Assembly (NCBI RefSeq): GCF_014199525.1
Contig: NZ_JACHNU010000007.1
Location: 186,001-250,000 of the forward strand
Direction of reading: 5' to 3'
Length of the DNA: 64,000 nucleotides
From: Conexibacter arvalis
Lineage (GTDB): Bacteria; Actinomycetota; Thermoleophilia; Solirubrobacterales; Solirubrobacteraceae
In this document: piece by piece, positions 1 through 64,000 of the stretch
Layout of the letters: each line of letters begins with the position of its first letter
Position numbering within the stretch: position 1 is the first letter of the stretch
Program-made: the position numbers and the translations under genes
The notes under the pieces: generated by a model
The model's input: the letters and a program-made list of their open reading frames with translations, nothing else
Databases searched by the model: none
Told to the model about the DNA's origin: nothing

Positions 1-98
1 GCCGGCTCACGGCGGCGGCGACTCGCAGCGGACGCGGCTGCAGCCGTGGCGGAGCGGCGCCCGCGCCGGCGGCCGGCTCCGCGCCCGACCGCGCGTGC

Positions 99-102
<4 letters not shown>
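1..102 (+). CDS. Possible 3' end of a rightward gene cut by the window edge
   Basis: Frame 1 is open from base 1 to a TAG at 100-102 and encodes an Ala/Arg/Pro-rich tail (33 codons). It would converge on, and overlap by 4 bases, the stop of the PNPOx-fold gene. Such a tail is common at the C-terminus of actinobacterial membrane proteins, but there is no domain to recognise. In DNA of this GC content open frames of this length also occur by chance, so this is weak. Confidence 0.2.
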
Positions 103-4734
<4,632 letters not shown>

Positions 4735-4738
<4 letters not shown>

Positions 4739-5499
4739 CCGGTTCGCGGACCCCGCTGATCGCGGGCAACTGGAAGATGCACAAGACGATCGCGGAGGCC
4801 GAGGAGTTCATCCAGGCGCTGCTGCCGCGCGTCTTCTCCGCCGATGGGATCGACATCGGGATCTGTCCGCCGTTCACCTCGCTGCAGGCGATGGTCGACT
4901 CGGCGCGCGGCTCGGCGGTGCGCGTCTACGCGCAGAACATGCACCACGCCGACCAGGGCGCCTTCACCGGCGAGGTCTCGGCGGCGATGCTGAGCGAGCT
5001 CGAGGTCCAGGGCACGATCCTCGGCCACTCGGAGCGGCGCGAGCTGTTCGGCGAGACCGACAAGTCGCTGGCGCTGGCCGTGCCGCAGGCGCTGGAGGCC
5101 GGCCTGGAGCCGATCCTCTGCGTCGGCGAGACCGAGGCCGAGCGCGAGAGAGGCGACACCGAGCGCAAGCTCCGCCACCAGATCCAGGAGGGGCTCGCGA
5201 AGGTCGCCGACGACCGGCTCGCCGACGTCGTGATCGCCTACGAGCCGATCTGGGCGATCGGCACCGGTCTGACCGCCACGCCCGAGCAGGCGCAGGAGGC
5301 GTGCGCCTTCGTGCGCGCGCTCGTGGGGCAGCGCTCGCAGGAGGCGGCCGACCGCGTCCGCATCCTCTACGGCGGCTCGATGAAGCCTGAGAACGCCGCC
5401 GAGCTGCTCGCGCTGCCCGACGTCGACGGCGGCCTCGTCGGCGGCGCCAGCCTCGACCCGGAGGCGTTCGCCGCGATCGTGGAGGCCGCGTCGGCATGA
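4735..5499 (+). CDS. tpiA: Triosephosphate isomerase
   Basis: Interconverts dihydroxyacetone phosphate and glyceraldehyde-3-phosphate. The 254-residue TIM barrel carries the active-site lysine in AGNWKMHK, the histidine electrophile in LGHSERR, the catalytic base Glu in [11 protein letters not shown] and the phosphate loop [10 protein letters not shown]. The start is TTG at 4735, overlapping the pgk stop by four bases; no later ATG precedes AGNWK. TTG plus overlap suggests expression depends on coupling to pgk. Confidence 0.96.
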
Positions 5500-7115
5500 C
5501 GCTCCCGCGCGGCGCCCGGAGACTGCCCGCCCCGCGGGCGGCGCTCGTCGTGCTCGACGGGTGGGGGATCGCCCCGCCCGGTCCGGGCAACGCCGTCTCG
5601 CTCGCCGAGACGCCGGTCTTCGACGAGCTGTGGGCCGACTACCCGACGACCCAGCTGACCGCGAAGGGCAAGGCCGTCGGCCTCCCCGAGGGGCAGATGG
5701 GGAACTCCGAGGTCGGCCACCTCAACCTGGGCGCCGGCACGATCGTGAAGCAGGACCTGACCCGCATCGACGAGGCGGCCGAGGAGGGCACGCTCGCCCA
5801 GAGCGAGGTGCTGCGCGCCGCCTTCGAGGCTGGCGCCGCGGAGGGGAGACGGGTCCACCTGATCGGGCTCGTCTCCGAGGGCGGCGTCCACTCGTCGATG
5901 AGACACCTGAAGGCGCTGATCGAGCTGGGGGCGTCGCTCGGCGTCTCCGACCTCGTCGTCCACGCCTTCACCGACGGCCGCGACACGCTGCCGAAGGCCG
6001 GCGCCGGGTACCTCAGAGAGGTCGAGGGGTGGATGGCGGCCGCCGGCGCGGGCCGGATCGGCTCCGTCATCGGCCGCTACTTCGCGATGGACCGCGACAA
6101 GCGCTGGGACCGCGTCCAGCAGGCGTACGACCTGCTCGTCCACGGGATCGGCCAGCACCACGCCGACAGCGGCCCGGCCGCGGTCGAGGCCGCCTACGCG
6201 CGCGAGGAGACCGACGAGTTCGTGACCGCCACGACCGTCGGCGGAGAGGCGCGGATCCGCCCCGAGCAGGACTCGGTGATCGGGATCAACTTCCGTCCCG
6301 ACCGCATGCGCGAGATCACGCTCGCCCTCGCCGACCCGGCGTTCGGCGACGTCGACCGCAGAGGCGCCGCGCCGGTCGCGCGCTACACCTGCATGACCGA
6401 GTACAACGAGGACTGGTCCTACCCGGTCGCCTTCCCGCCGGCCCGCCCGACGGTCACGCTGGCGAGCACGCTCGCGCAGGCCGGCGCGACCCAGCTGCAC
6501 GTCGCGGAGACGGAGAAGTACCCGCACGTCACCTACTTCTTCAACGGCGGCGAGGAGCACCCGTACGACGGCGAGCGGCGCGAGCTGGCGCCCTCGCCGC
6601 GCGACGTGCCGACCTACGACCACAAGCCCGAGATGAGCGCGCGCGAGGCGGCGAGGCTGTTCGTCGACGCCTGGCGGGAGGACGAGCCGCGCTTCGGGAT
6701 CATCAACTTCGCCAACGCCGACATGGTCGGCCACACCGGCGACATCCCGGCCGCGACGAAGGCGGTCGAGACGGTCGACGAATGCCTCGGCGAGGTCGTG
6801 CGCGCCGTCCACGAGAGCGGCGGCGTCGTGCTGATCACCGCCGACCACGGCAACGCCGACCACATGCTCGAGCCCGACGGCAGCCCGAACACCGCCCACT
6901 CGCTCAACCCGGTCCCGGTGATCGTCACGGTCCCCGGCGTCGACCTGCGCGACGGCGGGATCCTCGCGGACGTCGCGCCGACCCTGCTGAACCTGCTCGG
7001 CGTCGAGAAGCCCGAGCAGATGACGGGCACCTCGCTGATCGCGGGATCCTCGCCTGGAGGCTCGGATCCCGTCGGGAGAACTCGCCCTGGGGGCTCGTTC
7101 TCCCAGCCGACGTGA
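5496..7115 (+). CDS. gpmI: 2,3-bisphosphoglycerate-independent phosphoglycerate mutase
   Basis: Mn-dependent interconversion of 3- and 2-phosphoglycerate, alkaline-phosphatase superfamily. The 539-residue protein has VVLDGWGIAP at the N-terminus, the phosphoserine nucleophile in QMGNSEVGHLNLG, and metal ligands in ADMVGHTGD and TADHGNADHM. ATG 5496 overlaps the tpiA stop (ATGA). Beyond the usual C-terminus (MTGTSLI) it carries about 24 extra residues rich in Gly, Ser and Arg, coded by near-repeats of TCGGGAGAACTCGCC type; family length is nearer 510. Confidence 0.96.
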   Translation: MTLPRGARRLPAPRAALVVLDGWGIAPPGPGNAVSLAETPVFDELWADYPTTQLTAKGKAVGLPEGQMGNSEVGHLNLGAGTIVKQDLTRIDEAAEEGTLAQSEVLRAAFEAGAAEGRRVHLIGLVSEGGVHSSMRHLKALIELGASLGVSDLVVHAFTDGRDTLPKAGAGYLREVEGWMAAAGAGRIGSVIGRYFAMDRDKRWDRVQQAYDLLVHGIGQHHADSGPAAVEAAYAREETDEFVTATTVGGEARIRPEQDSVIGINFRPDRMREITLALADPAFGDVDRRGAAPVARYTCMTEYNEDWSYPVAFPPARPTVTLASTLAQAGATQLHVAETEKYPHVTYFFNGGEEHPYDGERRELAPSPRDVPTYDHKPEMSAREAARLFVDAWREDEPRFGIINFANADMVGHTGDIPAATKAVETVDECLGEVVRAVHESGGVVLITADHGNADHMLEPDGSPNTAHSLNPVPVIVTVPGVDLRDGGILADVAPTLLNLLGVEKPEQMTGTSLIAGSSPGGSDPVGRTRPGGSFSQPT

Positions 7116-7117
7116 CG

Positions 7118-8794
7118 ATGGCGTTCAAGCGTCGCCGACCGCTCCCGCCCTGGCCGGAGGCCCGGCCCCTGCGCGATTGGCAGCAGAAGGCGATCGAGGC
7201 GCTCGCGACCCACGACGGGGAGGCCTTCCTCGCCTCCGCGACGCCGGCCGCCGGCAAGACGACCTTCGGGCTGCGCGTCGCGTACGAGATGCTCGATCGC
7301 GGCGAGGTGCAGCGGGTCGCGATCCTCGCGCCGACCGCGCACATCTGCCGCCAGTGGGCCTCCGACGCCGCCCGCTACGGGATCGACCTCGAGCCCAACC
7401 GCCCCAACAGCGAGGGCCCTGAGCCGAGCGACCGCGACGGCGTCGTCGTCACCTACCAGGCGGTCGCGGCCGGCGCGAGGCCGCACCGGCAGGCGTGCAA
7501 CGCCCGCCGCACGCTGCTGATCGCCGACGAGCCCCACCACATGGGCGAGCACGCCGCCTGGGGCGCGACCGCGATGGACGCCTTCGCGAAGGCCCACAAG
7601 CGGCTGCTGCTGTCGGGCACGCCGTTCCGCTCCGACAACTCGCCGATCCCCTGGGTCGAGTACGACGCCGACGGCGTCTCCAGCGCCAGCTACGCCTACT
7701 CGTACACGCAGGCGCTGATGGACGGCGTCTGCCGGCCGATCACCTTCCTGCCCTACGACGGCGACATGGAGTGGCAGAGCGACGGCCGCCGTCGGCGCGC
7801 CGACTTCTCGATCGTGCTGCCGCGCAACGAGGACGCGCGGCGGCTGCGGACGGCGCTCGACGGCGAGGGCGACTGGATCCGGCGCGTGCTCGTCGACGCC
7901 GACGCGAAGCTCGGCGAGATCCGCGCCGGCGACCATCCCGACGCCGGCGGCCTCGTGATCGCGATCGACAAGCAGCACGCGATCCAGCTCGCGGGCCAGC
8001 TGGAGAAGATCTCCGGCGAGGCGCCGATGATCGTCACCTCCGACGAGGCCGACGCCTCCCAGCGGATCGCCCGCTACGCCGCCGGCACGAGCCGCTGGAT
8101 CGTCTCCGTGCTGATGGTCTCCGAGGGCGTCGACATCCCGCGCCTGCGCGTCGGGGTCTACGCGACGACCGCCCGCACCGAGCTGTTCTTCCGCCAGGTC
8201 GTCGGCCGCTTCATCCGCCGCTCGCCGAGACCGACGAGACAGATGAGCTACCTGTTCCTGCCGTCGGACATATTGCTCAAGACGCTCGCCTCGCGGATCG
8301 AGGAGGAGCGCAACCACGCGATCGAGTTCAAGCCGGGCCTGGAGGAGGGCCAGCTCGACGAGCCGCCCGAGCGGCGTAGAAGCGAGCCCGGCGTCTACGA
8401 GGCGCTCTACTCGGACGCCCGCCCGGACGAGCAGATCGCGATCGGCGAGAACATGATGCTGTTCGCCGATCCCGAGCCGGCGAAGGCGAGACCGTCGGCG
8501 GCGTTCATGGCCTTCGGCGGCGGGATCGCCGAGACGGTCAAGGCGCAGCCGACCGAGGTCGAGCTGCCGAGCGCGGCCGACGACCCGGAGTCGGCCTACC
8601 AGCGGCGCGAGCGGCTGCGCGAGGAGCGCAGCAAGCTGGTCGCGACGCTGGCCCGGCGGGGGAGAGAGGACCATCGCGAGATCAACGCGCGCATCAACCG
8701 GTTGGTCGGTGCCCCGTCGGTCGGCAAGTCGACGCTCGACCAGTTGGAGAAGGCCAACGAGCGGCTGCGCAGGGAGGTCGAGCGGGGACGCTAG
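7118..8794 (+). CDS. Superfamily 2 DEAD/DEAH-type helicase
   Basis: A 558-residue ATP-dependent nucleic-acid translocase. Residues ~25-45 hold a Q/Walker A region (RDWQQKAIEAL; ASATPAAGKTTFGL), followed by VAILAPTAHICRQWA, a DEAH-box variant IADEPHHMG, motif III LLLSGTPFR, and in the second RecA domain VSVLMVSEGVDIPRL and RQVVGRFIRRSPR (motif VI). The C-terminal ~80 residues are charged and probably helical (RERLREERSKLV). ATG 7118 lies just after the gpmI stop; an in-frame GTG at 7112 overlaps it. The layout resembles restriction- or repair-type helicases (XPB/UvsW-like), but the partner is unknown. Confidence 0.85.
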   Translation: MAFKRRRPLPPWPEARPLRDWQQKAIEALATHDGEAFLASATPAAGKTTFGLRVAYEMLDRGEVQRVAILAPTAHICRQWASDAARYGIDLEPNRPNSEGPEPSDRDGVVVTYQAVAAGARPHRQACNARRTLLIADEPHHMGEHAAWGATAMDAFAKAHKRLLLSGTPFRSDNSPIPWVEYDADGVSSASYAYSYTQALMDGVCRPITFLPYDGDMEWQSDGRRRRADFSIVLPRNEDARRLRTALDGEGDWIRRVLVDADAKLGEIRAGDHPDAGGLVIAIDKQHAIQLAGQLEKISGEAPMIVTSDEADASQRIARYAAGTSRWIVSVLMVSEGVDIPRLRVGVYATTARTELFFRQVVGRFIRRSPRPTRQMSYLFLPSDILLKTLASRIEEERNHAIEFKPGLEEGQLDEPPERRRSEPGVYEALYSDARPDEQIAIGENMMLFADPEPAKARPSAAFMAFGGGIAETVKAQPTEVELPSAADDPESAYQRRERLREERSKLVATLARRGREDHREINARINRLVGAPSVGKSTLDQLEKANERLRREVERGR

Positions 8795-8921
8795 CCGCCG
8801 CGGCGCGGGCCTGCGGCGGCCGGTGCGCCAGGGCGCCTCGCGGCGCTCGAGCACTGACCCGACGTGTCGCCTGACGCTGCTATCGTCGCGAACGAGCGGC
8901 GAGTTTCACCGTTTGGAGACA

Positions 8922-9416
8922 ATGGCGACGACCGACGTGACATCGACCGAGCCGGAGGCGGCGCCTCCGCTCTGTCCCGACGAGCTGGCCGCCTGGAAGG
9001 GCCTGCTGCGCGTCCACGCGTCGCTGATGAAGGCGCTCGACGCGGAGCTGGAGTCGGCCCACCGCCTGCCGCTCACCTCCTACGAGGTGCTGATCCAGCT
9101 CGCCGACGCGCCCGAGCGCAGGATGCGGATGTGCGACCTCGCCGACTCGGTGCTGCTGTCGCGCAGCGGCATGAGCCGCCTCGTCGACCGCCTGGAGCGC
9201 GACGGACTGCTGGAACGCGCCGCCTGCGCCAACGACGCGCGCGGCTCGTTCGCCGTCATCACGCCTGCAGGGCTGGAGCTTCTGGACGAGGCTCGCCCGA
9301 CCCATCACGAGGGCATCCGCAGGCGCTTCCTCGCGCATTTCAGCGAGCAGGAGCTGGAGCAGCTCGGCAGCCTCTGGACGCGCGTGCTCGCGGCCCAGCC
9401 CACCTCCTCGCGGTAG
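8922..9416 (+). CDS. MarR-family winged-helix regulator
   Basis: A 164-residue dimeric regulator. Residues ~20-155 follow the MarR pattern: LRVHASLMKALDAELE, the recognition helix SRSGMSRLVDRLERDGLLER, the wing with a D-R pair (ANDARGSFAVITPAG) and a C-terminal dimerisation helix. No ligand residues are diagnostic. ATG 8922 is preceded by TTGGAGAC. It lies alone, 180 bp ahead of hsp20 on the same strand, so a link to the heat-shock gene is possible but untested. Confidence 0.88.
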   Translation: MATTDVTSTEPEAAPPLCPDELAAWKGLLRVHASLMKALDAELESAHRLPLTSYEVLIQLADAPERRMRMCDLADSVLLSRSGMSRLVDRLERDGLLERAACANDARGSFAVITPAGLELLDEARPTHHEGIRRRFLAHFSEQELEQLGSLWTRVLAAQPTSSR

Positions 9417-9519
9417 TCCGCCGCGCCGACGCGCGCATCACCTCCCGCCGACGCAGCGGTTCGGCCGGGCGCCTTCACCCGCGCGGACGGGGCGAGAGGT
9501 CGGCGTGCGCGAACAGGGG

Positions 9520-9570
9520 TTGAAATCTGATGTTGATAGGCTTAGATTTGCTACGAGGACAACATCAGAT
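9520..9570 (+). promoter_or_regulatory. hsp20 promoter with overlapping inverted-repeat operator
   Basis: A good sigma-A-type promoter reads TTGAAA (9520-9525), a 17-base spacer and TAGATT (9543-9548). Overlaid is a perfect 11-bp inverted repeat ATCTGATGTTG (9525-9535) / CAACATCAGAT (9560-9570) that flanks the -10 and the expected start point. A second nested element, AATCTGA-N10-CTTAGAT (9524-9547), recurs upstream of the clp gene at 50042-50065. A repressor binding here would block transcription directly. The core TCTGA-N11-TTAGA has the spacing of the HspR element HAIR (CTTGA-N11-TCAAG) but not its sequence. Confidence 0.6.
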
Positions 9571-9595
9571 CCCCGATGCGGGAAGGAGGAACGAC

Positions 9596-10102
9596 ATGGC
9601 ACTTGTCCGCTGGGAGCCGATCCGTGAGATCAACTCCATCCAGAACGAGGTCAACCGCCTCTTCGACAGCTTCTTCGACGCTCCGGCGCGCGGCGAGCGC
9701 GCGCCGCGCCGCTGGATCCCGGCGATGGACCTGGTCGAGACCGGCGACCACTACGTGCTGCGGGCCGACCTTCCGGGGGTCCATGAGGAGGACCTCAAGA
9801 TCGAGCTCGACGACCGCACGCTGACCCTCTCGGGCGAGCGCAAGAGCGCGGTCGAGACCGAGCGTGGGGGGTACCACCGCATCGAGCGCTCCTACGGCGC
9901 CTTCTCGCGCTCGCTGACGCTGCCGGAGGGCGTCGACGCCGACGCGATCAGCGCCAGCTTCGACCGCGGCGTCCTCGAGGTGCGGGTGCCCAAGCCGGTC
10001 GCCAGCCAGCCGCGCCGCATCTCGATCGCCACGGGCGCCCAGCCCGCGATCGAGGGCAAGGAGACGACGGGCGGGCAGTCGGCCGCCGGCGACGCTGCGT
10101 AG
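9596..10102 (+). CDS. Hsp20/alpha-crystallin small heat-shock protein
   Basis: An ATP-independent holdase that forms oligomers and keeps unfolding proteins soluble. The 168-residue protein has the actinobacterial Hsp18-like start (ALVRWEPIREINSIQNEVNRLFDSFF), an alpha-crystallin domain (~residues 40-135) with ADLPGVHEEDLKIEL and the conserved turn FDRGVLEVRVPK, and a C-terminal tail. The expected I-x-I/V anchor appears as RRISIATG. ATG 9596 follows a perfect GGAAGGAGG site at 9581-9589. Confidence 0.93.
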   Translation: MALVRWEPIREINSIQNEVNRLFDSFFDAPARGERAPRRWIPAMDLVETGDHYVLRADLPGVHEEDLKIELDDRTLTLSGERKSAVETERGGYHRIERSYGAFSRSLTLPEGVDADAISASFDRGVLEVRVPKPVASQPRRISIATGAQPAIEGKETTGGQSAAGDAA

Positions 10103-10333
10103 TCGCGACATCGGGCGGGAGGCGTGCGGGTGCGTTTCCAGCCCGCGCGCCGCCCGCGCCCGAGCGGCTCGGCGTTCGCCGAGGCGCTGTGCGCTCCCGG
10201 GCGCGTCGTCCCGTGCAGAACGGCACGGGGGGTTGCAATGGCTGCCGTTCGTGTGGTGACATGAGACACGGATGTCTCGTCCGACCGGCCAGTCAATGGG
10301 CGAACCTGTCGTCTCGTGACTGGTTAAACGCTT

Positions 10334-10535
10334 TTGTTCTGATCGAGGGTTGTAGTAGGCTGGTTTTCGTTCCAACGTGGCACCGCTGGGCAGTTCTGGT
10401 GCCGCGTCGATCGTCGGCCGGGCCGGCCGACGGCCGGGCGCGTCCGGGTCAGAGCAGAGCGACCGGATCGCGCCCGTTCTGTCAAAGGCCACCTACCGCA
10501 AACGAGCCCGTGGTCCCCGCCACGGGCTCGTTCGC
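10334..10535 (+). ncRNA. Candidate small structured RNA between hsp20 and tgt
   Basis: The 549-bp gap between hsp20 and tgt contains no convincing ORF but an ordered set of RNA-gene signals. A promoter-like TTGTTC (10334-10339), 16 bases and TAGGCT (10356-10361) predicts a start near 10368. Then follow a hairpin CGTGGCACC/GGTGCCGCG (10376-10384/10398-10406), a GC-rich hairpin GTCGGCCG/CGGCCGAC (10413-10420/10424-10431), and a strong final hairpin with 13-bp perfect arms AACGAGCCCGTGG/CCACGGGCTCGTT (10501-10513/10520-10532). The last could be an intrinsic terminator without a U-tract. Expected length is about 165 nt. It has neither the SRP RNA signature nor the closed rod of 6S RNA, so no family is assigned. 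Confidence 0.4.
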
Positions 10536-10651
10536 GTTCGGCGCGAGGAAGAGCGGTGGCGCGGTGGGCGCGGCGCGGGGCTGCGGGGATCGCGCGATCG
10601 CCGGGCGCGGCTCGGGTCGGCGGGGCGGGCGATCCTCTAGGGTCCAGCGGG

Positions 10652-11875
10652 ATGGCTCCGCTTCTCGAGATCCAGCATCGCGACCCCGGCTCGCGCGCGC
10701 GCACGGGCGTCCTCAACCTCGCGCACGGACAGGTGCGCACGCCGGCCTTCGTCCCGCTCGCGACGAAGGGCACGATCAAGGGCCTCGAGCCGCGCGAGGT
10801 GCGCGCGCTCGGCTACGACATGGTGCTCGGCAACACCTTCCACCTCTTCCTCGCGCCCGGCCACGAGCTCGTCAAGGACCAGGGCGGCCTCCACGAGTTC
10901 ATGCGCTGGGAGGAGCCGATCATCACCGACTCCGGCGGCTTCCAGGTCTTCTCGATGGGCCACGGGACGGTCGCCGACGAGATCAAGGGCCGCGCGCCGA
11001 GCGGCTCCGATCGCGCCGGGGCGATCCTTGGGATCGAGGAGGAGGGGGTCCGCTTCCGCTCCTACATCGACGGCGGCGAGCGGTTCATGGCGCCGGAGAC
11101 CTCGATGGAGGTGCAGGCGGCGCTCGGCTCCGACATCGCGCTCGCGTTCGACGAGTGCACGCCCTTCCACGTCACGCGCGAGTACACCGAGCGCTCGACC
11201 GAGCGGACCCATCGCTGGCTCGACCGCTGCATCGCGTGGCACGACGAGCACCAGCCCGTCGGCCAGGCGCTGTACTCGATCTCGCAGGGCGGCGTCTACG
11301 AGGACCTGCGCCGCGCCGCGACCCGCCACGTCGCGCAGACGCGCGCGCCCGGCGTCGCGATCGGCGGCTCGCTCGGCGCCGACAAGCCGCAGATGTACGA
11401 GGTCGTCGACTGGGCGACTGACGAGCTGGAGCGGGTCGCGCCCGACAAGCCCCGCCACCTGCTCGGCATCGGCGAGGTCGACGACCTCGTCCGCGGCGTC
11501 GAGCTCGGTATCGACACCTTCGACTGCGCGATGCCGACGCGGATCGGCCGCCACGGGATGGCGCTCGTCCCCGACCCCTCCAGACGGTGGCGGATCGACC
11601 TGACGAAGGGCCGCATGAAGCAGGCGAAGGAGCCGATCATGGAGGACTGCCCGTGCCCGGCGTGCAGCCAGGGCTTCACGCGCGCCTACCTCCACTACCT
11701 GTTCGGCGCCCACGAGCTGACGGCGCTGCGGCTCGTCACGCTCCACAACCTCGCGTTCATCGCCCGGCTGATGGCCGACCTGCGCGGCGCGATCGCGACC
11801 GGGACGCTGCCGCAGGTCGCCGCGGCGATCCGCGCCGGCGCCGCGCCGGGCGCGCTCGCCACGGCCGCGGCGTAG
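10652..11875 (+). CDS. tgt: tRNA-guanine transglycosylase
   Basis: Exchanges guanine-34 for preQ1 in GUN-anticodon tRNAs, leading to queuosine. The 407-residue TIM barrel has NTFHLFLAPG, the active-site Asp in TDSGGFQVFSMG, the nucleophile region GIDTFDCAMPTRIGR and the zinc site CPCPAC...H (residues ~340-375). ATG 10652 is the start that gives the family N-terminus. It stands alone, and its stop codon sits in a hairpin shared with the convergent kinase gene. Confidence 0.95.
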   Translation: MAPLLEIQHRDPGSRARTGVLNLAHGQVRTPAFVPLATKGTIKGLEPREVRALGYDMVLGNTFHLFLAPGHELVKDQGGLHEFMRWEEPIITDSGGFQVFSMGHGTVADEIKGRAPSGSDRAGAILGIEEEGVRFRSYIDGGERFMAPETSMEVQAALGSDIALAFDECTPFHVTREYTERSTERTHRWLDRCIAWHDEHQPVGQALYSISQGGVYEDLRRAATRHVAQTRAPGVAIGGSLGADKPQMYEVVDWATDELERVAPDKPRHLLGIGEVDDLVRGVELGIDTFDCAMPTRIGRHGMALVPDPSRRWRIDLTKGRMKQAKEPIMEDCPCPACSQGFTRAYLHYLFGAHELTALRLVTLHNLAFIARLMADLRGAIATGTLPQVAAAIRAGAAPGALATAAA

Positions 11876-11888
11876 GCGCTCCGCCTAC
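11872..11888. terminator. Bidirectional hairpin holding both stop codons of tgt and the kinase gene
   Basis: GTAGGCG (11872-11878) and CGCCTAC (11882-11888) form a 7-bp stem with a three-base loop. The TAG of tgt (11873-11875) lies in one arm and the complement of the kinase TAG (11885-11887) in the other. The short stem makes strong termination uncertain. Confidence 0.4.
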
Positions 11889-13174
11889 TTGCTGTTGTCG
11901 TTGACGAGGTCCTTGACCTGCTGGATCGCGTCTCTCGCGTTGTCGGAGACGACTCTGCGCAGCTGGACGGCCTGATCGCGGTTGCCGGTGGCGACGATCG
12001 CGACGGCGGTGCCGGCGCCGATGAGCAGGAAGACGAGCAGCAGCGCGAGGAAGCGGCGGGCGGCGCGGCCGCCGCTCTTGGCGGCCTTCGCCGGCGCGCC
12101 GCCGCGGCCTTGACGGGCGGAGGCGCCCGGGGCCGCCGGGGCAGGCGCCGCTCTGCGGCGGGCCGGGACCTGCTGCGGCGGCTGGCGGCGCGGCAGCGCG
12201 CGCGTCGCGCCGGTCGGCTCGCGCTCGGCGGCGCGCGCCGCCGCGGCGCCGGCCGCGCCCGCGGCCGCAGCGGCCGCGCTCCCGCGCAGGATGCGGGTGG
12301 CGGCCGTCCCGGCCGGGAGGTGTGCCGTCTGGTCGGTGTCGGCGACCGGCGGGATCCCGCGGGCGCCGTCGCGCAGCGTCCGCTCGAAGGTCGCCGCGTC
12401 GGCCGGGCGGCCGCCCGGCTCGAGCGCCAGCGCCATCGCGACCGCCTGCGCCAGCGTCGGCGGGACGGCCGGGTCGAGCTCGTCCAGTCGCATCGGCAGC
12501 TCGCGCTGCTGCTTCAGCGCCAGCTCCGACAGCGACGTCGCCTCGTAGGGGAGACGGCCCGACAGCAGCTGGTAGGCGACGACGCCGAGCGAGTAGATGT
12601 CGGCGCGCGGGCCGGCCTCCTCGCCGCGCGCCTGCTCGGGCGCGAGATAGGCGGCGGTGCCGAGCACCGAGCCGACCTGCGTGATGCTCGACTGCTCGGT
12701 CGCCTTCGCGATGCCGAAGTCGGCGAGCTTGACGACGCCGTCGTCGGAGCGCAGCAGGTTGCCGGGCTTGACGTCGCGGTGGACGACGCCGTTGCGGTGG
12801 GCGTAGTCGAGGCCGCGGCAGGCCTGCACGAGGACGTCGACGGCCTCCTGGACGTCGAGGTGGCCGCGGTCCCTCAGCAGCTCGGCGCACGAGCGCCCGG
12901 CGACGTACTCCATCACGATGAAGTGCTGGTGGGCCGCCTCGTCGAAGCCGAAGTCGAAGACCTGCACGACGTTCGGGTGGACGAGCCGCGCGGCGGCGAG
13001 CGCCTCGCGGCGGAAGCGCGAGACGAAGGCAGGGTCGTCGGCGAGATGCTCGGCGAGCAGCTTGACGGCGACGTGGCGCTCCAGGCGGCGGTCGAGCGCC
13101 AGCTGGACGGTCGACATGCCGCCGATGCCGAGGCGGCGCTCCAGCTCGTAGCGGCCGGCGATCACGGTGCTCAT
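11885..13174 (-). CDS. PknB-like eukaryotic-type Ser/Thr protein kinase, single-pass membrane protein
   Basis: A 429-residue signalling kinase. The N-terminal ~275 residues form the kinase: glycine loop RLGIGGMSTVQLA, lysine in HVAVKLL, catalytic loop HRDVKPGNLL, DFGIAK and APEQARG. An Ala/Pro/Arg-rich juxtamembrane linker follows, then a transmembrane helix (FLALLLVFLLIGAGTAVAIV) and a short external tail of about 35 residues, without PASTA repeats. ATG 13174 overlaps the stop of the upstream lipoprotein gene (ATGA), so the two are co-translated; the lipoprotein may be its sensor partner. The two arginines of the external tail segment LRRV-SDNARD that can be read use CGC and AGA, and AGA is rare elsewhere in this gene. 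Confidence 0.93.
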   Translation of the reverse strand: MSTVIAGRYELERRLGIGGMSTVQLALDRRLERHVAVKLLAEHLADDPAFVSRFRREALAAARLVHPNVVQVFDFGFDEAAHQHFIVMEYVAGRSCAELLRDRGHLDVQEAVDVLVQACRGLDYAHRNGVVHRDVKPGNLLRSDDGVVKLADFGIAKATEQSSITQVGSVLGTAAYLAPEQARGEEAGPRADIYSLGVVAYQLLSGRLPYEATSLSELALKQQRELPMRLDELDPAVPPTLAQAVAMALALEPGGRPADAATFERTLRDGARGIPPVADTDQTAHLPAGTAATRILRGSAAAAAAGAAGAAAARAAEREPTGATRALPRRQPPQQVPARRRAAPAPAAPGASARQGRGGAPAKAAKSGGRAARRFLALLLVFLLIGAGTAVAIVATGNRDQAVQLRRVVSDNARDAIQQVKDLVNDNSK

Positions 13175-13803
13175 GGCGTGGTGCCTCCCTGGCCCGGGGC
13201 GAGCGCGCCGCCGGGGGTGCCCTGGTTGACGTCGGGCACGTCGCTGCCGGGCGCGGTGCCGCCGCCGCTGTCCGGCGGGGTCGCGCCGCCGCCGCTGTCG
13301 GGCGGGGTCGTGCCGCCGCCGGTGTCGGGCGGCGTCGTCGTGCCGCCGCCCGTGTCGGGCGGGGTGGTCGTCGTTCCGCCGCCGTCGCTCGGCGTCGTCG
13401 ACGTCGTCTGCGGGGGCGTCTCCTGCTGCGGCGTCGTGTCGACCGGCGGAGTGACGACCTCGGTCTGGGTCTCGACCGTCGTGGAGACCTCCTCGCAGGA
13501 GTCGGGGATCAGCTCCTCGATCGTCCCGACGCCGTCGCGGAGGTTGCGGATCAGTCTCGGGTCGACGTCTTCGGATGAGAGGCCGTCGACCTGGCGCTGG
13601 ACTCTCGCGACGGCCGCCTCGGCGTCGTCGACGGAACCGCGCGCGCACGCCGCGGAGACGCCATCGAGGGCGCTGTCGAGGCTGCTCGCGCGATCGCCGG
13701 GCAGGAGACCGTTGCTGTCTCCGCACGCGACGAGGATTGCGGCGGCGCAGCCCAACACGCCGATCACGATGGCTTTGGAGAACCTGCTGAGGGCAAAGCG
13801 CAT
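13171..13803 (-). CDS. Putative lipoprotein with Pro/Thr/Gly-rich repeat tail
   Basis: A 210-residue protein. Residues 1-26 form a lipoprotein signal peptide with lipobox LVAC (Cys27), then a helical segment of about 90 residues (SSLDSALDGVSAACARGSV...) with a possible disulfide pair (Cys near 53 and 102), then a wall-spanning type tail of TPPDTGGGTT-like repeats. It overlaps the start of the Ser/Thr kinase gene by four bases, so an envelope sensor or ligand-binding role for that kinase is plausible. No named family recognised. Confidence 0.75.
   Translation of the reverse strand: MRFALSRFSKAIVIGVLGCAAAILVACGDSNGLLPGDRASSLDSALDGVSAACARGSVDDAEAAVARVQRQVDGLSSEDVDPRLIRNLRDGVGTIEELIPDSCEEVSTTVETQTEVVTPPVDTTPQQETPPQTTSTTPSDGGGTTTTPPDTGGGTTTPPDTGGGTTPPDSGGGATPPDSGGGTAPGSDVPDVNQGTPGGALAPGQGGTTP
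13250..13385 (-). repeat. Tandem 27-33 bp repeats coding PPD[T/S]GGG units
   Basis: Four to five units with the core CCGCCGCCNGTGTCGGGCGG (plus-strand reading) encode TTPPDTGGG or TPPDSGGG. They lie in the C-terminal tail of the lipoprotein, a place where repeat number commonly varies between strains. Confidence 0.7.
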
Positions 13804-13815
13804 CGGCCCTCCATC

Positions 13816-14547
13816 CTACTGACCGTGCGGCAGACGCTCCGCGAGGGAGTCGGGGAGGCGCGCCGCGCGGATCGCCGCCGCGGCGCCCGCGACGTCGTAC
13901 TCGGTCCGGTGCCAGACGGCCGTCCAGGCGTCGGTGTCGAGCATCAGCCACGCCGCGCGCGGGTCGCCGTCGCGCGGTTGGCCGACGCTGCCGGGGTTGA
14001 GCAGCCATTGGCCGTGCGAGACGTCGAGCTCGGTGCCGCCAGGACGCTTCTCGCCGGTCGCCGGGACGCCGAGCGAGCGCGTGTACGCCAAGGCGACGTG
14101 CGAGTGCCCGACGAGCGCGACGCGCTGGGCCATCACGTCGAAGCAGAGCTCGGCCTGCAGCGGGGAGAGGACGTACTCCCACACGGGGTCGCGCGGGCTG
14201 GCGTGGTAGAGCGCGGCCGCCTCGTCGAGCTTCTGCGGCTCGAGCGTCGCGAGGTAGTCGAGGTTCTCCGGCGTGATCGCCTGCTGGGTCCAGCGGGCGG
14301 CCAGCTCGGCACCGCGCGAGAACTCGTCGAGCGGGATCGCGCCGCGCACCGCGAGGTCGTGGTTGCCGACGAGCGAGACGGTCGCGAAGCGGCGGATCAG
14401 CTCGACGCAGGCGTTCGGGTCGGCGCCGTAGCCGACGAGGTCGCCGAGGCACCACAGCTCGTCGGCGACCGCGGCCTCCACCGCGTCGAGCACGGCTTCG
14501 AGCGCCTGGCGGTTGCCGTGGATGTCTGAGACGACGGCGACGCGCAT
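13816..14547 (-). CDS. Calcineurin-like metallophosphoesterase (YfcE/MJ0936 type)
   Basis: A 243-residue dimetal phosphoesterase. All ligand motifs are visible: VVSDIHGN at residue 5, LGDLVGYGADP, VGNHD, and the C-terminal GHSHVAL. LNPGSVGQPRDGDPRAAW matches the family end motif that closes the active site. Relatives hydrolyse phosphodiesters or act on bis-nucleotides; the substrate cannot be told here. It precedes the kinase-lipoprotein pair on the same strand with a 12-base gap, so co-transcription is likely. Confidence 0.9.
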   Translation of the reverse strand: MRVAVVSDIHGNRQALEAVLDAVEAAVADELWCLGDLVGYGADPNACVELIRRFATVSLVGNHDLAVRGAIPLDEFSRGAELAARWTQQAITPENLDYLATLEPQKLDEAAALYHASPRDPVWEYVLSPLQAELCFDVMAQRVALVGHSHVALAYTRSLGVPATGEKRPGGTELDVSHGQWLLNPGSVGQPRDGDPRAAWLMLDTDAWTAVWHRTEYDVAGAAAAIRAARLPDSLAERLPHGQ

Positions 14548-14637
14548 GGGGGGAAGGGCAAGTCTCTCGCAGCGCGCCGGTCGGGCGCGCTGGTGCTATC
14601 CGGAGAAAGCTGGTGCGGGGGACCGTGCGCGCGGCGC

Positions 14638-14946
14638 TCAGCGCTCGCCGCGCGGGTCGTCCGGCCCGCCGAACTCGGGCAGGTTCTTGATGCCCTCGCT
14701 CGTCTGCCACTTCGAGTAGTTGTCCTCCATCGCGTCGATCAGCTCGCGCATGAAACGGGGGGAGAGGTTGACGCGCGAGACGACCACGCCGGGGATCTCG
14801 TCCTCGTCGACCTCGTGGTCGACGCGCGCGAACGTGATCGTGAACTCGTACTCGGAGTGGCTCACATTCGCGAAGTTGGAATACACCCCCGCCATGATCT
14901 CCGGCGAGAAGTGGATGTTGATGTGGCGCTCTCGGTCGTCGTCCAT
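14638..14946 (-). CDS. DUF3467 family protein
   Basis: A 102-residue acidic protein. Its core INIHFSPEIMAGVYSNFANVSHSEYEFTITF followed by RVNLSPRFMRELIDAMEDNYSKWQ is the DUF3467 signature, a small family of unknown function found in many bacterial phyla. ATG 14946 is within CCATGG, which also supplies an ATG on the opposite strand next to rlmH. No signal peptide or cysteines. Function unknown. Confidence 0.85.
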   Translation of the reverse strand: MDDDRERHINIHFSPEIMAGVYSNFANVSHSEYEFTITFARVDHEVDEDEIPGVVVSRVNLSPRFMRELIDAMEDNYSKWQTSEGIKNLPEFGGPDDPRGER

Positions 14947-14965
14947 GGGGCCTAGTATCGCAGTC

Positions 14966-15370
14966 GTGCGGATCACCGTTCTGGCCGTCGGCAAATTGCG
15001 GCCCCCCTTCGCCGACGACGTCCAGCACTACCAGAAGCTGCTCGCGCGCCATGCGCGCGTGGAGCTGGTGGAGGTGCGCGAGGACGAGCAGGTCGCAAGA
15101 CGCATCCCGGAGCGGGCGTACGTCTCGCTGCTCGACATCGGCGGCAGGGCCTACGACTCCGTCTCCTTCAGCCGCTTCCTGGAGGAGCGGCGCCAGAGCG
15201 GCAGGGACCTCTGCTTCGTCGTCGGCGGCCCGTACGGGCTCCAGATCGACGCCGACCACAGACTGTCGCTCGGCGCGCTGACGCTCCCGCATCAGCTCGC
15301 GCGCGTCGTCCTGCTGGAGCAGATCTACCGCGGGCACAAGATCCTCGCGAACGAGCCGTACCACTACTGA
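14966..15370 (+). CDS. rlmH: 23S rRNA (pseudouridine1915-N3)-methyltransferase RlmH
   Basis: SPOUT-class SAM-dependent methyltransferase that modifies pseudouridine 1915 in helix 69 once 70S ribosomes have formed. The GTG start at 14966 yields VRITVLAVGKLR, matching the family N-terminus; ATG 14945 would add seven residues. The knot motif FVVGGPYGL and the C-terminal LEQIYRGHKILANEPYHY are present. At 134 residues it is shorter than the usual ~155, the middle having a compact region between RPPFADDVQHYQKLL and the knot. Confidence 0.92.
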   Translation: MRITVLAVGKLRPPFADDVQHYQKLLARHARVELVEVREDEQVARRIPERAYVSLLDIGGRAYDSVSFSRFLEERRQSGRDLCFVVGGPYGLQIDADHRLSLGALTLPHQLARVVLLEQIYRGHKILANEPYHY

Positions 15371-15453
15371 GGGCGCCTGAGGCCGCACCCGTGCGCGCGT
15401 GCGCGCCGGCGCCGGCGCGCCGTGCGCCCAGCCGCGCCGATACCCTCCGAACG

Positions 15454-17115
15454 GTGACCCCGCTCCAGCATCTGAGAGCCGCCGTCGAGGACGCCTCCGC
15501 CGCCCTGCGCGGCGACGGGGCCGCGGCGGGTGGCGCCCCGACCGTCGAGCGCCCGAGACGGGACGGCTTCGGCGACTACTCGACCAATGCCGCGATGCTG
15601 CTCGCGCCGGCCGTCGGCAGACCGCCGCGCGAGATCGCCGAGCGCCTCGGCGACGCGCTGCGCGAGTCGCTCGGCGGCGCGCTGGAGCGCTACGAGGTCG
15701 CCGGGCCGGGCTTCCTCAACCTCTTCCTCGCCGACGGCTGGTTCGCCGACGCGCTGGCGCACGTCCTCGCCGCCGGTGACGCGTTCGGCTCCGGCGGCGC
15801 GTCCGCGCCGGAGCGGATCCTCGTCGAGTTCGTCTCCGCCAACCCGACCGGCCCGGTCGTCGCGGCGAGCGGCCGCCACGCCGCCTACGGCGACGCGCTC
15901 GCGCGGATCCTTGGCTTCCACGGCCATGAGGTCGCGCGCGAGTACTACCTCAACGACGCCGGCTCGCAGGTCCGCAAGCTCGGCGAGTCGGTCCGCGCGC
16001 GGGCGCGCGGCGAGGAGGTGCCGGAGGGCGGGTACGAGGGCGACTACGTGATCGAGCTGGCGCGGGAGATCCCCGACGCCGCCGACGGCGACCCCGACGA
16101 GCTGGCCTCGATCGCGGTCGGGCTGATGTACGAGCGGATCAAGGCGACGCTGGAGCGCTACGGCGTCACGTACGACCGCTTCTTCAGCGAGAGATCGCTC
16201 TACGACGGCGAGCCGAGCCCGGTGCAGCGGGCGCAGGCGCAGCTCGACCGGCTCGGCCACACCTACCGCCACGACGGCGCGCTGTGGCTGCGGACGACGA
16301 CGTTCGGCGACGACAAGGACCGCGTCCTGGAGCGCTCCAACGGCGAGCCGACCTACTTCGCCTCCGACGTCGCGTATCTGGAGAGCAAGCGCGACCGCGG
16401 CTTCACGCGCCAGCTGAACGTGTTCGGGGCCGACCACCACGGCTACGTGGCGCGGCTGAAGGCGGCGATGGAGGCGCTCGGCGGCGATCCCGAGACGCTC
16501 GAGATCCTGATCATGCGGCTGGTCCATTTCGTCGAGGGCGGCGAGCGGGAGAAGATGTCCAAGCGCCGCGGCGTCTTCACGACGCTCGACGAGCTGATCG
16601 ACGAGCTGGGCGTCGACGCGACCCGCTTCTTCATGCTGCAGCGGTCGCACGACACCTCGCTCGATCTCGACCTCGACCTCGCGCGCAAGCAGTCGAGCGA
16701 GAACCCCGTCTACTACGTCCAGTACGCGCACGCGCGGATCGCGTCGATGCTGGAGAGAGCCGGCGAGCAGGTCGTCGCCGACGCGCTCGCGGCCGCGGAG
16801 GCCGGCACGACCGGGCGCCGCGAGCCGCTCGACCCGGCCGAGCGGACGCTGACGAAGAAGCTGCTCGCCTTCCCTGCCGAGGTCGGCGAGGCGGCCGACA
16901 AGCGCGCGCCGCACCGGCTGACCGCGTACGCGCTCGAGCTGGCGCAGGACTTCACCGCCTTCTACCGCGACTGCCGCGTGCTCGGCGCGGAGGGCGAGGG
17001 CGTCGAGGCCCACCGGATCGCGCTGTCGGTGGCGACGAAGCGGACGATCGCGCGGGCGCTCGGCCTGCTCGGCGTCAGCGCGCCCGACGAGATGGCGCGC
17101 GAGCACGACGCCTGA
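15454..17115 (+). CDS. argS: Arginyl-tRNA synthetase with degenerate HIGH motif
   Basis: Class I synthetase charging tRNA-Arg, 553 residues, GTG start at 15454. The N-terminal Add1 domain, FVSANPTGP, YYLNDAGSQV, EKMSKRRG (Lys367-Lys370) and the C-terminal DALR helical bundle are all present. The ATP-binding HIGH signature, normally of the type HLGH after NPTGP, is VAAS here (residues 136-139), followed by the otherwise conserved GRHAAYGD. No second argS lies in the window. The rest is full length and well conserved, so this is probably a lineage-specific active variant rather than decay. Confidence 0.93.
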   Translation: MTPLQHLRAAVEDASAALRGDGAAAGGAPTVERPRRDGFGDYSTNAAMLLAPAVGRPPREIAERLGDALRESLGGALERYEVAGPGFLNLFLADGWFADALAHVLAAGDAFGSGGASAPERILVEFVSANPTGPVVAASGRHAAYGDALARILGFHGHEVAREYYLNDAGSQVRKLGESVRARARGEEVPEGGYEGDYVIELAREIPDAADGDPDELASIAVGLMYERIKATLERYGVTYDRFFSERSLYDGEPSPVQRAQAQLDRLGHTYRHDGALWLRTTTFGDDKDRVLERSNGEPTYFASDVAYLESKRDRGFTRQLNVFGADHHGYVARLKAAMEALGGDPETLEILIMRLVHFVEGGEREKMSKRRGVFTTLDELIDELGVDATRFFMLQRSHDTSLDLDLDLARKQSSENPVYYVQYAHARIASMLERAGEQVVADALAAAEAGTTGRREPLDPAERTLTKKLLAFPAEVGEAADKRAPHRLTAYALELAQDFTAFYRDCRVLGAEGEGVEAHRIALSVATKRTIARALGLLGVSAPDEMAREHDA

Positions 17116-17126
17116 GGGTGCACGTG

Positions 17127-17157
17127 GGCTCGCGGGTGGCTACGGCGCCCGCGAGCC
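17127..17157. terminator. Bidirectional terminator between argS and ccmH
   Basis: GGCTCGCGGG (17127-17136) and CCCGCGAGCC (17148-17157) make a perfect 10-bp stem with an 11-base loop between two convergent genes. Confidence 0.55.
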
Positions 17158-17190
17158 GGCCGGGCGAGGCCCGCCCGCTCGTCCGCCGCG

Positions 17191-17688
17191 TCAGTCGTAG
17201 CGCTTGAGGTCCTCGTCGAGCCGGCGCGCGTCCTCGTCGCTCAGCTCGGGGCCGAGCGCCGTCGGCTCGGCGCCGGCGAAGGCGCGGGCGCGGCGGCGCC
17301 AGCGCGGGAGGAAGATCGCGGCGAGCGCGAGCGCGACGGCCACGACCGCGACCGGGACGACGTAGACGGCGACGTTGAAGCCGTCCTCCTCGGGGAGGGC
17401 GAGCACCGCCTTCCCGTACTCGTCGACGAGCGCGCTCTTGATCTCGTCGGTCGTCATCCCCGCGGCGATCATCCCTCTGATCAGCTCGCGCTGTCTCTCG
17501 GCCTGCGGGCCGCCGGCGACGGCGAGCGAGGTTCTGCAGGTGACGCACATCACCTGGCTCTCGATCTCGTAGAGCGTCGTCTTCGGCGTCGTGTCGGCAC
17601 GCTGGGCGAGCGCGCCGGCCGGCGCGAGCGCGAGGATCGTCAGCAGCGCGGCGAGCAGGGAGCTGGCGATGGCGAGGCGGCGGCTCAT
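17191..17688 (-). CDS. CcmH-type cytochrome c biogenesis protein
   Basis: A 165-residue thiol protein of cytochrome c maturation that handles apocytochrome cysteines outside the membrane. It has a signal peptide (residues 1-28), the CxxC pair in VMCVTCRTSLA (Cys48/Cys51; canonical proteins have LRCxVC), the helical motif RELIRGMIAAGMTTDEIKSALVDEYG, then a membrane helix (~112-132) and a basic cytoplasmic tail. ATG 17688 overlaps the stop of the TlpA gene (ATGA). Together they look like the reductive arm of heme ligation. Confidence 0.88.
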   Translation of the reverse strand: MSRRLAIASSLLAALLTILALAPAGALAQRADTTPKTTLYEIESQVMCVTCRTSLAVAGGPQAERQRELIRGMIAAGMTTDEIKSALVDEYGKAVLALPEEDGFNVAVYVVPVAVVAVALALAAIFLPRWRRRARAFAGAEPTALGPELSDEDARRLDEDLKRYD

Positions 17689-18233
17689 TGCTGCTCGGCG
17701 AGGAGCGGGGCGAGATGGTCGTCGACCCATCTCTGCGTGATCTGCTGGCGCTGGAGGGCGGTGATCCGGCCCTGCTCGTCGATCACGAACGTCTCGGGCA
17801 GGCCCTTGACCTCGAACGACTTCGAGAACGATCTGTCCACGTCGCGCAGGACGGGGAACCTGACGCCGTGGTCGTCGACGAACCGCTGCGTGTCGCCTCT
17901 GGCGTCATCGACGGCGACCCCGATCACCGTGCCGCCCCTGGCCTCCAGCTGGCGCTGGACTCTGTTGAGCAGCGGCGCCTCCTCCTCGCACGGCGGGCAC
18001 CAGGAGGCGAAGAAGTTGACGACGACGACTCTGCCTCTGTGGTTGGCGAGCGCGTCGGTGCCGCCGCCGTCGAGCCGGTTGAGCGTGACGCTCTGCGCCG
18101 CGGGCTTCTCGCCGCGCGCGATCGCCTGGTCGAGCGACGAGTCGTCCGTCGTCTGCAGCACGCCGAAGATCAGCAGGGCGACGAGCGCGACCGCGAGGGC
18201 GGCGACGAGACCAGGGACGGCGATGCGGCGCAT
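17685..18233 (-). CDS. TlpA/CcmG-like membrane-anchored thioredoxin
   Basis: A 182-residue thiol-disulfide oxidoreductase with an N-terminal anchor (VPGLVAALAVALVALLIFGVL) and an exported thioredoxin domain with VVNFFASWCPPCEEEAP (Cys79/Cys82) and the cis-proline region KGLPETFVID. It probably reduces CcmH or apocytochrome c. ATG 18233 is chosen because GGAGG sits eight bases upstream; a TTG four codons earlier lacks a site. Arginines in the exported domain are often AGA (HRGRV, LNR, DARG), unusual for this genome. Confidence 0.9.
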   Translation of the reverse strand: MRRIAVPGLVAALAVALVALLIFGVLQTTDDSSLDQAIARGEKPAAQSVTLNRLDGGGTDALANHRGRVVVVNFFASWCPPCEEEAPLLNRVQRQLEARGGTVIGVAVDDARGDTQRFVDDHGVRFPVLRDVDRSFSKSFEVKGLPETFVIDEQGRITALQRQQITQRWVDDHLAPLLAEQQ

Positions 18234-18263
18234 GAGGGCCTCCAAGAGTAGTGGTCGGGCGGC

Positions 18264-18830
18264 TCAGCCGCTGGGCTCGTCGGTCGGCGCGTGGACGAGT
18301 GCCCGGTCGCCGAGCGGCCCGTCGAGCACGATCGTCGCCTGGTGCGCCTCGGCATAGCCGAACCACCCGCCCTCCGGCGGGTCGAAGCGCGCCAGCACCG
18401 TCACGAACACCTGCGAGGCGGTCTCGCGCACGTCGATGCGGGCGAGCGTCTCGTATCTGCCGACCAGCGAGAAGCCGATCCGCAGCTCGGTCGCGTCCGG
18501 CTCGGGCTCGCCGTCGAGCAGCTCCCACGCGACGGAGCGGAAGGGCGAGCCGGGTGTGGCGGCCTCGGCGTTATGGACCGCCTCCTTTGGCTCCGGCGTT
18601 GCGTTGGTCGTGGTCTCACCCTCGACCTGAGGGTGAGGTGTGGGGTCAGGATCGCCGCTGCGGTCGGCGATCACGACATCGTCCCTCGCTTCCGCCGGTG
18701 TGAGGGCCGATGTTGCTGGCTGGGAGACATAACGCGGCGGCGCCGGCGGCATCCGACGCCGCGACCGGCGCACGAGCGCGACCACGGCGGCCGCTGCCGT
18801 CAGCAGGAGGGGGAGGGCGCGACGACGCAT
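18264..18830 (-). CDS. Hypothetical exported or anchored protein
   Basis: A 188-residue protein with a short hydrophobic N-terminus (LPLLLTAAAAVVALV) followed by arginines, a low-complexity acidic/Thr linker, and a folded C-terminal part (~95-185) predicted to be mostly beta: WELLDGEPEPDATELRIGFSLVGRYETLARIDVRE...VTVLARF. No family recognised. It precedes the TlpA-CcmH pair on the same strand by 30 bp, so it is probably in their operon. GC drops in the linker. Confidence 0.6.
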   Translation of the reverse strand: MRRRALPLLLTAAAAVVALVRRSRRRMPPAPPRYVSQPATSALTPAEARDDVVIADRSGDPDPTPHPQVEGETTTNATPEPKEAVHNAEAATPGSPFRSVAWELLDGEPEPDATELRIGFSLVGRYETLARIDVRETASQVFVTVLARFDPPEGGWFGYAEAHQATIVLDGPLGDRALVHAPTDEPSG

Positions 18831-18892
18831 GCGCGAAGCCTACGACCCCGACGCCCCTCGCCCCGTCGCTCCCGATACACTCCGGGTCCCAC

Positions 18893-18965
18893 GCGGACGT
18901 AGCTCAGTTGGTAGAGCGTCGGCTTCCCAAGCCGAAGGTCGCGGGTTCGAGGCCCGTCGTCCGCT
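18893..18965 (+). tRNA. tRNA-Gly (anticodon CCC)
   Basis: A complete cloverleaf: acceptor GCGGACG (18893-18899) pairs with CGTCCGC (18958-18964), D-arm GCTC/GAGC, anticodon stem TCGGC/GCCGA with loop TTCCCAA (anticodon CCC at 18926-18928), T-arm with GGTTCGA, discriminator T. CCA is not encoded. It reads GGG. It borders the lower-GC accessory patch; tRNA-Gly genes are common integration sites. Confidence 0.96.
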
Positions 18966-18971
18966 CTCATT

Positions 18972-18997
18972 GAAAGCCCCGGTGATTCGGGGCTTTC
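18972..18997 (+). terminator. Terminator downstream of tRNA-Gly
   Basis: GAAAGCCCCG (18972-18981) and CGGGGCTTTC (18988-18997) form a perfect 10-bp stem with a six-base loop, seven bases after the tRNA. Confidence 0.75.
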
Positions 18998-19035
18998 GGC
19001 GTTTCGGGGTGGTGTTGGGGCGCTTCGCGGGGCGA

Positions 19036-19058
19036 GGGAGTACCAGCAGGGAGTACCA
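19036..19058 (+). repeat. Direct repeat GGGAGTACCA between tRNA-Gly and the SIR2-NACHT gene
   Basis: GGGAGTACCA occurs at 19036-19045 and 19049-19058, 13 bp apart. Placed between the tRNA and the accessory gene, it could be a remnant of a recombination site or a regulator site. No further copy was noticed in the window. Confidence 0.35.
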
Positions 19059-19106
19059 AACGGCGTTTCTGGCGGCTTCGGCCGGTACGTTCCTCGTCTC
19101 GACGCG

Positions 19107-22100
19107 GTGGCAGATATTGATCTGACATCTCCTTGGCCGGGCTTGCCGATATCGCGCCTTCTGCGATCGCCGAGCGTCGTGCCGCTGCTCGGCGCCGGCA
19201 TGAGCGTGGAGGCAGGTCTTCCTTTGGGCAAGGAACTCGCCGCTTGGATTCGCTGCCACGAGCTTGCCCGCGGGCTCGACTTCTCGTTACTCGGTGCCGC
19301 TTCGGAGGATCCGACCGCCGTCCTTGATGTCGTCGATGACCACCGCGCCGAGTCGGTCCCCGCCATCCTGGACGATCTGCGGGCCTGGCTGGCGAGTCTG
19401 TGCAGACAAGCCGAGGTGCCGGAGCCCCTCCGTCACCTGGCACATGTCCCCGGACGGCTTGTGCTGACGCTGAACTACGACGACCTGCTGGAGCGCGCGG
19501 CTGAGGAGGAAGGGCGACCCGTGCGCAGCGTGACCCGTGAGCAGCTGCCGCGCCTGATTGGGGCTGGAGCGCCGCTCGCCGAGGACCCCCTGCACGTTGT
19601 CCACCTTCATGGCTCTGTTCGATCTCCGGAACGGTTCGTGCTCGATGGAATCAGCTACGCGAAGGTCTCAGCTGACGAGGACCTTGCAGTGCTGTTCGGC
19701 GGACTCGCGTTTCAGCGACGGAGCGTCTGCATCCTTGGAACTCCTCTGGCCGAGCTGCACTTGGCAAGCCTGTTCCGGCGTTATCGCGGACCGCAGCGCC
19801 ACGTGATCGTGTGCGAGGAGCAAGAGGCCGAGCAGATTCGAAACAACAGCGCGCCTTCGCTTCTGCGCCAGATCGACGGGATCGTTCCTTGCAGCTTTCC
19901 CGTAGGTCGTTTCGGAGTGCTGGCGCCTTTCTGTGCAGAGCTTGTGGAACAGGGCCGGCAAGCGGAGTCGGAGACGGCGCAGGCAACGCGACCAGTTGCG
20001 CCGCCGGTGGATCGACTCTACGTCGCCCGGAAGCTGTTGCCGCTCGGGGACTCGGAGGACCCTCGAATCGACCTCGCTCTCGGACGCATCTCAGTGGTGG
20101 ACGAAGATGAAGTGGCGGCAGCCTCGCGGGCCTTGATCATCGACTCGCCGGGCGCAGGTAAGACGGAGTTGCTCCGACGGTATGCGGCGCGATCTGGCAC
20201 CGATGAGGACACCGTGTACGTGCGCCTTCGCGGCGTCCGAGCGCTCACCGGCTCGACGGAAGCTCTCCTGACCGAGTGGCTGAACGCCGCCGACAGGGAA
20301 TTCGGACTGGTGGAGCCGAGCGCCGTTGTGTCCGGGGCGGCCGCGGTGCATTTGCTGCTCGACGCGTTGGACGAACAGCCTCCGAGCGTGCGCCGAGCGG
20401 CCGCTCTCGCGATCGACCGGGTCGCCAGAGCGTTCCCGAACGTGCGGATCACCGTTACGAGCCGTCCTACGAGCGCGCTGGACGCCTTCGGCGGGGAATG
20501 GCTGCGTTTCAAGCTCGTCTTCGACGACGAATGGGCTCAGACGTTCTTCAGCAGGGCCGGCCGTGACCGAGCAGCGTTCGACGCCGTTATGGCGTCAGCG
20601 CGCTCGACCGTCGCGCCGCTGCTCTCGAGCCCCTTCTTCCTTCGACGGCTTGCCGACATGCCAGAGCCAGAGCTCAAAGTGGCTGTGGCGAGGAACAACG
20701 CGCTCGACCTCGTGCTCTCGCTCCTCGACAAAACCATTGTGGAAGACCCGAACCTCGCGAACGTCTCTACCGCGGTTGCTGCATGGATGACCGATGTGGC
20801 GCTGCTCATGCAGCTGGGCGGGCGGCGGACGATGCCACGGCAGGCACTGGAGCGGATCACCAGACGCTTCGATCTCGGCGAGGTCTCGGTGCTCACCGAT
20901 CAACTCGTGGGACGCGCGCTCCTTGAGGAGAGCTCGGACGAGTGGTCCTTCGGGCACCGCCTGTTTGCGGACGCACTTGTCGCCCAGAGCCTCGTTGACA
21001 GAATGCCGAGCGATTGGCTCGACATCATCGCTCCGGTAGTCCATAGCCGCTCGGCTGTCCGCGAGGACTGGGATGCCGCGATCGCGTTCCTTTGCAGTGC
21101 CTCGGCAGACTGGCGAGCAGCGATTGCGCCGCGCGATCCTGCCGTGTCGGCGCGGACGACACCTGTGGAGGCGGACCAGTCTGAGCGACGAGCGGCGGTA
21201 CAGACACTGTGGAGTCGCGCGCACGAGCGCCAGATCTGGCTGAACGAGCGTGACAACGCCCCCGATGATGCTGAGATTGTGGCCAAACTCGTGGGCGCCG
21301 GCGGGCTCGACGACGAACGTGGCGCAATACACGCGGCCTTCCACTCCAGCAGTCGCTACGACCGGCTCAACGCGCTCGACGTTCTCGTCCGCATCGCGCC
21401 GTCGGAGCGGATCGAGCTGATCTCGCATGTGCTGCGGGACGAGACGGACTCGACCTTGCGCCGCAACGGTGCAGCTTGGGCCGAACGCTTTGGCCTGACG
21501 GAACTCGCGGACCTGGTCATCGCTCGCGCCTCGGCGCCAGCGGACGAGTCGGAAGAGGCCGACATGACGTCGATCGGCTTGCGCCTGACGGCGAAGGCGG
21601 ACCGGCTTGCCGTCGGTCGCGAACTGCTCGCGCGCGGCAACACGCATATTCGCGACTACCTGATCTTCGAGGATCTGCCTGCAATCGAACACGTTCGGTG
21701 GATCCGCGACATCCGGACAATGCGAGAAGACCACACGATCTATGGCGACAGAGAGAAGCTGCTCGAACTGCTGGAATCGCTTCGAGACCTCTCCGAGGAC
21801 GACGTGCTGCTCGTTGCGGAGGCGCTGGCTCTGACCCACGCATCCGCGCCGGAGGCCGTCACGTGGATCGGTAGTCATAGGTCTGTGGCCGCTCGAGCAC
21901 TGGTCGAGGTGCTCGTCGGCGGGCACCGATGGATATCGATTCGCGAACTGCTCGTAGCAGCCGGGAGCGAGGCGCTCGAACAAGCGGGATGCAGCGAAGA
22001 AGCGCTCAGCTGGGTTCGCCGGCAGGAGGCATCTCTACCGACTCGAGGACGTCGCGTCACTCCGCCGAATTGGGGCGAGCCGGTAGCCGACGCTCCAACC

Positions 22101-23087
22101 CTCGCAGACGTCCTGGAGATGGATGATCCTGAGCGAATGGAGGTGCTCGTCGATCAGAGTCAGCGTCTCACGAGAGAACTCTCCAAGACCTCGCCGGCAG
22201 TACGTCGCCAGCTTGACGCAGCGATTGAGGAGCTGTGGGGACGACACGACATCCGTGACGCAGTTGTCGTCAATGACAGCGGCGCTTCCATATCGTTCTG
22301 GGCCAGCGTCGTCCTGACGTATGGGCACGCGCTGGAGCTCCAACTGACAGCGGAGCGCTGGGTCCAAGTTGCGTCGTGCGGGTGGCTGCTTCGCACGCAG
22401 ATCGGCTGGCTCGCAACGCAGGCGGATCAGGGCCGGTTCGACACCGCAGTCGACGGAGCGACCACCGCGCGGACGTTCGCAGATCTGTTCGCGATCGCGG
22501 CCGAGGCCGACGTCGATGCTGATCATCTCGTGGCGCGTGCGTCAGATGTCGCAAGCCTCGACGGGATTGAGGGTACGCGGCTCCTGCAGGCGTTGGCTGA
22601 CGCTCGAAGACCCGAGGCACTTCGGACGCTCCAAGCGAGGTTCCCTGATCGAGTGGATGAGGTGACTCCGCTGCTGGCAGCGGCCGGCGACATCGCCGCG
22701 CAGCGAGCGGCCTTGCGGGCGTTGATCGCTCGCTTCGAAAGAGGGGAGCAAGTCGATTCGCATGATGCGCTCTGGTTGGAAGCCGTCCGAGATCCCAGCC
22801 TGGTCGATGTCCTTACCGAGACGGTGATCGCGGGCCATCAGCGGGTCGCGCGGAACCATCCCTTCGATGCCGAGGCTACGGCGCTCGCGGCGCTCGAGCG
22901 CATTGGCGGTGGCGAAGCACTCGACTCGCTCGACCAGATCGTCGAGACCCGGCCATGGCCTGGCGCGCAGTGGCTCTATCACAACCGCGACCGTGTCCTG
23001 CAGCGAGAATTGACCGCGGCGGCAGCTGCGCCGGCGACTGATCGGCTTCACAGACTCGATCTCGCTACGGCGACGACAGACCGCTGA
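19107..23087 (+). CDS. SIR2-NACHT (STAND) protein, probable anti-phage NADase
   Basis: A single 1326-residue protein. Residues ~20-250 are a SIR2-like domain: VVPLLGAGMSVEAGLP (NAD loop), LTLNYDDLLERA (catalytic-type Asn123), VVHLHGSV (His168) and CILGTPLAELHLASLF. Residues ~320-560 are a NACHT-type NTPase: P-loop DSPGAGKT (346-353), Walker B LLLDALDE (Asp419), then VRITVTSRP. The remaining ~760 residues are helical and HEAT/TPR-like, the usual position of a sensor. SIR2 fused to a STAND NTPase is the architecture of bacterial NLR-like defence proteins (Avs/bNACHT), which deplete NAD when a phage component is recognised. Both catalytic SIR2 residues are present. GTG 19107 is the first start in the frame. 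GC and codon use (more TTG, GCT, CGA) are clearly foreign to the neighbours. Confidence 0.85.
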   Translation: MADIDLTSPWPGLPISRLLRSPSVVPLLGAGMSVEAGLPLGKELAAWIRCHELARGLDFSLLGAASEDPTAVLDVVDDHRAESVPAILDDLRAWLASLCRQAEVPEPLRHLAHVPGRLVLTLNYDDLLERAAEEEGRPVRSVTREQLPRLIGAGAPLAEDPLHVVHLHGSVRSPERFVLDGISYAKVSADEDLAVLFGGLAFQRRSVCILGTPLAELHLASLFRRYRGPQRHVIVCEEQEAEQIRNNSAPSLLRQIDGIVPCSFPVGRFGVLAPFCAELVEQGRQAESETAQATRPVAPPVDRLYVARKLLPLGDSEDPRIDLALGRISVVDEDEVAAASRALIIDSPGAGKTELLRRYAARSGTDEDTVYVRLRGVRALTGSTEALLTEWLNAADREFGLVEPSAVVSGAAAVHLLLDALDEQPPSVRRAAALAIDRVARAFPNVRITVTSRPTSALDAFGGEWLRFKLVFDDEWAQTFFSRAGRDRAAFDAVMASARSTVAPLLSSPFFLRRLADMPEPELKVAVARNNALDLVLSLLDKTIVEDPNLANVSTAVAAWMTDVALLMQLGGRRTMPRQALERITRRFDLGEVSVLTDQLVGRALLEESSDEWSFGHRLFADALVAQSLVDRMPSDWLDIIAPVVHSRSAVREDWDAAIAFLCSASADWRAAIAPRDPAVSARTTPVEADQSERRAAVQTLWSRAHERQIWLNERDNAPDDAEIVAKLVGAGGLDDERGAIHAAFHSSSRYDRLNALDVLVRIAPSERIELISHVLRDETDSTLRRNGAAWAERFGLTELADLVIARASAPADESEEADMTSIGLRLTAKADRLAVGRELLARGNTHIRDYLIFEDLPAIEHVRWIRDIRTMREDHTIYGDREKLLELLESLRDLSEDDVLLVAEALALTHASAPEAVTWIGSHRSVAARALVEVLVGGHRWISIRELLVAAGSEALEQAGCSEEALSWVRRQEASLPTRGRRVTPPNWGEPVADAPTLADVLEMDDPERMEVLVDQSQRLTRELSKTSPAVRRQLDAAIEELWGRHDIRDAVVVNDSGASISFWASVVLTYGHALELQLTAERWVQVASCGWLLRTQIGWLATQADQGRFDTAVDGATTARTFADLFAIAAEADVDADHLVARASDVASLDGIEGTRLLQALADARRPEALRTLQARFPDRVDEVTPLLAAAGDIAAQRAALRALIARFERGEQVDSHDALWLEAVRDPSLVDVLTETVIAGHQRVARNHPFDAEATALAALERIGGGEALDSLDQIVETRPWPGAQWLYHNRDRVLQRELTAAAAAPATDRLHRLDLATATTDR

Positions 23088-23440
23088 ACCCACCCCAGAT
23101 GCGCGACCTGCGTAAGCGCTGATGGACCATGCTTTGCCACGCTCGGCCGTGCGTCTTCTCACCGAGCTCCCACAGCTTCATGGAGTCGCCTCGCGCGACT
23201 AACGAAGCAAATGGACGGTTTCCAGCCCTATGACCGGCATGTGCTTCGCATTGGCCGACACTCGGTGAGCGGATCGCTCAACGCCTGTTCAGGGGGCGAG
23301 CAAATCCCTAGAGATCCGCGGCAGCAATAGACGTAGCAGCGCCGAGGCGTTGCCTCAGACAGCAATGCAGGCGCTTCTGGTGGCTCGTCCGTGATCATGC
23401 GATGCAGTCAGGGCGTTGACCAGAGGTGCGGGAGGTCGTG
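23088..23440. other. Intergenic stretch without a recognised gene
   Basis: About 350 bp at the end of the lower-GC patch. All frames are broken by stops, and no tRNA fragment, transposon end or strong hairpin was seen. It may be decayed accessory DNA. Confidence 0.5.
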
Positions 23441-23588
23441 ATGCCGGCGGCAGAGGTCGGCGACCTGCTCGGCATCCCGAGGTCGACGGTCTATCGACTC
23501 GCCCGCCGGCACCCTGCCGAGCGCACGGCTCGGCCGGACGGTGCGGTTCCTGCGCGACGACGTCGAGGGCGTGCTGCGCGGAGCGTGA
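23441..23588 (+). pseudogene. Frameshifted excisionase-type HTH gene
   Basis: ATG 23441 with a GGAGGT site at 23431 opens MPAAEVGDLLGIPRSTVYRLAR, the first half of a small MerR/excisionase-like HTH protein. The matching second half, GTLPSARLGRTVRFLRDDV plus EGVLRGA and a TGA at 23586-23588, lies in another frame starting at 23508. The two halves join exactly as in intact relatives if about two bases were lost (or one gained) near 23504-23507. It is therefore a recent frameshift, or a sequence error, in a gene of about 50 codons. It precedes the toxin-antitoxin pair. Confidence 0.7.
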
Positions 23589-23625
23589 TGGTGGCGGCGT
23601 TGCGGTCGGGTGCGATACTGGGTGC

Positions 23626-23847
23626 ATGGCACGCCGACCGACGACGCTCTATTTGGACGACGAGATCCTGCAGGCGGCTCAGGTCGTCGCTTCGCGGAGC
23701 CAGCGTGACGAGTCGCAGGTCGTCGAGGACGCGCTGCGGAGCTATCTCGGGCTGGACGTCGTAGAAGAGGTCTGGCGGACCAGCGACCTGAGCGAAGCTG
23801 AGGCGCTGGCGCTGGCCGACGAAGAGAAGCACGCCGCGCGCGAGTAG
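23626..23847 (+). CDS. Ribbon-helix-helix antitoxin
   Basis: A 73-residue protein: TTLYLDDEILQAAQVVASRS, QRDESQVVEDALRSYLGL is the Arc/CopG ribbon-helix-helix pattern, with an acidic C-terminal tail (SEAEALALADEEKHAARE) suited to neutralise a toxin. Its stop codon shares one base with the start of the PIN toxin gene, the standard antitoxin-toxin arrangement with autorepression. Confidence 0.85.
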   Translation: MARRPTTLYLDDEILQAAQVVASRSQRDESQVVEDALRSYLGLDVVEEVWRTSDLSEAEALALADEEKHAARE

Positions 23848-24284
23848 TGGCGCGCGTCGTCGTCGATCCCAACGTTCTCGTCGCGGCGCTGATCTCGCCG
23901 CGAGGCGCGCCCGCGGCGCTGTACGGCGCGCTCGCCGGCGGCCGGTTCGAGCTGATCGCCTCACCGCAGCTGCTCGCCGAGCTCGAGCGCGTGCTCTCGC
24001 GGGGGAAGTTCCGCCGCTACGCGTCGCTCGACCAGGTGCACCGCTACGTGCGCGCGATTGCGCGGCTCGCGATCCTCGTCGAGGACCCGCCGGCGCTGCC
24101 GGGCGTGACCGCGGACCCGGCTGACGACTACCTCGTGGCGCTCGCGCGCGCCGAGCGAGCCGACGCGATCGTCTCGGGCGACAAGCACCTGCTCGAACTC
24201 GAACGACCGAGGCCGCCAGTCGTCACGGCGCGAGCGTTCGTAAATGAGACCGTCGCGGTCGACGCGGCCTCCGGCGGCGAATAG
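23847..24284 (+). CDS. PIN-domain toxin (VapC-like ribonuclease, COG1569 type)
   Basis: A 145-residue PIN-fold RNase. The acidic Mg-binding residues are visible: Asp in VVVDPNVLVAAL (residue ~7), Glu in LLAELERVLSR (~47), and Asp residues in TADPADDYLVALA and AIVSGDKHLL. GTG 23847 overlaps the antitoxin stop TAG by one base. Free toxin would cleave RNA and arrest growth. Likely an accessory stabilisation or phage-response element beside the SIR2-NACHT gene. Confidence 0.85.
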   Translation: MARVVVDPNVLVAALISPRGAPAALYGALAGGRFELIASPQLLAELERVLSRGKFRRYASLDQVHRYVRAIARLAILVEDPPALPGVTADPADDYLVALARAERADAIVSGDKHLLELERPRPPVVTARAFVNETVAVDAASGGE

Positions 24285-24583
24285 CCTCTGCTCTGTCGCG
24301 CAGTCTCGGCGTTGCGCCGTCCCGTCGGTCTATGCCCGGACCAGCGGGCACCACAACCAGCCATTCATCCGGCTGCATGGCGAACAGGCGAGAGCTTTGG
24401 CGGCGGCTCGAACTCCCCTTGCGGGTGCGTCGAACGCGCGGGGGCCGACGAACGAGAACCGCGGCGGTTCCCTTGCAACGTCGCACTCGACGGCCTCCGT
24501 GAGCTCGCCAAACAGCGTCGCGCCATACGCCTGGATCGTGCGCACAGACTGCGCGGTTTCCGATCGAAAGGAGGGGCGAGCGG
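24285..24583. other. Intergenic stretch; possible short ORF coupled to blaI
   Basis: No recognised gene. On the minus strand a GTG at 24587 overlaps the blaI stop (GTGA) and opens 85 codons to 24330 (VTARPSFRSETAQSVRTIQ...). The overlap is suggestive of coupling, but the product is low in hydrophobic pattern, ends in a cysteine/tryptophan-rich string and matches nothing known to me, so it is not called as a gene. Confidence 0.3.
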
Positions 24584-24979
24584 TCACTCGTCGAGCAGCC
24601 TGCGCAGCTCGGCGCGGCGTGCGTCGTCGAGCCGCTCGACCTGCTCGGCGAAGTGCGCGAGCGCGACGTCGCCGTAGGCGTCGAGCAGGCGGTCGACGTC
24701 ACCGGATGCGCGCCCGCGCATCCAGGTGTCGCGCTCGACCGCCGCGGCGTAGACGTCGCGGCGGCCCTCACGCTCGCGCGTGACGAAGCCCTTCTCCTCG
24801 AGCCGCCCAAGGACGGTCAGCACGGTGGTGTACGCGCGCTCGCGCTCGGCGGTCGCGTTGATCCCGTCGAGGATCTCGCGCACCGGCGCCGGGCCAGCAC
24901 GCCACACCTGTTCCATGATCTCGCGCTCCAGCTCGTGGAGCGGCGGCGGGGGCTGGTTTCGTCGCGCTCGCTTCGCCAT
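24584..24979 (-). CDS. BlaI/MecI/CopY-family repressor
   Basis: A 131-residue dimeric winged-helix repressor: LHELEREIMEQVWRAGPAPVREILDGIN, recognition helix YTTVLTVLGRLEEKGFVTRE, and a C-terminal dimerisation helix (VDRLLDAYGDVALAHFAEQ). BlaI proteins are inactivated by proteolysis signalled by an M56 membrane protease (BlaR); one is encoded at 27265. Its start lies four bases from an operator-like inverted repeat, and the same repeat recurs at four more promoters in the next 3.3 kb, so it probably represses this cluster and itself. Confidence 0.9.
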   Translation of the reverse strand: MAKRARRNQPPPPLHELEREIMEQVWRAGPAPVREILDGINATAERERAYTTVLTVLGRLEEKGFVTREREGRRDVYAAAVERDTWMRGRASGDVDRLLDAYGDVALAHFAEQVERLDDARRAELRRLLDE

Positions 24980-24982
24980 CTT

Positions 24983-25000
24983 CTACGCGTATAGTAGACC
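24983..25000. promoter_or_regulatory. BlaI operator A / divergent promoters of blaI and the CPVC membrane gene
   Basis: TCTAC (24982-24986) and GTAGA (24994-24998) are inverted. Rightward, TATAGT (24990-24995) is a fair -10 whose start point would fall at or next to the ATG at 25002, predicting a leaderless mRNA. Leftward, TACTAT overlaps the same bases and serves blaI. Confidence 0.55.
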
Positions 25001-25001
25001 G

Positions 25002-25469
25002 ATGCCCGCTGTTGTCGTCGTGGCGTCGCGAGCGCTCGCCGCCTGGTCACCCCGTCGTTGGCTCGCGGCTGCCCTGGCCGCGACGCTCGTCCTCCTCGCC
25101 CTGGCCGTGCCGACCGCGCTGATCGCCACGCCGTGGTTCGGGCGTGAGATCCCGCCGACGTGGTGGGCGTGGCCGGTGGCCGTGGCGACGGCGGCGATGT
25201 CCGGGCTGCTGCTGGCGACCTACGTCGACGTCGATCGCCGGATCGCTACTGCCGGTGTAGATGCCAAGCGCGCTGGGGTCGGCGGGCTGCTGTCGTTCTT
25301 CGCGGTGGGCTGCCCGGTCTGCAACAAGCTCGTGCTGGCCGCACTCGGCACCACCGGCGCACTGAACTGGTTCGCGCCGGTGCAGCCGCTGCTGGCGGTG
25401 GCCGCGTTGGCGCTCGTCTCGTGGGCGCTCGCGCGGCGACTCGCCGGCGAGGTGCGCTGCCGCCTCTGA
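25002..25469 (+). CDS. Membrane protein with conserved CPVC motif
   Basis: A 155-residue integral membrane protein with about four helices (LAAALAATLVLLALAVPTAL; WAWPVAVATAAMSGLLLATYV; LSFFAVGCPVCNKLVLAALG; LLAVAALALVSWALA). The cysteine pair GCPVC (Cys104/Cys107) lies at the start of the third helix, a placement suitable for thiol exchange with a redox partner. It is divergent from blaI across operator A and near DsbA, TlpA and CcdA genes, so an electron-relay or disulfide-handling role is inferred. No named family recognised. Confidence 0.7.
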   Translation: MPAVVVVASRALAAWSPRRWLAAALAATLVLLALAVPTALIATPWFGREIPPTWWAWPVAVATAAMSGLLLATYVDVDRRIATAGVDAKRAGVGGLLSFFAVGCPVCNKLVLAALGTTGALNWFAPVQPLLAVAALALVSWALARRLAGEVRCRL

Positions 25470-25474
25470 CCTAT

Positions 25475-25492
25475 CTACTACGCATGTAGGAG
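25475..25492 (+). promoter_or_regulatory. BlaI operator B upstream of the riboswitch and NlpC/P60 gene
   Basis: CTACTAC (25475-25481), four bases, GTAGGAG (25486-25492). It is the same element as operators C and E. It lies just before the c-di-AMP riboswitch, so initiation would be under BlaI control and elongation under riboswitch control. Confidence 0.6.
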
Positions 25493-25495
25493 AAG

Positions 25496-25650
25496 TGCTA
25501 CGGTTCGCGTGCCGAATCGCGACGCCGCATGGAAGGCGCGCGAGCGGGGGAACCGCCGGACCGCCTTGAGCGGTCCCGGGGCGAATTGCCGCGATCCGCG
25601 GCATAGCGCGATGGCGCGAGCCCGTCAGCTCACCTCGCAGGCGTACATGA
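25496..25650 (+). promoter_or_regulatory. c-di-AMP riboswitch (ydaO/yuaA class)
   Basis: The ~150-nt leader of the NlpC/P60 gene contains the ordered conserved blocks of this class: GCCGAATC near 25511, GCGGGGGAACCGCC near 25544, CGGGGCGAATT near 25577, GCGCGATGGCGCGAG near 25606 and CCCGTCAGCTCACCTCGCAG at 25621-25640. This riboswitch typically switches off peptidoglycan hydrolase and osmolyte genes when c-di-AMP is high, and in actinobacteria it often precedes NlpC/P60 or Rpf genes, as here. Confidence 0.88.
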
Positions 25651-25674
25651 CGTTCGAGTCAGAGGAGTCTCTCG

Positions 25675-26451
25675 ATGGTCCCTGAGAGCCCATCCATGCC
25701 GTTGCGCCGCGTCGCGCTGGTCGCCGGCATCGCCGCCGTGGCGCTCGCCCCGAACGCGCAGGCCGCGGGGCAGCGTCTCGTCGGCGGCGCGACGCCGAGT
25801 GTGGACGCACCTGCCGCGACCGGCGAGGGCGGCGATACGGCGGTCCCCGTGACGCGACTGCGGGGCGTCGTCTCCGGTCGCGCCGAGGTGCGCGAGCTGC
25901 AGCGCGCGCTGGGAGTCCGCGCCGACGGCCGCATCGGACCCAAGACCCGCGCGGCGCTGCGGCGCGCACAGCGCAAGGCCGGATTGCGGGCCGACGGCGT
26001 GCCGCGCCGTGCGACGCTCGCCAAGCTCGGGATCGTGACTCGCACCGTCCCGTCGGCGAGCGGGACGACGGCCGCGCCGGCCATCGGCGAGGAGCCGCCG
26101 CTCGTCACGGCCGCCCGCAGCCGCATCGGCAGCCCGTACGAATGGGGCTCCACCGGGCCCGACACGTTCGACTGCTCCGGCCTCGTGACCTGGTCGGCCG
26201 CGCAGAGCGGCATCGACGTCCCCCGCGTCAGCTTCGACCAGTACAAGGTCGGCCGACCGGTCGCTCGCAACAGGATTCAGGCGGGCGACCTCGTCTTCTT
26301 CGACACCGCCGGACCGGGCGCCTCCGACGTCGGGATCGCGACCGGCCCGCGGACCGTCATCTCGGCCACGACCAGTCGCGGCGTGGTCGAGCACGCGACC
26401 TTCGACCGCTACTGGGGCTCGCACTTCGTCGGCGCCCGCCGGCTCGGCTGA
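25675..26451 (+). CDS. Exported NlpC/P60 protein with peptidoglycan-binding domain
   Basis: A 258-residue secreted protein: signal peptide (~1-30, ending NAQAAG), a PG_binding_1 domain (~65-120; VRELQRALGVRADGRIGPKT), and an NlpC/P60 domain (~140-258) with the nucleophile in DTFDCSGLVTW (Cys167). Family members cleave peptide stems in the cell wall. The catalytic histidine, expected before VGI, is Asp218 here (ASDVGIATG), and the later HA is SA, so activity may be altered or lost. ATG 25675 follows GGAG at 25663. Controlled by operator B and a c-di-AMP riboswitch. Confidence 0.87.
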   Translation: MVPESPSMPLRRVALVAGIAAVALAPNAQAAGQRLVGGATPSVDAPAATGEGGDTAVPVTRLRGVVSGRAEVRELQRALGVRADGRIGPKTRAALRRAQRKAGLRADGVPRRATLAKLGIVTRTVPSASGTTAAPAIGEEPPLVTAARSRIGSPYEWGSTGPDTFDCSGLVTWSAAQSGIDVPRVSFDQYKVGRPVARNRIQAGDLVFFDTAGPGASDVGIATGPRTVISATTSRGVVEHATFDRYWGSHFVGARRLG

Positions 26452-26483
26452 GGGTCAACCGGCGCGCGCATGGGACGGGCGGC

Positions 26484-27065
26484 TCATCTCGGCGACCGGT
26501 CGAGCGGTCGCCCGACCGCGTGCTGCTCGATCGCCTCGAGCAGCTTCTCCTGTGTCGGGTAGGCGCCCTGCATGACGAAGATGCGGCGGCCGGTCGCATC
26601 GTAGAAGGCGGTCGTCGGCCACGAGCGCCCGCCGCCGATCGCCCGTGCCGCGTCGGCGTCGCGGTCGTAGACGTGGGCGAACGGCGTCGGCTGCGACCGC
26701 AGGAACGACGCGGCCGCGCCGACGCCGTCGCGCGCGTTGACGCCGAGGAACGCGACCCTGCCCTCCAGGTGCTTCGCGAGCCGGCGCAGGAACGGGAACT
26801 CGTAGCGGCAGGGCGGGCACCACGACGCCCACTGGTTGACGACGACCGGCAGTCCGCGCAGCGTCTTCAGCCGCCGCTTCAGCTCATCCTCGCCGCCGTC
26901 GACGAGGCGGCCCGCATGCTCGCTCGCGGCGGCGCGGGCCGCCGCGAGCTCGGCCGGCGACGCGGTGGAGGGTGAGGGCGAAGGGGTCTCGCCGCATGCC
27001 GCGAGCGTGAGCGCGGTCGCCGCGGAGACGGCGGCACAGGCGAGGCGAGGAGAGGAGATCGTCAT
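26484..27065 (-). CDS. TlpA-like thioredoxin lipoprotein
   Basis: A 193-residue lipoprotein (lipobox LAAC, Cys24) with a thioredoxin domain: VVVNQWASWCPPCRYEFPFL (Cys83/Cys86) and the cis-Pro loop GGRSWPTTAFYD. It probably reduces or isomerises extracytoplasmic disulfides, fed by the CcdA protein encoded at 29058. It reads left from operator C, whose minus strand carries TAGATT as a -10 about 12 bases from the ATG, so the mRNA has almost no leader. Confidence 0.9.
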   Translation of the reverse strand: MTISSPRLACAAVSAATALTLAACGETPSPSPSTASPAELAAARAAASEHAGRLVDGGEDELKRRLKTLRGLPVVVNQWASWCPPCRYEFPFLRRLAKHLEGRVAFLGVNARDGVGAAASFLRSQPTPFAHVYDRDADAARAIGGGRSWPTTAFYDATGRRIFVMQGAYPTQEKLLEAIEQHAVGRPLDRSPR

Positions 27066-27077
27066 GACGGCCCGAAT

Positions 27078-27095
27078 CTACTACGCTTGTAGGAG
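27078..27095. promoter_or_regulatory. BlaI operator C, divergent between the TlpA lipoprotein and a 43-residue membrane protein
   Basis: CTACTAC (27078-27084), GCTT, GTAGGAG (27089-27095). The rightward ATG at 27096 begins at the very next base, and the leftward ATG at 27065 is 12 bases away. Both mRNAs would start at or near their start codons, so one bound repressor would silence both. Confidence 0.6.
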
Positions 27096-27227
27096 ATGTC
27101 GGTTCTGAACCCCACTCGGCCTCGTCGACGCGACCGCGGCGCCTGGCTGCTCGATGCGGTCGCCGGTCTGGTCGGGGCGCTGCTGGCGCTCGTCGCGCTC
27201 GTGCTGATCGTGCAGTGGTGCTGCTGA
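27096..27227 (+). CDS. 43-residue single-pass membrane protein ending in a Cys-Cys pair
   Basis: ATG 27096 opens 43 codons to a TGA at 27225-27227. The product has a basic N-terminus (NPTRPRRRDRG), one long hydrophobic helix (residues ~17-40, AVAGLVGALLALVALVLIV) and the terminus QWCC. With the positive-inside rule the two cysteines would face outside, where the DsbA/TlpA/CcdA proteins of the cluster act. Evidence that it is real: its own BlaI operator ends at the base before the ATG, it fills the gap between two regulon members, and its composition is a clean membrane segment. No homologue recalled; function unknown. Confidence 0.65.
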   Translation: MSVLNPTRPRRRDRGAWLLDAVAGLVGALLALVALVLIVQWCC

Positions 27228-27246
27228 CCGCGCCGCTCCCGCGGAT

Positions 27247-27264
27247 CGACTATACGTGTAGGAG
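27247..27264 (+). promoter_or_regulatory. BlaI operator D / promoter of the M56 protease gene
   Basis: CGACTAT (27247-27253), ACGT, GTAGGAG (27258-27264), the most diverged left half of the five. TATACG (27251-27256) is a good -10; the start point would coincide with the ATG at 27265, again predicting a leaderless transcript. Confidence 0.5.
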
Positions 27265-28179
27265 ATGGCAGTCAAACGGTCGACACGTCCCGTCGCCGAC
27301 GGCCACCTGATCGTTCGCCTCCAGTGGGCGATCGCCGCTGCCGGCGGCGGCGCGTTCGTGCTCGCGGCCCTCGCGCCGCTGCTGCCGGCCTACTCGCAGC
27401 TGACGGCGCCGAACGAACTGCTCCACGCCTGCAGACGGCTGGCCGGCCACCCGAGCGCCACTCGGCTGCTGATGGTCGCCGCCACGACGATCGCCATGCT
27501 GGCCGTGATTCGGGGCGGAGCCGCACTGATGGCGACGCTGCGCGCGACCTGTCGGACGCGCGCGCTTCGTGGCGGCGCCGCGACGCTCCACGGCCTGCCC
27601 GTGACGATCGTGCCGACCGCCCGGGTCGTCGCCTTCACCGCCGGCTGGCTGCGGCCGCGCGTCTTCGTCTCCGAGGGCGCCATCGGCTGTCTCGCCCCCG
27701 CGCAGCTGGCGGCCGTGCTCGCGCACGAGGAGCACCATCGAGCGCGCCGGGACCCGCTGCGGCTGGCGCTGCGGCGGGTGCTCGCCGACGCGCTCTTCTT
27801 CGTCCCGCGGGTGCGCGACCTGCGCCGCCGCCACGACGACCTCGCCGAGATCGCCGCCGACTCGGCTGCCGCCCGTTCCGCGGGCGGCGACGTGCGACCC
27901 CTGGCCGGCGCGCTGCTCGCTTTCGACGGAGCTGCGCCCGCCGGCGCAGGGATCTCGCCGGCGCGTGTCGACCGCCTCCTCTCCTCGATGTCGCTCCCGC
28001 TCCCGCGGCTGAGCGACCTGTTCGCGTCTGCCGTCGTCGCCGCCGCGCTGCTGGCGTTGGCGCTCGTGGTGGCGGTCGGTCCGGGCGCCTCGGAGCCTGC
28101 GCTGCGCCCCTGTGCGGCGCTGCTCGCCGCGACCGCGGTCGCGGCGTGGGTCGGCTGGCGCGTACCGCGGCGCGGCTGA
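27265..28179 (+). CDS. BlaR1/MecR1-like M56 membrane metalloprotease
   Basis: A 304-residue zinc protease with about three or four membrane helices (VRLQWAIAAAGGGAFVLAAL; LLMVAATTIAMLAVI; FASAVVAAALLALALVVAV; CAALLAATAVAAWVGW). The active site is LAHEEHHRARRDPL (His154, Glu155, His158) with a downstream acidic ligand region DDLAEIAADSAA. BlaR relatives are cleaved on signal and trigger loss of BlaI; this one lacks a large external penicillin-binding domain, so the signal is not a bound beta-lactam in the usual manner. Likely de-repressor of the cluster. Confidence 0.88.
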   Translation: MAVKRSTRPVADGHLIVRLQWAIAAAGGGAFVLAALAPLLPAYSQLTAPNELLHACRRLAGHPSATRLLMVAATTIAMLAVIRGGAALMATLRATCRTRALRGGAATLHGLPVTIVPTARVVAFTAGWLRPRVFVSEGAIGCLAPAQLAAVLAHEEHHRARRDPLRLALRRVLADALFFVPRVRDLRRRHDDLAEIAADSAAARSAGGDVRPLAGALLAFDGAAPAGAGISPARVDRLLSSMSLPLPRLSDLFASAVVAAALLALALVVAVGPGASEPALRPCAALLAATAVAAWVGWRVPRRG

Positions 28180-28226
28180 GGCGCACCGCACCGATGCGCA
28201 GCGGCGTGGGTTGCCTGTTCACAGAA

Positions 28227-28245
28227 CTACTACGGACGTAGGAGA
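28227..28245 (+). promoter_or_regulatory. BlaI operator E / promoter of the dsbA-ccdA unit
   Basis: CTACTAC (28227-28233), GGAC, GTAGGAG (28238-28244), ending four bases before the ATG at 28249. The GGAG may double as a ribosome site here because the ATG is slightly further away than in C and D. Confidence 0.6.
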
Positions 28246-28248
28246 AGC

Positions 28249-29046
28249 ATGTCGAGGAAGCCCGCCCCCAGATCCGATGACCGCTCCGAGCGCGACGCCG
28301 CCGCGGCCGGTCTCGCCGATCGGCGCTCGATCGCGCTGGTGGCCGTGGTCGCGGCGATCGTCGTCGTGCTCGGGATCGTCGCGCTCACCCGCGACACCGG
28401 CGACGACGCGGCTGTCGTCGGGGCCGGTCAGACCGCGACCGACACCGCCGACGACAGCTCGACGGCCAGTGCCGCATACGGCCCGGTCACCGGCACCGAG
28501 CGGCGCATCGACGGCGACCCGCTCGCGCTCGGCAGGGTCGACGCGCCGGTGGTGATGGTCGAGTACGCCGACTACCGCTGCCCCTTCTGCGCCAAGTTCG
28601 CCACCGACACCCTGCCGGAGCTGACGAGACGCTACGTCGACACGGGCCTGCTGCGGATCGAGTGGCGCGACTTCCCGATCTTCGGCGAGGACTCCGAGCG
28701 GGCCTCGCGGGCCGGCCGCGCCGCGGCGGCGCAGGGGCGCTTCTGGCCGTTCTACAGGGAGCTGTTCGGTGCCGCGCCGCCATCCGGGCATCCGCCGATG
28801 CCGCTCGAGAAGCTCGAACGGCTCGCCCGCAGAGCCGGCGTGAAGGACCTCGCGCGCTTCCGTCGCGACGTCGCCGCAGACGAGACGCATGGCGCCGTCG
28901 AGAGCGACCTCGAACACGGACTGGCGCTCGGCGTCAACAGCACGCCCGCGTTCGTCATCAACGGCTTCCCGCTGCTCGGCGCCCAGCCGCTGGAGGCGTT
29001 CGTCGAGGTCATCGAACAGGCTCGCGGCGGCGCGCCCGGCAACTGA
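28249..29046 (+). CDS. DsbA-family membrane-anchored thiol oxidoreductase
   Basis: A 265-residue protein: cytoplasmic basic N-terminus, one membrane helix (IALVAVVAAIVVVLGIVAL), a Thr/Asp-rich linker and a thioredoxin_4/DsbA domain with YADYRCPFCAKF (Cys111/Cys114), the helical insertion, and the cis-Pro loop NSTPAFVING. Similar actinobacterial proteins oxidise or shuffle disulfides of exported proteins. Eleven bases separate its stop from the ccdA start; they form one unit under operator E. Confidence 0.93.
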   Translation: MSRKPAPRSDDRSERDAAAAGLADRRSIALVAVVAAIVVVLGIVALTRDTGDDAAVVGAGQTATDTADDSSTASAAYGPVTGTERRIDGDPLALGRVDAPVVMVEYADYRCPFCAKFATDTLPELTRRYVDTGLLRIEWRDFPIFGEDSERASRAGRAAAAQGRFWPFYRELFGAAPPSGHPPMPLEKLERLARRAGVKDLARFRRDVAADETHGAVESDLEHGLALGVNSTPAFVINGFPLLGAQPLEAFVEVIEQARGGAPGN

Positions 29047-29057
29047 ACGCGGCGCGG

Positions 29058-29888
29058 ATGCCTGCGGAGATCGGCTACGTCGGCGCCTTCCTCGGCGGAC
29101 TGCTCGCACTCGTCAGCCCCTGCTCGGCGATGCTGCTGCCCGCCTTCTTCGCCTACGCCTTCGAGCGCCCGGCGAAGCTGCTCGCGACGACCGGCGTCTT
29201 CTACCTCGGCCTGGCCGCGACGCTCGTCCCGATGGGCGCCGCCGCCTCGACCGTCGGCGCCGCGCTGACGACCCACCGCGACACCGTCGTGACGATCGGA
29301 GGCGCGACGCTGATCGCCTTCGGCGCAATGCAGATCGCCGGCATCGGCTTCGGCTCCCGACTCGCCCAACGCACCGCCGGCCGCCTCAGCCCGCAATCGG
29401 CGCTCTCGGTGCTGGCGCTCGGAGCCGTCTACGGACTCGCGGGCTTCTGCGCGGGCCCCATCCTCGGCAGCGTTCTCGCCGTCGCCGCGATCGGCGGCGA
29501 CCCGGTCTACGGCGGCGCGCTCCTGCTCGCCTACGCGCTCGGCATGGTCGTCCCGCTCGCCCTGCTCGCCCTGCTCTGGGACCGGCTGCAGCTCGGCCGG
29601 CGCCGCTGGCTGCGCGGCCGCGTGCTGCGGCTCGGCCCGCTGCGCACGCACACGACCTCGCTCGTCTCCGGCACCCTGTTCATCGGCATCGGGCTGCTCT
29701 TCCTGCTCACCGACGGCACCGGCACCATCGCCGGTCCCGTCGGCGTCGACGCCCAATTCGACGCACAGGTGTGGGCCCAGCGCGCCGGCGAACGCGCCGG
29801 CGACCTCACCGTCGTCGCGATCCTCGGCGCGCTTTTGCTCGCCGCGCTCGGGTTGAAGCGACTGCGACGAGCAAGACGAACCGACTGA
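29058..29888 (+). CDS. CcdA-like transmembrane electron carrier
   Basis: A 276-residue protein with about six helices. The first carries LALVSPCSAMLLPAFFAYAF and the fourth GLAGFCAGPILGSVLA, the paired cysteines of the CcdA/DsbD core that pass electrons from cytoplasmic thioredoxin across the membrane. It probably drives the DsbA, TlpA-lipoprotein and perhaps CPVC and CC proteins of the cluster. A C-terminal soluble segment and an extra helix near residue 250 extend the family core. Confidence 0.92.
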   Translation: MPAEIGYVGAFLGGLLALVSPCSAMLLPAFFAYAFERPAKLLATTGVFYLGLAATLVPMGAAASTVGAALTTHRDTVVTIGGATLIAFGAMQIAGIGFGSRLAQRTAGRLSPQSALSVLALGAVYGLAGFCAGPILGSVLAVAAIGGDPVYGGALLLAYALGMVVPLALLALLWDRLQLGRRRWLRGRVLRLGPLRTHTTSLVSGTLFIGIGLLFLLTDGTGTIAGPVGVDAQFDAQVWAQRAGERAGDLTVVAILGALLLAALGLKRLRRARRTD

Positions 29889-29901
29889 GCCGAACCAAGC
29901 C

Positions 29902-29922
29902 GCCATAGCCGGCCGTTATGGC
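29902..29922 (+). terminator. Hairpin after the ccdA gene
   Basis: GCCATA (29902-29907) and TATGGC (29917-29922) pair with a nine-base loop. Modest stem, placed 14 bases after the stop. Confidence 0.35.
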
Positions 29923-29978
29923 AGGCATTCACGAGGTCGGTCTACTCGTGGCGCGCGAGCCGGCCTACGCTCGCGGAC

Positions 29979-31109
29979 GTGGATTGTTCGTCGAGGCGTG
30001 AGGCAGGTCCGACGCCGAGAGGGTCCGCTCGTCGGCCTCGATGGCGGCAGGCGCGACCCGCCCATGACGCGATCGTCGTCGGCGCCGGCGTCTCGGGCCT
30101 GACGGCGGCGGCGGAGCTGCACGCCGCCGGCGCGAAGGTCGCGGTGGTCGAGGCGCGCGATCGGGTCGGCGGCCGGACGTTCAGCCGCGACGGGTGGGTC
30201 GACCTCGGCGCGACGTGGTTCTGGGACGGCGAGGCCGCGACCCGCGACCTGCTCGCCGAGCTCGGGATCGGCACCTTCGCGCAGGCGATCGACGGCGACG
30301 CGCTGTTCGCGCAGGCCGGCGGCGTCATGCGGCTGGAGGGCAACCCGATCGTCGGCCCCGCGCATCGCTTCCGCGGCGGGGCGCAGGCGCTCGCACACGC
30401 ACTCGCCCGCCGCCTGCCGCCCGAGGCCGTGCGGACCGGGACGGCGGTGCGCTCGATCGCGTTCTCGTCAGACGGCGAGGCGCACGTGGAGACGACCGAC
30501 GAGACGATCGCGGGCGCGGCCGTCGCGGTCGCCGTGCCGCCGGCGGTCGCGGCCGCGTCGCTCGCGTTCGCGCCGGCGCTGGACCCGAGCCTCATGCACG
30601 CGCTCGCGGGCGCGCGCACGTGGATGGGCGACGCCGTCAAGGCGGTCGCCCGCTTCGAGCAGCCGTTCTGGCGCGCGGCGGGTCTGGCGGGGACGGCGAT
30701 CAGCCACGTCGGCCCGTTCCGCGAGATCCACGACCACAGCGGCGCCGACGCGGGAGAGTTCGCGCTGTTCGGCTTCGCCGCCTCCGAGCAGTTCGCGGGG
30801 CTGGCGCCGGAGCGGATCGCCGAGCGCTTCGGGCAGCAGCTGACGGAGCTGTTCGGCGCCGATGCAGCCGCGCCGACCGCGATCGAGGCGGTCGACTGGC
30901 GGCGCGATCCGTTCACCGCGCCGGAGCGCTGGGCCGACCACGCAGGCACGCACTACCATGGCCTTCCGGTGCTTTGGGAACCTCACCTGGACGGTCGGCT
31001 CGTCTTCTGCGCGACCGAGACGGCGCAGGCGTACGCCGGCCACCTGGAGGGCGCGATCCTCGCCGGCCATCGCGCCGCTGCGCAGCTGCTGACGACGCTC
31101 GGGCGCTGA
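29979..31109 (+). CDS. FAD-dependent amine oxidase (flavin monoamine oxidase family)
   Basis: A 376-residue flavoenzyme. The dinucleotide fold IVVGAGVSGLTAAAEL (residue ~32), VVEARDRVGGRT and the C-terminal FAD-binding part HLEGAILAGHRAA define the monoamine oxidase/phytoene desaturase superfamily; HYHGLPVLWEPHLDGRLVFCATET corresponds to the usual flavin-proximal region, in which the covalent-FAD cysteine is not obvious. GTG 29979 is the longest start and gives an Arg-rich leader of 30 residues; no in-frame ATG lies before the Rossmann fold. Substrate unknown. The LysR gene follows eight bases later. Confidence 0.85.
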   Translation: MDCSSRREAGPTPRGSARRPRWRQARPAHDAIVVGAGVSGLTAAAELHAAGAKVAVVEARDRVGGRTFSRDGWVDLGATWFWDGEAATRDLLAELGIGTFAQAIDGDALFAQAGGVMRLEGNPIVGPAHRFRGGAQALAHALARRLPPEAVRTGTAVRSIAFSSDGEAHVETTDETIAGAAVAVAVPPAVAAASLAFAPALDPSLMHALAGARTWMGDAVKAVARFEQPFWRAAGLAGTAISHVGPFREIHDHSGADAGEFALFGFAASEQFAGLAPERIAERFGQQLTELFGADAAAPTAIEAVDWRRDPFTAPERWADHAGTHYHGLPVLWEPHLDGRLVFCATETAQAYAGHLEGAILAGHRAAAQLLTTLGR

Positions 31110-31116
31110 GCCGGCC

Positions 31117-31983
31117 GTGAACGTCGAGAACCTGCGCTACGCGGTCGCGGTCGCCAGGACCGGCTCCTTCAGCGCCGCCGCGCGCGACTACGGCGTCAGC
31201 CAGCCCGCGCTCTCCAACGGGATCGCGCGGCTGGAGGAGACGCTGGGCGAGCGCCTCTTCGACCGCTCGCCGCGCGGGGTGGCTCCGACCGCGTTCGGAC
31301 AGCGGATGCTGCCGCTGATCGAGCGCGCCGTCTCCGACCTCGACGCGATCGCCGGCGAGGCGCGCGCGGCGGCCTCCGAGACGGCGCGCACGATCAGGCT
31401 CGGCGTCTCGCCTCTGATCGACCGCGCGATCGTCTCGGCCGCGATCGCCGCGGTGCGTGAGCTGCCGGGCGAGCGTGAGCTGCTGCTGCGCGAGGGCAAC
31501 ATGGACGAGCTGCGCGAGGATCTCGTCGCGGGCGCGCTGGACGCGATCGTGATCCCGGCGGCGGCGCCGATGCCGCACTACCGCCACGCCCGCGTCGGCG
31601 TCGAGGAGCTGGTCGTCGTCAGCTCGACCGCCGACACCGAGCCGCTCGAGGTCGCCGCCGTCGGCGGCACGCCGCTGATCCTGCTGCCCGACAGCTGCGG
31701 CCTGACCCGCTTCACCGAGACGCTGCTGCAGGCGCAAGAGCTGCCGGTGGCCCGCTATCCGGGCGAGGCGAGCAGCTACCGGGTGCTCGAGGACTGGGCA
31801 CGGCTGGGGCTCGGCACCGCGATTCTGCCGGCCTCCAAGCTCGCCGAGCGGTCGGCGCCGCACCGGCCGCTGCTGGTCGACGGCAGACCCGCCTCGATCA
31901 CCTACGAGGCGGTCTGGAGCGCCGACTCCGAGCATGACGGGACGATCGCCGACGTGGTCGCGCAGCTCGCCCGCAGGCCATAG
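31117..31983 (+). CDS. LysR-family transcriptional regulator
   Basis: A 288-residue regulator. Residues 1-60 are the winged HTH (VENLRYAVAVARTGSFSAAARDYGVSQPALSNGIARLEE), followed by the linker helix and a periplasmic-binding-like effector domain (RTIRLGVSPLIDRAIVS; ILLPDSCGLTRF). GTG 31117 lies seven bases past the amine oxidase stop, so they are probably co-transcribed rather than divergent as LysR genes usually are. Confidence 0.93.
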   Translation: MNVENLRYAVAVARTGSFSAAARDYGVSQPALSNGIARLEETLGERLFDRSPRGVAPTAFGQRMLPLIERAVSDLDAIAGEARAAASETARTIRLGVSPLIDRAIVSAAIAAVRELPGERELLLREGNMDELREDLVAGALDAIVIPAAAPMPHYRHARVGVEELVVVSSTADTEPLEVAAVGGTPLILLPDSCGLTRFTETLLQAQELPVARYPGEASSYRVLEDWARLGLGTAILPASKLAERSAPHRPLLVDGRPASITYEAVWSADSEHDGTIADVVAQLARRP

Positions 31984-32016
31984 CGTCCGCTTATGGCTCC
32001 ATCACCCGTCGTGGTC

Positions 32017-32037
32017 TACTGATACGGCAATTCAGTA
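32017..32037. promoter_or_regulatory. Inverted repeat upstream of the leader ORF and MFS gene
   Basis: TACTGA (32017-32022) and TCAGTA (32032-32037) are inverted with nine bases between, in the AT-richest part of the gap. Suited to a dimeric regulator such as the adjacent LysR protein; the regulator is not identified. Confidence 0.35.
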
Positions 32038-32083
32038 CCTAGCATCGCCGTGCATTCACTGTACGACGAAGCGAGTCATCGAC

Positions 32084-32179
32084 ATGGCCCATCTCCAGAT
32101 CACGCTCGAGGCGAGCGGCACCGCGCTGGTGCCGCTGCTGGCCGCGGATCCCGAGATCCGCGTCTACGACGTCGCGTGA
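32084..32179 (+). CDS. 31-residue leader ORF overlapping the MFS gene
   Basis: ATG 32084 opens MAHLQITLEASGTALVPLL plus AADPEIRVYDVA and stops at TGA 32177-32179. The GTG of the MFS gene (32176) shares the GTGA overlap, the same arrangement as the coupled genes of the glycolytic operon. It may serve to deliver ribosomes to the MFS start, or encode a small peptide. No homologue recalled. Confidence 0.4.
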   Translation: MAHLQITLEASGTALVPLLAADPEIRVYDVA

Positions 32180-33438
32180 GCGCGACGGTCCGACTGCTGC
32201 CCGGCGGCGACCTGCATGCCGCGCAGCGGCGCACGATGCGGGTCCTGCTGCTGTCGCAGGTCCTCGCCGGCGCCGGCCTGGCGGCCGGCGTCTCGGTTGG
32301 CGCGCTGCTGGCGCAGGAGATGCTGGGCAGCACCGGCTCGGCGGGGCTGCCGGCCGCGCTGCTGACGCTCGGCTCGGCCGTCGCCGCGCTGCTGGTCGGA
32401 CGCCTCTCGCAGGCGTCCGGCCGCCGGCCCGGCCTCGCCGCCGGCTACGTCGTCGGCGCGATCGGCGCGGTCGGCGTCGTGCTGGCGGCGGCGATCGACA
32501 GCATCCCGCTGCTGTTCGGAACCCTGCTGCTCTACGGCTCCGGCACGGCGACCAACCTGCAGGCCCGCTACGCCGGCGGCGACCTCGCCGACGCCAGCTC
32601 GCGCGGCCGGGCGATGAGCACGGTGCTGGTCGCGACGACGCTCGGCGCCGTCGTCGGCCCCAATCTCGTCGAGCCGAGCGGGACGCTCGCGACCTCGCTC
32701 GGCATCCGCGCCCTGGCCGGGCCGTTCATGCTCGCCGCCATCGCCTACGCGGTCGCGGGCGTCGCCGTCTGGCTGCTGCTGCGACCCGACCCGCTGCTGC
32801 TCGCACGCGAGCAGGCTGGGGAGGAGGCGACGGCGCCGGCCGCCGCCGACGAAGACGACGACCCGGTCGCGCTCTCGCCGACGGTGCTGCTCGGCGGCGC
32901 CGGAATGGTCGTCACCCAGCTCGTGATGGTCGCGATCATGACGATGACCCCGGTCCACATGCACGACCACGGCCACGGCCTCGGCGCTTCCGGGCTCGTC
33001 ATCTCGATCCACATCGCGGCGATGTACCTGCCCTCGCCGTTGTCGGGCTGGCTCGCCGACCGCGTCGGCCGTCGACCGATGCTCGCCGTCGCCGCGCTGA
33101 CGCTGCTGGCGGCCGGCGTCTGCGCCGCGATCGTGCCGCCCGACTCGACGCTGCTGCTCGCGTTCGCGCTCGCCCTGCTCGGCCTCGGCTGGAGCTTCGG
33201 GCTCGCCGCCGGGACCGCGCTCGTCACCGACGGCGCGCCGCTGGCGCAGCGCGCTCGCATCCAGGGCGGTGCCGACCTCTGCGTCGCACTCGCCGGCGCG
33301 ACCGGCGGCCTCGGCAGCGGCTACGTCGTCGCGGCGACCAGCTACCACACGCTCTCGCTGCTCGGCGGCCTGATCGGCCTCGCCCTGCTGCCGCTGTTGC
33401 TGCTGCTGGCGAGCGGACGCCGAGCCGGCGCACCGTGA
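32176..33438 (+). CDS. Major facilitator superfamily transporter
   Basis: A 420-residue proton-coupled transporter with twelve predicted helices in two halves joined by an acidic loop (residues ~215-240, EEATAPAAADEDDDP). Motif A-like loops appear as VGRLSQASGRRPG and SGWLADRVGRRPM. The second half begins with a histidine-rich TPVHMHDHGHGLG at a helix end, which might bind a metal or act in proton relay. Substrate unknown. GTG 32176 overlaps the leader ORF stop. Confidence 0.88.
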   Translation: MSATVRLLPGGDLHAAQRRTMRVLLLSQVLAGAGLAAGVSVGALLAQEMLGSTGSAGLPAALLTLGSAVAALLVGRLSQASGRRPGLAAGYVVGAIGAVGVVLAAAIDSIPLLFGTLLLYGSGTATNLQARYAGGDLADASSRGRAMSTVLVATTLGAVVGPNLVEPSGTLATSLGIRALAGPFMLAAIAYAVAGVAVWLLLRPDPLLLAREQAGEEATAPAAADEDDDPVALSPTVLLGGAGMVVTQLVMVAIMTMTPVHMHDHGHGLGASGLVISIHIAAMYLPSPLSGWLADRVGRRPMLAVAALTLLAAGVCAAIVPPDSTLLLAFALALLGLGWSFGLAAGTALVTDGAPLAQRARIQGGADLCVALAGATGGLGSGYVVAATSYHTLSLLGGLIGLALLPLLLLLASGRRAGAP

Positions 33439-33462
33439 TGCAGGGCTACGCTGTGCCACACG

Positions 33463-33723
33463 ATGGACGTCGCAGTTCGAGAGCTGCGCAATCACACGAG
33501 CCGCGTGGTCTCGGCGATCGAGGCGGGGGAGCCGGTGGTTCTCACCGTCCACGGGCGTCCGGCGGCGGACATCATCCCGCGGCGGGTTGCGAGCGAGCGG
33601 CGGCCGGGCGACCTTCTGCTGGCCGATCTGAACGCGATCAGCGCGCGGGCGGCAGAGCTGGGCGCCGAGTCGGACGCTGCCGACTTCGACGTCGGGTGGA
33701 CGACCGACGATCTGCTCTCTTGA
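33463..33723 (+). CDS. Phd/YefM-type antitoxin
   Basis: An 86-residue protein: VAVRELRNHTSRVVSAIEAGEPVVLTVHGRPAADIIPR is the Phd DNA-binding and dimerisation fold, and the acidic tail (SDAADFDVGWTTDDLL) is the toxin-binding segment. Its cognate toxin frame begins at the overlapping TTG 33720 but is cut short, so it appears to be an orphan antitoxin. Confidence 0.88.
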   Translation: MDVAVRELRNHTSRVVSAIEAGEPVVLTVHGRPAADIIPRRVASERRPGDLLLADLNAISARAAELGAESDAADFDVGWTTDDLLS

Positions 33724-33797
33724 GCGGGTACGTCGCCGACACGAGCATCTTCGTGGCCGAGCTCGAGCCGGCGCTCCAGGTTCACCGCGACGGCTGA
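33720..33797 (+). pseudogene. Truncated VapC toxin remnant
   Basis: TTG 33720 overlaps the antitoxin stop (TTGA). It encodes SGYVADTSIFVAELEPALQ, the first strand and Asp motif of a PIN toxin (normally ...VADTSIFVA then ~110 more residues), and stops at 33797 after 25 codons. The downstream 100 bp to 33898 hold no further PIN sequence in any frame I could read, so this is a 3' deletion rather than a single frameshift. Confidence 0.7.
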
Positions 33798-33898
33798 CAG
33801 ACGGATCTGCCCCGCAAGCCGCGGGCGCTCGCGAGCTTCTTCCCCTCGAGCTCCGAGCGCCCGCGCCGCACGCGGCCGCAAGCGGCCGCTCCCTCTCG

Positions 33899-34669
33899 TC
33901 AGGGTGTCCTCTCGTCGGTCTCGATGCGCTCCTTGCGGACCTCCTCGGAGATCTCGCGTTCCTCCGTCACGCTCTCGGTTTGGAGGCGGACGCGCTCCTT
34001 CGGGACGGCCCGCTTCTCGACGACCGGCTCCTCCGCGTGCAGCACGACCTCGTGCTCCTCCTCGGAGATCTCCGGTCCGGCCATCGCGCGATCGACGTTC
34101 TCCTCGGTGATCGGCTCGCGTTCGATGCGCACCTCCTCGTGCCGCACCGGCACCGTCGTCTGCACGTGCTCGGTCACGACGACCTTGCGCAGGCGCACGC
34201 GCCCACGCTCGACGGGCCGCGTGCCGACGCGCAGCTCCTCCTCCGATCGCGTCATCGCGTCGTCGGTCGTCGGGCCGGAGACGTCGTGTCCGACCGCGCC
34301 GGCCGGACGCTCGGGGGCCGGCTCCCCGCCGACGGCGGTCGTCGTGCCTGCGGTGGTGTACGGGATCTCGTAGTGGGTGAACAGCCGCTGCTCCTCGGCC
34401 TCGGTCAGCTCCGTGTCGGGGTCGATGTGCGGCGCATCCTTCAGCTTCGCCTTCTCGATCGGAAGGCGAAGATCCTCGCCGGCGGGCTGGGCGCCGTGCA
34501 GCGGCACGAACGTCCTCTTCAGCCCGAACAGGCCGGAGTGGACGAGCGCCCACTCCGGACGTCCGCTCGAGAGGTCTCGGTACAGCGCCTCGACCTTGCC
34601 GATCTTCTCGCCGTCGCGATCGATCAGGGTGCGGTTCTCGAAGCCATAGGCGTGTGTGGGCTCAGTCAT
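33899..34669 (-). CDS. PRC-barrel plus DUF2382 stress-associated protein
   Basis: A 256-residue hydrophilic protein. Residues ~8-90 form a PRC-barrel (LIDRDGEKIGKVEALYRDLSSGRPEWALVHSG), then a linker, then a DUF2382 domain (~145-250) rich in Val/Glu/Arg repeats: RVRLRKVVVTEHVQTTVPVRHEEVRIEREP and HEVVLHAEEPVVEKRAVPKERVRL. Such proteins are abundant in desiccation- and radiation-tolerant bacteria, with unknown biochemical role. No signal peptide. It stands alone. Confidence 0.9.
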   Translation of the reverse strand: MTEPTHAYGFENRTLIDRDGEKIGKVEALYRDLSSGRPEWALVHSGLFGLKRTFVPLHGAQPAGEDLRLPIEKAKLKDAPHIDPDTELTEAEEQRLFTHYEIPYTTAGTTTAVGGEPAPERPAGAVGHDVSGPTTDDAMTRSEEELRVGTRPVERGRVRLRKVVVTEHVQTTVPVRHEEVRIEREPITEENVDRAMAGPEISEEEHEVVLHAEEPVVEKRAVPKERVRLQTESVTEEREISEEVRKERIETDERTP

Positions 34670-34839
34670 GTTCTCTCCTGTGTGGAAGTGGGACGGATGT
34701 CCGACCGGCCGTCGTGTTCCGCCCCAGCTACCCGCCCGATCGCCCCCGATTCACGGATAAGCGGTGCAAATGCGCCAAGTCATGGGACAAAGCCGGGTGC
34801 CGTGTGGCTCGCGCTGTCCCACCCGGGTAGCGAAGGGGC

Positions 34840-36315
34840 ATGCGCGATTCGCCGCCACGTGACGAGGCATCGGCGCAGACGCTGGAGGGATCGTCCGCGT
34901 CGACGCGTGCTCGTGCCGACGCGATCGCCAGCCGCGAGCGGATCCTCGACGCGGCCGCGGTGCTGTTCGCGGACCGTCGGGCGAGCATGACGCAGGTAGC
35001 CGCGTCGGCCAGCGTCGGTCGATCGACGCTCTACCGGCACTTCCCCGGGCGGGAGGCGCTCGCCGCGGCGCTCGCCGAGCGCCGGGCGCAGGTCGCCGAC
35101 GACGAACCGGAGCCGCGCCCGAAGGGCCGCGCCGGGCGCCTGGCGCAGCGGCCGCCGCGCCGGCTCGGACGCCTGGCGGCGCTGCCGCTGGAGGTCACGC
35201 ACGTCCTCGACGAGGTGCCGCCGCACCTGATCGCCGACCAGCTCGTCGCCGAGGCGCGGCGCGCCGCGGGATCCGCGGTGGCGCTGTACGTCGTCGACAT
35301 CGACGGGTCAGCGCTCGTCCGGCTCGCCGGCAGCGACGACTTCCCCGCGCGGCTCCACGCGCCACCCGCGCTCGGGCCGGAGATCGTGCCGGAGGGGCTG
35401 GCGTCGTTCGAGGCCCGCCTTGCGCGCGAGCTGCCGCGCTGCACGGTCGCGCCGCTGTGGTTGCGCGGCCGCGTGCTCGGGCTGCTGCTGTGCGTCGGCA
35501 CGCCGCTGATGCCGCTCGACGACATCGCCAAGCAGGGCGCCGCGGCGCTCGAGCTGGCCGACGGCTACACCGATCTGATCGAGGCCGCGCGCCGCCGCAA
35601 GCCGACGACGGCGGCCGCCGAGGTTCAGCATCACCTCCTGCCGCCGCGGATCGCGCGCGTCACCGGCGCGCAGATCGCGGGCGGGCTGCTGCCGACCTAC
35701 GAGGTCGGCGGCGACTGGTTCGACCTCGTCGAGAACCTCGACGGCGCGTGGCTCGCGATCGCCGAGGCTCCGGGCAGCGGCCCGACCGCCGCCGGCTTCA
35801 GCGCCGCGGTGCTCGGCGCGCTGCGCGCGGCGCGCCGCATCGGCCGCGATCTCGTCGGCGCGGTCAGGACGATGGACGAGGTCGTGCGCCAGCTCGGCAA
35901 CCCCGCCTTCGAGGTCACGGCGGTCGTCGCCCGCTGGCACGCTCCGAGCTCGACGCTGGAGTCGATCAGATGCGGTCGTCTGGCGGCGTGGGTCGTGGCG
36001 GCCGACGGTCGCATCTCAGAGCTCGAGGCGCCGGAGCATCCGCCGCTCGGCAGCGGATCCGCCGCCCCGCCGTTCGAGGCGAGCCGGCGACGCATGGACC
36101 GCGGCGAACGGCTCGTGCTGACCACGGACGGCGTCACGGGCCGAGCGGCCGCGGGCGGCAGAACGCTCGGCACGAAGGGCCTGCGGGACGCGATCGCCGC
36201 CGCGGACGCTCCCACTGCCGCTGGCACGGCGATGGCGATCCAGCGAGCCGTCGCGACGAGCTCCGACGAGCCGATGGAGGCCGACGCCACGTTCGTCGTG
36301 CTCGCCGTCGACTAG
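34840..36315 (+). CDS. TetR-type DNA-binding domain fused to a GAF-like and SpoIIE/PP2C phosphatase domain
   Basis: A 491-residue protein of unusual architecture. Residues ~30-80 are a TetR HTH (RERILDAAAVLFADRRASMTQVAASASVGRSTLYRHF). Residues ~110-245 look like a GAF domain (AVALYVVDIDGSALVRLAG; CTVAPLWLRGRVLGLLLCVG). Residues ~255-490 are a SpoIIE-type PP2C: HHLLPPRIARVTGAQIAGG, metal-site VGGDWFDL (Asp292), LVLTTDGV (Asp430) and DATFVVLAVD. The second metal motif, usually GDVxGKG, is AEAPGSG with Glu309. It could couple a ligand or phosphoprotein signal directly to DNA. Its TAG and the stop of the convergent exporter gene share CTAG. Confidence 0.82.
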   Translation: MRDSPPRDEASAQTLEGSSASTRARADAIASRERILDAAAVLFADRRASMTQVAASASVGRSTLYRHFPGREALAAALAERRAQVADDEPEPRPKGRAGRLAQRPPRRLGRLAALPLEVTHVLDEVPPHLIADQLVAEARRAAGSAVALYVVDIDGSALVRLAGSDDFPARLHAPPALGPEIVPEGLASFEARLARELPRCTVAPLWLRGRVLGLLLCVGTPLMPLDDIAKQGAAALELADGYTDLIEAARRRKPTTAAAEVQHHLLPPRIARVTGAQIAGGLLPTYEVGGDWFDLVENLDGAWLAIAEAPGSGPTAAGFSAAVLGALRAARRIGRDLVGAVRTMDEVVRQLGNPAFEVTAVVARWHAPSSTLESIRCGRLAAWVVAADGRISELEAPEHPPLGSGSAAPPFEASRRRMDRGERLVLTTDGVTGRAAAGGRTLGTKGLRDAIAAADAPTAAGTAMAIQRAVATSSDEPMEADATFVVLAVD

Positions 36316-37904
36316 AGCGGCACGTTCGCAGAAGCGCCCGTCTCGGCCGTCTCGCCCGGCTCGACCACCGGCAGCTCCTCGACCCGCCCGGCCGGCATCC
36401 GCGTCACGGCCAGCAGGAACGCGAGCGCCATCAGCGCCGCCATCAGGTAGACGACCGTCCGCGTCGACTCCGCGACGTCGACCTGGACCGCCGAGTAGAT
36501 CGCTCTCGCGGCCTCGCCGGCAGCGGTCCCGGCGCCGCCGAGCGCCTCGCCGCCGCCGGAGCCGGCGCCCGAGGTCGAGGTCATCGCATGCGCGATCCGG
36601 TCGGCCTGGTCGGCCGGCAGTCCTCTCGACGTCAGCGTCTCGTCGACGCGGCGGACGTTCTCGGTCACCAGCAGCGAGCCGAGCACGGCGAGGCCGAGGC
36701 TGGCGCCGAAGTTGCGGACCGTCTGCGTGATCCCGGTCACCTCGCCGTAGCTGGCGCGCGGCGCGCGGTTGACGGCGTCGGTGCTGACCGGGCCGAGCAC
36801 CATCCCCATCCCCGCGCCGGCGAGCGCCAGCCAGTACCACTGGTTGCCGAAGTCGAGGTCGGGCAGCTGCGAGCCCCACAGCCAGAAGCCGACCGCCGCC
36901 ATCGCGCAGCCGAGCACGACCGCCGGCCGCGCCCCTCTCGCGTCGAGGATCCGGCCGCCCCACTGCGCCGCGGTCGCGAAGCCGCCGAAGAAGACGAGCA
37001 GGAACAGCCCGGCCTCGCTGGCCGAGTAGCCGAGCGACGCCTGCGCGTAGACGCTCGCGAAGAAGAACAGCGGCACGAACGCCGCCGATATGAGGAACAG
37101 CACCGCGTTGTCGGCGGCGAAGGCGCGCTGGGCGAAGATCCGCACGTCGATCAGCGGGTCGCTCGTGCGCAGCTGGTCGACGACGAACCACGCCAGCAGC
37201 GCCAGGCCGGCGACGATGCAGGCCCACGTGCGGAGGTCGTCCCAGCCCCAGACGCCGGCCTGCTGGAGGCCGAGCACCGCAAGGCCCATGCCGGCCGAGA
37301 CGATCACCGCGCCGCGCCAGTCGATCGGCACGACGCGCTTGGCCTCCGGCGGGTTCGCCCGCAGCGTCAGCACGATCGCGACGATCGCGACCGGGATGTT
37401 GATCCAGAAGATCGCCCGCCACGTCCACTCGGTCAGGTAGCCGCCGGCGAGCGGGCCGACCGCGGTCAGGCCGCCGGAGGCGGCGAAGAAGATCGCCAGC
37501 GCCTTGCCGCGCTCGCGCAGCGGGTAGGCGGAGACGACGATCGCCAGCGCGGCCGGGAACAGCAGCGCCGCCGAGGCGCCCTGGAGGACGCGGAAGACGA
37601 TCATCCACGCCTCGCCGATCGAGCCGGTCGGGGTCGCGCCGCACAGCGCCGAGAAGAGGGCGAAGCCGGCGACACCGGCGATCACCATCCGCCGGTGGCC
37701 GAGCACGTCGGCGAGCTTGCCGCCCAGCGCGAACAGCGCCGACAGCGCCAGCAGGTAGCCGTTGATGATCCACTGCGCCCCGGTCGAGGTGACGCCGAGG
37801 TCTCGCTGCAGCTCGGGCACGGCCAACGCGACGATCGTCTGGTCGATGAACATCATCGCGACGGCGAAGATCATCGCGACCAGCACCAGCTTGCGGTTCT
37901 CCAT
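36312..37904 (-). CDS. DHA2-family MFS drug exporter (14 helices)
   Basis: A 530-residue proton-driven exporter of the EmrB/QacA type. It has helix 1 FAVAMMFIDQTIVALAVPELQ, motif A GGKLADVLGHRRM, and motif C-like GPLAGGYLTEWTWRAIFWINIPV, plus a Gly/Ala-rich external loop near residues 440-470. ATG 37904 is preceded by GGAGG. Such pumps are usually controlled by a neighbouring TetR protein; the TetR-PP2C fusion is convergent, so control from it is possible but not through a shared promoter. Confidence 0.93.
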   Translation of the reverse strand: MENRKLVLVAMIFAVAMMFIDQTIVALAVPELQRDLGVTSTGAQWIINGYLLALSALFALGGKLADVLGHRRMVIAGVAGFALFSALCGATPTGSIGEAWMIVFRVLQGASAALLFPAALAIVVSAYPLRERGKALAIFFAASGGLTAVGPLAGGYLTEWTWRAIFWINIPVAIVAIVLTLRANPPEAKRVVPIDWRGAVIVSAGMGLAVLGLQQAGVWGWDDLRTWACIVAGLALLAWFVVDQLRTSDPLIDVRIFAQRAFAADNAVLFLISAAFVPLFFFASVYAQASLGYSASEAGLFLLVFFGGFATAAQWGGRILDARGARPAVVLGCAMAAVGFWLWGSQLPDLDFGNQWYWLALAGAGMGMVLGPVSTDAVNRAPRASYGEVTGITQTVRNFGASLGLAVLGSLLVTENVRRVDETLTSRGLPADQADRIAHAMTSTSGAGSGGGEALGGAGTAAGEAARAIYSAVQVDVAESTRTVVYLMAALMALAFLLAVTRMPAGRVEELPVVEPGETAETGASANVPL

Positions 37905-37997
37905 GGCCCCTCCGTTCGACGACGAACGCACCGAGATCATGACCGATGCGCGGCGGTCGCGGGGATGAATGTCGATCGAGCGGCGCTCCTGCGCGCA

Positions 37998-38027
37998 CGC
38001 TCGGCCGGCTCCCAGGCTCCTCCCAGG
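37998..38027 (+). promoter_or_regulatory. Three tandem 11-bp repeats upstream of the GT39 gene
   Basis: CGCTCGGC (37998-38005), CTCCCAGG (38009-38016) and CTCCCAGG (38020-38027), each start 11 bp after the last, 23 bases before the ATG. The same iteron lies before the response regulator (40196-40225) and the GT2 gene (42545-42574). Confidence 0.6.
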
Positions 38028-38050
38028 AAGCGGAGCCAGCATCGACGACC

Positions 38051-40189
38051 ATGCGACCGAACCCAGCGAAGCTCGAACAGGCCGCCGCCGGCGCCGCTCC
38101 GGCCGGAGCGCTCCGGGCGGGCGCGGACGCCCGCGAGCGGCGGCGCGCCCGCGGCCGAATCGGCGCCCGGATGCGCGCGCTCGGAGAACGCCCCGAGCTG
38201 CTCGTCCTGCTCGCGATCGCGGGCCTGCTCTACCTGTGGGCGCTCAGCCGCAACGGCTGGGCGAACACCTACTACAGCGCCGCCGTCCGCTCGATGTCGG
38301 AGAGCTGGCACGGCTTCCTCTACGGCTCGTTCGACGCCGGCGGGCTGATGACCGTCGACAAGCCGCCGCTGGCCCTGTGGGTGCAGGCGCTGTCGGTGCG
38401 CGTCTTCGGCTTCTCGTCGCTCCCGATCCTCGTGCCCCAGGCGCTGATGGGGACGGCGAGCGTCGGGCTGACCTACGACTTCGTGCGGCGGGCGTTCGGC
38501 CGCGTCGCCGGCTGCGCCGCCGGCGTCGCGCTCGTGCTCACGCCGGTCACCGTCGCGATCTCACGCCACAACAACCCCGACGCACTGCTCGTGCTCTGCT
38601 CGGTCGCGGCGATCTGGTTCCTCGTGCGCGGCCTGGAGGACGGCCGCACGAAGTGGATCGTCCTGTCAGGCGTGATGATCGGCCTCGGCTTCGAGGCGAA
38701 GATGGGCGCGGCGCTGCTGGTCGTGCCGGGGATCGCGCTCGCGTGGCTGTGGGCCGCGCCGCGCGGCCGCGGCCTGCTCGATGCGACGCGGCAGCTGCTG
38801 ACCGCCGGTGCCGCGATGGCGGCCGTCGGCCTCGCTTGGCCGCTGCTCGTCTGGCTGACGCCGGCCGTGGACCGCCCGTGGGTCGGGGGCACGAGCGACA
38901 ACTCGATCTGGTCGCTGATTCTCGACTACAACGGGATCGGCCGCCTCGACGGCCAGCTCGGGGGGCCGGGTGGCGGTGGCGGTGGCGGCGGGCCGGGCGG
39001 CGTCTTCGGCGGCGAGAGCGGACCGCTGCGCCTGCTCGGCCAGTCGCTCGGCGGCCAGGTCGGCTGGCTGCTGGGCGTCGCGCTCGCCGGCGGGATCGCG
39101 CTGCTCGTCGTGTCGCGGCTGCGCCGCGACGACCGCCGCAGCGGCTGGCTGATCGCGGTCGGCGGCGCCTTCCTCGCGAGCGCGGTCGCGTTCAGCTTCG
39201 CCCAGGGGATCTTCCACCCGTACTACGTCTCGGCGCTGGCGCCGTTCGCGGCCGCGCTTGTCGGCGCGGCGGTCGGGCTGGCGCTCGAAGGCGGGGCGCG
39301 GGGACGGGTCGTCGGCGCCGCGGCGACGGTCGCCGGCACGGCCACGACGCTGGCGGTGCTGCACGCGACCGGCGCCATGGGGTGGCTGGCGCCGGTCGTC
39401 GGCCTCGCGGCAGCGGCGGTGCTGGTCGTGCTGGCGCTGCCGGCGCCCCTCGCCAAGCTGCGGACTGCCGCGCTCGCCGCGATGCTCGGCCTGCTGCTGC
39501 TCGCGCCGGCGAGCTGGGCGGTGCAGACGCTCGACCACGCGACGAGCGGCACCTTCCCGGCCGGCGGCCCGGCCGATGCCGGCATCGGCGGCGGGCCGGG
39601 AGGACGCGGCGGCCCAGGCGGCGGCGGCCCCGGCGCCACGCGGATGGGCGGCGGGCCGGGCGGCCCGCCCGGCGTGGCGCAGCGCGGTCCGGGCGCGGCG
39701 CAGGGCGGCTTCGGCGCGCCGCCCGCCATGTCACAGCGCCGGGGCCAGGGCGGCTTCGGTAGTCCGCCGTCGACGGGACGGGGCGGTGGCGCGTTCCGGG
39801 GCGGCCCGGGCGGCGGCGGGATGTTCGGCGGCGAGCAGGCGCTCGACGAGGCGCTCGCCTACGTCGCGCAGCACGGCGGCGGGACGATCGCGGTCTCCAG
39901 CCAGCAGGGCGTGTCGGCGTCGATCATCCAGTCGGGGGCGCAGGTCGCCGGCATCGGCGGCTTCTCCGGCCGCGAGAGCGAGGTCACCGTCGAGTGGCTC
40001 GCCGACGCGGTCGAGCGCGGCAGGATCCGCTGGGTGATCGCCTCCGGCAGCGGCGGCGGGATGCCGAGCGACGGCCGCACCGGCGCGACGACCGCGATGG
40101 GCGCTGCCCAGCAGGTCGGCACGGAGACCGCCGTCGACGGCCTCTACGACCTGCAGGGCGCCGCCGACGCCCTGCGCGCGCTCGAGTAG
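38051..40189 (+). CDS. GT39-type membrane glycosyltransferase (YkcB-like)
   Basis: A 712-residue GT-C enzyme with about 10-12 helices. The first external loop carries YYSAAVRSMSESWHGFLYGSFDAGG, where GT39/ArnT enzymes place their catalytic acidic residues, followed by TVDKPPLALWVQALS, and VAISRHNNPDALLVL. Unusual are long Gly-rich stretches (residues ~305-320 and ~515-600, GGPGGRGGPGGGG) ahead of a C-terminal soluble domain (DEALAYVAQHGGGTIAVSS). It resembles the B. subtilis YkcB type, which pairs with a GT2/YkcC protein; one is encoded at 42607. It probably moves a sugar from a lipid carrier onto a surface polymer. Confidence 0.85.
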   Translation: MRPNPAKLEQAAAGAAPAGALRAGADARERRRARGRIGARMRALGERPELLVLLAIAGLLYLWALSRNGWANTYYSAAVRSMSESWHGFLYGSFDAGGLMTVDKPPLALWVQALSVRVFGFSSLPILVPQALMGTASVGLTYDFVRRAFGRVAGCAAGVALVLTPVTVAISRHNNPDALLVLCSVAAIWFLVRGLEDGRTKWIVLSGVMIGLGFEAKMGAALLVVPGIALAWLWAAPRGRGLLDATRQLLTAGAAMAAVGLAWPLLVWLTPAVDRPWVGGTSDNSIWSLILDYNGIGRLDGQLGGPGGGGGGGGPGGVFGGESGPLRLLGQSLGGQVGWLLGVALAGGIALLVVSRLRRDDRRSGWLIAVGGAFLASAVAFSFAQGIFHPYYVSALAPFAAALVGAAVGLALEGGARGRVVGAAATVAGTATTLAVLHATGAMGWLAPVVGLAAAAVLVVLALPAPLAKLRTAALAAMLGLLLLAPASWAVQTLDHATSGTFPAGGPADAGIGGGPGGRGGPGGGGPGATRMGGGPGGPPGVAQRGPGAAQGGFGAPPAMSQRRGQGGFGSPPSTGRGGGAFRGGPGGGGMFGGEQALDEALAYVAQHGGGTIAVSSQQGVSASIIQSGAQVAGIGGFSGRESEVTVEWLADAVERGRIRWVIASGSGGGMPSDGRTGATTAMGAAQQVGTETAVDGLYDLQGAADALRALE

Positions 40190-40195
40190 CGGCGT

Positions 40196-40225
40196 CTCCC
40201 AGCCGGCGCTCAGGAACTTCCCAGC
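40196..40225 (+). promoter_or_regulatory. Three tandem 11-bp repeats upstream of the response regulator
   Basis: CTCCCAGC (40196-40203), CGCTCAGG (40207-40214) and TTCCCAGC (40218-40225) with exact 11-bp spacing. Direct repeats at 11 bp are the binding geometry of OmpR/PhoB-type regulators, so autoregulation is inferred. Confidence 0.6.
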
Positions 40226-40246
40226 TTCCGCGGGAACACTGTGGCC

Positions 40247-40954
40247 ATGACCGCAGCCGGCGAACCGCAGCGCCACCGCGTCCTCGTGGTCGACGACGAG
40301 CCGAACATCGTCGACGTGATCGCGATGGCGCTCAGATACCAGGGCTTCGAGGTCGCCTCGGCGGCGACCGGGACGGAGGCGCTCCAGCGGGTGCGGGCGT
40401 TCAGCCCGCACCTGATGGTGCTCGACGTGATGCTGCCCGACATGGAGGGCTTCGAGGTCGCCAGACGGCTCGGCGCCGAGCGCGCCCGCGTCCCGATCGT
40501 CTTCCTGACCGCCCGCGACGCCACCGACGACAGAGTCCGCGGCCTCACCGTCGGCGGCGACGACTACGTCACGAAGCCGTTCAGCCTCGAGGAGCTGGTC
40601 GCTCGCATCCGCACGATCCTGCGCCGCACCGGCATGGCCGAGCCGGAGTCGAGCAGGCTGACCTTCGAGGACGTCGAGCTCGACGAGGACACGCGCGAGG
40701 TCACCCGCGCCGGCGAGCAGATCGAGCTGACCGCGACCGAGTACCGGCTGCTGCGCTACCTGATGCTCAACCCGCGCCGCGTGCTGACGCGCGCGCAGCT
40801 GCTCGAGCACGTCTGGAGCTACGACTTCGGCGGCGACGCGCGCGTGCTGGAGACCTACATCAGCTACCTGCGCAAGAAGCTCGACGCCCACGGGCCGCCG
40901 CTGATCCAGACGATCCGCGGCGTCGGCTACGCCCTCCGGCTCGCACGTGCGTGA
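40247..40954 (+). CDS. OmpR/PhoB-family response regulator
   Basis: A 235-residue regulator. The receiver (~8-120) has acidic pocket VVDDEPN, phospho-acceptor Asp in LMVLDVMLPDMEG, Thr in VFLTARD and Lys in YVTKPFSLEEL. The winged-helix effector (~135-230) has LTATEYRLLRYLMLNPRRVLTRAQLLEHVW and TYISYLRKKLD. ATG 40247 (an in-frame GTG at 40241 is possible). The kinase gene overlaps its stop by one base. Confidence 0.96.
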   Translation: MTAAGEPQRHRVLVVDDEPNIVDVIAMALRYQGFEVASAATGTEALQRVRAFSPHLMVLDVMLPDMEGFEVARRLGAERARVPIVFLTARDATDDRVRGLTVGGDDYVTKPFSLEELVARIRTILRRTGMAEPESSRLTFEDVELDEDTREVTRAGEQIELTATEYRLLRYLMLNPRRVLTRAQLLEHVWSYDFGGDARVLETYISYLRKKLDAHGPPLIQTIRGVGYALRLARA

Positions 40955-42480
40955 TGCACACGCTGCGGGCGCGCCTGGTCGTCGGGCTGCTCGCGCTGGC
41001 CGCCGTCGGGCTGCTCGCGCTCGCCGGCATCACCTACGCCGAGCAGCGCTCGTTCCTGCTCGACCGCGTCGACCAGCAGCTGCGCGACGCCGGCCCGCAG
41101 CTCGCCCACGCGCTCGCCGAGCAGGGCGTCGGCAGGGCGCCCGGGCCCGGCGGCCCCGGCTCGCTGGGCGGTCGCGCTCCCGGCGGCGGTGCTCCGCCCG
41201 CTCCGGCGCCGACGCTGCCGCCCGGAACCTGGGGCGCCCGCCTCGACGCCGACGGGGAGCAGGTCGGCCGGCCGGTCGTCGTCGTCTACGGCGAGTCGGC
41301 CGCGACGCCGCCGCAGCCGCGGCTGCCGGCGACGCTCGAGCGCGACGCGACCTTCACGTCCGGCGCGCGCGAGGGCGACGTCGACTTCCGCGTGCGCGTG
41401 CTCGGCGACCCGGTCGGCGGCGGCTCGATCGTCGCGGCGATCCCGTTGACCGACGTCGACCAGACGCTCGACCGGCTGTTGCTCGTCGAAGGGCTGGTGA
41501 TCGCCGGCGTGCTGATCGCGCTCGGCGTCGGCGCGTGGCTGCTCGTGCGCGTCGGGCTGCTGCCGCTCGACCGCATGACCCACACCGCCGGCCGGATCGC
41601 CGGCGGCGACCTCTCCCAGCGCGTCGAGGCGACCGACCCCCGCAGCGAGGCCGGCCGGCTCGGCGTCGCCTTCAACGGCATGCTCGACCGGCTCGAGGTC
41701 GCCTTCGACCAGCGCCGTCGGAGCGAGGAGCGTCTGCGCCGCTTCCTCGCCGACGCCTCGCACGAGCTGCGCACCCCGCTCGCCTCGATCCGCGGCTACG
41801 CCGAGCTGTTCCGGATCGGCGCCGCCCGCTCCCCTGAGGAGACCGAGAAGGCGATGCGGCGGATCGAGGAGGAGGCGGCGCGGATGGGTGTCCTGGTCGA
41901 GGACCTGCTCGCGCTCGCCCGCCTCGACGAGGTGCGGGAGGCCGAGCACGGGCCGGTCGACCTCGTCCCGCTCGCGCGCGACGCGGTCGACGACGCGCGC
42001 GCCGCCGCGCCTGCGCGGCGGATCGAGCTGCACGCGCCGCAAGCGGGCGGCGCGGTCGTCGACGGCAACGCCCACCAGCTCCGGCAGGTGCTCGCCAACC
42101 TGCTGCGCAACGCGCTCGTCCACACGCCCGACGGGACGCCGGTCGAGGTGACCGTCGAGCCGGCGCGCGGGGCGGGGGAACCGCCGCCCGGCGGGTCGCT
42201 GTGGGCGGACGACCCGCGGTCCGGGCCTGAGCCGGCCGAGCTCACCCCGCGCACGGTCCGCCTCAGCGTCCGCGACCACGGCCCCGGCCTGCCGACCGAC
42301 GACCCCGGCGAGCTGTTCGAGCGCTTCTGGCGCGACGAGCGCGGCCGCGCGCGCGGGCAGGGCGGCGCCGGCCTCGGCCTCGCGATCGTCGCCGGCATCG
42401 TCGGCTCCCACGGCGGCACGGTGACGGCCGCCGACGCCCCCGGCGGCGGGGCGCTCTTCACGGTCGAGCTGCCGGCCTGA
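40954..42480 (+). CDS. Sensor histidine kinase
   Basis: A 508-residue membrane kinase. Two helices (near residues 7-28 and 175-200) bracket an external domain of ~145 residues with a Gly/Pro-rich insertion (GPGGPGSLGGRAPGGGAPP). Then HAMP (LLPLDRMTHTAGRIAGGDLSQRV), HisKA with phospho-His in FLADASHELRTPLASIRGY, and HATPase with N box QVLANLLRNALVHTP, G1 VRDHGPGLP, F box ELFERFWR and G2 GGAGLGLAIV. It presumably phosphorylates the adjacent regulator. ATG 40954 overlaps its stop (TGATG). Confidence 0.96.
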   Translation: MHTLRARLVVGLLALAAVGLLALAGITYAEQRSFLLDRVDQQLRDAGPQLAHALAEQGVGRAPGPGGPGSLGGRAPGGGAPPAPAPTLPPGTWGARLDADGEQVGRPVVVVYGESAATPPQPRLPATLERDATFTSGAREGDVDFRVRVLGDPVGGGSIVAAIPLTDVDQTLDRLLLVEGLVIAGVLIALGVGAWLLVRVGLLPLDRMTHTAGRIAGGDLSQRVEATDPRSEAGRLGVAFNGMLDRLEVAFDQRRRSEERLRRFLADASHELRTPLASIRGYAELFRIGAARSPEETEKAMRRIEEEAARMGVLVEDLLALARLDEVREAEHGPVDLVPLARDAVDDARAAAPARRIELHAPQAGGAVVDGNAHQLRQVLANLLRNALVHTPDGTPVEVTVEPARGAGEPPPGGSLWADDPRSGPEPAELTPRTVRLSVRDHGPGLPTDDPGELFERFWRDERGRARGQGGAGLGLAIVAGIVGSHGGTVTAADAPGGGALFTVELPA

Positions 42481-42499
42481 CCGCAGCGCCGCGGAGCTT

Positions 42500-42536
42500 T
42501 GTCATCCAGCGGGTCGAGGAGGCCCATCGGATGACA
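42500..42536 (+). terminator. Inverted repeat after the histidine kinase gene
   Basis: TGTCATCC (42500-42507) and GGATGACA (42529-42536) are perfect inverted arms with a 21-base loop, 20 bases past the stop. A terminator, or a structured leader boundary ahead of the next promoter. Confidence 0.4.
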
Positions 42537-42544
42537 GAGGTCCG

Positions 42545-42574
42545 CGCTCAGGAAGCTCTCAGGCGACTCCCGGC
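42545..42574 (+). promoter_or_regulatory. Three tandem 11-bp repeats upstream of the GT2-GtrA gene
   Basis: CGCTCAGG (42545-42552), CTCTCAGG (42556-42563) and CTCCCGGC (42567-42574), 11 bp apart, 32 bases before the ATG. Same iteron and phase as the other two sites. Confidence 0.6.
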
Positions 42575-42606
42575 CTGCTCGCACGGCCGGCGTCGACGCT
42601 CGATCC

Positions 42607-43737
42607 ATGCTCACCGCCCACCCGGCGCCCCAGGTCGAGATCGTCGTCCCCGTCCACAACGAGCAGGCGGCGCTCGAACCGTCCGTGCGGCGCCTCCACC
42701 GCTTCCTCTCGGCTGAGTTCCCGTTCAGCTGGCGGATCGTCGTCGCCGACAACGCCTCGACCGACGCGACCCCGCAGATCGCCGACCGCCTCGCCGGCGA
42801 GCTGCGCGCGGTCCGCGCGCTGCGCCTGGAGCAGAAGGGACGCGGCCGCGCGCTGCGAACCGCCTGGTCGGCCAGCGACGCGCGCGTCGTCGCCTACATG
42901 GACGTCGACCTCTCGACCGACCTGCGCGCGCTGCTGCCGCTGGTCGCGCCGCTGCTCTCCGGCCACAGCGACGTCGCGATCGGCTCGCGGCTGGCGTATG
43001 GCGCGCGCGTCGTGCGCGGCCCCAAGCGCGAGCTGATCTCGCGCGCCTACAACGCGATCCTCCACACCGTCCTGCGCGCCCGCTTCAGCGACGCCCAGTG
43101 CGGTTTCAAGGCGGTTCGCTCCGACGCGCTGCCGGGCCTGCTGCGCGACGTGAGGGACGACGGCTGGTTCTTCGACACGGAGCTGCTCGTGCTCGCGCAG
43201 CGGCGCGGCCTGAGGATCCACGAGGTGCCGGTCGACTGGGTCGACGACCCCGACTCGCGCGTCGACATCGTCGCGACGGCACTCACCGACCTGCGCGGCG
43301 TCGGCCGGCTGCTCGTCGCCAGCCCCGTCGTCCGGTTCATGTCGGTCGGCGCCGCCTCGACGGCCGCCTACGCGCTGCTGTTCCTGCTGCTGACCTCGGG
43401 GCTGGCGGTCGCCGCGGGCCTCGCCAACGGCCTCGCGCTGGCGGCGACGGCGGTCGGCAACACCGCCGCCAACCGGCGCTGGACCTTCGGCCTGCGGGGC
43501 CGCGTCGACCGGATGCGCCAGCACGCGCTCGGCGTCGTCGTGTTCGTGCTGACGCTCGCGCTGACGAGCGGCGCGCTGGCGACGCTGCACGGGATCGACG
43601 CCACGCCGGCCCGCTGGGTCGAGCTGAGCGTGCTCGTGCTCGCGAGCCTGGCGGCGACCGTGACGCGCTACGTGGCGCTCAAGAGCTGGGTGTTCGCGCG
43701 GCGCACGTGGAGCGACGACGGCGTTAGGGTCGCCTAA
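42607..43737 (+). CDS. Dolichyl-phosphate-mannose synthase-like GT2 fused to a GtrA membrane domain
   Basis: A 376-residue protein. Residues ~8-235 are a GT2 fold: EIVVPVHNEQAALEPSVRRL, VVADNASTDATPQIAD, the metal-binding DXD in YMDVDLSTD, and CGFKAVRSDALP. Residues ~240-370 are a four-helix GtrA domain (RFMSVGAASTAAYALLFLL; TAANRRWTF). It probably loads a sugar onto polyprenyl phosphate and flips it, supplying the GT39 enzyme at 38051. This is the YkcC-like partner, here with its flippase fused. Confidence 0.92.
   Translation: MLTAHPAPQVEIVVPVHNEQAALEPSVRRLHRFLSAEFPFSWRIVVADNASTDATPQIADRLAGELRAVRALRLEQKGRGRALRTAWSASDARVVAYMDVDLSTDLRALLPLVAPLLSGHSDVAIGSRLAYGARVVRGPKRELISRAYNAILHTVLRARFSDAQCGFKAVRSDALPGLLRDVRDDGWFFDTELLVLAQRRGLRIHEVPVDWVDDPDSRVDIVATALTDLRGVGRLLVASPVVRFMSVGAASTAAYALLFLLLTSGLAVAAGLANGLALAATAVGNTAANRRWTFGLRGRVDRMRQHALGVVVFVLTLALTSGALATLHGIDATPARWVELSVLVLASLAATVTRYVALKSWVFARRTWSDDGVRVA
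43724..43737 (+). promoter_or_regulatory. DtxR/IdeR-like iron box upstream of the PKD/ExbB cluster
   Basis: TTAGGGTCGCCTAA matches 12 of the first 14 positions of the DtxR consensus TTAGGTTAGSCTAACCTAA and overlaps the stop codon of the GT2-GtrA gene, 27 bases before the next ATG. A nearly identical copy (TTAGGGTGGCCTAA) lies at 58935-58948. Iron-dependent repression of the cluster is inferred. Confidence 0.5.
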
Positions 43738-43763
43738 ATCCTGTTAGCGTCCATCTGGCGCCC

Positions 43764-45056
43764 ATGCGTCGTCGCACCGCCAGAGATCCCAGCCCGAGCC
43801 TCGCGCGCCCGCTGCGCGCGCTGCTGGGGATGCTCGCGCTGCTCGCCGCGCTGGCGCTGCCGGCGCACGCACAGGACCAGCCGGGAGGGGGGGAGCTTCC
43901 GCCAGCCGACCAGCACATCCGGATCGAATACGGGAACGGGCGCCAGCCGCAGATGATCTCGTGGTCCTCGCTGAGGGGCACCCCCGTCATCGAGCGCAAC
44001 CAGGAGATGCCGGACGGAGGCAACAAGGTCATCAGCGCCCTCGGGCTCGTCGACGTCCTGCGCAAGGCGCAGATCCGCGTCGAGTCGATCAGCTCGATCG
44101 GGCTGACCAACAACAGAGGCGAGGCGATGGTGATCTCGCGCCTGCACCTGACCAGCAGGGCGTTCGCGCCGCCGGTCGTCTTCATGAGCCAGTCAGGCAT
44201 GCTCGCCCTGCTGCGCCCGGGGAACAACGCGGTCGAGACCGAGATCGCGTACGCGGAGAACGGCGTCCTGACGCTCCGGATCGGCTCCGAGCCGACGCTG
44301 ACCGCCCACCCCGCGACCGTCGAGGTCGGCCAGCAGGTGACGCTCACGGCGACGCTCCCGCTCGACGTCGATCCCGGATCGGTCGAGTTCGTCTGGGACT
44401 TCAACGACGACAGAGCGACCGTGCGCAACCGCGACAACGAGATGACGCGGACCTTCTCGAAGGCCGGCACCTACAACGTGATCGTCAACTACCTCGTCGA
44501 CGGCGAGCCGTACGGCGAAGACGCCTTCGTCGCGCCGAGCACCAGCGTCACCGTCCTGGGCAAGAGAAGACCGAGCCGCGACAGATCGGCGAGAAACGCC
44601 AGCAAGAGAGGCGGCAGAGACAGAGCGGGCGGCGGCGCCGGCGACGGCGACGACGACCTGCTCTCCGAGGAGGGCTCCGGCATCGGCACCGACGGCGGTG
44701 ACGGCACCGGCGGGGCCGGCGGCGCGACGACCGGCGGCTGGAGCCCGCCGGCGACCCCCGCGACGCCTCCGCCGCCGGCGCCGAGAGCCGAGCGCAGATC
44801 GCCGCCGAGAAGAGCGCCCGCGCCCGAGCCGGTCGGCGAGACGGTCGACGGCTACCTGCTCGCCGCCGCGAACGTCCCGCTGCCGACCGGCGGCGCCGTC
44901 AGAGCGGCCGCGGCGACCCCGGACCTGCTCGACGACGACCGCGACGGCCCGCTCGAGATCCCGGCGCTCGTCTGGGTCCTCGTCGGCGTCCTCGGCCTCG
45001 GCCTGCTTGGATGGACGCTCGAATCGCGCACGACGCTCCCGTACTTCAAGCCATGA
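43764..45056 (+). CDS. Exported PKD-domain protein with C-terminal membrane anchor
   Basis: A 430-residue protein: signal peptide (~1-37, ending AHAQDQ), a domain of ~150 residues starting QHIRIEYGNGRQPQMISW, a PKD-like domain (~172-265; TVEVGQQVTLTATLP, VEFVWDFNDDRATVRN, TFSKAGTYNVIVNY), a long Arg/Gly/Pro-rich linker, and a C-terminal helix (LVWVLVGVLGLGLLGWTLE). The linker arginines are mainly AGA. Its stop overlaps the ExbB-like gene start (ATGA). Probably the external or ligand-contacting part of the membrane complex encoded with it. Confidence 0.8.
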   Translation: MRRRTARDPSPSLARPLRALLGMLALLAALALPAHAQDQPGGGELPPADQHIRIEYGNGRQPQMISWSSLRGTPVIERNQEMPDGGNKVISALGLVDVLRKAQIRVESISSIGLTNNRGEAMVISRLHLTSRAFAPPVVFMSQSGMLALLRPGNNAVETEIAYAENGVLTLRIGSEPTLTAHPATVEVGQQVTLTATLPLDVDPGSVEFVWDFNDDRATVRNRDNEMTRTFSKAGTYNVIVNYLVDGEPYGEDAFVAPSTSVTVLGKRRPSRDRSARNASKRGGRDRAGGGAGDGDDDLLSEEGSGIGTDGGDGTGGAGGATTGGWSPPATPATPPPPAPRAERRSPPRRAPAPEPVGETVDGYLLAAANVPLPTGGAVRAAAATPDLLDDDRDGPLEIPALVWVLVGVLGLGLLGWTLESRTTLPYFKP

Positions 45057-45781
45057 CGATCGAGAACATCCTCTTCGAGATCTCCGACGCGCTCCGCTAC
45101 CCGGTGCTGCTCATGTCGGTGATCGCGCTGGTGCTGGCGATCGCGGAGGCCGGCGCGCTGCTGGCCGAGGCCCGCCGCCGCCGCGTCCGCAGCGTCGCGC
45201 GCACCGAGCACGCCGTCGACCTCGCGCGTGATGCGCTCGCGAGCGGCGACAGGGCGACCGCCCTGCGCGCGGTCACGAGCCTCGGCTACAACGAGGCGAT
45301 GAACGAGGCGCTCGCCGCGACGGTCGAGCAGCGCGACCATCCCGACGCCGCCAACCGCATCGCCAAGCGGCTCGCCGAGTACGACTACCGCTCCGTCAAG
45401 CGGCTGGAGCGGACCCGCATCCTCGTGCGGATGGGCCCGGCGCTCGGCCTGATGGGCACGCTGATCCCGCTCTCGCCGGCGCTCGCCGCGCTCGGCGACG
45501 GCGACGTGCAGCGGCTGACCGACGACCTGCGCGTCGCATTCAGCGTCACGGTCGCCGGCCTGCTCGTCGGCGCGATCGCCTTCGCGGTCTCGCTCGTGCG
45601 CGACCGCATGTACGACCAGGACTACTCCGACGTCGAGTACGTCAACGCGCAGCTCGCGTCGGTCCCGTCGAGCATCCCGCCGAGCGCGCCGCCGCCGGCG
45701 CCCGCCCTCCACACGCATCCGCGCCAGAGCGTCGGGATGGAGTCGGCGGCCGAGAAGCTGAGCGCCGAGGCGCAGCCGTGA
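45053..45781 (+). CDS. MotA/TolQ/ExbB-family proton channel protein
   Basis: A 242-residue membrane protein with three helices arranged as in ExbB/TolQ: one N-terminal (YPVLLMSVIALVLAIAEAGAL), a cytoplasmic domain (~45-130), then VRMGPALGLMGTLIPLSPAL and VAFSVTVAGLLVGAIAFAVSLV. The GLMGT motif and the Thr/Ser-lined last helix belong to the proton path. Such proteins use proton flow to move a partner across the envelope. Overlaps both neighbours by four bases, so the three proteins are made together. Confidence 0.88.
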   Translation: MTIENILFEISDALRYPVLLMSVIALVLAIAEAGALLAEARRRRVRSVARTEHAVDLARDALASGDRATALRAVTSLGYNEAMNEALAATVEQRDHPDAANRIAKRLAEYDYRSVKRLERTRILVRMGPALGLMGTLIPLSPALAALGDGDVQRLTDDLRVAFSVTVAGLLVGAIAFAVSLVRDRMYDQDYSDVEYVNAQLASVPSSIPPSAPPPAPALHTHPRQSVGMESAAEKLSAEAQP

Positions 45782-46221
45782 GCGGCCCGCCCGCTCCGGG
45801 CGGCCCCGGCCAGCCGACGATCCGCCCGCGAGCGCGCTCGCGCGAGGACCGCGCCGGCGATCCGCTCGACGGCCTCGTCAACCTCTTCGACCTCGGCATC
45901 GTGCTGTCGATCGCCTTCCTGCTGGCGTCGCTGTCGTCGCTCAACCTGACCGACGACGTCCTCGCCGGCAGAAGGGAGCAGGCGAGAGGGGAGCGCGCGC
46001 CGGTCGGCTCGATCCTCGTCAGAAGAAGAGACGAGGTCAGAACGATCGAGGTCAGACCGGGCGAGAGAGTGCTCGGCCAGGGCGAGGAGGTCGGCACCGT
46101 GTACAGACTCGCCGACGGCCGCACCGTGATCGTGCCGGCGAGCAGAGACGGCGCCGCGAGCGGCGCCGACGCGGGCGCGGCGACGCCCGGCGCGCCGCCC
46201 GACGCGACGACGACCCCGTAG
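45778..46221 (+). CDS. DUF2149-like single-pass protein, probable ExbD-like partner
   Basis: A 147-residue protein: cytoplasmic Arg-rich N-terminus, one helix (LVNLFDLGIVLSIAFLLASL) starting with the NLFDLG pattern of DUF2149, and an external domain (RRRDEVRTIEVRPGERVLGQGEEVGTVYRLADGRTVIVP). ExbD/TolR proteins share this topology and occupy the same place beside ExbB. GTG 45778 overlaps the ExbB-like stop. Cytoplasmic arginines are CGC/CGA, but nearly all external ones are AGA or AGG. Confidence 0.65.
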   Translation: MSGPPAPGGPGQPTIRPRARSREDRAGDPLDGLVNLFDLGIVLSIAFLLASLSSLNLTDDVLAGRREQARGERAPVGSILVRRRDEVRTIEVRPGERVLGQGEEVGTVYRLADGRTVIVPASRDGAASGADAGAATPGAPPDATTTP

Positions 46222-46272
46222 ATCCGTCGAGCTTCCCCACGCGGTTGCGCCGCTGTGGGACGATGGCGCGAA

Positions 46273-49200
46273 ATGCGCCGAATCATGGTCCGTTCGCTGC
46301 CGCTGCTCGCCGCCCTCGTCGGCGCAGCCGCCCTCGCGCCCGCCGCCGCGCCGGCCGCGAAGACGTACAAGAGCCCCGGCTACAGAGGCACCAAGCGGAT
46401 CCCCAGAACCGCCCCGCTCCCGCCGCCGAGAGCGGTCGTGCTGGCGCAGGCCGGCGAGAGACCGCAGCTGCTGGTCGACGCGGCCGGGACCGCGCACGTC
46501 GTCTGGAACGAGCGCACGCCCGGCCAGCCCGACACGCTGCGCTACTGCCGCCTCAGACGCGGCGGGAGCGGCTGTGAGGCGAGCCAGGCGCTCGTCCCGG
46601 CCCAGCCGTACGACGAGGGCAACGCGCCCGCGTTCAACAACGACGTCGGCGTCCCGCGCGTGCTCGCGCTGAACGGCCAGCTGGCGCTGCTGACCAACCG
46701 CTACCCGAACGTCGTCCCGACGCCCGACGGCCAGACCAGCGCGTCGAACACCTACCTGTTCGCCTCCGAGGACGGCGGCTCGAGCTTCGGCCCGCCCGCG
46801 CTGGTCGGCAGCGGCCAGACCTCGGGCGAGCCGGCGGTGTGGGGGCCGCCCGAGGCGCCGCGGATCGGCCTGATCTCCGACACGCAGACCGGCGGGGCGT
46901 TCTTCCAGTCGATCGCGCCCGGCCGCTACAGCGGCACGACCGGCAACCTTGGCCCCGACGGGATCGACTCGGCTGCCGCGCCGTTCGAGGGCGGGACGGT
47001 CGCCGTCGCCTTCGCGACGATCTCCAGCGTCGTCCACGTGCGGATCTGGTCGGGGCAGGGCGACCCGCAGGATCCCGGCACCTGGACCGACCAGAGCTTC
47101 CCCGGCGAGGAGCCGCGGCTGGCGAGCGGCCCGGCCGGGACCTTCCTGCTGACGCGCACCGCCGACGCCGCGCGCGAGCAGGTCGTGCGGCGCGTCACGC
47201 GCGGCGGCCTCGGCGCGCCGGCGAAGATCCCGCAGACGGCGAACAGCGCGATCGGCGACCTCGTCCAGGACGGATCCGGCCGGCTGACCGCGACCTACCG
47301 GCAGCAGGTCGGCTCCGACGAGCGGCTGCTGCTGCGGACCTCCTCCGACGGCGTCCGCTGGTCGGCGGCGCTGACGCTGCGCAGGGTGCCGATCGCGACC
47401 GGCGTCTGGGCGAGCGACGCGGGCGCCGCCGCCGACGGCGGCGGCTTCGTCGTCACGCACGAGGCGCCGGGCGGTGCGCCCGGCGCGATCGTCGCGGTCC
47501 CGTTCGGCTCCCAGCGGCCGACCGGCGCGCCCGGCCTCGGCAACCTCGCCGGCGGCGCCGGCGATCCGAGCGTCGTCGAGACCTGCCAGCGGATCTCGTT
47601 CGGGTCGGTGCGGGTGCTCGCCGACGGCGGCTGCCTGCTGAGCGCCTCCGGCAGAGCGGGCGTGAAGGTCTCCGAGGGGCCGCTGAGATTGAACGGGCTG
47701 GAGGTGATCCCGGAGGGGAGCACGCGGATCCTGCTGAACGCCCGCGCGCGGACGATCGACACGACCGGCGCGGTGCGGGTCCAGCTGCGGGCGCCGGGGA
47801 TCGACCCGATCGTGCTCTTCCGCGGCGAGCTGCACCTGTCGCTGAGAGACGAGAGCGCCGCGGCCGCCGGCGGCGGCGGGCCGATCGGCGGCTGCCGCGG
47901 CCAGCGGCTGGCGAGCTTCAACGCCGGCGGCGCGCTGCTGAAGGGCTTCTCGATCGCCGGCTCGATCGACGTCTTCATGACCCCGGACGCCGTCTGCATC
48001 CCGGTCTCGCTCGGCCTGCCGAAGGCGTTCGGCGGCATCCGCGGCGACGCCGTCCTGAGAGCGGACAACCGCCGCGGCCTGCACGTCGACACGCTCCGGA
48101 TCGCCGTCGAGCAGGCGTTCATCGGACCGGTGCTGCTGGAGGACCTGCTCGTCTCCTACACCGCCGGCGGCGACCAGTGGGCCGGCAGAGCGCAGCTCGG
48201 GCTGCCGCCGCAACCGGGCGGCGCGAAGCTCGCGGCCGGCGTCCGCTTCGCCGGCGGCGCCTTCAGGGAGGGCTCGCTGAGACTGACCTTCCCGCGCCCG
48301 GGCCTGCCGCTCGACCCGTTCGCCGCCTCCTACCTGTCGCACGTCTCCGGCGGCTTCGCGATCGACCCGCTGACGCTGTCGGTCGGCGCCGGCATCGGCG
48401 TCGTCCCGGCCGGGCCGCTCTACGCGGTCGAGGTCGACGGCAGACTGACGGCCGCCTTCCGCGACCCGATCACGTTCACCTTCGACGGCACCGGCAAGCT
48501 GTTCAGCTTCCCGGTCGCGAACACGCGGCTGGTCGTCCGCACCGACGGCTTCGCGAGCGCGCGCGGCGCGGTCTCGGTCGGGCTGCCCGGCGTGAGCGTC
48601 GAAGGGTCGCTGAACGCGTTCGTCGACCTCCGCTCGCGCAGCTTCGGCGGCGACGTAAAGGGCGCGGTCTGCATCGCCGGCATCTGCCCGGCCCGCGGCG
48701 AGGCGGTCCTCTCCAGCCGCGGGATCGGGGCCTGCGTGACGCAGATCGTCGACTACGGCTTCGGCTACCGCTGGGGCGCGGCGATCACCGACGTCGACCT
48801 GATGTTCGGCTCCTGCGACCTCGGCCCCTACCGCGTGAGCGCGCCGGCCGGCGCAGCGCGGGCGGGGGATGACGGGGGCGCGCGGGTGACCGCGCCGGCC
48901 GGCGCGGCGCGGGCGGGCGCGGGCGGCGGTGCGCGGGCGGCGGGCGACGCGCCTGGGCCCGGTGCGCGGGCCGCGGCCGACGGGGCCGTGACGGTCGCGC
49001 GCGGGACGGCGCTGCTGAGCGTGCGGGTCGCGGGCGAGGGCGGCGCGCCGGCGGTCGTGCTGGTGTCGCCGTCTGGCGAGCGGATCGTGCCGAGCGCCGA
49101 GGCGGTCGCGGGCCAGCCGGCCTACGCGCGGCAGGTCGCCGAACTGGCCGCGACCTTCGTCGCGGTGCGCAGACCGGCGGCCGGGACGTGGCGGATCGAG

Positions 49201-49785
49201 GCCGATCCGGCCGGTCCCGCGATCCGCGAGGTCGCGCGCGCCGCGGCGCTGCCGGCGCCGCGGGTGAGCGCGCGCGTCGGCGGGCGGGGGAGAGCGCGGA
49301 CGCTGCGCTACCGCGCGACGCGCGGCGGCGGCCTCGCGACGACCTTCGTCGAGCGCTGGAGCGGCGGGCAGCGGACGATCGGCACGGCGAGACGGGCCGC
49401 GGGGACGATCCGCTTCGCGCCCGCGCCCGGCCCGCGCGGACGCCGCGACGTCGTCGCGCTCGTCACGCGCGACGGCCTGCCGCGGCTGGAGCGAACGGTC
49501 GCCCGCTACACGGCGCCGCCGCCGAGGCGCCTCGCGCGCGTGCGCGGCCTGCGGATCGCCCGCGGCGCGAAGGCGGCGACGGTGCGGTGGCGCGGCGTCG
49601 CCGGCGCGCGCACCTACGCGGTGCGGATCGAGGTCGCCGACGGCCGCAGACAGCTGCGCCTGCTCGGCGCGCGCGCCCGCAGCGTGCGGGTCGCCGGCGT
49701 CGGGCGCAGGGAGCGCGTGACGGTCGTCGTGACCGCCCGCGACGCCGCCGGCCGCTCCGGCGCCGCCGCACGCGTGCGGCGCTGA
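46273..49785 (+). CDS. Very large exported protein with propeller-like repeats and a C-terminal FN3 domain
   Basis: A 1170-residue protein with a signal peptide (~1-34). The N-terminal ~400 residues contain sialidase/BNR-like Asp-box units (FASEDGGSSFGPP; RTSSDGVRWSAAL), implying a beta-propeller. The middle (~440-850) is beta-rich with paired cysteines (CQRISFGS, CIAGICPARG). An Ala/Gly repeat linker (APAGAARAG) leads to a C-terminal part with a fibronectin type III pattern (VRGLRIARGAKAATVRWRGVAGARTYAVRI). It follows the ExbB/DUF2149 genes by 51 bp. Probably a surface protein served by that complex. ATG 46273 or 46285. Confidence 0.75.
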   Translation: MRRIMVRSLPLLAALVGAAALAPAAAPAAKTYKSPGYRGTKRIPRTAPLPPPRAVVLAQAGERPQLLVDAAGTAHVVWNERTPGQPDTLRYCRLRRGGSGCEASQALVPAQPYDEGNAPAFNNDVGVPRVLALNGQLALLTNRYPNVVPTPDGQTSASNTYLFASEDGGSSFGPPALVGSGQTSGEPAVWGPPEAPRIGLISDTQTGGAFFQSIAPGRYSGTTGNLGPDGIDSAAAPFEGGTVAVAFATISSVVHVRIWSGQGDPQDPGTWTDQSFPGEEPRLASGPAGTFLLTRTADAAREQVVRRVTRGGLGAPAKIPQTANSAIGDLVQDGSGRLTATYRQQVGSDERLLLRTSSDGVRWSAALTLRRVPIATGVWASDAGAAADGGGFVVTHEAPGGAPGAIVAVPFGSQRPTGAPGLGNLAGGAGDPSVVETCQRISFGSVRVLADGGCLLSASGRAGVKVSEGPLRLNGLEVIPEGSTRILLNARARTIDTTGAVRVQLRAPGIDPIVLFRGELHLSLRDESAAAAGGGGPIGGCRGQRLASFNAGGALLKGFSIAGSIDVFMTPDAVCIPVSLGLPKAFGGIRGDAVLRADNRRGLHVDTLRIAVEQAFIGPVLLEDLLVSYTAGGDQWAGRAQLGLPPQPGGAKLAAGVRFAGGAFREGSLRLTFPRPGLPLDPFAASYLSHVSGGFAIDPLTLSVGAGIGVVPAGPLYAVEVDGRLTAAFRDPITFTFDGTGKLFSFPVANTRLVVRTDGFASARGAVSVGLPGVSVEGSLNAFVDLRSRSFGGDVKGAVCIAGICPARGEAVLSSRGIGACVTQIVDYGFGYRWGAAITDVDLMFGSCDLGPYRVSAPAGAARAGDDGGARVTAPAGAARAGAGGGARAAGDAPGPGARAAADGAVTVARGTALLSVRVAGEGGAPAVVLVSPSGERIVPSAEAVAGQPAYARQVAELAATFVAVRRPAAGTWRIEADPAGPAIREVARAAALPAPRVSARVGGRGRARTLRYRATRGGGLATTFVERWSGGQRTIGTARRAAGTIRFAPAPGPRGRRDVVALVTRDGLPRLERTVARYTAPPPRRLARVRGLRIARGAKAATVRWRGVAGARTYAVRIEVADGRRQLRLLGARARSVRVAGVGRRERVTVVVTARDAAGRSGAAARVRR

Positions 49786-50041
49786 GGGCGGGAGCGCGCG
49801 GCCGCGGCGCGCCGGCCGGCGCGCTGCGCCAGGCCCGTTCGCTCCGACCCGTCGTCCCGTTCGCCCCGGCCGCGCCGCTCGTCACGTGCTCCGCGTAACC
49901 CTCGATCACGGCGATCGTCTGCCTGCATCGCGAGACGGGCGCTGCGCCTGCCGCGCACTGCCGCTGCCGGGCCGCCGCGTGGAGCGACGGCGGCCTGTGT
50001 GCGGTCGCTCACAGCTAGTTGCGTGCGCAAGCACTGGTGCT
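49786..50041. other. Intergenic region before the clp gene
   Basis: No gene seen. The right end carries TTGCG-TG-CGCAA (50019-50030) and GCAC-TG-GTGC (50031-50040), two adjacent small palindromes just upstream of the shared heat-shock element. TTGCGT (50019-50024) with TAATCT (50041-50046) is one possible promoter. Confidence 0.4.
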
Positions 50042-50065
50042 AATCTGAGTCAACACCACTTAGAT
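50042..50065 (+). promoter_or_regulatory. Heat-shock type operator shared with hsp20
   Basis: AATCTGA (50042-50048), ten bases, CTTAGAT (50059-50065): identical in both arms and spacing to the element at 9524-9547 before hsp20. The inner TCTGAGT-N7-ACTTAGA also resembles the HspR site HAIR (CTTGAGT-N7-ACTCAAG). The site ends 25 bases before the ATG. Confidence 0.55.
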
Positions 50066-50090
50066 CACACCGAAGAGAGCGATCATCCAC

Positions 50091-52373
<2,283 letters not shown>

Positions 52374-52397
52374 CACCCCCTGCGTCCCCGCACGTCC

Positions 52398-52428
52398 ACC
52401 GGCCGGCCCGCCACGCGGGCCGGCCGGT
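52398..52428. terminator. Bidirectional terminator between the clp gene and phoU
   Basis: ACCGGCCGGCCCG (52398-52410) and CGGGCCGGCCGGT (52416-52428) form a perfect 13-bp stem with a five-base loop between convergent genes. Confidence 0.75.
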
Positions 52429-52461
52429 CGTCGTTCGGCGACGTCTCCCGACGCCGCGTCC

Positions 52462-53172
52462 TCAGACCGCGTCGGCGGCGTCGCTCGCCGACGGGTGCGA
52501 GGCGTCGCGGAACTCCTCGAAGGTGCCGGTGAGGACGAAGGCGAGCTGCTCGCCGACGTCGATCGCCTGATCGCCGATCCGCTCGATCGCGCGGGCGGCG
52601 AGGATCATGTGCATCGCCCACTCGCGCGCGTCGGGGTCGTCGCCGCTCTGCCAGGCGAAGTGGAAGACGCGCCGGTTCAGCTCGTTGACGTCGCGGTCCT
52701 CCAGCAGCAGGTCGCGCGCGAGCGCGAGGTCGCGGGTCGCGAACGCCCGGCGCGCCTGCTCGACCTCGGCGGCGGCGAGCCGTCCCATCACGCCGAGCTC
52801 CTCGAGCAGGATCCGATGGACCGGCGGGTGATGGCCGTCGAGCGGGACGAGCTTGGCGACGTTGACGCACTGGTCTCCCATCCGCTCCATGATCCGCGCG
52901 ACGTGGAACAGCGCCGCGGTCAGCCGCAGGTCGGCCGCCACCGGCGCCTGCAGCGCGAGCAGCGCCAGCAGCCGCTCGTGCAGCACGAGGTAGCGCGCGT
53001 CGAGCGCGTCGTCGCCCCTCACGACCGCCGTCGCGAGCGCCATGTCCTGGTGCTCGAGCGCCTCGATTGCGCGCTCCAGCTGCACGAGCGCCATGTCGAG
53101 GCCGTCGAGCGTCAGCTCCTCCAGCTCGGCGAGCTCGGTGCGGAACGCGATGCGGTGGTCGCTGCCGTTCAC
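52462..53172 (-). CDS. phoU: Phosphate transport regulator PhoU
   Basis: A 236-residue helical protein with the two-fold repeated three-helix bundle. The metal-binding motifs are ARIMERMGDQCVNVAKL in the first half and ARAIERIGDQAIDVGEQ in the second. PhoU conveys the state of the Pst transporter to the Pho regulator. GTG 53172 overlaps the stop of the winged-helix gene (GTGA). Because the neighbouring regulator lacks a receiver, PhoU may act on it by a non-phosphorylation route. Confidence 0.93.
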   Translation of the reverse strand: MNGSDHRIAFRTELAELEELTLDGLDMALVQLERAIEALEHQDMALATAVVRGDDALDARYLVLHERLLALLALQAPVAADLRLTAALFHVARIMERMGDQCVNVAKLVPLDGHHPPVHRILLEELGVMGRLAAAEVEQARRAFATRDLALARDLLLEDRDVNELNRRVFHFAWQSGDDPDAREWAMHMILAARAIERIGDQAIDVGEQLAFVLTGTFEEFRDASHPSASDAADAV

Positions 53173-53564
53173 CGGGCCTGCCTGAAGACGGCCGCCTCGC
53201 TTGCTTCGCGTTCGCGCGCGGCGCTCTGCGCCGGCTCGGTCGGCTGCGGCGAGAAGCGGTAGCCGAGCCGGTAGTGCGTGTGGATGAACGCGTGGTCGGG
53301 CACGGCCCGCTCGAGCTTGGCGCGCAGCTTGCGGACGTAGACGTCGACGGCCCGGTCGCTGGGCGCCATCGGCTGGCCCCAGCAGCGCTCGTAGAGGTGC
53401 TCGCGCGTCAGCACCTCGTCGGGCCGGCGCATCAGCTCGACGAGCAGCTCGAACTCGCGCGGGGTGAGCGGGACGACCCCGCCGCCCGCGCGCGCCGTGT
53501 AGGCCGCGGGAACCACGTCGAGCCCTCCGGCCCGCAGCCGCTCTCTCGCGTCGCGTGAACTCAC
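53169..53564 (-). CDS. PhoB-type winged-helix regulator without receiver domain
   Basis: A 131-residue protein consisting only of the OmpR/PhoB effector fold: LTPREFELLVELMRRPDEVLTREHLYERCWG, then DRAVDVYVRKLRAKLERAV and FIHTHYRLGYRF. The usual ~115-residue receiver is missing; upstream sequence to 53639 stays open but holds Ser/Arg-rich non-receiver sequence and Pho-box DNA, so GTG 53564 is chosen. It is in an operon with phoU and divergent from pstS across paired Pho boxes. Confidence 0.85.
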   Translation of the reverse strand: MSSRDARERLRAGGLDVVPAAYTARAGGGVVPLTPREFELLVELMRRPDEVLTREHLYERCWGQPMAPSDRAVDVYVRKLRAKLERAVPDHAFIHTHYRLGYRFSPQPTEPAQSAAREREASEAAVFRQAR

Positions 53565-53609
53565 GAACGCAAGGATCGACCCGCACCGTGATCGCGAAGT
53601 TACCGAGTC

Positions 53610-53672
53610 GTGAACCGAACGTGAAGGCGGTGTGTTCACGGCGTTTCACGACTGCGTTCACAAGAAGGTCAC
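53610..53672. promoter_or_regulatory. Divergent Pho boxes between the regulator-phoU unit and pstSCAB
   Basis: Rightward TTCAC repeats lie at 53635, 53645 and 53657, with GTCAC at 53668 (spacings 10, 12, 11). Leftward copies (GTGAA on the plus strand) lie at 53610 and 53621, 11 bp apart. GTTCAC-type repeats at 11 bp are the actinobacterial PHO box. A near-symmetric GTTACCGAGTC / GAGTCGGTAAC pair flanks the array (about 53599 and 53685) and may hold the two -10 regions. Confidence 0.7.
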
Positions 53673-53758
53673 ATCCCGGCGACGAGTCGGTAACAGACTG
53701 GCAACCACCTCCTGATTCCGTGATCTGCGCAACCGAGATGAGGAATGAAGGAGCTTCT

Positions 53759-54868
53759 GTGAGATTCCCCCGCAAGACGACGACGCTGCTCTCCTGCGTC
53801 GCGCTCGCCATCGGCGCCGCCGCCTGCGGCAGCAGCGACGACGACGACAGCACGACCGCCAGCACCACGGCCGGCGGCGCCAGCTCGGCGCAGCTCGCGG
53901 GCTCGATCGCCGGCGCCGGCGCCTCCTCGCAGGCTGCAGCCGCGGAGGCGTGGATCGCGGGCTTCCAGGAGGCCAACCCCGACACGACGATCTCGTATGA
54001 CCCGATCGGCTCGGGCGGCGGCCGCGAGCAGTTCATCGCGGGCGGCGTCGCCTTCGCCGGCACCGACTCGGCGCTCGACGAGGAGGAGCTGAGAGCCGCG
54101 GCGAGAGTCTGCACCGACGTCGTCGAGGTCCCGGTCTACATCTCGCCGATCGCGGTCATCTACAACCTGCCCGGCGTCGAGGAGCTGAGACTCTCGCCGA
54201 GAACGCTCGCGGCGATCTTCGCCGGCGAGATCACGCAGTGGGACGACGCGGCGATCGCGAGAGACAACCCGGACGCCGACCTGCCGGACACGCGCATCAC
54301 GCCGGTCCACCGCTCCGACGAGTCGGGCACGACCGAGAATCTCGCCGAGTACCTCGCCGCCGTCGCGGGCGACGTGTGGAGATTCGAGGTCAGCGGCGAC
54401 TGGCCGGTCAGAGGCGGCGAGGCCGCCGACGGCACCTCCGGCGTCGTCGACGCCGTCGCCGCGGGCGAGGGCACGATCGGCTACGCCGACGCCAGCCAGG
54501 CGGCCGACCTCGGCCACGCGCTGATCCAGGTCGGCAGCGAGTACACCGGCCCGACGCCGGAGGCCGCGGCCGCGATCCTCGAGGCGTCGAGACGCGTCGA
54601 GGGCGGCGGCGAGCACATCTTCGCCTACGAGCTGAGACGCGACACGACCGAGTCGGGCACCTACCCGATCGTGCTCGTCTCCTACGGCGTCGCGTGCATC
54701 AACTACGACAACGCCAGAACGGCCGCGCTGACGAGAGCGTACATGGGCTACATCACCAGCCCCGAGGGTCAGGAGGCCGCCGCGAGCGCAGCCGGCTCGG
54801 CTCCGCTCTCCGACGCCCTGCGCGCCCAGATCCAGCCGTCGATCGACGCGATCGGGAGCGGCAGCTAG
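53759..54868 (+). CDS. pstS: Phosphate ABC transporter substrate-binding lipoprotein
   Basis: A 369-residue lipoprotein (lipobox AAAC, Cys23) with a Ser/Thr linker and a type II binding fold: IAGAGASSQAAAAEAWIAGFQEA, SYDPIGSGGGREQFIAGGVAFAGTDS and HRSDESGTTENLAEYL, the phosphate-coordinating segments. It captures phosphate for PstCA. GTG 53759 follows GAAGGAG at 53748. Many arginines are AGA, in contrast to the pst permease genes. Confidence 0.95.
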   Translation: MRFPRKTTTLLSCVALAIGAAACGSSDDDDSTTASTTAGGASSAQLAGSIAGAGASSQAAAAEAWIAGFQEANPDTTISYDPIGSGGGREQFIAGGVAFAGTDSALDEEELRAAARVCTDVVEVPVYISPIAVIYNLPGVEELRLSPRTLAAIFAGEITQWDDAAIARDNPDADLPDTRITPVHRSDESGTTENLAEYLAAVAGDVWRFEVSGDWPVRGGEAADGTSGVVDAVAAGEGTIGYADASQAADLGHALIQVGSEYTGPTPEAAAAILEASRRVEGGGEHIFAYELRRDTTESGTYPIVLVSYGVACINYDNARTAALTRAYMGYITSPEGQEAAASAAGSAPLSDALRAQIQPSIDAIGSGS

Positions 54869-55827
54869 TGGAGCTCGCCCCTGAGCGGGCGGCGCGGAAG
54901 CCGGAGGCGCTCGCCTCCGGCGTTCCGCAGCGGCTCGGCGACCGCGTCTTCAGCGGCGTCGCCAAGGGGGCGGGGATCGGGATCCTCGTCGTCCTCGCCG
55001 GTGTCGCGATATTCCTGCTGATCGAGGCGTGGCCGGCGATCACCGCGCCGGCGGAGAGAATCCCCGGCGGCGAGGGGCTCGTCGACTACATCGCGCCGCT
55101 CGCCTTCGGCACGGTGCTGGCGGCCGTCCTCGCGGCGATCATCGCCGTCCCGTTCGCGGTCGCGATCGCGCTGTTCGTCAGCCACTACGCGCCGCGGCGG
55201 ATCGCGGCCGGGCTCGGCTACGTGATCGACCTGCTGGCCGCCGTCCCGAGCGTCGTCTACGGCCTCTGGGGCGTCTCGGTGCTCGCGCCGGCCTCGCGTG
55301 ACATCAACGCCTGGCTCGCCGACCACGTCGGCTTCCTGCCGTTCTTCGAGGGCCCCGCCTCGGTGACCGGCCGCACGATGCTCGTCGCCGGGCTCGTGCT
55401 CGCCGTGATGATCCTGCCGATCATCACCGCGATCGCCCGCGAGGTCTTCGCGCAGACGCCGCGCGCCCACGAGGAGGCGGCGCTGGCGCTCGGAGCGACC
55501 CGCTGGGAGATGGTCCGCATGGCGGTGCTGCCGTTCGGCCGCTCGGCCGTCATCAGCGGCTCGATGCTCGGCCTCGGCCGCGCGCTCGGCGAGACGATGG
55601 CCGTCACGATCATCCTCTCCGTCTCGGGGATCGTCACCTTCAACCTGATCAGCTCGTCGAACCCGTCGACGATCGCCGCCAACATCGCGCTCGACTTCCC
55701 GGAGTCCTCGGGCATCGCGATCAACGCGCTGATCGCCTCCGGCCTCGTGCTGTTCGCCATCACGCTCGCGGTCAACATGGCAGCGCGCGCCGTCATCAAC
55801 CGCCGAGAGAAGAAGGAGGGACGGTGA
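54868..55827 (+). CDS. pstC: Phosphate ABC transporter permease PstC
   Basis: A 319-residue permease with six helices. The ABC-contact EAA loop is EEAALALGATRWEMVRMAVLPFGRSA, followed by GSMLGLGRALGETMAVTII. It forms the channel with PstA. GTG 54868 overlaps the pstS stop by one base. Confidence 0.95.
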   Translation: MELAPERAARKPEALASGVPQRLGDRVFSGVAKGAGIGILVVLAGVAIFLLIEAWPAITAPAERIPGGEGLVDYIAPLAFGTVLAAVLAAIIAVPFAVAIALFVSHYAPRRIAAGLGYVIDLLAAVPSVVYGLWGVSVLAPASRDINAWLADHVGFLPFFEGPASVTGRTMLVAGLVLAVMILPIITAIAREVFAQTPRAHEEAALALGATRWEMVRMAVLPFGRSAVISGSMLGLGRALGETMAVTIILSVSGIVTFNLISSSNPSTIAANIALDFPESSGIAINALIASGLVLFAITLAVNMAARAVINRREKKEGR

Positions 55828-56867
55828 GCGCCTCGAGCTGGACCTGGGAGGACCATCGCGTCCTGCCCACCTGGGCACCGTGGGCCGCCGGCGGCGCGGG
55901 CGTCGCGGCCGGCCTGCTGGCGCTGCTGGCCGGCGTCGCGCTGGTCGTCGCCGTGCTCGTCGGCGCGGCGGCGACGGTCGTCGCGCTGATCCCCTGGTCG
56001 CTGGCGGTCGAAGGCTCGCGCCGCGCCCGCGACCGGATGGTCACGCTGACGGTGACCGGCGCCTTCGCGCTCGCCGTCGCGCCGCTGATCTCGCTGCTCT
56101 ACACGGTCGTCTCGCGCGGCATCGACCGCTTCGACGGCGCGCTCTTCAGCGAGTCGATGCGCGGGGTCGTCGGCGAGGGCGGCGGCGTCCAGCACGCGAT
56201 CGTCGGCACGCTCGTGATCACCGGCCTGGCGACGCTCGCGTCGGTCCCGATCGGCGTCATGACGGCGATCTACCTGCACGAGTACGGCCGCGGCGGCCGG
56301 CTCGCGAAGGCGATCTCGTTCTTCGTCGACGTGATGACCGGCATCCCGTCGATCGTCGCCGGCCTGTTCGCCTACGCGCTGTTCGCGCTGATCTTCGGCC
56401 CGGGCGTCCGGCTCGGCGTGATGGGCGCGGTCGCCCTCTCGCTGCTGATGATCCCGATCGTCGTGCGCTCGACCGAGGAGATGCTGCGGGTCGTCCCGCA
56501 CCACCTGCGCGAGGCCGCGTACGGCCTCGGCGTGCCGAAGTGGCTGACGATCGTCAAGGTCGTCCTGCCGACGGCCTTCGCCGGGATCGTCACCGGCGTG
56601 ATGCTCGCGATCGCCCGCGTCGTGGGGGAGACGGCGCCGCTGCTGATCACCACCGGCGCGGTCACCTCCGTCAACGCCAACCCCTTCGGCGGGCGGATGG
56701 AGAACCTCGCGGTCTTCGCCTACAACCAGTACTCGAATCCCGGGGTCCCGAGAGATCCCTACATCGCACGCGCGTGGGCGGCGGCGCTGACGCTGCTGCT
56801 GATCGTGATGGTGCTCAACCTGGTCGCCCGGCTGGTCTCCGCCCGGTTCGGGGTCAGGCAGCGCTGA
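55824..56867 (+). CDS. pstA: Phosphate ABC transporter permease PstA
   Basis: A 347-residue permease. An extra N-terminal helical hairpin (AAGGAGVAAGLLALLAGVALVVAVL) precedes the six-helix core; the EAA loop is REAAYGLGVPKWLTIVKVVLPTAFAGI, and ARVVGETAPLLIT follows. GTG 55824 overlaps the pstC stop. Confidence 0.95.
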   Translation: MSASSWTWEDHRVLPTWAPWAAGGAGVAAGLLALLAGVALVVAVLVGAAATVVALIPWSLAVEGSRRARDRMVTLTVTGAFALAVAPLISLLYTVVSRGIDRFDGALFSESMRGVVGEGGGVQHAIVGTLVITGLATLASVPIGVMTAIYLHEYGRGGRLAKAISFFVDVMTGIPSIVAGLFAYALFALIFGPGVRLGVMGAVALSLLMIPIVVRSTEEMLRVVPHHLREAAYGLGVPKWLTIVKVVLPTAFAGIVTGVMLAIARVVGETAPLLITTGAVTSVNANPFGGRMENLAVFAYNQYSNPGVPRDPYIARAWAAALTLLLIVMVLNLVARLVSARFGVRQR

Positions 56868-56912
56868 GGAATGCGGATCACGATGGAACCAGAGCAGGAA
56901 GGAACGGACGAC

Positions 56913-57800
56913 ATGTCTCAGCCCTCAGCGGACGTGCGCGACGCGAACGCGACCGACGCTCCCCTGCAGGCGCCGCTCGGGGACGCCGCGACGTCGGCCC
57001 CGGCGGAGGCCCCGGCCAACGTCGCCAAGAGCATCGAGGCGAGGGACCTCGACATCTACTACGGCGGCTTCCACGCGGTCGCCGGCGTCTCGATGACGAT
57101 CCGGCCCAACAAGGTGACGGCGCTGATCGGCTCCTCGGGCTGCGGGAAGTCGACCTTCCTGCGCTCGCTCAACCGCATGCACGAGCTGGTGAAGGGCGCC
57201 TACGTCGACGGCAAGGTCGAGCTCGACGGCCGCGACATCTACGCGGCGGGCACCGACCCGGTCGCCGTCCGGCGCCAGATCGGCATGGTCTTCCAGCAGC
57301 CGAACCCGTTCCCGACGATGTCGATCTACGACAACGTCGCGGCCGGCCTGAGACTGAACCGCCGCAAGATCAAGAAGCCCGAGCTCGACGAGGTCGTCGA
57401 GAGGGCGCTGCGCGGCGCGCACCTCTGGACCGAGGTGAAGGACCGCCTCGACAAGCCGGGCTCGGGGCTGTCGGGCGGCCAGCAGCAGCGGCTCTGCATC
57501 GCGCGCGCGACCGCCGTCGAGCCCGACGTGCTGCTGATGGACGAGCCCTGCTCGGCGCTCGACCCGATCGCGACCGTCGCGATCGAGAGCCTGATCGCGG
57601 AGCTGAAGGAGCGCTTCACGATCGTGATCGTCACCCACAACATGCAGCAGGCGGCGCGCGCGAGCGACTACACCGCCTTCTTCAACATCGAGAGAAGCGG
57701 GGATCCGGGACGGCTCGTGGAGATCGACGAGACGCAGACGATCTTCTCGACTCCGGCGAGCCCGGCGACCGAGGCGTACATCAGCGGCCGCTTCGGCTGA
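56913..57800 (+). CDS. pstB: Phosphate ABC transporter ATPase PstB
   Basis: A 295-residue ATPase powering phosphate import. Walker [19 protein letters not shown]-loop VFQQPNPFP, signature [14 protein letters not shown], Walker [14 protein letters not shown] and the H-loop [12 protein letters not shown] are all present. About 35 residues precede the ABC core, more than usual. ATG 56913 has GGAAGGAA ten bases upstream; ATG 56871 and 56883 are in-frame alternatives. Confidence 0.95.
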
Positions 57801-57894
57801 ACGGCAGCGTCGCCGCGCCGACTCCGGTCCGCCGCCGGCCGCCGCGGCCGCGCCTGCTCAAGGCGCACCCCCTCGCTGCCGAATTCAGTTCTCG

Positions 57895-58863
57895 ATGGAC
57901 CAAACTCGCTGGCGGGGATGGCGGCACACCATCCCGACCGACGTGGCCGTGCTGGCGCTGCTGGTGTTGGTCGCGTCGGTCTGCTGTCTGCTGGGCGTTC
58001 TGTTCCCGATCTCCGACCAGGCGCCGGTCGAGCTGGGACGGGCGCTGACGCCGATCGGCTTCGTCCTGGCGGGGGCGCTGCTGTTCGCCGGCGCCCGCAC
58101 GCCGCGGTGGGCGATGCACGGGACGGTCGCCTTCGTGTCGCTGTCGGCCTGCCTGCTGATCAGCCAGTCGGCGACCAACGGCGGGATCATGATGACGGCC
58201 TGGTCGCTCGCCTGGCTGGCGGTCTACGTCGCGACCTTCTTCTCGCGCCGGGCGGTCCAGCTGCACGTGCTCGCGATGACGATCGGCCTCGGCGTCGCGA
58301 TCGCGGTCGCGTCGGTGCCGGGCACCTTCATCGAGTTCGTGATGATGGCCGTGACGCTGTGGACGGCCGCGGTCGCGCTCGGCTCGCTGAGCGAGAGGCT
58401 GCGCGCGCAGGCCGACCGCGACCACCTGACGGGCCTGCTCAACCGCCACGGCTTCGGCAAGGCGGCCGGCCGCGAGCGGGCGCTGGCGAGCCGGACCGGC
58501 TACCCGCTCGCGCTCGCGGTGATCGACCTCGACGGCCTGAAGGCGGTCAACGACCGCCACGGCCATGCCGCCGGCGACCGGCTGCTGCGCGACGCCGCGC
58601 GGGCGTGGGAGAGAACGCTGCGGCCGGGCGACCTGATCGCGCGCTTCGGCGGCGACGAGTTCGTCGTGCTGTTCCCGGCGACCGCCGAGGAGGACGCCCG
58701 CACCGCGGTCGAGCGGCTGCGCGGCGCCCATCCCGCCAGCTGGTGCGCTGGCGTGACGGCGTGGCGGCGCGACGAGCGGATCGACGACTGCCTCGCGCGC
58801 GCCGACGCGCATCTCTACGCCGCCAAGGACGCGCGCGGCGCGGTCCCGGCGGCGATCGGCTGA
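57895..58863 (+). CDS. Membrane diguanylate cyclase (GGDEF)
   Basis: A 322-residue protein with six N-terminal helices (~15-165) and a C-terminal GGDEF domain (~175-320): DHLTGLLNRHGF, VIDLDGLKAVNDRHGH and the active-site RFGGDEFVVLFP. It would make c-di-GMP. The inhibitory RxxD site upstream of GGDEF is absent (TLRPGDLIARFGGDEF). No EAL partner is encoded nearby. The sensing helices match no named domain. Confidence 0.92.
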   Translation: MDQTRWRGWRHTIPTDVAVLALLVLVASVCCLLGVLFPISDQAPVELGRALTPIGFVLAGALLFAGARTPRWAMHGTVAFVSLSACLLISQSATNGGIMMTAWSLAWLAVYVATFFSRRAVQLHVLAMTIGLGVAIAVASVPGTFIEFVMMAVTLWTAAVALGSLSERLRAQADRDHLTGLLNRHGFGKAAGRERALASRTGYPLALAVIDLDGLKAVNDRHGHAAGDRLLRDAARAWERTLRPGDLIARFGGDEFVVLFPATAEEDARTAVERLRGAHPASWCAGVTAWRRDERIDDCLARADAHLYAAKDARGAVPAAIG

Positions 58864-58916
58864 CGCGCCGGCCCCGCCGCGTCCGTCGGCTGACTCCCGC
58901 GCGGCGCCGCGGTTGC

Positions 58917-58948
58917 TACATTAGGCCGACCTTCTTAGGGTGGCCTAA
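58917..58948 (+). promoter_or_regulatory. DtxR/IdeR-like iron box at the promoter of a 59-residue protein
   Basis: TACATT (58917-58922) is a likely -10. TTAGGGTGGCCTAA (58935-58948), continuing ACCAA, fits the DtxR consensus TTAGGTTAGSCTAACCTAA at about 14 of 19 positions and would cover the start point. An extra TTAGGCC at 58921 pairs with GGCCTAA at 58942. Confidence 0.6.
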
Positions 58949-58951
58949 CCA

Positions 58952-59131
58952 ATGCACGACTCGACGATCGAGCACAGCGAGGAATTCCCCAGCGTCGGCT
59001 TCCGCGCACGCCGCTGGCAGCGCTTCGAGCGCGACCTCGACGATTGGCTGCAGACGCCGGAGGGCCGGTTCACGGCCTGGTGCGCCGCGCAGGCCGTCGC
59101 CGCCGATCCCGCTCCGGCCGCCGGCAGCTGA
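58952..59131 (+). CDS. 59-residue acidic/aromatic protein under a predicted iron box
   Basis: ATG 58952, four bases past the iron box, opens 59 codons to TGA 59129-59131. The product (MHDSTIEHSEEFPSVGFRAR, then RWQRFERDLDDWLQTPEG and an Ala/Pro tail) is soluble, with a helical amphipathic middle, three Trp and one Cys. No family recalled. Its position between an iron box and a ferritin-like gene suggests a role in iron response, for example an iron-sparing or ferritin-interacting peptide. Confidence 0.6.
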   Translation: MHDSTIEHSEEFPSVGFRARRWQRFERDLDDWLQTPEGRFTAWCAAQAVAADPAPAAGS

Positions 59132-59235
59132 CACGCCCACGTGACGTCGGCCGTTCACAACGGCCGGGATGCGGGGTAGGGTCGCGTCCATGACGCGGCC
59201 GATGGGCGGCCGCCTGGCTTGGAAAGGGAGCGGAC

Positions 59236-59733
59236 ATGCCTGCGACGCGGCACGCCTCGGCCGGAATCCTCTCGGACAGACACGCCGACAAGCGCGAGGA
59301 GATCGTCGCGCTGCTCACGCGCGCGTACTGGATGGAGATGGAGACGGTGATGAGCTATCTCGCCAACGCCGCCCATCTCGACGGCGTCCGCGCAGAGGAG
59401 GTCGCCGAGGCGCTCAACGCAGACGTGACCGAGGAGCTCGGCCACGCGCGCAGATTCGCCGAGCGGATCAAGGAGCTGTACGGCACACCGCCCGGCTCGA
59501 TGGAGTTCAGCGCCGAGCAGACGTACCTCCAGCCGCCCGAGGACGCGACCGACGTCGTCGCCGTCATCAAGGGCGTGATCGAGGCCGAGGCCGGCGCGAT
59601 CGAGCACTACATGCGGATCATCGAGGCCTGCGACGGCGTCGACTGGGCGACGCAGGACATGGTGATCGACATCCTGCGCGACGAGGAAGGCCACATGCGG
59701 CAGTTCGAGCGCTACCTGCGCGAGTACGAGTGA
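59236..59733 (+). CDS. Ferritin-like diiron protein
   Basis: A 165-residue four-helix bundle. Metal-ligand patterns occur in each helix: YWMEMETVMSYLANAAH, DVTEELGHARRFAERI, VIEAEAGAIEHYMRII and LRDEEGHMRQFERYL, that is E...EELGHA and E...DEEGH as in bacterioferritin/Dps-like or DUF892-type proteins. Likely iron storage or oxidative detoxification. ATG 59236 follows GGAAAGGGAG. Confidence 0.85.
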   Translation: MPATRHASAGILSDRHADKREEIVALLTRAYWMEMETVMSYLANAAHLDGVRAEEVAEALNADVTEELGHARRFAERIKELYGTPPGSMEFSAEQTYLQPPEDATDVVAVIKGVIEAEAGAIEHYMRIIEACDGVDWATQDMVIDILRDEEGHMRQFERYLREYE

Positions 59734-59779
59734 TCGCAGCGCTCCCTGCGTCCGCGCCAGAGACGACGATCCTTCGGTC

Positions 59780-60991
59780 TCAGGGCGCCAGTCGGTCGAC
59801 GCGCACGGCGACGCTCAGCTCGAAGCGGGCCTCGGGGTCGTCGAGCGCGTCGCCGAGCAGCTCGCGCAGCTGGCGCAGGCGGTAGCGGACCGTCTGCACG
59901 TGCACGTCGAGCTCGTCGGCGATCGCCTGCGGCCGCGCCGGGTGGGCGAGCCAGCCGCCGAGCGTCTCCAGCAGCCGCGCCCGCTGGCTCGCCGGCAGGG
60001 TGTCGAACGGCGCGAGGCGCCGGGCGGCGATCGCGTGCGCCAGCTCCGGCGCGGCGCCGAGCAGCAGGTCGATCTCGTGGTCGTCGCAGCGCAGCAGCTC
60101 GATCTCGCGACCGTGCCCGCCGTCGCCGTCGGCCTGCGCGGCCGCCGCGCCGGACGGTCTTCTCGCCGCCGCCTGCTCGAGCAGCGCCTCCGCCCGTGCG
60201 AGGCTGCTGCGGGCCGCTTCCGGCGCGACCGCGGGGCCGATCGCGAGCGGCCCCGCGAGCTGGAGCGCGCGGGCGGCGCGCACCAGCCAGCGCTCGGCCT
60301 CCTCGTCGTCGGCGACGACGAGCGCGCGGCGCCCGCCGTCGACCGTCGCGGCGAGCACGCGCGCCGGGCCGGCCAGCGCGCTGCCCGGCAGCGGCTCGAA
60401 CGGCTGGGCCGCGACCGCCACCCGGACCTTCTCCGCGAGCTGCCATCCGGCCGCGGCCGCGGCTGCGGCGAGCTGCTCCGGCACGCTCGGCCGGTCGCTC
60501 AGCAGCAGCGACGCGAGCCGCTCGCGCCGGGCCAGCTCCAGTCGCAGCGACTCGGCCTCCTGCGCGGTGAAGCCCTCGACCGCGGCGACCGACAGCTCGT
60601 CGACCGTCGACAGCACCTCGGCGCCGAGCGAGAAGATCGCGTCGGGGGAGAGCTGGCGGCTCTGCGGGATCGTCTGCGCGCCCTCCCACATCGCGAGCCC
60701 GCCGAGGCGGTAGAAGGCGAGCAGCTCCGACAGCGACCGCCCGGCCGCCGCCTGGGCGCGGCCGTGCGCGACGAAGAGGCCCGGGTCGGGCGTCGTGGCG
60801 CCCGCCAGCCGAGCGATGAAGTACTCGACCGAGGCGCGCGCCCCCAGCCGGAGGTTGCGCAGCGTCGCGCCGTCGGGCTCGCTGCCGCCGGGCGCCTGCG
60901 CGCGCACGCGCGAGAGCACCGCGTCGGCAAGCGCATCGGTGCGCGCACGCAGCAGCTCGGCCAGCGTGACCCTGGTCCTCGCTCCATCCAC
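59780..60991 (-). CDS. PucR/CdaR-family transcriptional regulator
   Basis: A 403-residue regulator. The N-terminal ~150 residues are a helical sensor (LAELLRARTDALADAVLSRV; YRLGGLAMWEGAQTI), the centre is a degenerate GGDEF-like/sensor region, and the C-terminus is the PucR HTH (ARLLETLGGWLAHPARPQAIADELDVHVQTVRYRLRQLRELLG). GTG 60991 is chosen; upstream in-frame sequence reads like promoter DNA. Members control purine, sugar-acid or proline use; the target is not evident. Confidence 0.9.
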   Translation of the reverse strand: MDGARTRVTLAELLRARTDALADAVLSRVRAQAPGGSEPDGATLRNLRLGARASVEYFIARLAGATTPDPGLFVAHGRAQAAAGRSLSELLAFYRLGGLAMWEGAQTIPQSRQLSPDAIFSLGAEVLSTVDELSVAAVEGFTAQEAESLRLELARRERLASLLLSDRPSVPEQLAAAAAAAGWQLAEKVRVAVAAQPFEPLPGSALAGPARVLAATVDGGRRALVVADDEEAERWLVRAARALQLAGPLAIGPAVAPEAARSSLARAEALLEQAAARRPSGAAAAQADGDGGHGREIELLRCDDHEIDLLLGAAPELAHAIAARRLAPFDTLPASQRARLLETLGGWLAHPARPQAIADELDVHVQTVRYRLRQLRELLGDALDDPEARFELSVAVRVDRLAP

Positions 60992-61191
60992 GACGCCCGA
61001 TCTTAGAGGAATGCTACGAATCTGGCACAGGATTACCATGAAATCTGCGTAGCGGCCGCAGGACGGTGTGCGTACCGTCTTGTCCATTGCGCGACGACCT
61101 CGACGGGACCGTCGCGCACGAGACCGCAGCAGCGGGCGTCATCTGGGCGGCGTGCCGCGCGACCCGGCGCGCCGCCCCGACGCCCTTCCGC

Positions 61192-61989
61192 TCAGCGGGT
61201 CAGCTCGTGCAGGCGCTCGAGCGACTGACGCAGCAGCCGCGAGATCTGCATCTGCGAGACGCCGATCTGCTTGGCGATTTCGCTCTGCGTCATGTCGTGC
61301 ACGAAGCGCATCTGCAGGATCCGCTGCTCGCGCTCGGGCAGGTGTCTCAGCGCCGGCCCGAGCAGCGCGCGCGCCTCGGCGGCTCTGAAGCCCTCCTCGA
61401 CGCTGCCGAGCGTGTCGGCGATCGTCGCGTCGCCCTCGTCGTCGTTGCCGGCCGGCGTCGCGAGCGACAGCGCGGTCCGGTTGGCCAGCGCGCCGAGCGC
61501 CTCGAGCACCGCCTCGACGTCGGCGCCGGTCCGTTCGGCCAGCTGTCTCGGCGTCGGCGCGGCGCCCGTCTCGGTCTCGATCGCCTCGGCCGCGGCGCGC
61601 ACCTTGAGCGCCAGCTCCTGCGTGCCGCGGGCGACGTGGACGCCCCAACCGGTGTCGCGGAAATGGCGCAGCAGCTCGCCGACGATCGTCGGCTGCGCGA
61701 AGGTCGAGAAGCTGTGGCCGCGGTCGGGGTCGAAGCGGTCGACGGCCTTGATCAGTCCGACGCAGGCGACCTGGACGAGGTCGTCGAGGCTCTCGCTGCC
61801 GCGGCGGTAGCGGCGCGCGAGTGCGCGGGCGAGTGGGAGATGCTCGGCGATCAACGCCTCACGCGCCTGCACGTCGCCCTTGCGGGCCCGCGTCGACAGC
61901 ATGCGCGTCCGGAGCATCGAGCTGGCCGTGCGGGTGCTGGTTCGCGGGGCCGCGTCGGAGTTCTGTGCGAGTTTCGTGGCAGGTCCCAT
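61192..61989 (-). CDS. SigB/SigF-family stress sigma factor
   Basis: A 265-residue group 3 sigma-70 factor with regions 2 (ALIAEHLPLARALARRYRRGSESLDDLVQVACVGLIKAVDRFDP), 3 (TPRQLAERTGADVEAVLEAL) and 4 (LPEREQRILQMRFVHDMTQSEIAKQIGVSQMQISRLLRQS). It is the last gene of an STAS - RsbW-like - sigma unit, the classic partner-switching layout, so it is held inactive by the RsbW-like protein. ATG 61989; GTG 61998 is an alternative. Confidence 0.93.
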   Translation of the reverse strand: MGPATKLAQNSDAAPRTSTRTASSMLRTRMLSTRARKGDVQAREALIAEHLPLARALARRYRRGSESLDDLVQVACVGLIKAVDRFDPDRGHSFSTFAQPTIVGELLRHFRDTGWGVHVARGTQELALKVRAAAEAIETETGAAPTPRQLAERTGADVEAVLEALGALANRTALSLATPAGNDDEGDATIADTLGSVEEGFRAAEARALLGPALRHLPEREQRILQMRFVHDMTQSEIAKQIGVSQMQISRLLRQSLERLHELTR

Positions 61990-62020
61990 GTGGCACACGC
62001 TTACCCGCCGCTTTCATCGG

Positions 62021-62464
62021 TCAATCGCGATCCGCGACCGCCTCGCCGGCCGCTCTCGCACCGCTCTCCGGACCGTCGGCGGACGCCGCGACGCCGAGGT
62101 CGAAGCTGAGGTGGACGCGGGTCGCGGCGCCGTCGTGGTCGAGCTGGAGGCCGCTCGCGACCGCGGCCATCAGCGCCATCCCCATGCCGAGCCCGGGGCT
62201 GTCCTCGCGCGGCTGCAGGCCGCCTCCCTCGTCGGAGACGACGACCTCGAGCATCCCGTCGCGGCCGTCGGCCTCGACGTGCAGGACGCCCGGCTCGTCG
62301 TGCCCCCGGTAGGCGTGCAGCACGACGTTCGTGCACGCCTCGCTGACCGCCAGCGCGACGTCGGCGACCGTCCCCTCGCGCGCGCCCAGGCGTCTCGCCA
62401 GCTCCACGACGGCGCGACGCGCCCGCGGCACGCTGTCGGCGGCGGCGGGGAGTGTCAGGTGCAC
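62021..62464 (-). CDS. RsbW-like anti-sigma factor / serine kinase
   Basis: A 147-residue HATPase_c protein: DVALAVSEACTNVVLHAY (N box), VVSDEGGGLQP (G1) and GLGMGMALMAAVAS (G2). It binds the sigma factor and phosphorylates the STAS antagonist. GTG 62464 overlaps the STAS stop by ten bases. The Ala/Gly-rich C-terminal ~20 residues are an extension. Confidence 0.9.
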   Translation of the reverse strand: MHLTLPAAADSVPRARRAVVELARRLGAREGTVADVALAVSEACTNVVLHAYRGHDEPGVLHVEADGRDGMLEVVVSDEGGGLQPREDSPGLGMGMALMAAVASGLQLDHDGAATRVHLSFDLGVAASADGPESGARAAGEAVADRD

Positions 62465-62838
62465 GGCTCGTCGACGAACGGCAGAGCCGACTCCAGCCCG
62501 GTGATCGCGAAGACGCGTTGCACGGTCTCGCCGCCGCGGCGCAGACGCAGCTCGACGCCGTGCGCCGCCGCGCGGTCGGCGGCGCCAAGGATCACGCGCA
62601 GGCCGCTGGAGTCGAGGAAGGTCAGCGGCGCGAGGTCGATGTCGAGGACTCTCACCTCGCCTTCGTATGCCCGCTCCAGCGCATCTTCCACGAGCGAGAC
62701 CGCGGCGAGGTCGAATTCGCCGCGCAGCGTCACGCGATAGGTCCCGCCCCTCGCGGCGGCGTGCAGGCCGAAGGGACCGTCGTGCGCGCTCTCGATGTCG
62801 TGCTCGATCGCCATGGTGCAGACGTGGTCCTGCTCCAT
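62455..62838 (-). CDS. STAS-domain anti-sigma factor antagonist
   Basis: A 127-residue STAS protein: YRVTLRGEFDLAAVSLVEDALE, then LDIDLAPLTFLDSSGLRVILGA, where the serine of DSSG is the phosphorylation site used by RsbW-type kinases. Dephosphorylated, it would bind the RsbW-like protein and free the sigma factor. ATG 62838, or ATG 62814 (MAIEHD). A dedicated PP2C phosphatase is not adjacent. Confidence 0.9.
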   Translation of the reverse strand: MEQDHVCTMAIEHDIESAHDGPFGLHAAARGGTYRVTLRGEFDLAAVSLVEDALERAYEGEVRVLDIDLAPLTFLDSSGLRVILGAADRAAAHGVELRLRRGGETVQRVFAITGLESALPFVDEPCT

Positions 62839-62899
62839 CGTACCCGCCCGTCGCAAGCCCGACGGCCGCGCTCGATCGCGTAGAGTCCGGAGCCGAGAG

Positions 62900-64000
62900 A
62901 TGGCCGCCGCGAGCAACAGCGCTCCGCCGATCCTGTGGGCGCCCGACCCCGAGCGCGTCGAGCGGGCGACGCTGACCCGCTTCGCGCGCTGGCTGGCGGC
63001 GGAGCGCGGGGTGGAGGCGGCCGGCTACGAGCAGCTGTGGCGCTGGTCGGTCGACGACCTCGAGGGCTTCTGGTCGGCGATCTGGGAGTTCTTCGGCGTG
63101 CGCGCGCACACGCCGTACGAGCGTGTCCTCGGCCGCCGCGAGATGCCGGGCGCCACGTGGTTCGAGGGCGCGACGGTCAACTACGCCGAGCACGTCTTCG
63201 GCGATCGCGACGACGCCGCCGTCGCGATCCGCTTCGACGGCGAGTGCCGCGACGGCCTCGGAGCGATGACGTGGGGCGAGCTGCGCGCGCTGACCGCCCG
63301 CGTCGCCGCCGCGCTGCGGGCCGAGGGGGTCGGCGTCGGCGACCGCGTCGTCGGCTACCTCCCGAACGTCCCCGAGACGGTCGCCGCCTTCCTCGCCTGC
63401 GCATCGATCGGCGCGACCTGGTCGAGCGCGTCGCCCGACTTCGGCGCCAGCGGCGTCGCCGACCGCTTCGCGCAGATCGAGCCGACCGTCCTGTTCGCGG
63501 TCGACGGCTACCGCTACGGCGGCAAGGCGTTCGACCGCCGCGCCGTCGTCGCCGAGCTGCAGCGGCGGCTGCCGACGGTCCGCCGCACGGTCGTGCTGCG
63601 CCAGCTCGACCCGGCCGCGGACCTGTCGGGCCTGCGCGACGCCGTCGCCTTCGATGCCTTCGCGGCCGCGACGGGGGAGGAGGCGCCGCCGCTGACCTTC
63701 ACGCCGGTGCCGTTCGACCAGCCGCTGTGGGTCCTCTACAGCTCCGGCACGACCGGCCTGCCGAAGGCGATCGTCCAGGGGCACGGCGGCATCCTGCTCG
63801 AGCAGCTGAAGAAGCTCAACCTCCACCTCGACGCGCAGGCGGGCGACCGCGTCTTCTGGTTCACGACGACCGGCTGGATGATGTGGAACTTCCTCGTCGG
63901 CGTGCTGTTGACGCCGGCGTCGATCGTCCTCTACGACGGCAATCCCGGCTTCCCGTCGATGGACCGCCTGTGGCGGCTCGCCGAGGAGGCCGGCGTCACC
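62900..64000 (+). CDS. Acetoacetyl-CoA synthetase (5' part, runs off the window)
   Basis: ATG 62900 opens 367 codons with no stop before the window end. It has the acetoacetate-CoA ligase N-terminus (RFARWLAAERGVEAAGYEQLWRWSVDDLEGFWSAIWEFF), ATWFEGATVNYAEHVF, the AMP-forming P-loop YSSGTTGLPKAIVQGHGG and TTTGWMMWNFLVG. It activates acetoacetate with ATP and CoA for lipid or polyhydroxyalkanoate metabolism. Divergent from the STAS-sigma unit by 61 bp. Confidence 0.93.
   Translation, partial: MAAASNSAPPILWAPDPERVERATLTRFARWLAAERGVEAAGYEQLWRWSVDDLEGFWSAIWEFFGVRAHTPYERVLGRREMPGATWFEGATVNYAEHVFGDRDDAAVAIRFDGECRDGLGAMTWGELRALTARVAAALRAEGVGVGDRVVGYLPNVPETVAAFLACASIGATWSSASPDFGASGVADRFAQIEPTVLFAVDGYRYGGKAFDRRAVVAELQRRLPTVRRTVVLRQLDPAADLSGLRDAVAFDAFAAATGEEAPPLTFTPVPFDQPLWVLYSSGTTGLPKAIVQGHGGILLEQLKKLNLHLDAQAGDRVFWFTTTGWMMWNFLVGVLLTPASIVLYDGNPGFPSMDRLWRLAEEAGVT

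Follow-up and report, generated by a model that had tools for sequence, protein, structure and literature searches.

A compact BlaI-M56 regulon proposed for an envelope thiol-redox cluster of Conexibacter arvalis

A cluster of envelope thiol-redox genes in Conexibacter arvalis raises the question of why the same dyad is found at the start of each of its transcription units, and which regulator and signal the dyad serves. An earlier note, made from the 64,000-nucleotide stretch analysed here (the window), proposed a compact BlaI regulon over the cluster. Our analysis supports that proposal, with operators that are unique in the genome, one clear blaI gene, and operators of the same type in relatives.

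Five operators in one cluster

The motif CTACTAC-N4-GTAGGAG occurs exactly at positions 25475, 27078, and 28227, as had been claimed, and these are its only exact copies genome-wide. Two diverged copies had also been proposed: the one at 27247 holds (27247-27264, two mismatches), while the one at 24983 is better placed at 24980-24997, where it has two mismatches and matches best on the minus strand. The resulting 18-bp consensus is CTACTAY-N4-GTAGRAG, with a 4-bp spacer in all five sites. Operator 1 (CTACTAT-ACGC-GTAGAAG, 24980..24997, minus strand) is flanked by blaI and the CPVC gene, which diverge from it; the blaI ATG adjoins it directly (0 nt), and the CPVC ATG is 4 nt away. The remaining operators are on the plus strand. 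Operator 2 (CTACTAC-GCAT-GTAGGAG, 25475..25492) is 7 nt 5' of a c-di-AMP riboswitch that precedes an NlpC/P60 gene, operator 3 (CTACTAC-GCTT-GTAGGAG, 27078..27095) lies between divergent tlpA and p43, 12 nt from the former and 0 nt from the latter, operator 4 (CGACTAT-ACGT-GTAGGAG, 27247..27264) abuts the ATG of the M56 protease gene, and operator 5 (CTACTAC-GGAC-GTAGGAG, 28227..28244) is 4 nt 5' of dsbA. The five operators span 3.3 kb, and four of them are 0 to 4 nt from a start codon. These distances agree with the suggestion that an operator stands at the start of every transcription unit of the cluster. Because three operators abut an ATG, the geometry would also fit leaderless mRNAs. The -10 elements are loosely recognisable, with TACGCT at p43 fitting and the others not.

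The dyad is confined to this cluster. Allowing at most one mismatch, TACTA-N6-TAGKA is found at exactly five places in the 5.2-Mb genome, all within 24980-28244, and TACTANNNNNNTAGKA matches solely the same five places, compared with 57 genome-wide matches for a reversed control pattern. The concern that the motif might be equally frequent elsewhere in the genome is thereby answered. Within the window, CTACTAC-N4-GTAGGAG with up to three mismatches gives 10 matches, several of which are both strands of one site, against 0.89 expected and a maximum of 4 over 100 shuffles. The match at 25246 falls within the CPVC coding sequence and seems fortuitous.

Repressor, protease, and operator spacing in relatives

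The blaI gene (24584..24979, minus strand) encodes a 131-residue winged-helix repressor with a Penicillinase_R domain (PF03965) scoring 89.8 bits against a cut-off of 22.6, which places it in the BlaI/MecI/CopY family. It is the sole clear BlaI gene in the genome, the two further PF03965 matches, at 26.5 and 23.5 bits, being weak. Among solved structures, that of M. tuberculosis BlaI (2g9w) comes closest. The protein is not a CopY: it scores 43.5 bits against TIGR02698, where the cut-off is 122, and it contains zero cysteines and hence no C-terminal Cys-X-Cys. The lack of cysteine makes direct sensing of thiols, or of metal through a CopY-type motif, unlikely.

The membrane metalloprotease (27265..28179, plus strand, 304 aa) is of the M56/M48 type, with an HEEHH motif and a downstream Glu195. 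Its only domain matches are M48/M56-like (PF01435, 30.7 bits), and, as the earlier note had stated, it lacks the penicillin-binding sensor domain of BlaR1/MecR1. Against PF05569 it scores 20.2 bits, under the curated cut-off of 31, and its assignment to M56 is based on homology to Rv1845c and linkage to blaI. The protein is 31-35% identical to mycobacterial Rv1845c orthologues, with which H154, E155, H158, and E195, comprising the HExxH zinc motif and the downstream glutamate, are invariant. Structure models of the protease and of the CPVC protein were too poor for fold searches (mean pLDDT 59.7 and pLDDT 60.3, respectively), and PDB sequence searches with both proteins yielded nothing useful.

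Across the family, the exact 4-bp operator is found in the window genome and at one chance-like site in G077 only, and we therefore compared spacers. A scan of relatives for the 4-bp spacer alone finds almost nothing, and would lead to the wrong verdict that the operator is not conserved. The relatives' blaI loci contain 77 N5 sites scoring at least 12/14, compared with about 0 in shuffles, and four N4 sites. In mycobacteria, TACGAC-N5-GTAGTA lies ~60 nt upstream of blaI in 77/80 loci. TACTAC-like half-sites are thus common to the window, its relatives in the order, and mycobacteria, and operators of this type adjoin blaI, M56, tlpA, and dsbA genes in the relatives; the 5-bp spacer of mycobacteria and of this order is present at 0/5 window sites. 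On the question of conservation, then, the half-sites bear the claim out and the 4-bp spacer does not. One BlaI group in another genus does share the 4-bp spacer. On a possible single origin of the 4-bp spacer, a first tree grouped the window with one 4-bp-spacer locus (support 98/80); a larger tree did not recover this grouping, and a single clade was not rejected (p = 0.51). The 4-bp and 5-bp operators form a natural pair for learning what determines BlaI operator spacing.

Since the operators are unique, a single clear blaI is present, and the protease resembles Rv1845c, we consider a self-contained BlaI-M56 regulon the most likely explanation of the cluster, and a rather probable one. Pointing the other way are the 4-bp spacer, which is unlike that of most relatives, the loose -10 elements, the M56 Pfam score below its cut-off together with the poor protease model, and plasmid blaI loci in which a simple scan detects no operator of this kind.

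Gene products, mechanism, and inducing signal

Five genes of the cluster encode thiol-redox or associated proteins. The 155-residue CPVC membrane protein (25002..25469, plus strand) carries a GCPVCNK motif and has no match in Pfam or NCBIfam; an alignment of 26 family members shows GCPxCNKL to be near-invariant, and the family is a thiol membrane protein so far without a name, in a clear gene context. The TlpA-like thioredoxin lipoprotein (26484..27065, minus strand; Redoxin/AhpC-TSA) has a lipobox LAAC and a WCPPC motif, both read from the sequence. The putative ORF p43 (27096..27227, plus strand) encodes a 43-residue single-span protein ending in WCC, with no family match in Pfam or NCBIfam. 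A DsbA-like membrane-anchored thioredoxin with a CPFC motif (28249..29046, plus strand; PF13462, 98 bits) is followed by a CcdA/DsbD-TM electron carrier (29058..29888, plus strand; PF02683, 54 bits) of a type nearly absent from the order. The dsbA-ccdA-CPVC genes match cassettes on actinobacterial plasmids with 45-62% identity (DsbA 45-55%, CcdA 52-62%). Base composition bears no trace of recent foreign origin, with 73.7% G+C in the cluster and 73.1% in the window.

A further predicted target is a secreted wall hydrolase with PG_binding_1 and NlpC/P60 domains (25675..26451, plus strand), preceded by a full-length c-di-AMP riboswitch aptamer (ydaO/yuaA, 25500..25657, plus strand; RF00379, 56.9 bits, cut-off 38), one of eight RF00379 matches above the cut-off in the genome. 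Several further genera of this order share the arrangement of operator, riboswitch, and wall hydrolase.

In the mechanism that we propose, BlaI dimers would bind the five copies of the dyad, which overlap the predicted promoters of blaI/CPVC, riboswitch-nlpC, tlpA/p43, M56, and dsbA-ccdA, so that all are repressed together. An envelope signal would activate the membrane protease, which would inactivate BlaI, directly or not, and its loss would derepress the whole cluster simultaneously, with feedback on blaI and the protease gene, which belong to it. The products could form an extracytoplasmic thiol relay in which CcdA passes electrons outward to DsbA and TlpA, probably assisted by CPVC and p43, and the wall hydrolase mRNA would be gated a second time by c-di-AMP. 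A more specific account is conceivable but doubtful when taken whole: a BlaI of a separate specificity class, its operator shorter by 1 bp, would control a horizontally acquired thiol-redox cassette; BlaI would be stacked on the riboswitch, as in several other genera of the order, so that the wall hydrolase is made only at low c-di-AMP and after the protease signal has eliminated BlaI; and the protease would answer extracytoplasmic redox or copper stress.

Two alternatives keep the regulon and differ in its signal. In the first, copper or a comparable thiophilic metal acts as the signal, and the products carry out Scs-like repair of metal-made wrong disulfides outside the membrane. Genes for CtaG, SCO1/SenC, a cation-diffusion transporter, and a P-type ATPase lie beside relatives' operators, as do those for a Met/His-rich secreted protein (L114:6589-6870) and Met-rich small membrane proteins, and the plasmid homologues are accompanied by multicopper oxidases, CopC/CopD, and heavy-metal ATPases. 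Because metal genes adjoin both, copper or metal stress is no less plausible an inducing signal than stress on the wall or on thiols. Salmonella scsBCD mutants are copper-sensitive (PMC3672137). However, no metal gene is under operator control in the window or among the neighbours tested, metal islands are usual on plasmids anyway, and several operator-linked genes of relatives encode general envelope functions (Lgt, SecY, FtsH, PAP2, M23). We regard a copper signal as possible, short of an even chance. The second alternative, wall damage of the beta-lactam kind with thiol proteins that merely refold wall enzymes, appears to us neither more nor less probable than copper. It draws on the likeness of the protease to Rv1845c, itself without a penicillin-binding domain, on wall hydrolases as repeated targets or neighbours, and on the response of M. 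tuberculosis blaI and blaR to beta-lactam (PMC5473688), but no beta-lactamase or PBP gene adjoins any of the five sites and the majority of targets are redox genes.

Other explanations dispense with BlaI or with repression. That a different regulator reads the dyad is suggested by a spacer unlike most BlaI operators in the order, and is made very improbable by the presence of the same dyad type at the blaI genes of the window, its relatives, and mycobacteria, and by the 4-bp spacer of the BlaI group in another genus. Equally improbable is a shared core promoter or Shine-Dalgarno block: on the side facing one start codon the right arm invariably finishes with GGAG or GAAG, which at dsbA sits at Shine-Dalgarno distance, but it abuts the ATG at three genes, too near for ribosome binding, a dyad with just five occurrences across 5.2 Mb is no general promoter, and symmetric versions lie beside blaI genes across relatives.

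Comparison with known systems

The half-sites of the S. aureus BlaI-BlaR1 and MecI-MecR1 systems differ from those of the window, and their targets are beta-lactamase or PBP2a. These systems share with the cluster the BlaI fold and TAC-N4-GTA core spacing (TACA/TGTA, PMC7253601), whereas BlaR1/MecR1 bear a penicillin-binding sensor domain (PMC5473688) that the window protease lacks. The copper repressor CopY belongs to the same Pfam family and shares the TACANNTGTA core, but has the C-terminal Cys-X-Cys metal motifs (PMC7253601) that the cysteine-free window BlaI lacks. ScsBCD (suppressor of copper sensitivity) is similar by analogy only, combining a DsbD-type carrier and periplasmic thioredoxin-fold proteins in one cluster (PMC3672137, PMC8900818); unlike ScsBCD, the window has a CcdA-size carrier, putative BlaI-M56 control, the CPVC protein, and a wall hydrolase.

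Actinobacterial ydaO/yuaA riboswitches upstream of secreted wall hydrolases such as rpfA (PMC10117811) resemble the riboswitch unit here, which differs in the BlaI-type operator just upstream, suggesting two layers of control. A literature search for BlaI with c-di-AMP found no such link in titles or abstract openings, and the pairing of operator and riboswitch, which recurs, would connect two pathways of wall control, BlaI and c-di-AMP, that we found discussed only separately. Searches for BlaI with thioredoxin or M56, and for the BlaI family with disulfide or copper, found nothing, and BlaI control of disulfide carriers and a riboswitch-bearing wall hydrolase appears not to have been described in the literature searched.

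The plasmid cassettes of Pseudonocardia, Arthrobacter, Streptomyces, and Mycolicibacterium, annotated as hypothetical, DsbA, or CcdA proteins, have BlaI-M56 adjacent in some cases, with the sets BlaI-M56-DsbA-CcdA-CPVC in Pseudonocardia and NlpC/P60 RipA-CPVC-TlpA-BlaI-M56 in M. gilvum. Their genes lie in a row, in contrast to the five scattered operators with 4-bp spacers here. No operator of the present kind came up beside blaI when the plasmid loci L207 and L211-L215 were scanned for a simple CTAC/GTAG pattern, indicating that the gene set is kept more widely than the operator.

The closest parallel is M. tuberculosis BlaI (Rv1846c)-BlaR (Rv1845c), with a winged-helix BlaI and a protease homologue without a penicillin-binding domain. 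Mycobacterial half-sites (TAC[GT]AC / GTAGTA) resemble those of the window, with a spacer of 5 bp there and 4 bp here, and the targets include blaC and ATP synthase there (PMC5473688, PMC12565901) and, as predicted from operator positions, the thiol relay and riboswitch-nlpC here. The earlier note's contrast with known BlaI/BlaR systems is overstated, because mycobacterial BlaI-BlaR likewise has no penicillin-binding sensor and counts genes unconnected with beta-lactamase among its targets (PMC5473688). How a BlaI-BlaR system of this kind detects its signal is a question that M. tuberculosis poses as well (PMC5473688). With the entire proposed regulon inside 5.3 kb and its five operators nearly identical, a short DNA fragment would be enough for experiments on the signal, the protease step, and the operator code.

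Operators of the BlaI cluster

In the window (G+C 73%; host genome 5.2 Mb), the BlaI cluster spans 24584-29888 and comprises the repressor gene blaI (minus strand), a gene for a membrane protein with a GCPVCNK motif (CPVC), an NlpC/P60 wall hydrolase gene headed by a c-di-AMP riboswitch, a TlpA-like lipoprotein gene (minus strand), a putative 43-residue single-span coding ORF (p43), an M48/M56-type membrane protease gene (M56), and dsbA-ccdA. Copies of an 18-bp CTACTAC-N4-GTAGGAG-type dyad, numbered operators 1 to 5, lie at 24980-24997, 25475-25492, 27078-27095, 27247-27264, and 28227-28244. Operators directly abut blaI, p43, and M56 (0 nt), and stand 4 nt from CPVC and dsbA, 12 nt from tlpA, and, for operator 2, 7 nt upstream of the riboswitch (RF00379, 56.9 bits). 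The transcripts of the cluster may have leaderless starts.

With operators scored against a single consensus and thresholds chosen after the window sites were known, a genome-wide scan that allowed the degenerate dyad TACTANNNNNNTAGKA up to one mismatch found exactly five places, all five in the BlaI cluster, versus 57 matches for the reversed control pattern. Only three copies of the perfect CTACTAC-N4-GTAGGAG exist genome-wide, each of them in the cluster. The scan bears out the repeated operator of the earlier note, which had proposed a compact BlaI regulon. The genome encodes one clear BlaI (89 bits), plus two marginal matches.

Elsewhere in the window, 19107-23084 (G+C 65% vs 73%) codes for a 1326-aa protein in which a SIR2-like domain is accompanied by what appears to be a P-loop (SPGAGKTELL); the gene resembles anti-phage defence genes of the SIR2 type. 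The interval between it and blaI holds, at 23626-24281, a probable toxin-antitoxin pair made up of a small ORF and, after it, the gene for a PIN_3 domain protein. Given the tRNA at 18893-18965, this region may be an island. At 17194-18233, 6-8 kb away from the BlaI cluster, CcmH and CcmG/TlpA-like redoxin genes form a cluster for cytochrome c maturation that has no BlaI-type operator.

Conservation of the operator and its coupling to a riboswitch

The comparison covered 40 loci from the same order, each around a BlaI homologue of 44-55% identity. CTACTAC/GTAGTAG dyads matching at least 12 of 14 half-site positions numbered 77 with a 5-bp spacer versus four with a 4-bp spacer, with almost none in shuffles. 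By simple script gene calls, with some genomes being drafts, these dyads adjoin blaI, M56, tlpA, and dsbA genes, and many of them stand directly at start codons. The half-site type noted earlier is thus conserved, whereas the 4-bp spacer is not. A more distant, CPVC-linked BlaI type has CTCCTAC-N5-GTAGGAG (33 with 5-bp spacing vs 1), and TACGAC-N5-GTAGTA is present in 77 of 80 loci of mycobacterial blaI genes. G031, from the same genus as the window genome, has two perfect 5-bp sites, with a CtaG and a dsbA gene as neighbours; in the window genome the 5-bp form gives only scattered, imperfect, chance matches. The 4-bp spacer of all five window operators recurs near a BlaI group of another genus, g23 (G132, G133, G134, G135, and G137). 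In this group, as in the window BlaI, the recognition helix is followed by KGF, versus KGL in most 5-bp proteins, and we infer that BlaI and operator spacer co-vary. BlaI-type operators also stand at the gene of an NAD(P)-binding DUF2867 protein in two genomes that belong to one genus (L082:13421-14914 and L083:7644-9149).

None of the window genome's seven other above-cut-off riboswitches has an operator. In three genera (G113, G014, G139, G140, and G141), an operator lies upstream of a c-di-AMP riboswitch, no more than a few kb from a blaI gene. Across 14 genomes, dyads scoring at least 11/14 within 120 nt upstream accompany 6 of 90 riboswitches with a 5-bp spacer and 0 of 90 with spacers of 3, 4, 6, or 7 bp; of these six dyads, a pair that includes one from a further genus (G105) reaches just 11/14 and lacks an adjoining blaI of this type. 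Where readable, the genes after operator-riboswitch pairs encode secreted M23 or NlpC-like hydrolases. Control of a wall hydrolase by a c-di-AMP riboswitch is already known in Streptomyces (PMC10117811), and our literature search found no report of BlaI sharing a promoter with this riboswitch. On an Arthrobacter plasmid (L208:5069-6084), a c-di-AMP riboswitch and LysM protein precede DsbA-CcdA-CPVC, without BlaI; there, wall-hydrolase and redox genes travel together.

Origin of the redox cassette

The window dsbA, ccdA, and CPVC share 45-62% identity with genes that are grouped together on Pseudonocardia, Arthrobacter, and Streptomyces plasmids, and window-type ccdA occurs in 1 of 231 other genomes of the order (E <= 1e-20, 36% identity). 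Identity to the order's own homologues versus plasmid forms is mostly 44-55% versus 36-45% for BlaI and mostly 34-56% versus 34-38% for M56. Because both are closer to the order's own forms, the cassette was probably acquired and came under the control of a home-type regulator. Plasmid pMSPYR101 of M. gilvum carries the other half of the window's set, with RipA, CPVC, TlpA, BlaI, and M56 near each other.

The CPVC family (25002-25469; loci L062-L077 and L207-L219) consists of ~155-aa membrane proteins with a near-invariant GCPxCNKL, P.QP, and a C-terminal cysteine. It matches no Pfam or NCBIfam model, and its plasmid members, annotated 'hypothetical protein', adjoin DsbA-CcdA or BlaI-M56.

Proposed regulation and inducing signal

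The regulon account as a whole is built from sequence: BlaI would probably repress all units of the cluster, and the M56 protease, itself under BlaI control, would probably lift this repression. BlaI contains no cysteine and therefore should not itself sense thiols or copper. The wall hydrolases among the operator targets point to wall damage as the inducing signal, and a copper or metal signal is suggested by the genes at relatives' operators, namely those for CtaG, SCO1, a cation transporter, a P-type ATPase, and Met/His-rich proteins.

Downstream of one BlaI-type operator, L114:6589-6870 (minus strand) encodes a secreted protein whose repeated Met/His motifs (MRDPQMREMHRQH) suggest copper binding. 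Short proteins with an N-terminal Met-rich CPxGMGxMMWxM membrane span (L122:9499-9720, L124:9376-9591, L123:10185-10397, and L219:13502-13675) adjoin BlaI operators within the order and, on a Mycolicibacterium plasmid, tlpA.

M56 keeps H154, E155, H158, and E195 in alignment with orthologues of Rv1845c, the M. tuberculosis BlaR; a penicillin-binding domain is absent from M56 as it is from these orthologues. CcdA, DsbA, and TlpA together look like a thiol relay and, by analogy, like ScsBCD, without which Salmonella is copper-sensitive (PMC3672137).

Follow-up and report, generated by a model that had tools for sequence, protein, structure and literature searches.

Directly behind a BlaI-type operator in Conexibacter arvalis (GCF_014199525.1) lies a small open reading frame (ORF) that encodes a basic N-terminus, one strongly hydrophobic stretch and a C-terminal Trp-Cys-Cys. 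With about even confidence, we take this ORF to be a genuine, lineage-restricted gene of the BlaI regulon that specifies a probably leaderless single-pass membrane protein, speculatively a thiol substrate or accessory. It is located within a cluster that combines a BlaI repressor and a BlaR1-like protease with genes for thiol-redox proteins and cell-wall remodeling. All coordinates refer to the window, that is, the complete stretch of 64,000 nt analyzed here (contig NZ_JACHNU010000007.1, 186,001-250,000, forward strand), in which the cluster is arranged as follows:

24584..24979, minus strand: blaI, repressor of the BlaI/CopY family (Penicillinase_R, 89.8 bits)
24980..24997, minus strand: op1, BlaI-type operator; adjoins the start of blaI, with the divergent 155-aa ORF 4 nt away
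25002..25469, plus strand: 155-aa membrane protein with a GCPVCNK motif, without Pfam or NCBIfam match
25475..25492, plus strand: op2, BlaI-type operator; precedes the c-di-AMP riboswitch and the NlpC/P60 gene
25500..25657, plus strand: c-di-AMP riboswitch (RF00379, 56.9 bits)
25675..26451, plus strand: NlpC/P60 peptidoglycan hydrolase with peptidoglycan-binding domain
26484..27065, minus strand: tlpA, TlpA/ResA-like thioredoxin-fold protein, divergent from the small ORF
27078..27095, plus strand: op3, BlaI-type operator of 18 nt, CTACTACGCTTGTAGGAG; abuts the small ORF, 12 nt upstream of the divergent tlpA
27096..27227, plus strand: small ORF, 43 aa, translation MSVLNPTRPRRRDRGAWLLDAVAGLVGALLALVALVLIVQWCC*, basic N-terminus, one helix, C-terminal Trp-Cys-Cys
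27247..27264, plus strand: op4, BlaI-type operator; abuts the M56 start
27265..28179, plus strand: M56, BlaR1-like M56/M48 membrane metalloprotease with HEEHH, without sensor domain
28227..28244, plus strand: op5, BlaI-type operator; before dsbA
28249..29046, plus strand: dsbA, DsbA-like membrane-anchored thioredoxin-fold protein
29058..29888, plus strand: ccdA, transmembrane protein of the CcdA/DsbD type

The Small ORF and Its Operator

A first-pass annotation had described a 43-residue ORF at 27096-27227 with a basic N-terminus, a hydrophobic stretch and a QWCC end, and our translation agrees; the two cysteines are encoded by TGC TGC, followed directly by TGA. With 132 nt, the ORF exceeds the minimum length of common gene callers. 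Its start geometry is also as annotated: The ATG at 27096 is the first base after the operator at 27078-27095. This operator contains a TAG (27090-27092) that is in frame with the small ORF and two codons upstream of its ATG, so that the start is unambiguous and a longer one impossible. The assignment of the operator to BlaI is likewise supported, as op3 is of the BlaI type and blaI is encoded nearby; with this operator adjoining its start, the small ORF is by sequence a putative member of the BlaI regulon.

The operators themselves stand out clearly from the background. At up to three mismatches, the operator pattern has nine matches in the window versus a mean of 0.07 for shuffles. A motif derived from op1 to op5 yields, at up to one mismatch, five matches in the 5.2-Mb genome, all in this cluster, and one match for the reversed control; while the recovery of the five sites is given by construction, the informative part is that the genome holds no sixth. 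The commonest operator form is found in three of 201 genomes, including that of C. arvalis. Moreover, the asymmetric half GTAGRAG of op3 points toward the strand of the small ORF, as it does toward the served strand at the other four sites, among them those of blaI, M56 and dsbA, an orientation that had entered the fitted motif. In blaI, the small ORF and M56, the ATG is in each case the next base after the operator, and in dsbA it follows 4 nt further on; a GGAG at a workable distance from the start is present for dsbA only. This geometry suggests transcripts with little or no leader for blaI, the small ORF and M56. No consensus sigma-70 promoter was found in the region, so that the promoter is putative. 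A congeneric genome (L073) shows a similar layout: There, the ATG of a 208-aa ORF directly follows an operator-like palindrome, and a second such palindrome precedes a DsbA-like gene. Two further features of the cluster concern its left half: The operator at 25475-25492 stands directly before the c-di-AMP riboswitch, which places two controls on one cell-wall gene (NlpC/P60), and the 155-aa GCPVCNK membrane protein occurs in 16 of 201 genomes searched, its own included.

Based on this arrangement, we propose the following sequence of events. BlaI would cover the promoter of the small ORF, and its removal, by analogy via the M56 protease, would free transcription. The transcript would start at the ATG or within about two bases of it, and a 43-residue single-pass membrane protein would be made without a usable Shine-Dalgarno sequence. 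The structural model, which was predicted without an alignment, shows one helix spanning residues 14-42 (pLDDT 81.6), in line with the annotated single helix. Since the arginines are predicted to hold the N-terminus inside, the Cys-Cys end should come to lie at the outer membrane face, the same face as the cysteines of the M56 protease discussed below. There, the co-regulated DsbA, TlpA and CcdA would handle thiols; speculatively, the small protein would most likely act as their substrate or accessory and might possibly meet two conserved outside cysteines of the protease.

Coding Potential and Conservation

The most serious objection is that the small ORF is no gene at all: op3 would then control the divergent tlpA only, and the ORF would be a frame that merely stays open between two operators in GC-rich DNA. 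We consider this unlikely. Op3 is indeed only 12 nt from the tlpA start, yet its orientation and the placement of the ATG are the same as for blaI and M56, and coincidence is improbable because so hydrophobic an ATG ORF is rare: ORFs of 30-90 aa that reach a KD19 of 2.5 or more start at 13 of 928,000 positions (464 kb of own DNA, both strands), a count that takes in the small ORF itself as well as real genes, and those with KD19 of at least 2.97 at one position. The small ORF has a KD19 of 2.97, which is matched by one of 1264 other ORFs of 30-100 aa outside called gene frames in the same 464 kb. Four of these 1264 reach at least 2.5, and those four resemble real small genes. Ends consisting of Cys-Cys are found in three of the 1264 non-gene ORFs and in none of 326 genes.

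Codon usage, in contrast, leaves room for the objection. GC content by codon position is 0.79/0.51/0.84, but the synonymous-codon score is neutral with 0.31 bits, compared to a mean of 12.6 for 43-codon pieces of real genes, 7.9% of which score lower; per codon, 593 of the 1264 non-gene ORFs score as high. An initial codon test that assumed a background of uniform composition was rejected as undiscriminating, since 29 of 144 non-gene ORFs reached an equally high score. Because the synonymous codons give no support, the coding case rests on placement and hydrophobicity, and these tests were picked with the small ORF already in view. As the 43-aa sequence is from one genome, selection cannot be shown.

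Conservation of the frame in relatives, a check put forward in the first-pass annotation, was not observed: tblastn with the 43-aa protein against three overlapping sets of 101, 399 and 316 genomes, that of C. arvalis among them, returned no convincing homologue. Its weak matches (best E 3.1e-4) fall in long frames, and the best other matches from the 399- and 316-genome searches sit inside frames of 327 and 577 residues. The further suggestion of Cys-Cys-ended short ORFs beside M56/BlaI genes elsewhere met the same outcome. A shape search for ORFs of 25-90 aa with KD19 of at least 2.2 and two cysteines within the last six residues, for which the small ORF served as positive control and was the sole match in the window, found no similar small ORF either at 129 other loci (684,569 bases) or in 400 kb of C. 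arvalis DNA; opposite tlpA, a hydrophobic small ORF was seen at none of 29 TlpA loci under the filter used. Relatives often carry blaI and M56 as one overlapping pair (e.g., L023, L032 and L047), which leaves no room there for the small ORF. Elsewhere, identity to the M56 protein is 41-43% in the best matches. With neither the cluster nor its operators conserved, the missing homologues are weak evidence against a gene. Six loci (L024, L028, L029, L039, L044 and L056) encode small single-helix proteins near BlaI-M56 pairs that have an ACP.GMG.MM.FM-like motif and, judged by eye, differ from the 43-aa ORF in sequence.

A second alternative accepts translation and assigns it a role in cis. In a leader peptide, the Trp-Cys-Cys codons beside the stop would couple the passage of ribosomes to charged Cys-tRNA and thereby tune read-through into, or translation of, M56. 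The position upstream of M56 and the adjacent pair of Cys codons that precedes the stop would fit such a leader, and passages of PMC4633059 and PMC9094748 provide precedent for cysteine-rich leaderless upstream ORFs. However, the 37 nt between the stop and the M56 start hold op4, which begins 19 nt after the stop, so that M56 has its own control point. Furthermore, the RNA structure is not beyond that of shuffles (z 1.23, 0.92, -0.25 and -0.58), a leader would not need a strongly hydrophobic helix, and there are only two Cys codons. As M56 has an operator of its own and no RNA structure stands out, we regard a cysteine leader as quite improbable.

The M56 Protease and the Thiol-Redox Setting

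The protein encoded downstream of the small ORF is a BlaR1-like metalloprotease with HEEHH at residues 154-158 and a protease domain that is predicted to be flanked by membrane helices. In its model (pLDDT 85.4, pTM 0.81), this domain is surrounded by long hydrophobic helices (residues 13-36, 65-99, 249-271 and 280-299), and the top match among solved folds is BlaR1 (8exq) at a weak E of 0.021. The score is below the curated Pfam cut-off for M56 (20.2 versus 31 bits) and above that for M48 (30.7 versus 20.3 bits); all 30 members of an alignment of relatives match both families at E 0.001. This alignment comprises 30 of 32 rows, as L038, whose frame is still open where the stretch ends, and L041, whose M56 is identical to that of L042, were left out. 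The penicillin-binding sensor domain of BlaR1 is absent, the protein ending after the last of its long helices (about residue 299).

Two cysteines of this protease are widely retained: Counted over all 32 rows, Cys56, between helices 1 and 2, is present in 25 and Cys283, where the last helix begins, in 27; both occur together in 23, Cys283 alone in four, Cys56 alone in two and neither in three. Assuming a topology like that of BlaR1, both residues are predicted to be located on the outer face. That the Cys-Cys end of the small protein would share this face is a coincidence worth testing, and contact between the two proteins is speculation. The same applies to the suggestion of the first-pass annotation that the small protein is a redox sensor or substrate, possibly the trigger of the protease, which the two conserved cysteines merely render testable.

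The thiol-redox setting claimed in the first-pass annotation is well founded, since genes for TlpA, DsbA and CcdA were identified in the cluster. Moreover, matches to the TlpA, DsbA or CcdA of the window lie within 1.5 kb at eight of 31 related M56 loci versus none of 26 control loci, the latter being places recruited by weak small-protein matches and comprising fewer bases (74,725 versus 115,321). Given these neighbors, we see next to no probability for a metal role, in which the Cys-Cys end would bind a soft metal at the membrane surface as part of a BlaI/CopY-type metal response: BlaI does match the CopY/TcrY model, yet its 43.5 bits fall short of the cut-off of 121.95 bits, and the related G107 cluster has apparent metal transporters beside BlaI-M56, CcdA and TlpA, whereas none was seen in the cluster at 24584-29888, where the co-regulated genes are those of thioredoxin-fold proteins and CcdA. 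The G107 cluster (L083, 3000-8400) consists of a BlaI-M56 pair followed by an apparent methyltransferase, CcdA, TlpA, which is 57% identical to the TlpA of the window, and the transporters; an operator-like palindrome is positioned between TlpA and a transporter, and an ATG comes right after GTAGG.

A more far-reaching model, which we consider very unlikely, would treat the sensor-less M56/BlaI pair as an extracytoplasmic thiol-redox switch, with a regulatory disulfide between Cys56 and Cys283 and the Cys-Cys mini-protein exchanging thiols as a feedback partner. If true, it would explain the triggering of BlaR homologues that lack a sensor domain; for M. tuberculosis, passages of PMC5473688 describe the trigger of the sensor-less BlaR-type protease as unknown. 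The predicted outside cysteine pair, being conserved in a sensor-less M56 family, would, together with a BlaI-controlled Cys-Cys protein, make a redox trigger directly testable. If the small ORF is merely an ordinary small gene, it adds one more BlaI-controlled, probably leaderless small protein.

Relation to Known Systems

With regard to its regulator, the cluster resembles BlaI-BlaR1 and the BlaI-BlaR system of M. tuberculosis (Rv1846c-Rv1845c) in the BlaI repressor, the BlaR1-like membrane metalloprotease and the palindromic TAC...GTA operators. It departs from both in its predicted targets, which are thiol-redox and cell-wall genes served by five operators in one cluster, in the separation of M56 from blaI, and in the small Cys-Cys ORF between two operators. 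The lack of a sensor domain is shared with mycobacterial BlaR, according to passages of PMC5473688.

The small ORF has 43 aa, which is inside the range of about 5-50 aa of leaderless small protein genes, and extends no annotated gene. Polycysteine attenuators reportedly have a stop that is closely coupled to the downstream start, whereas the small ORF is followed by the 37-nt gap with op4. They further differ in that the small ORF is not conserved in the relatives searched. As far as papers citing Canestrari et al. 2020 describe these attenuators, consecutive Cys codons, a presumed leaderless start and a position upstream of a gene are common to both, while the small ORF has only two Cys codons, at its very end, and a hydrophobic helix. 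According to passages of Shell et al. 2015 (PMC4633059), mycobacteria commonly make leaderless small proteins, and the small ORF compares well with those described there, being an ORF of <50 aa upstream of a gene in a GC-rich host with its start at the expected transcription start, a likeness that is one of geometry. It differs from them in its BlaI operator, its single helix and its Cys-Cys end and is uncoupled from the next start. The small ORF probably belongs to a known kind, that of small, likely leaderless membrane proteins; a thiol role of its product is speculative. Among the papers listed in literature searches, none links, by its title, BlaI/M56 with thioredoxin or BlaI with leaderless ORFs.

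Outside the cluster, the window contains a candidate defense gene: a 1326-aa ORF (19107-23087) with a SIR2-like domain (PF13289, 50.4 bits) and weak PADLOC matches including ThsA, which adjoins a tRNA gene (18893-18965).
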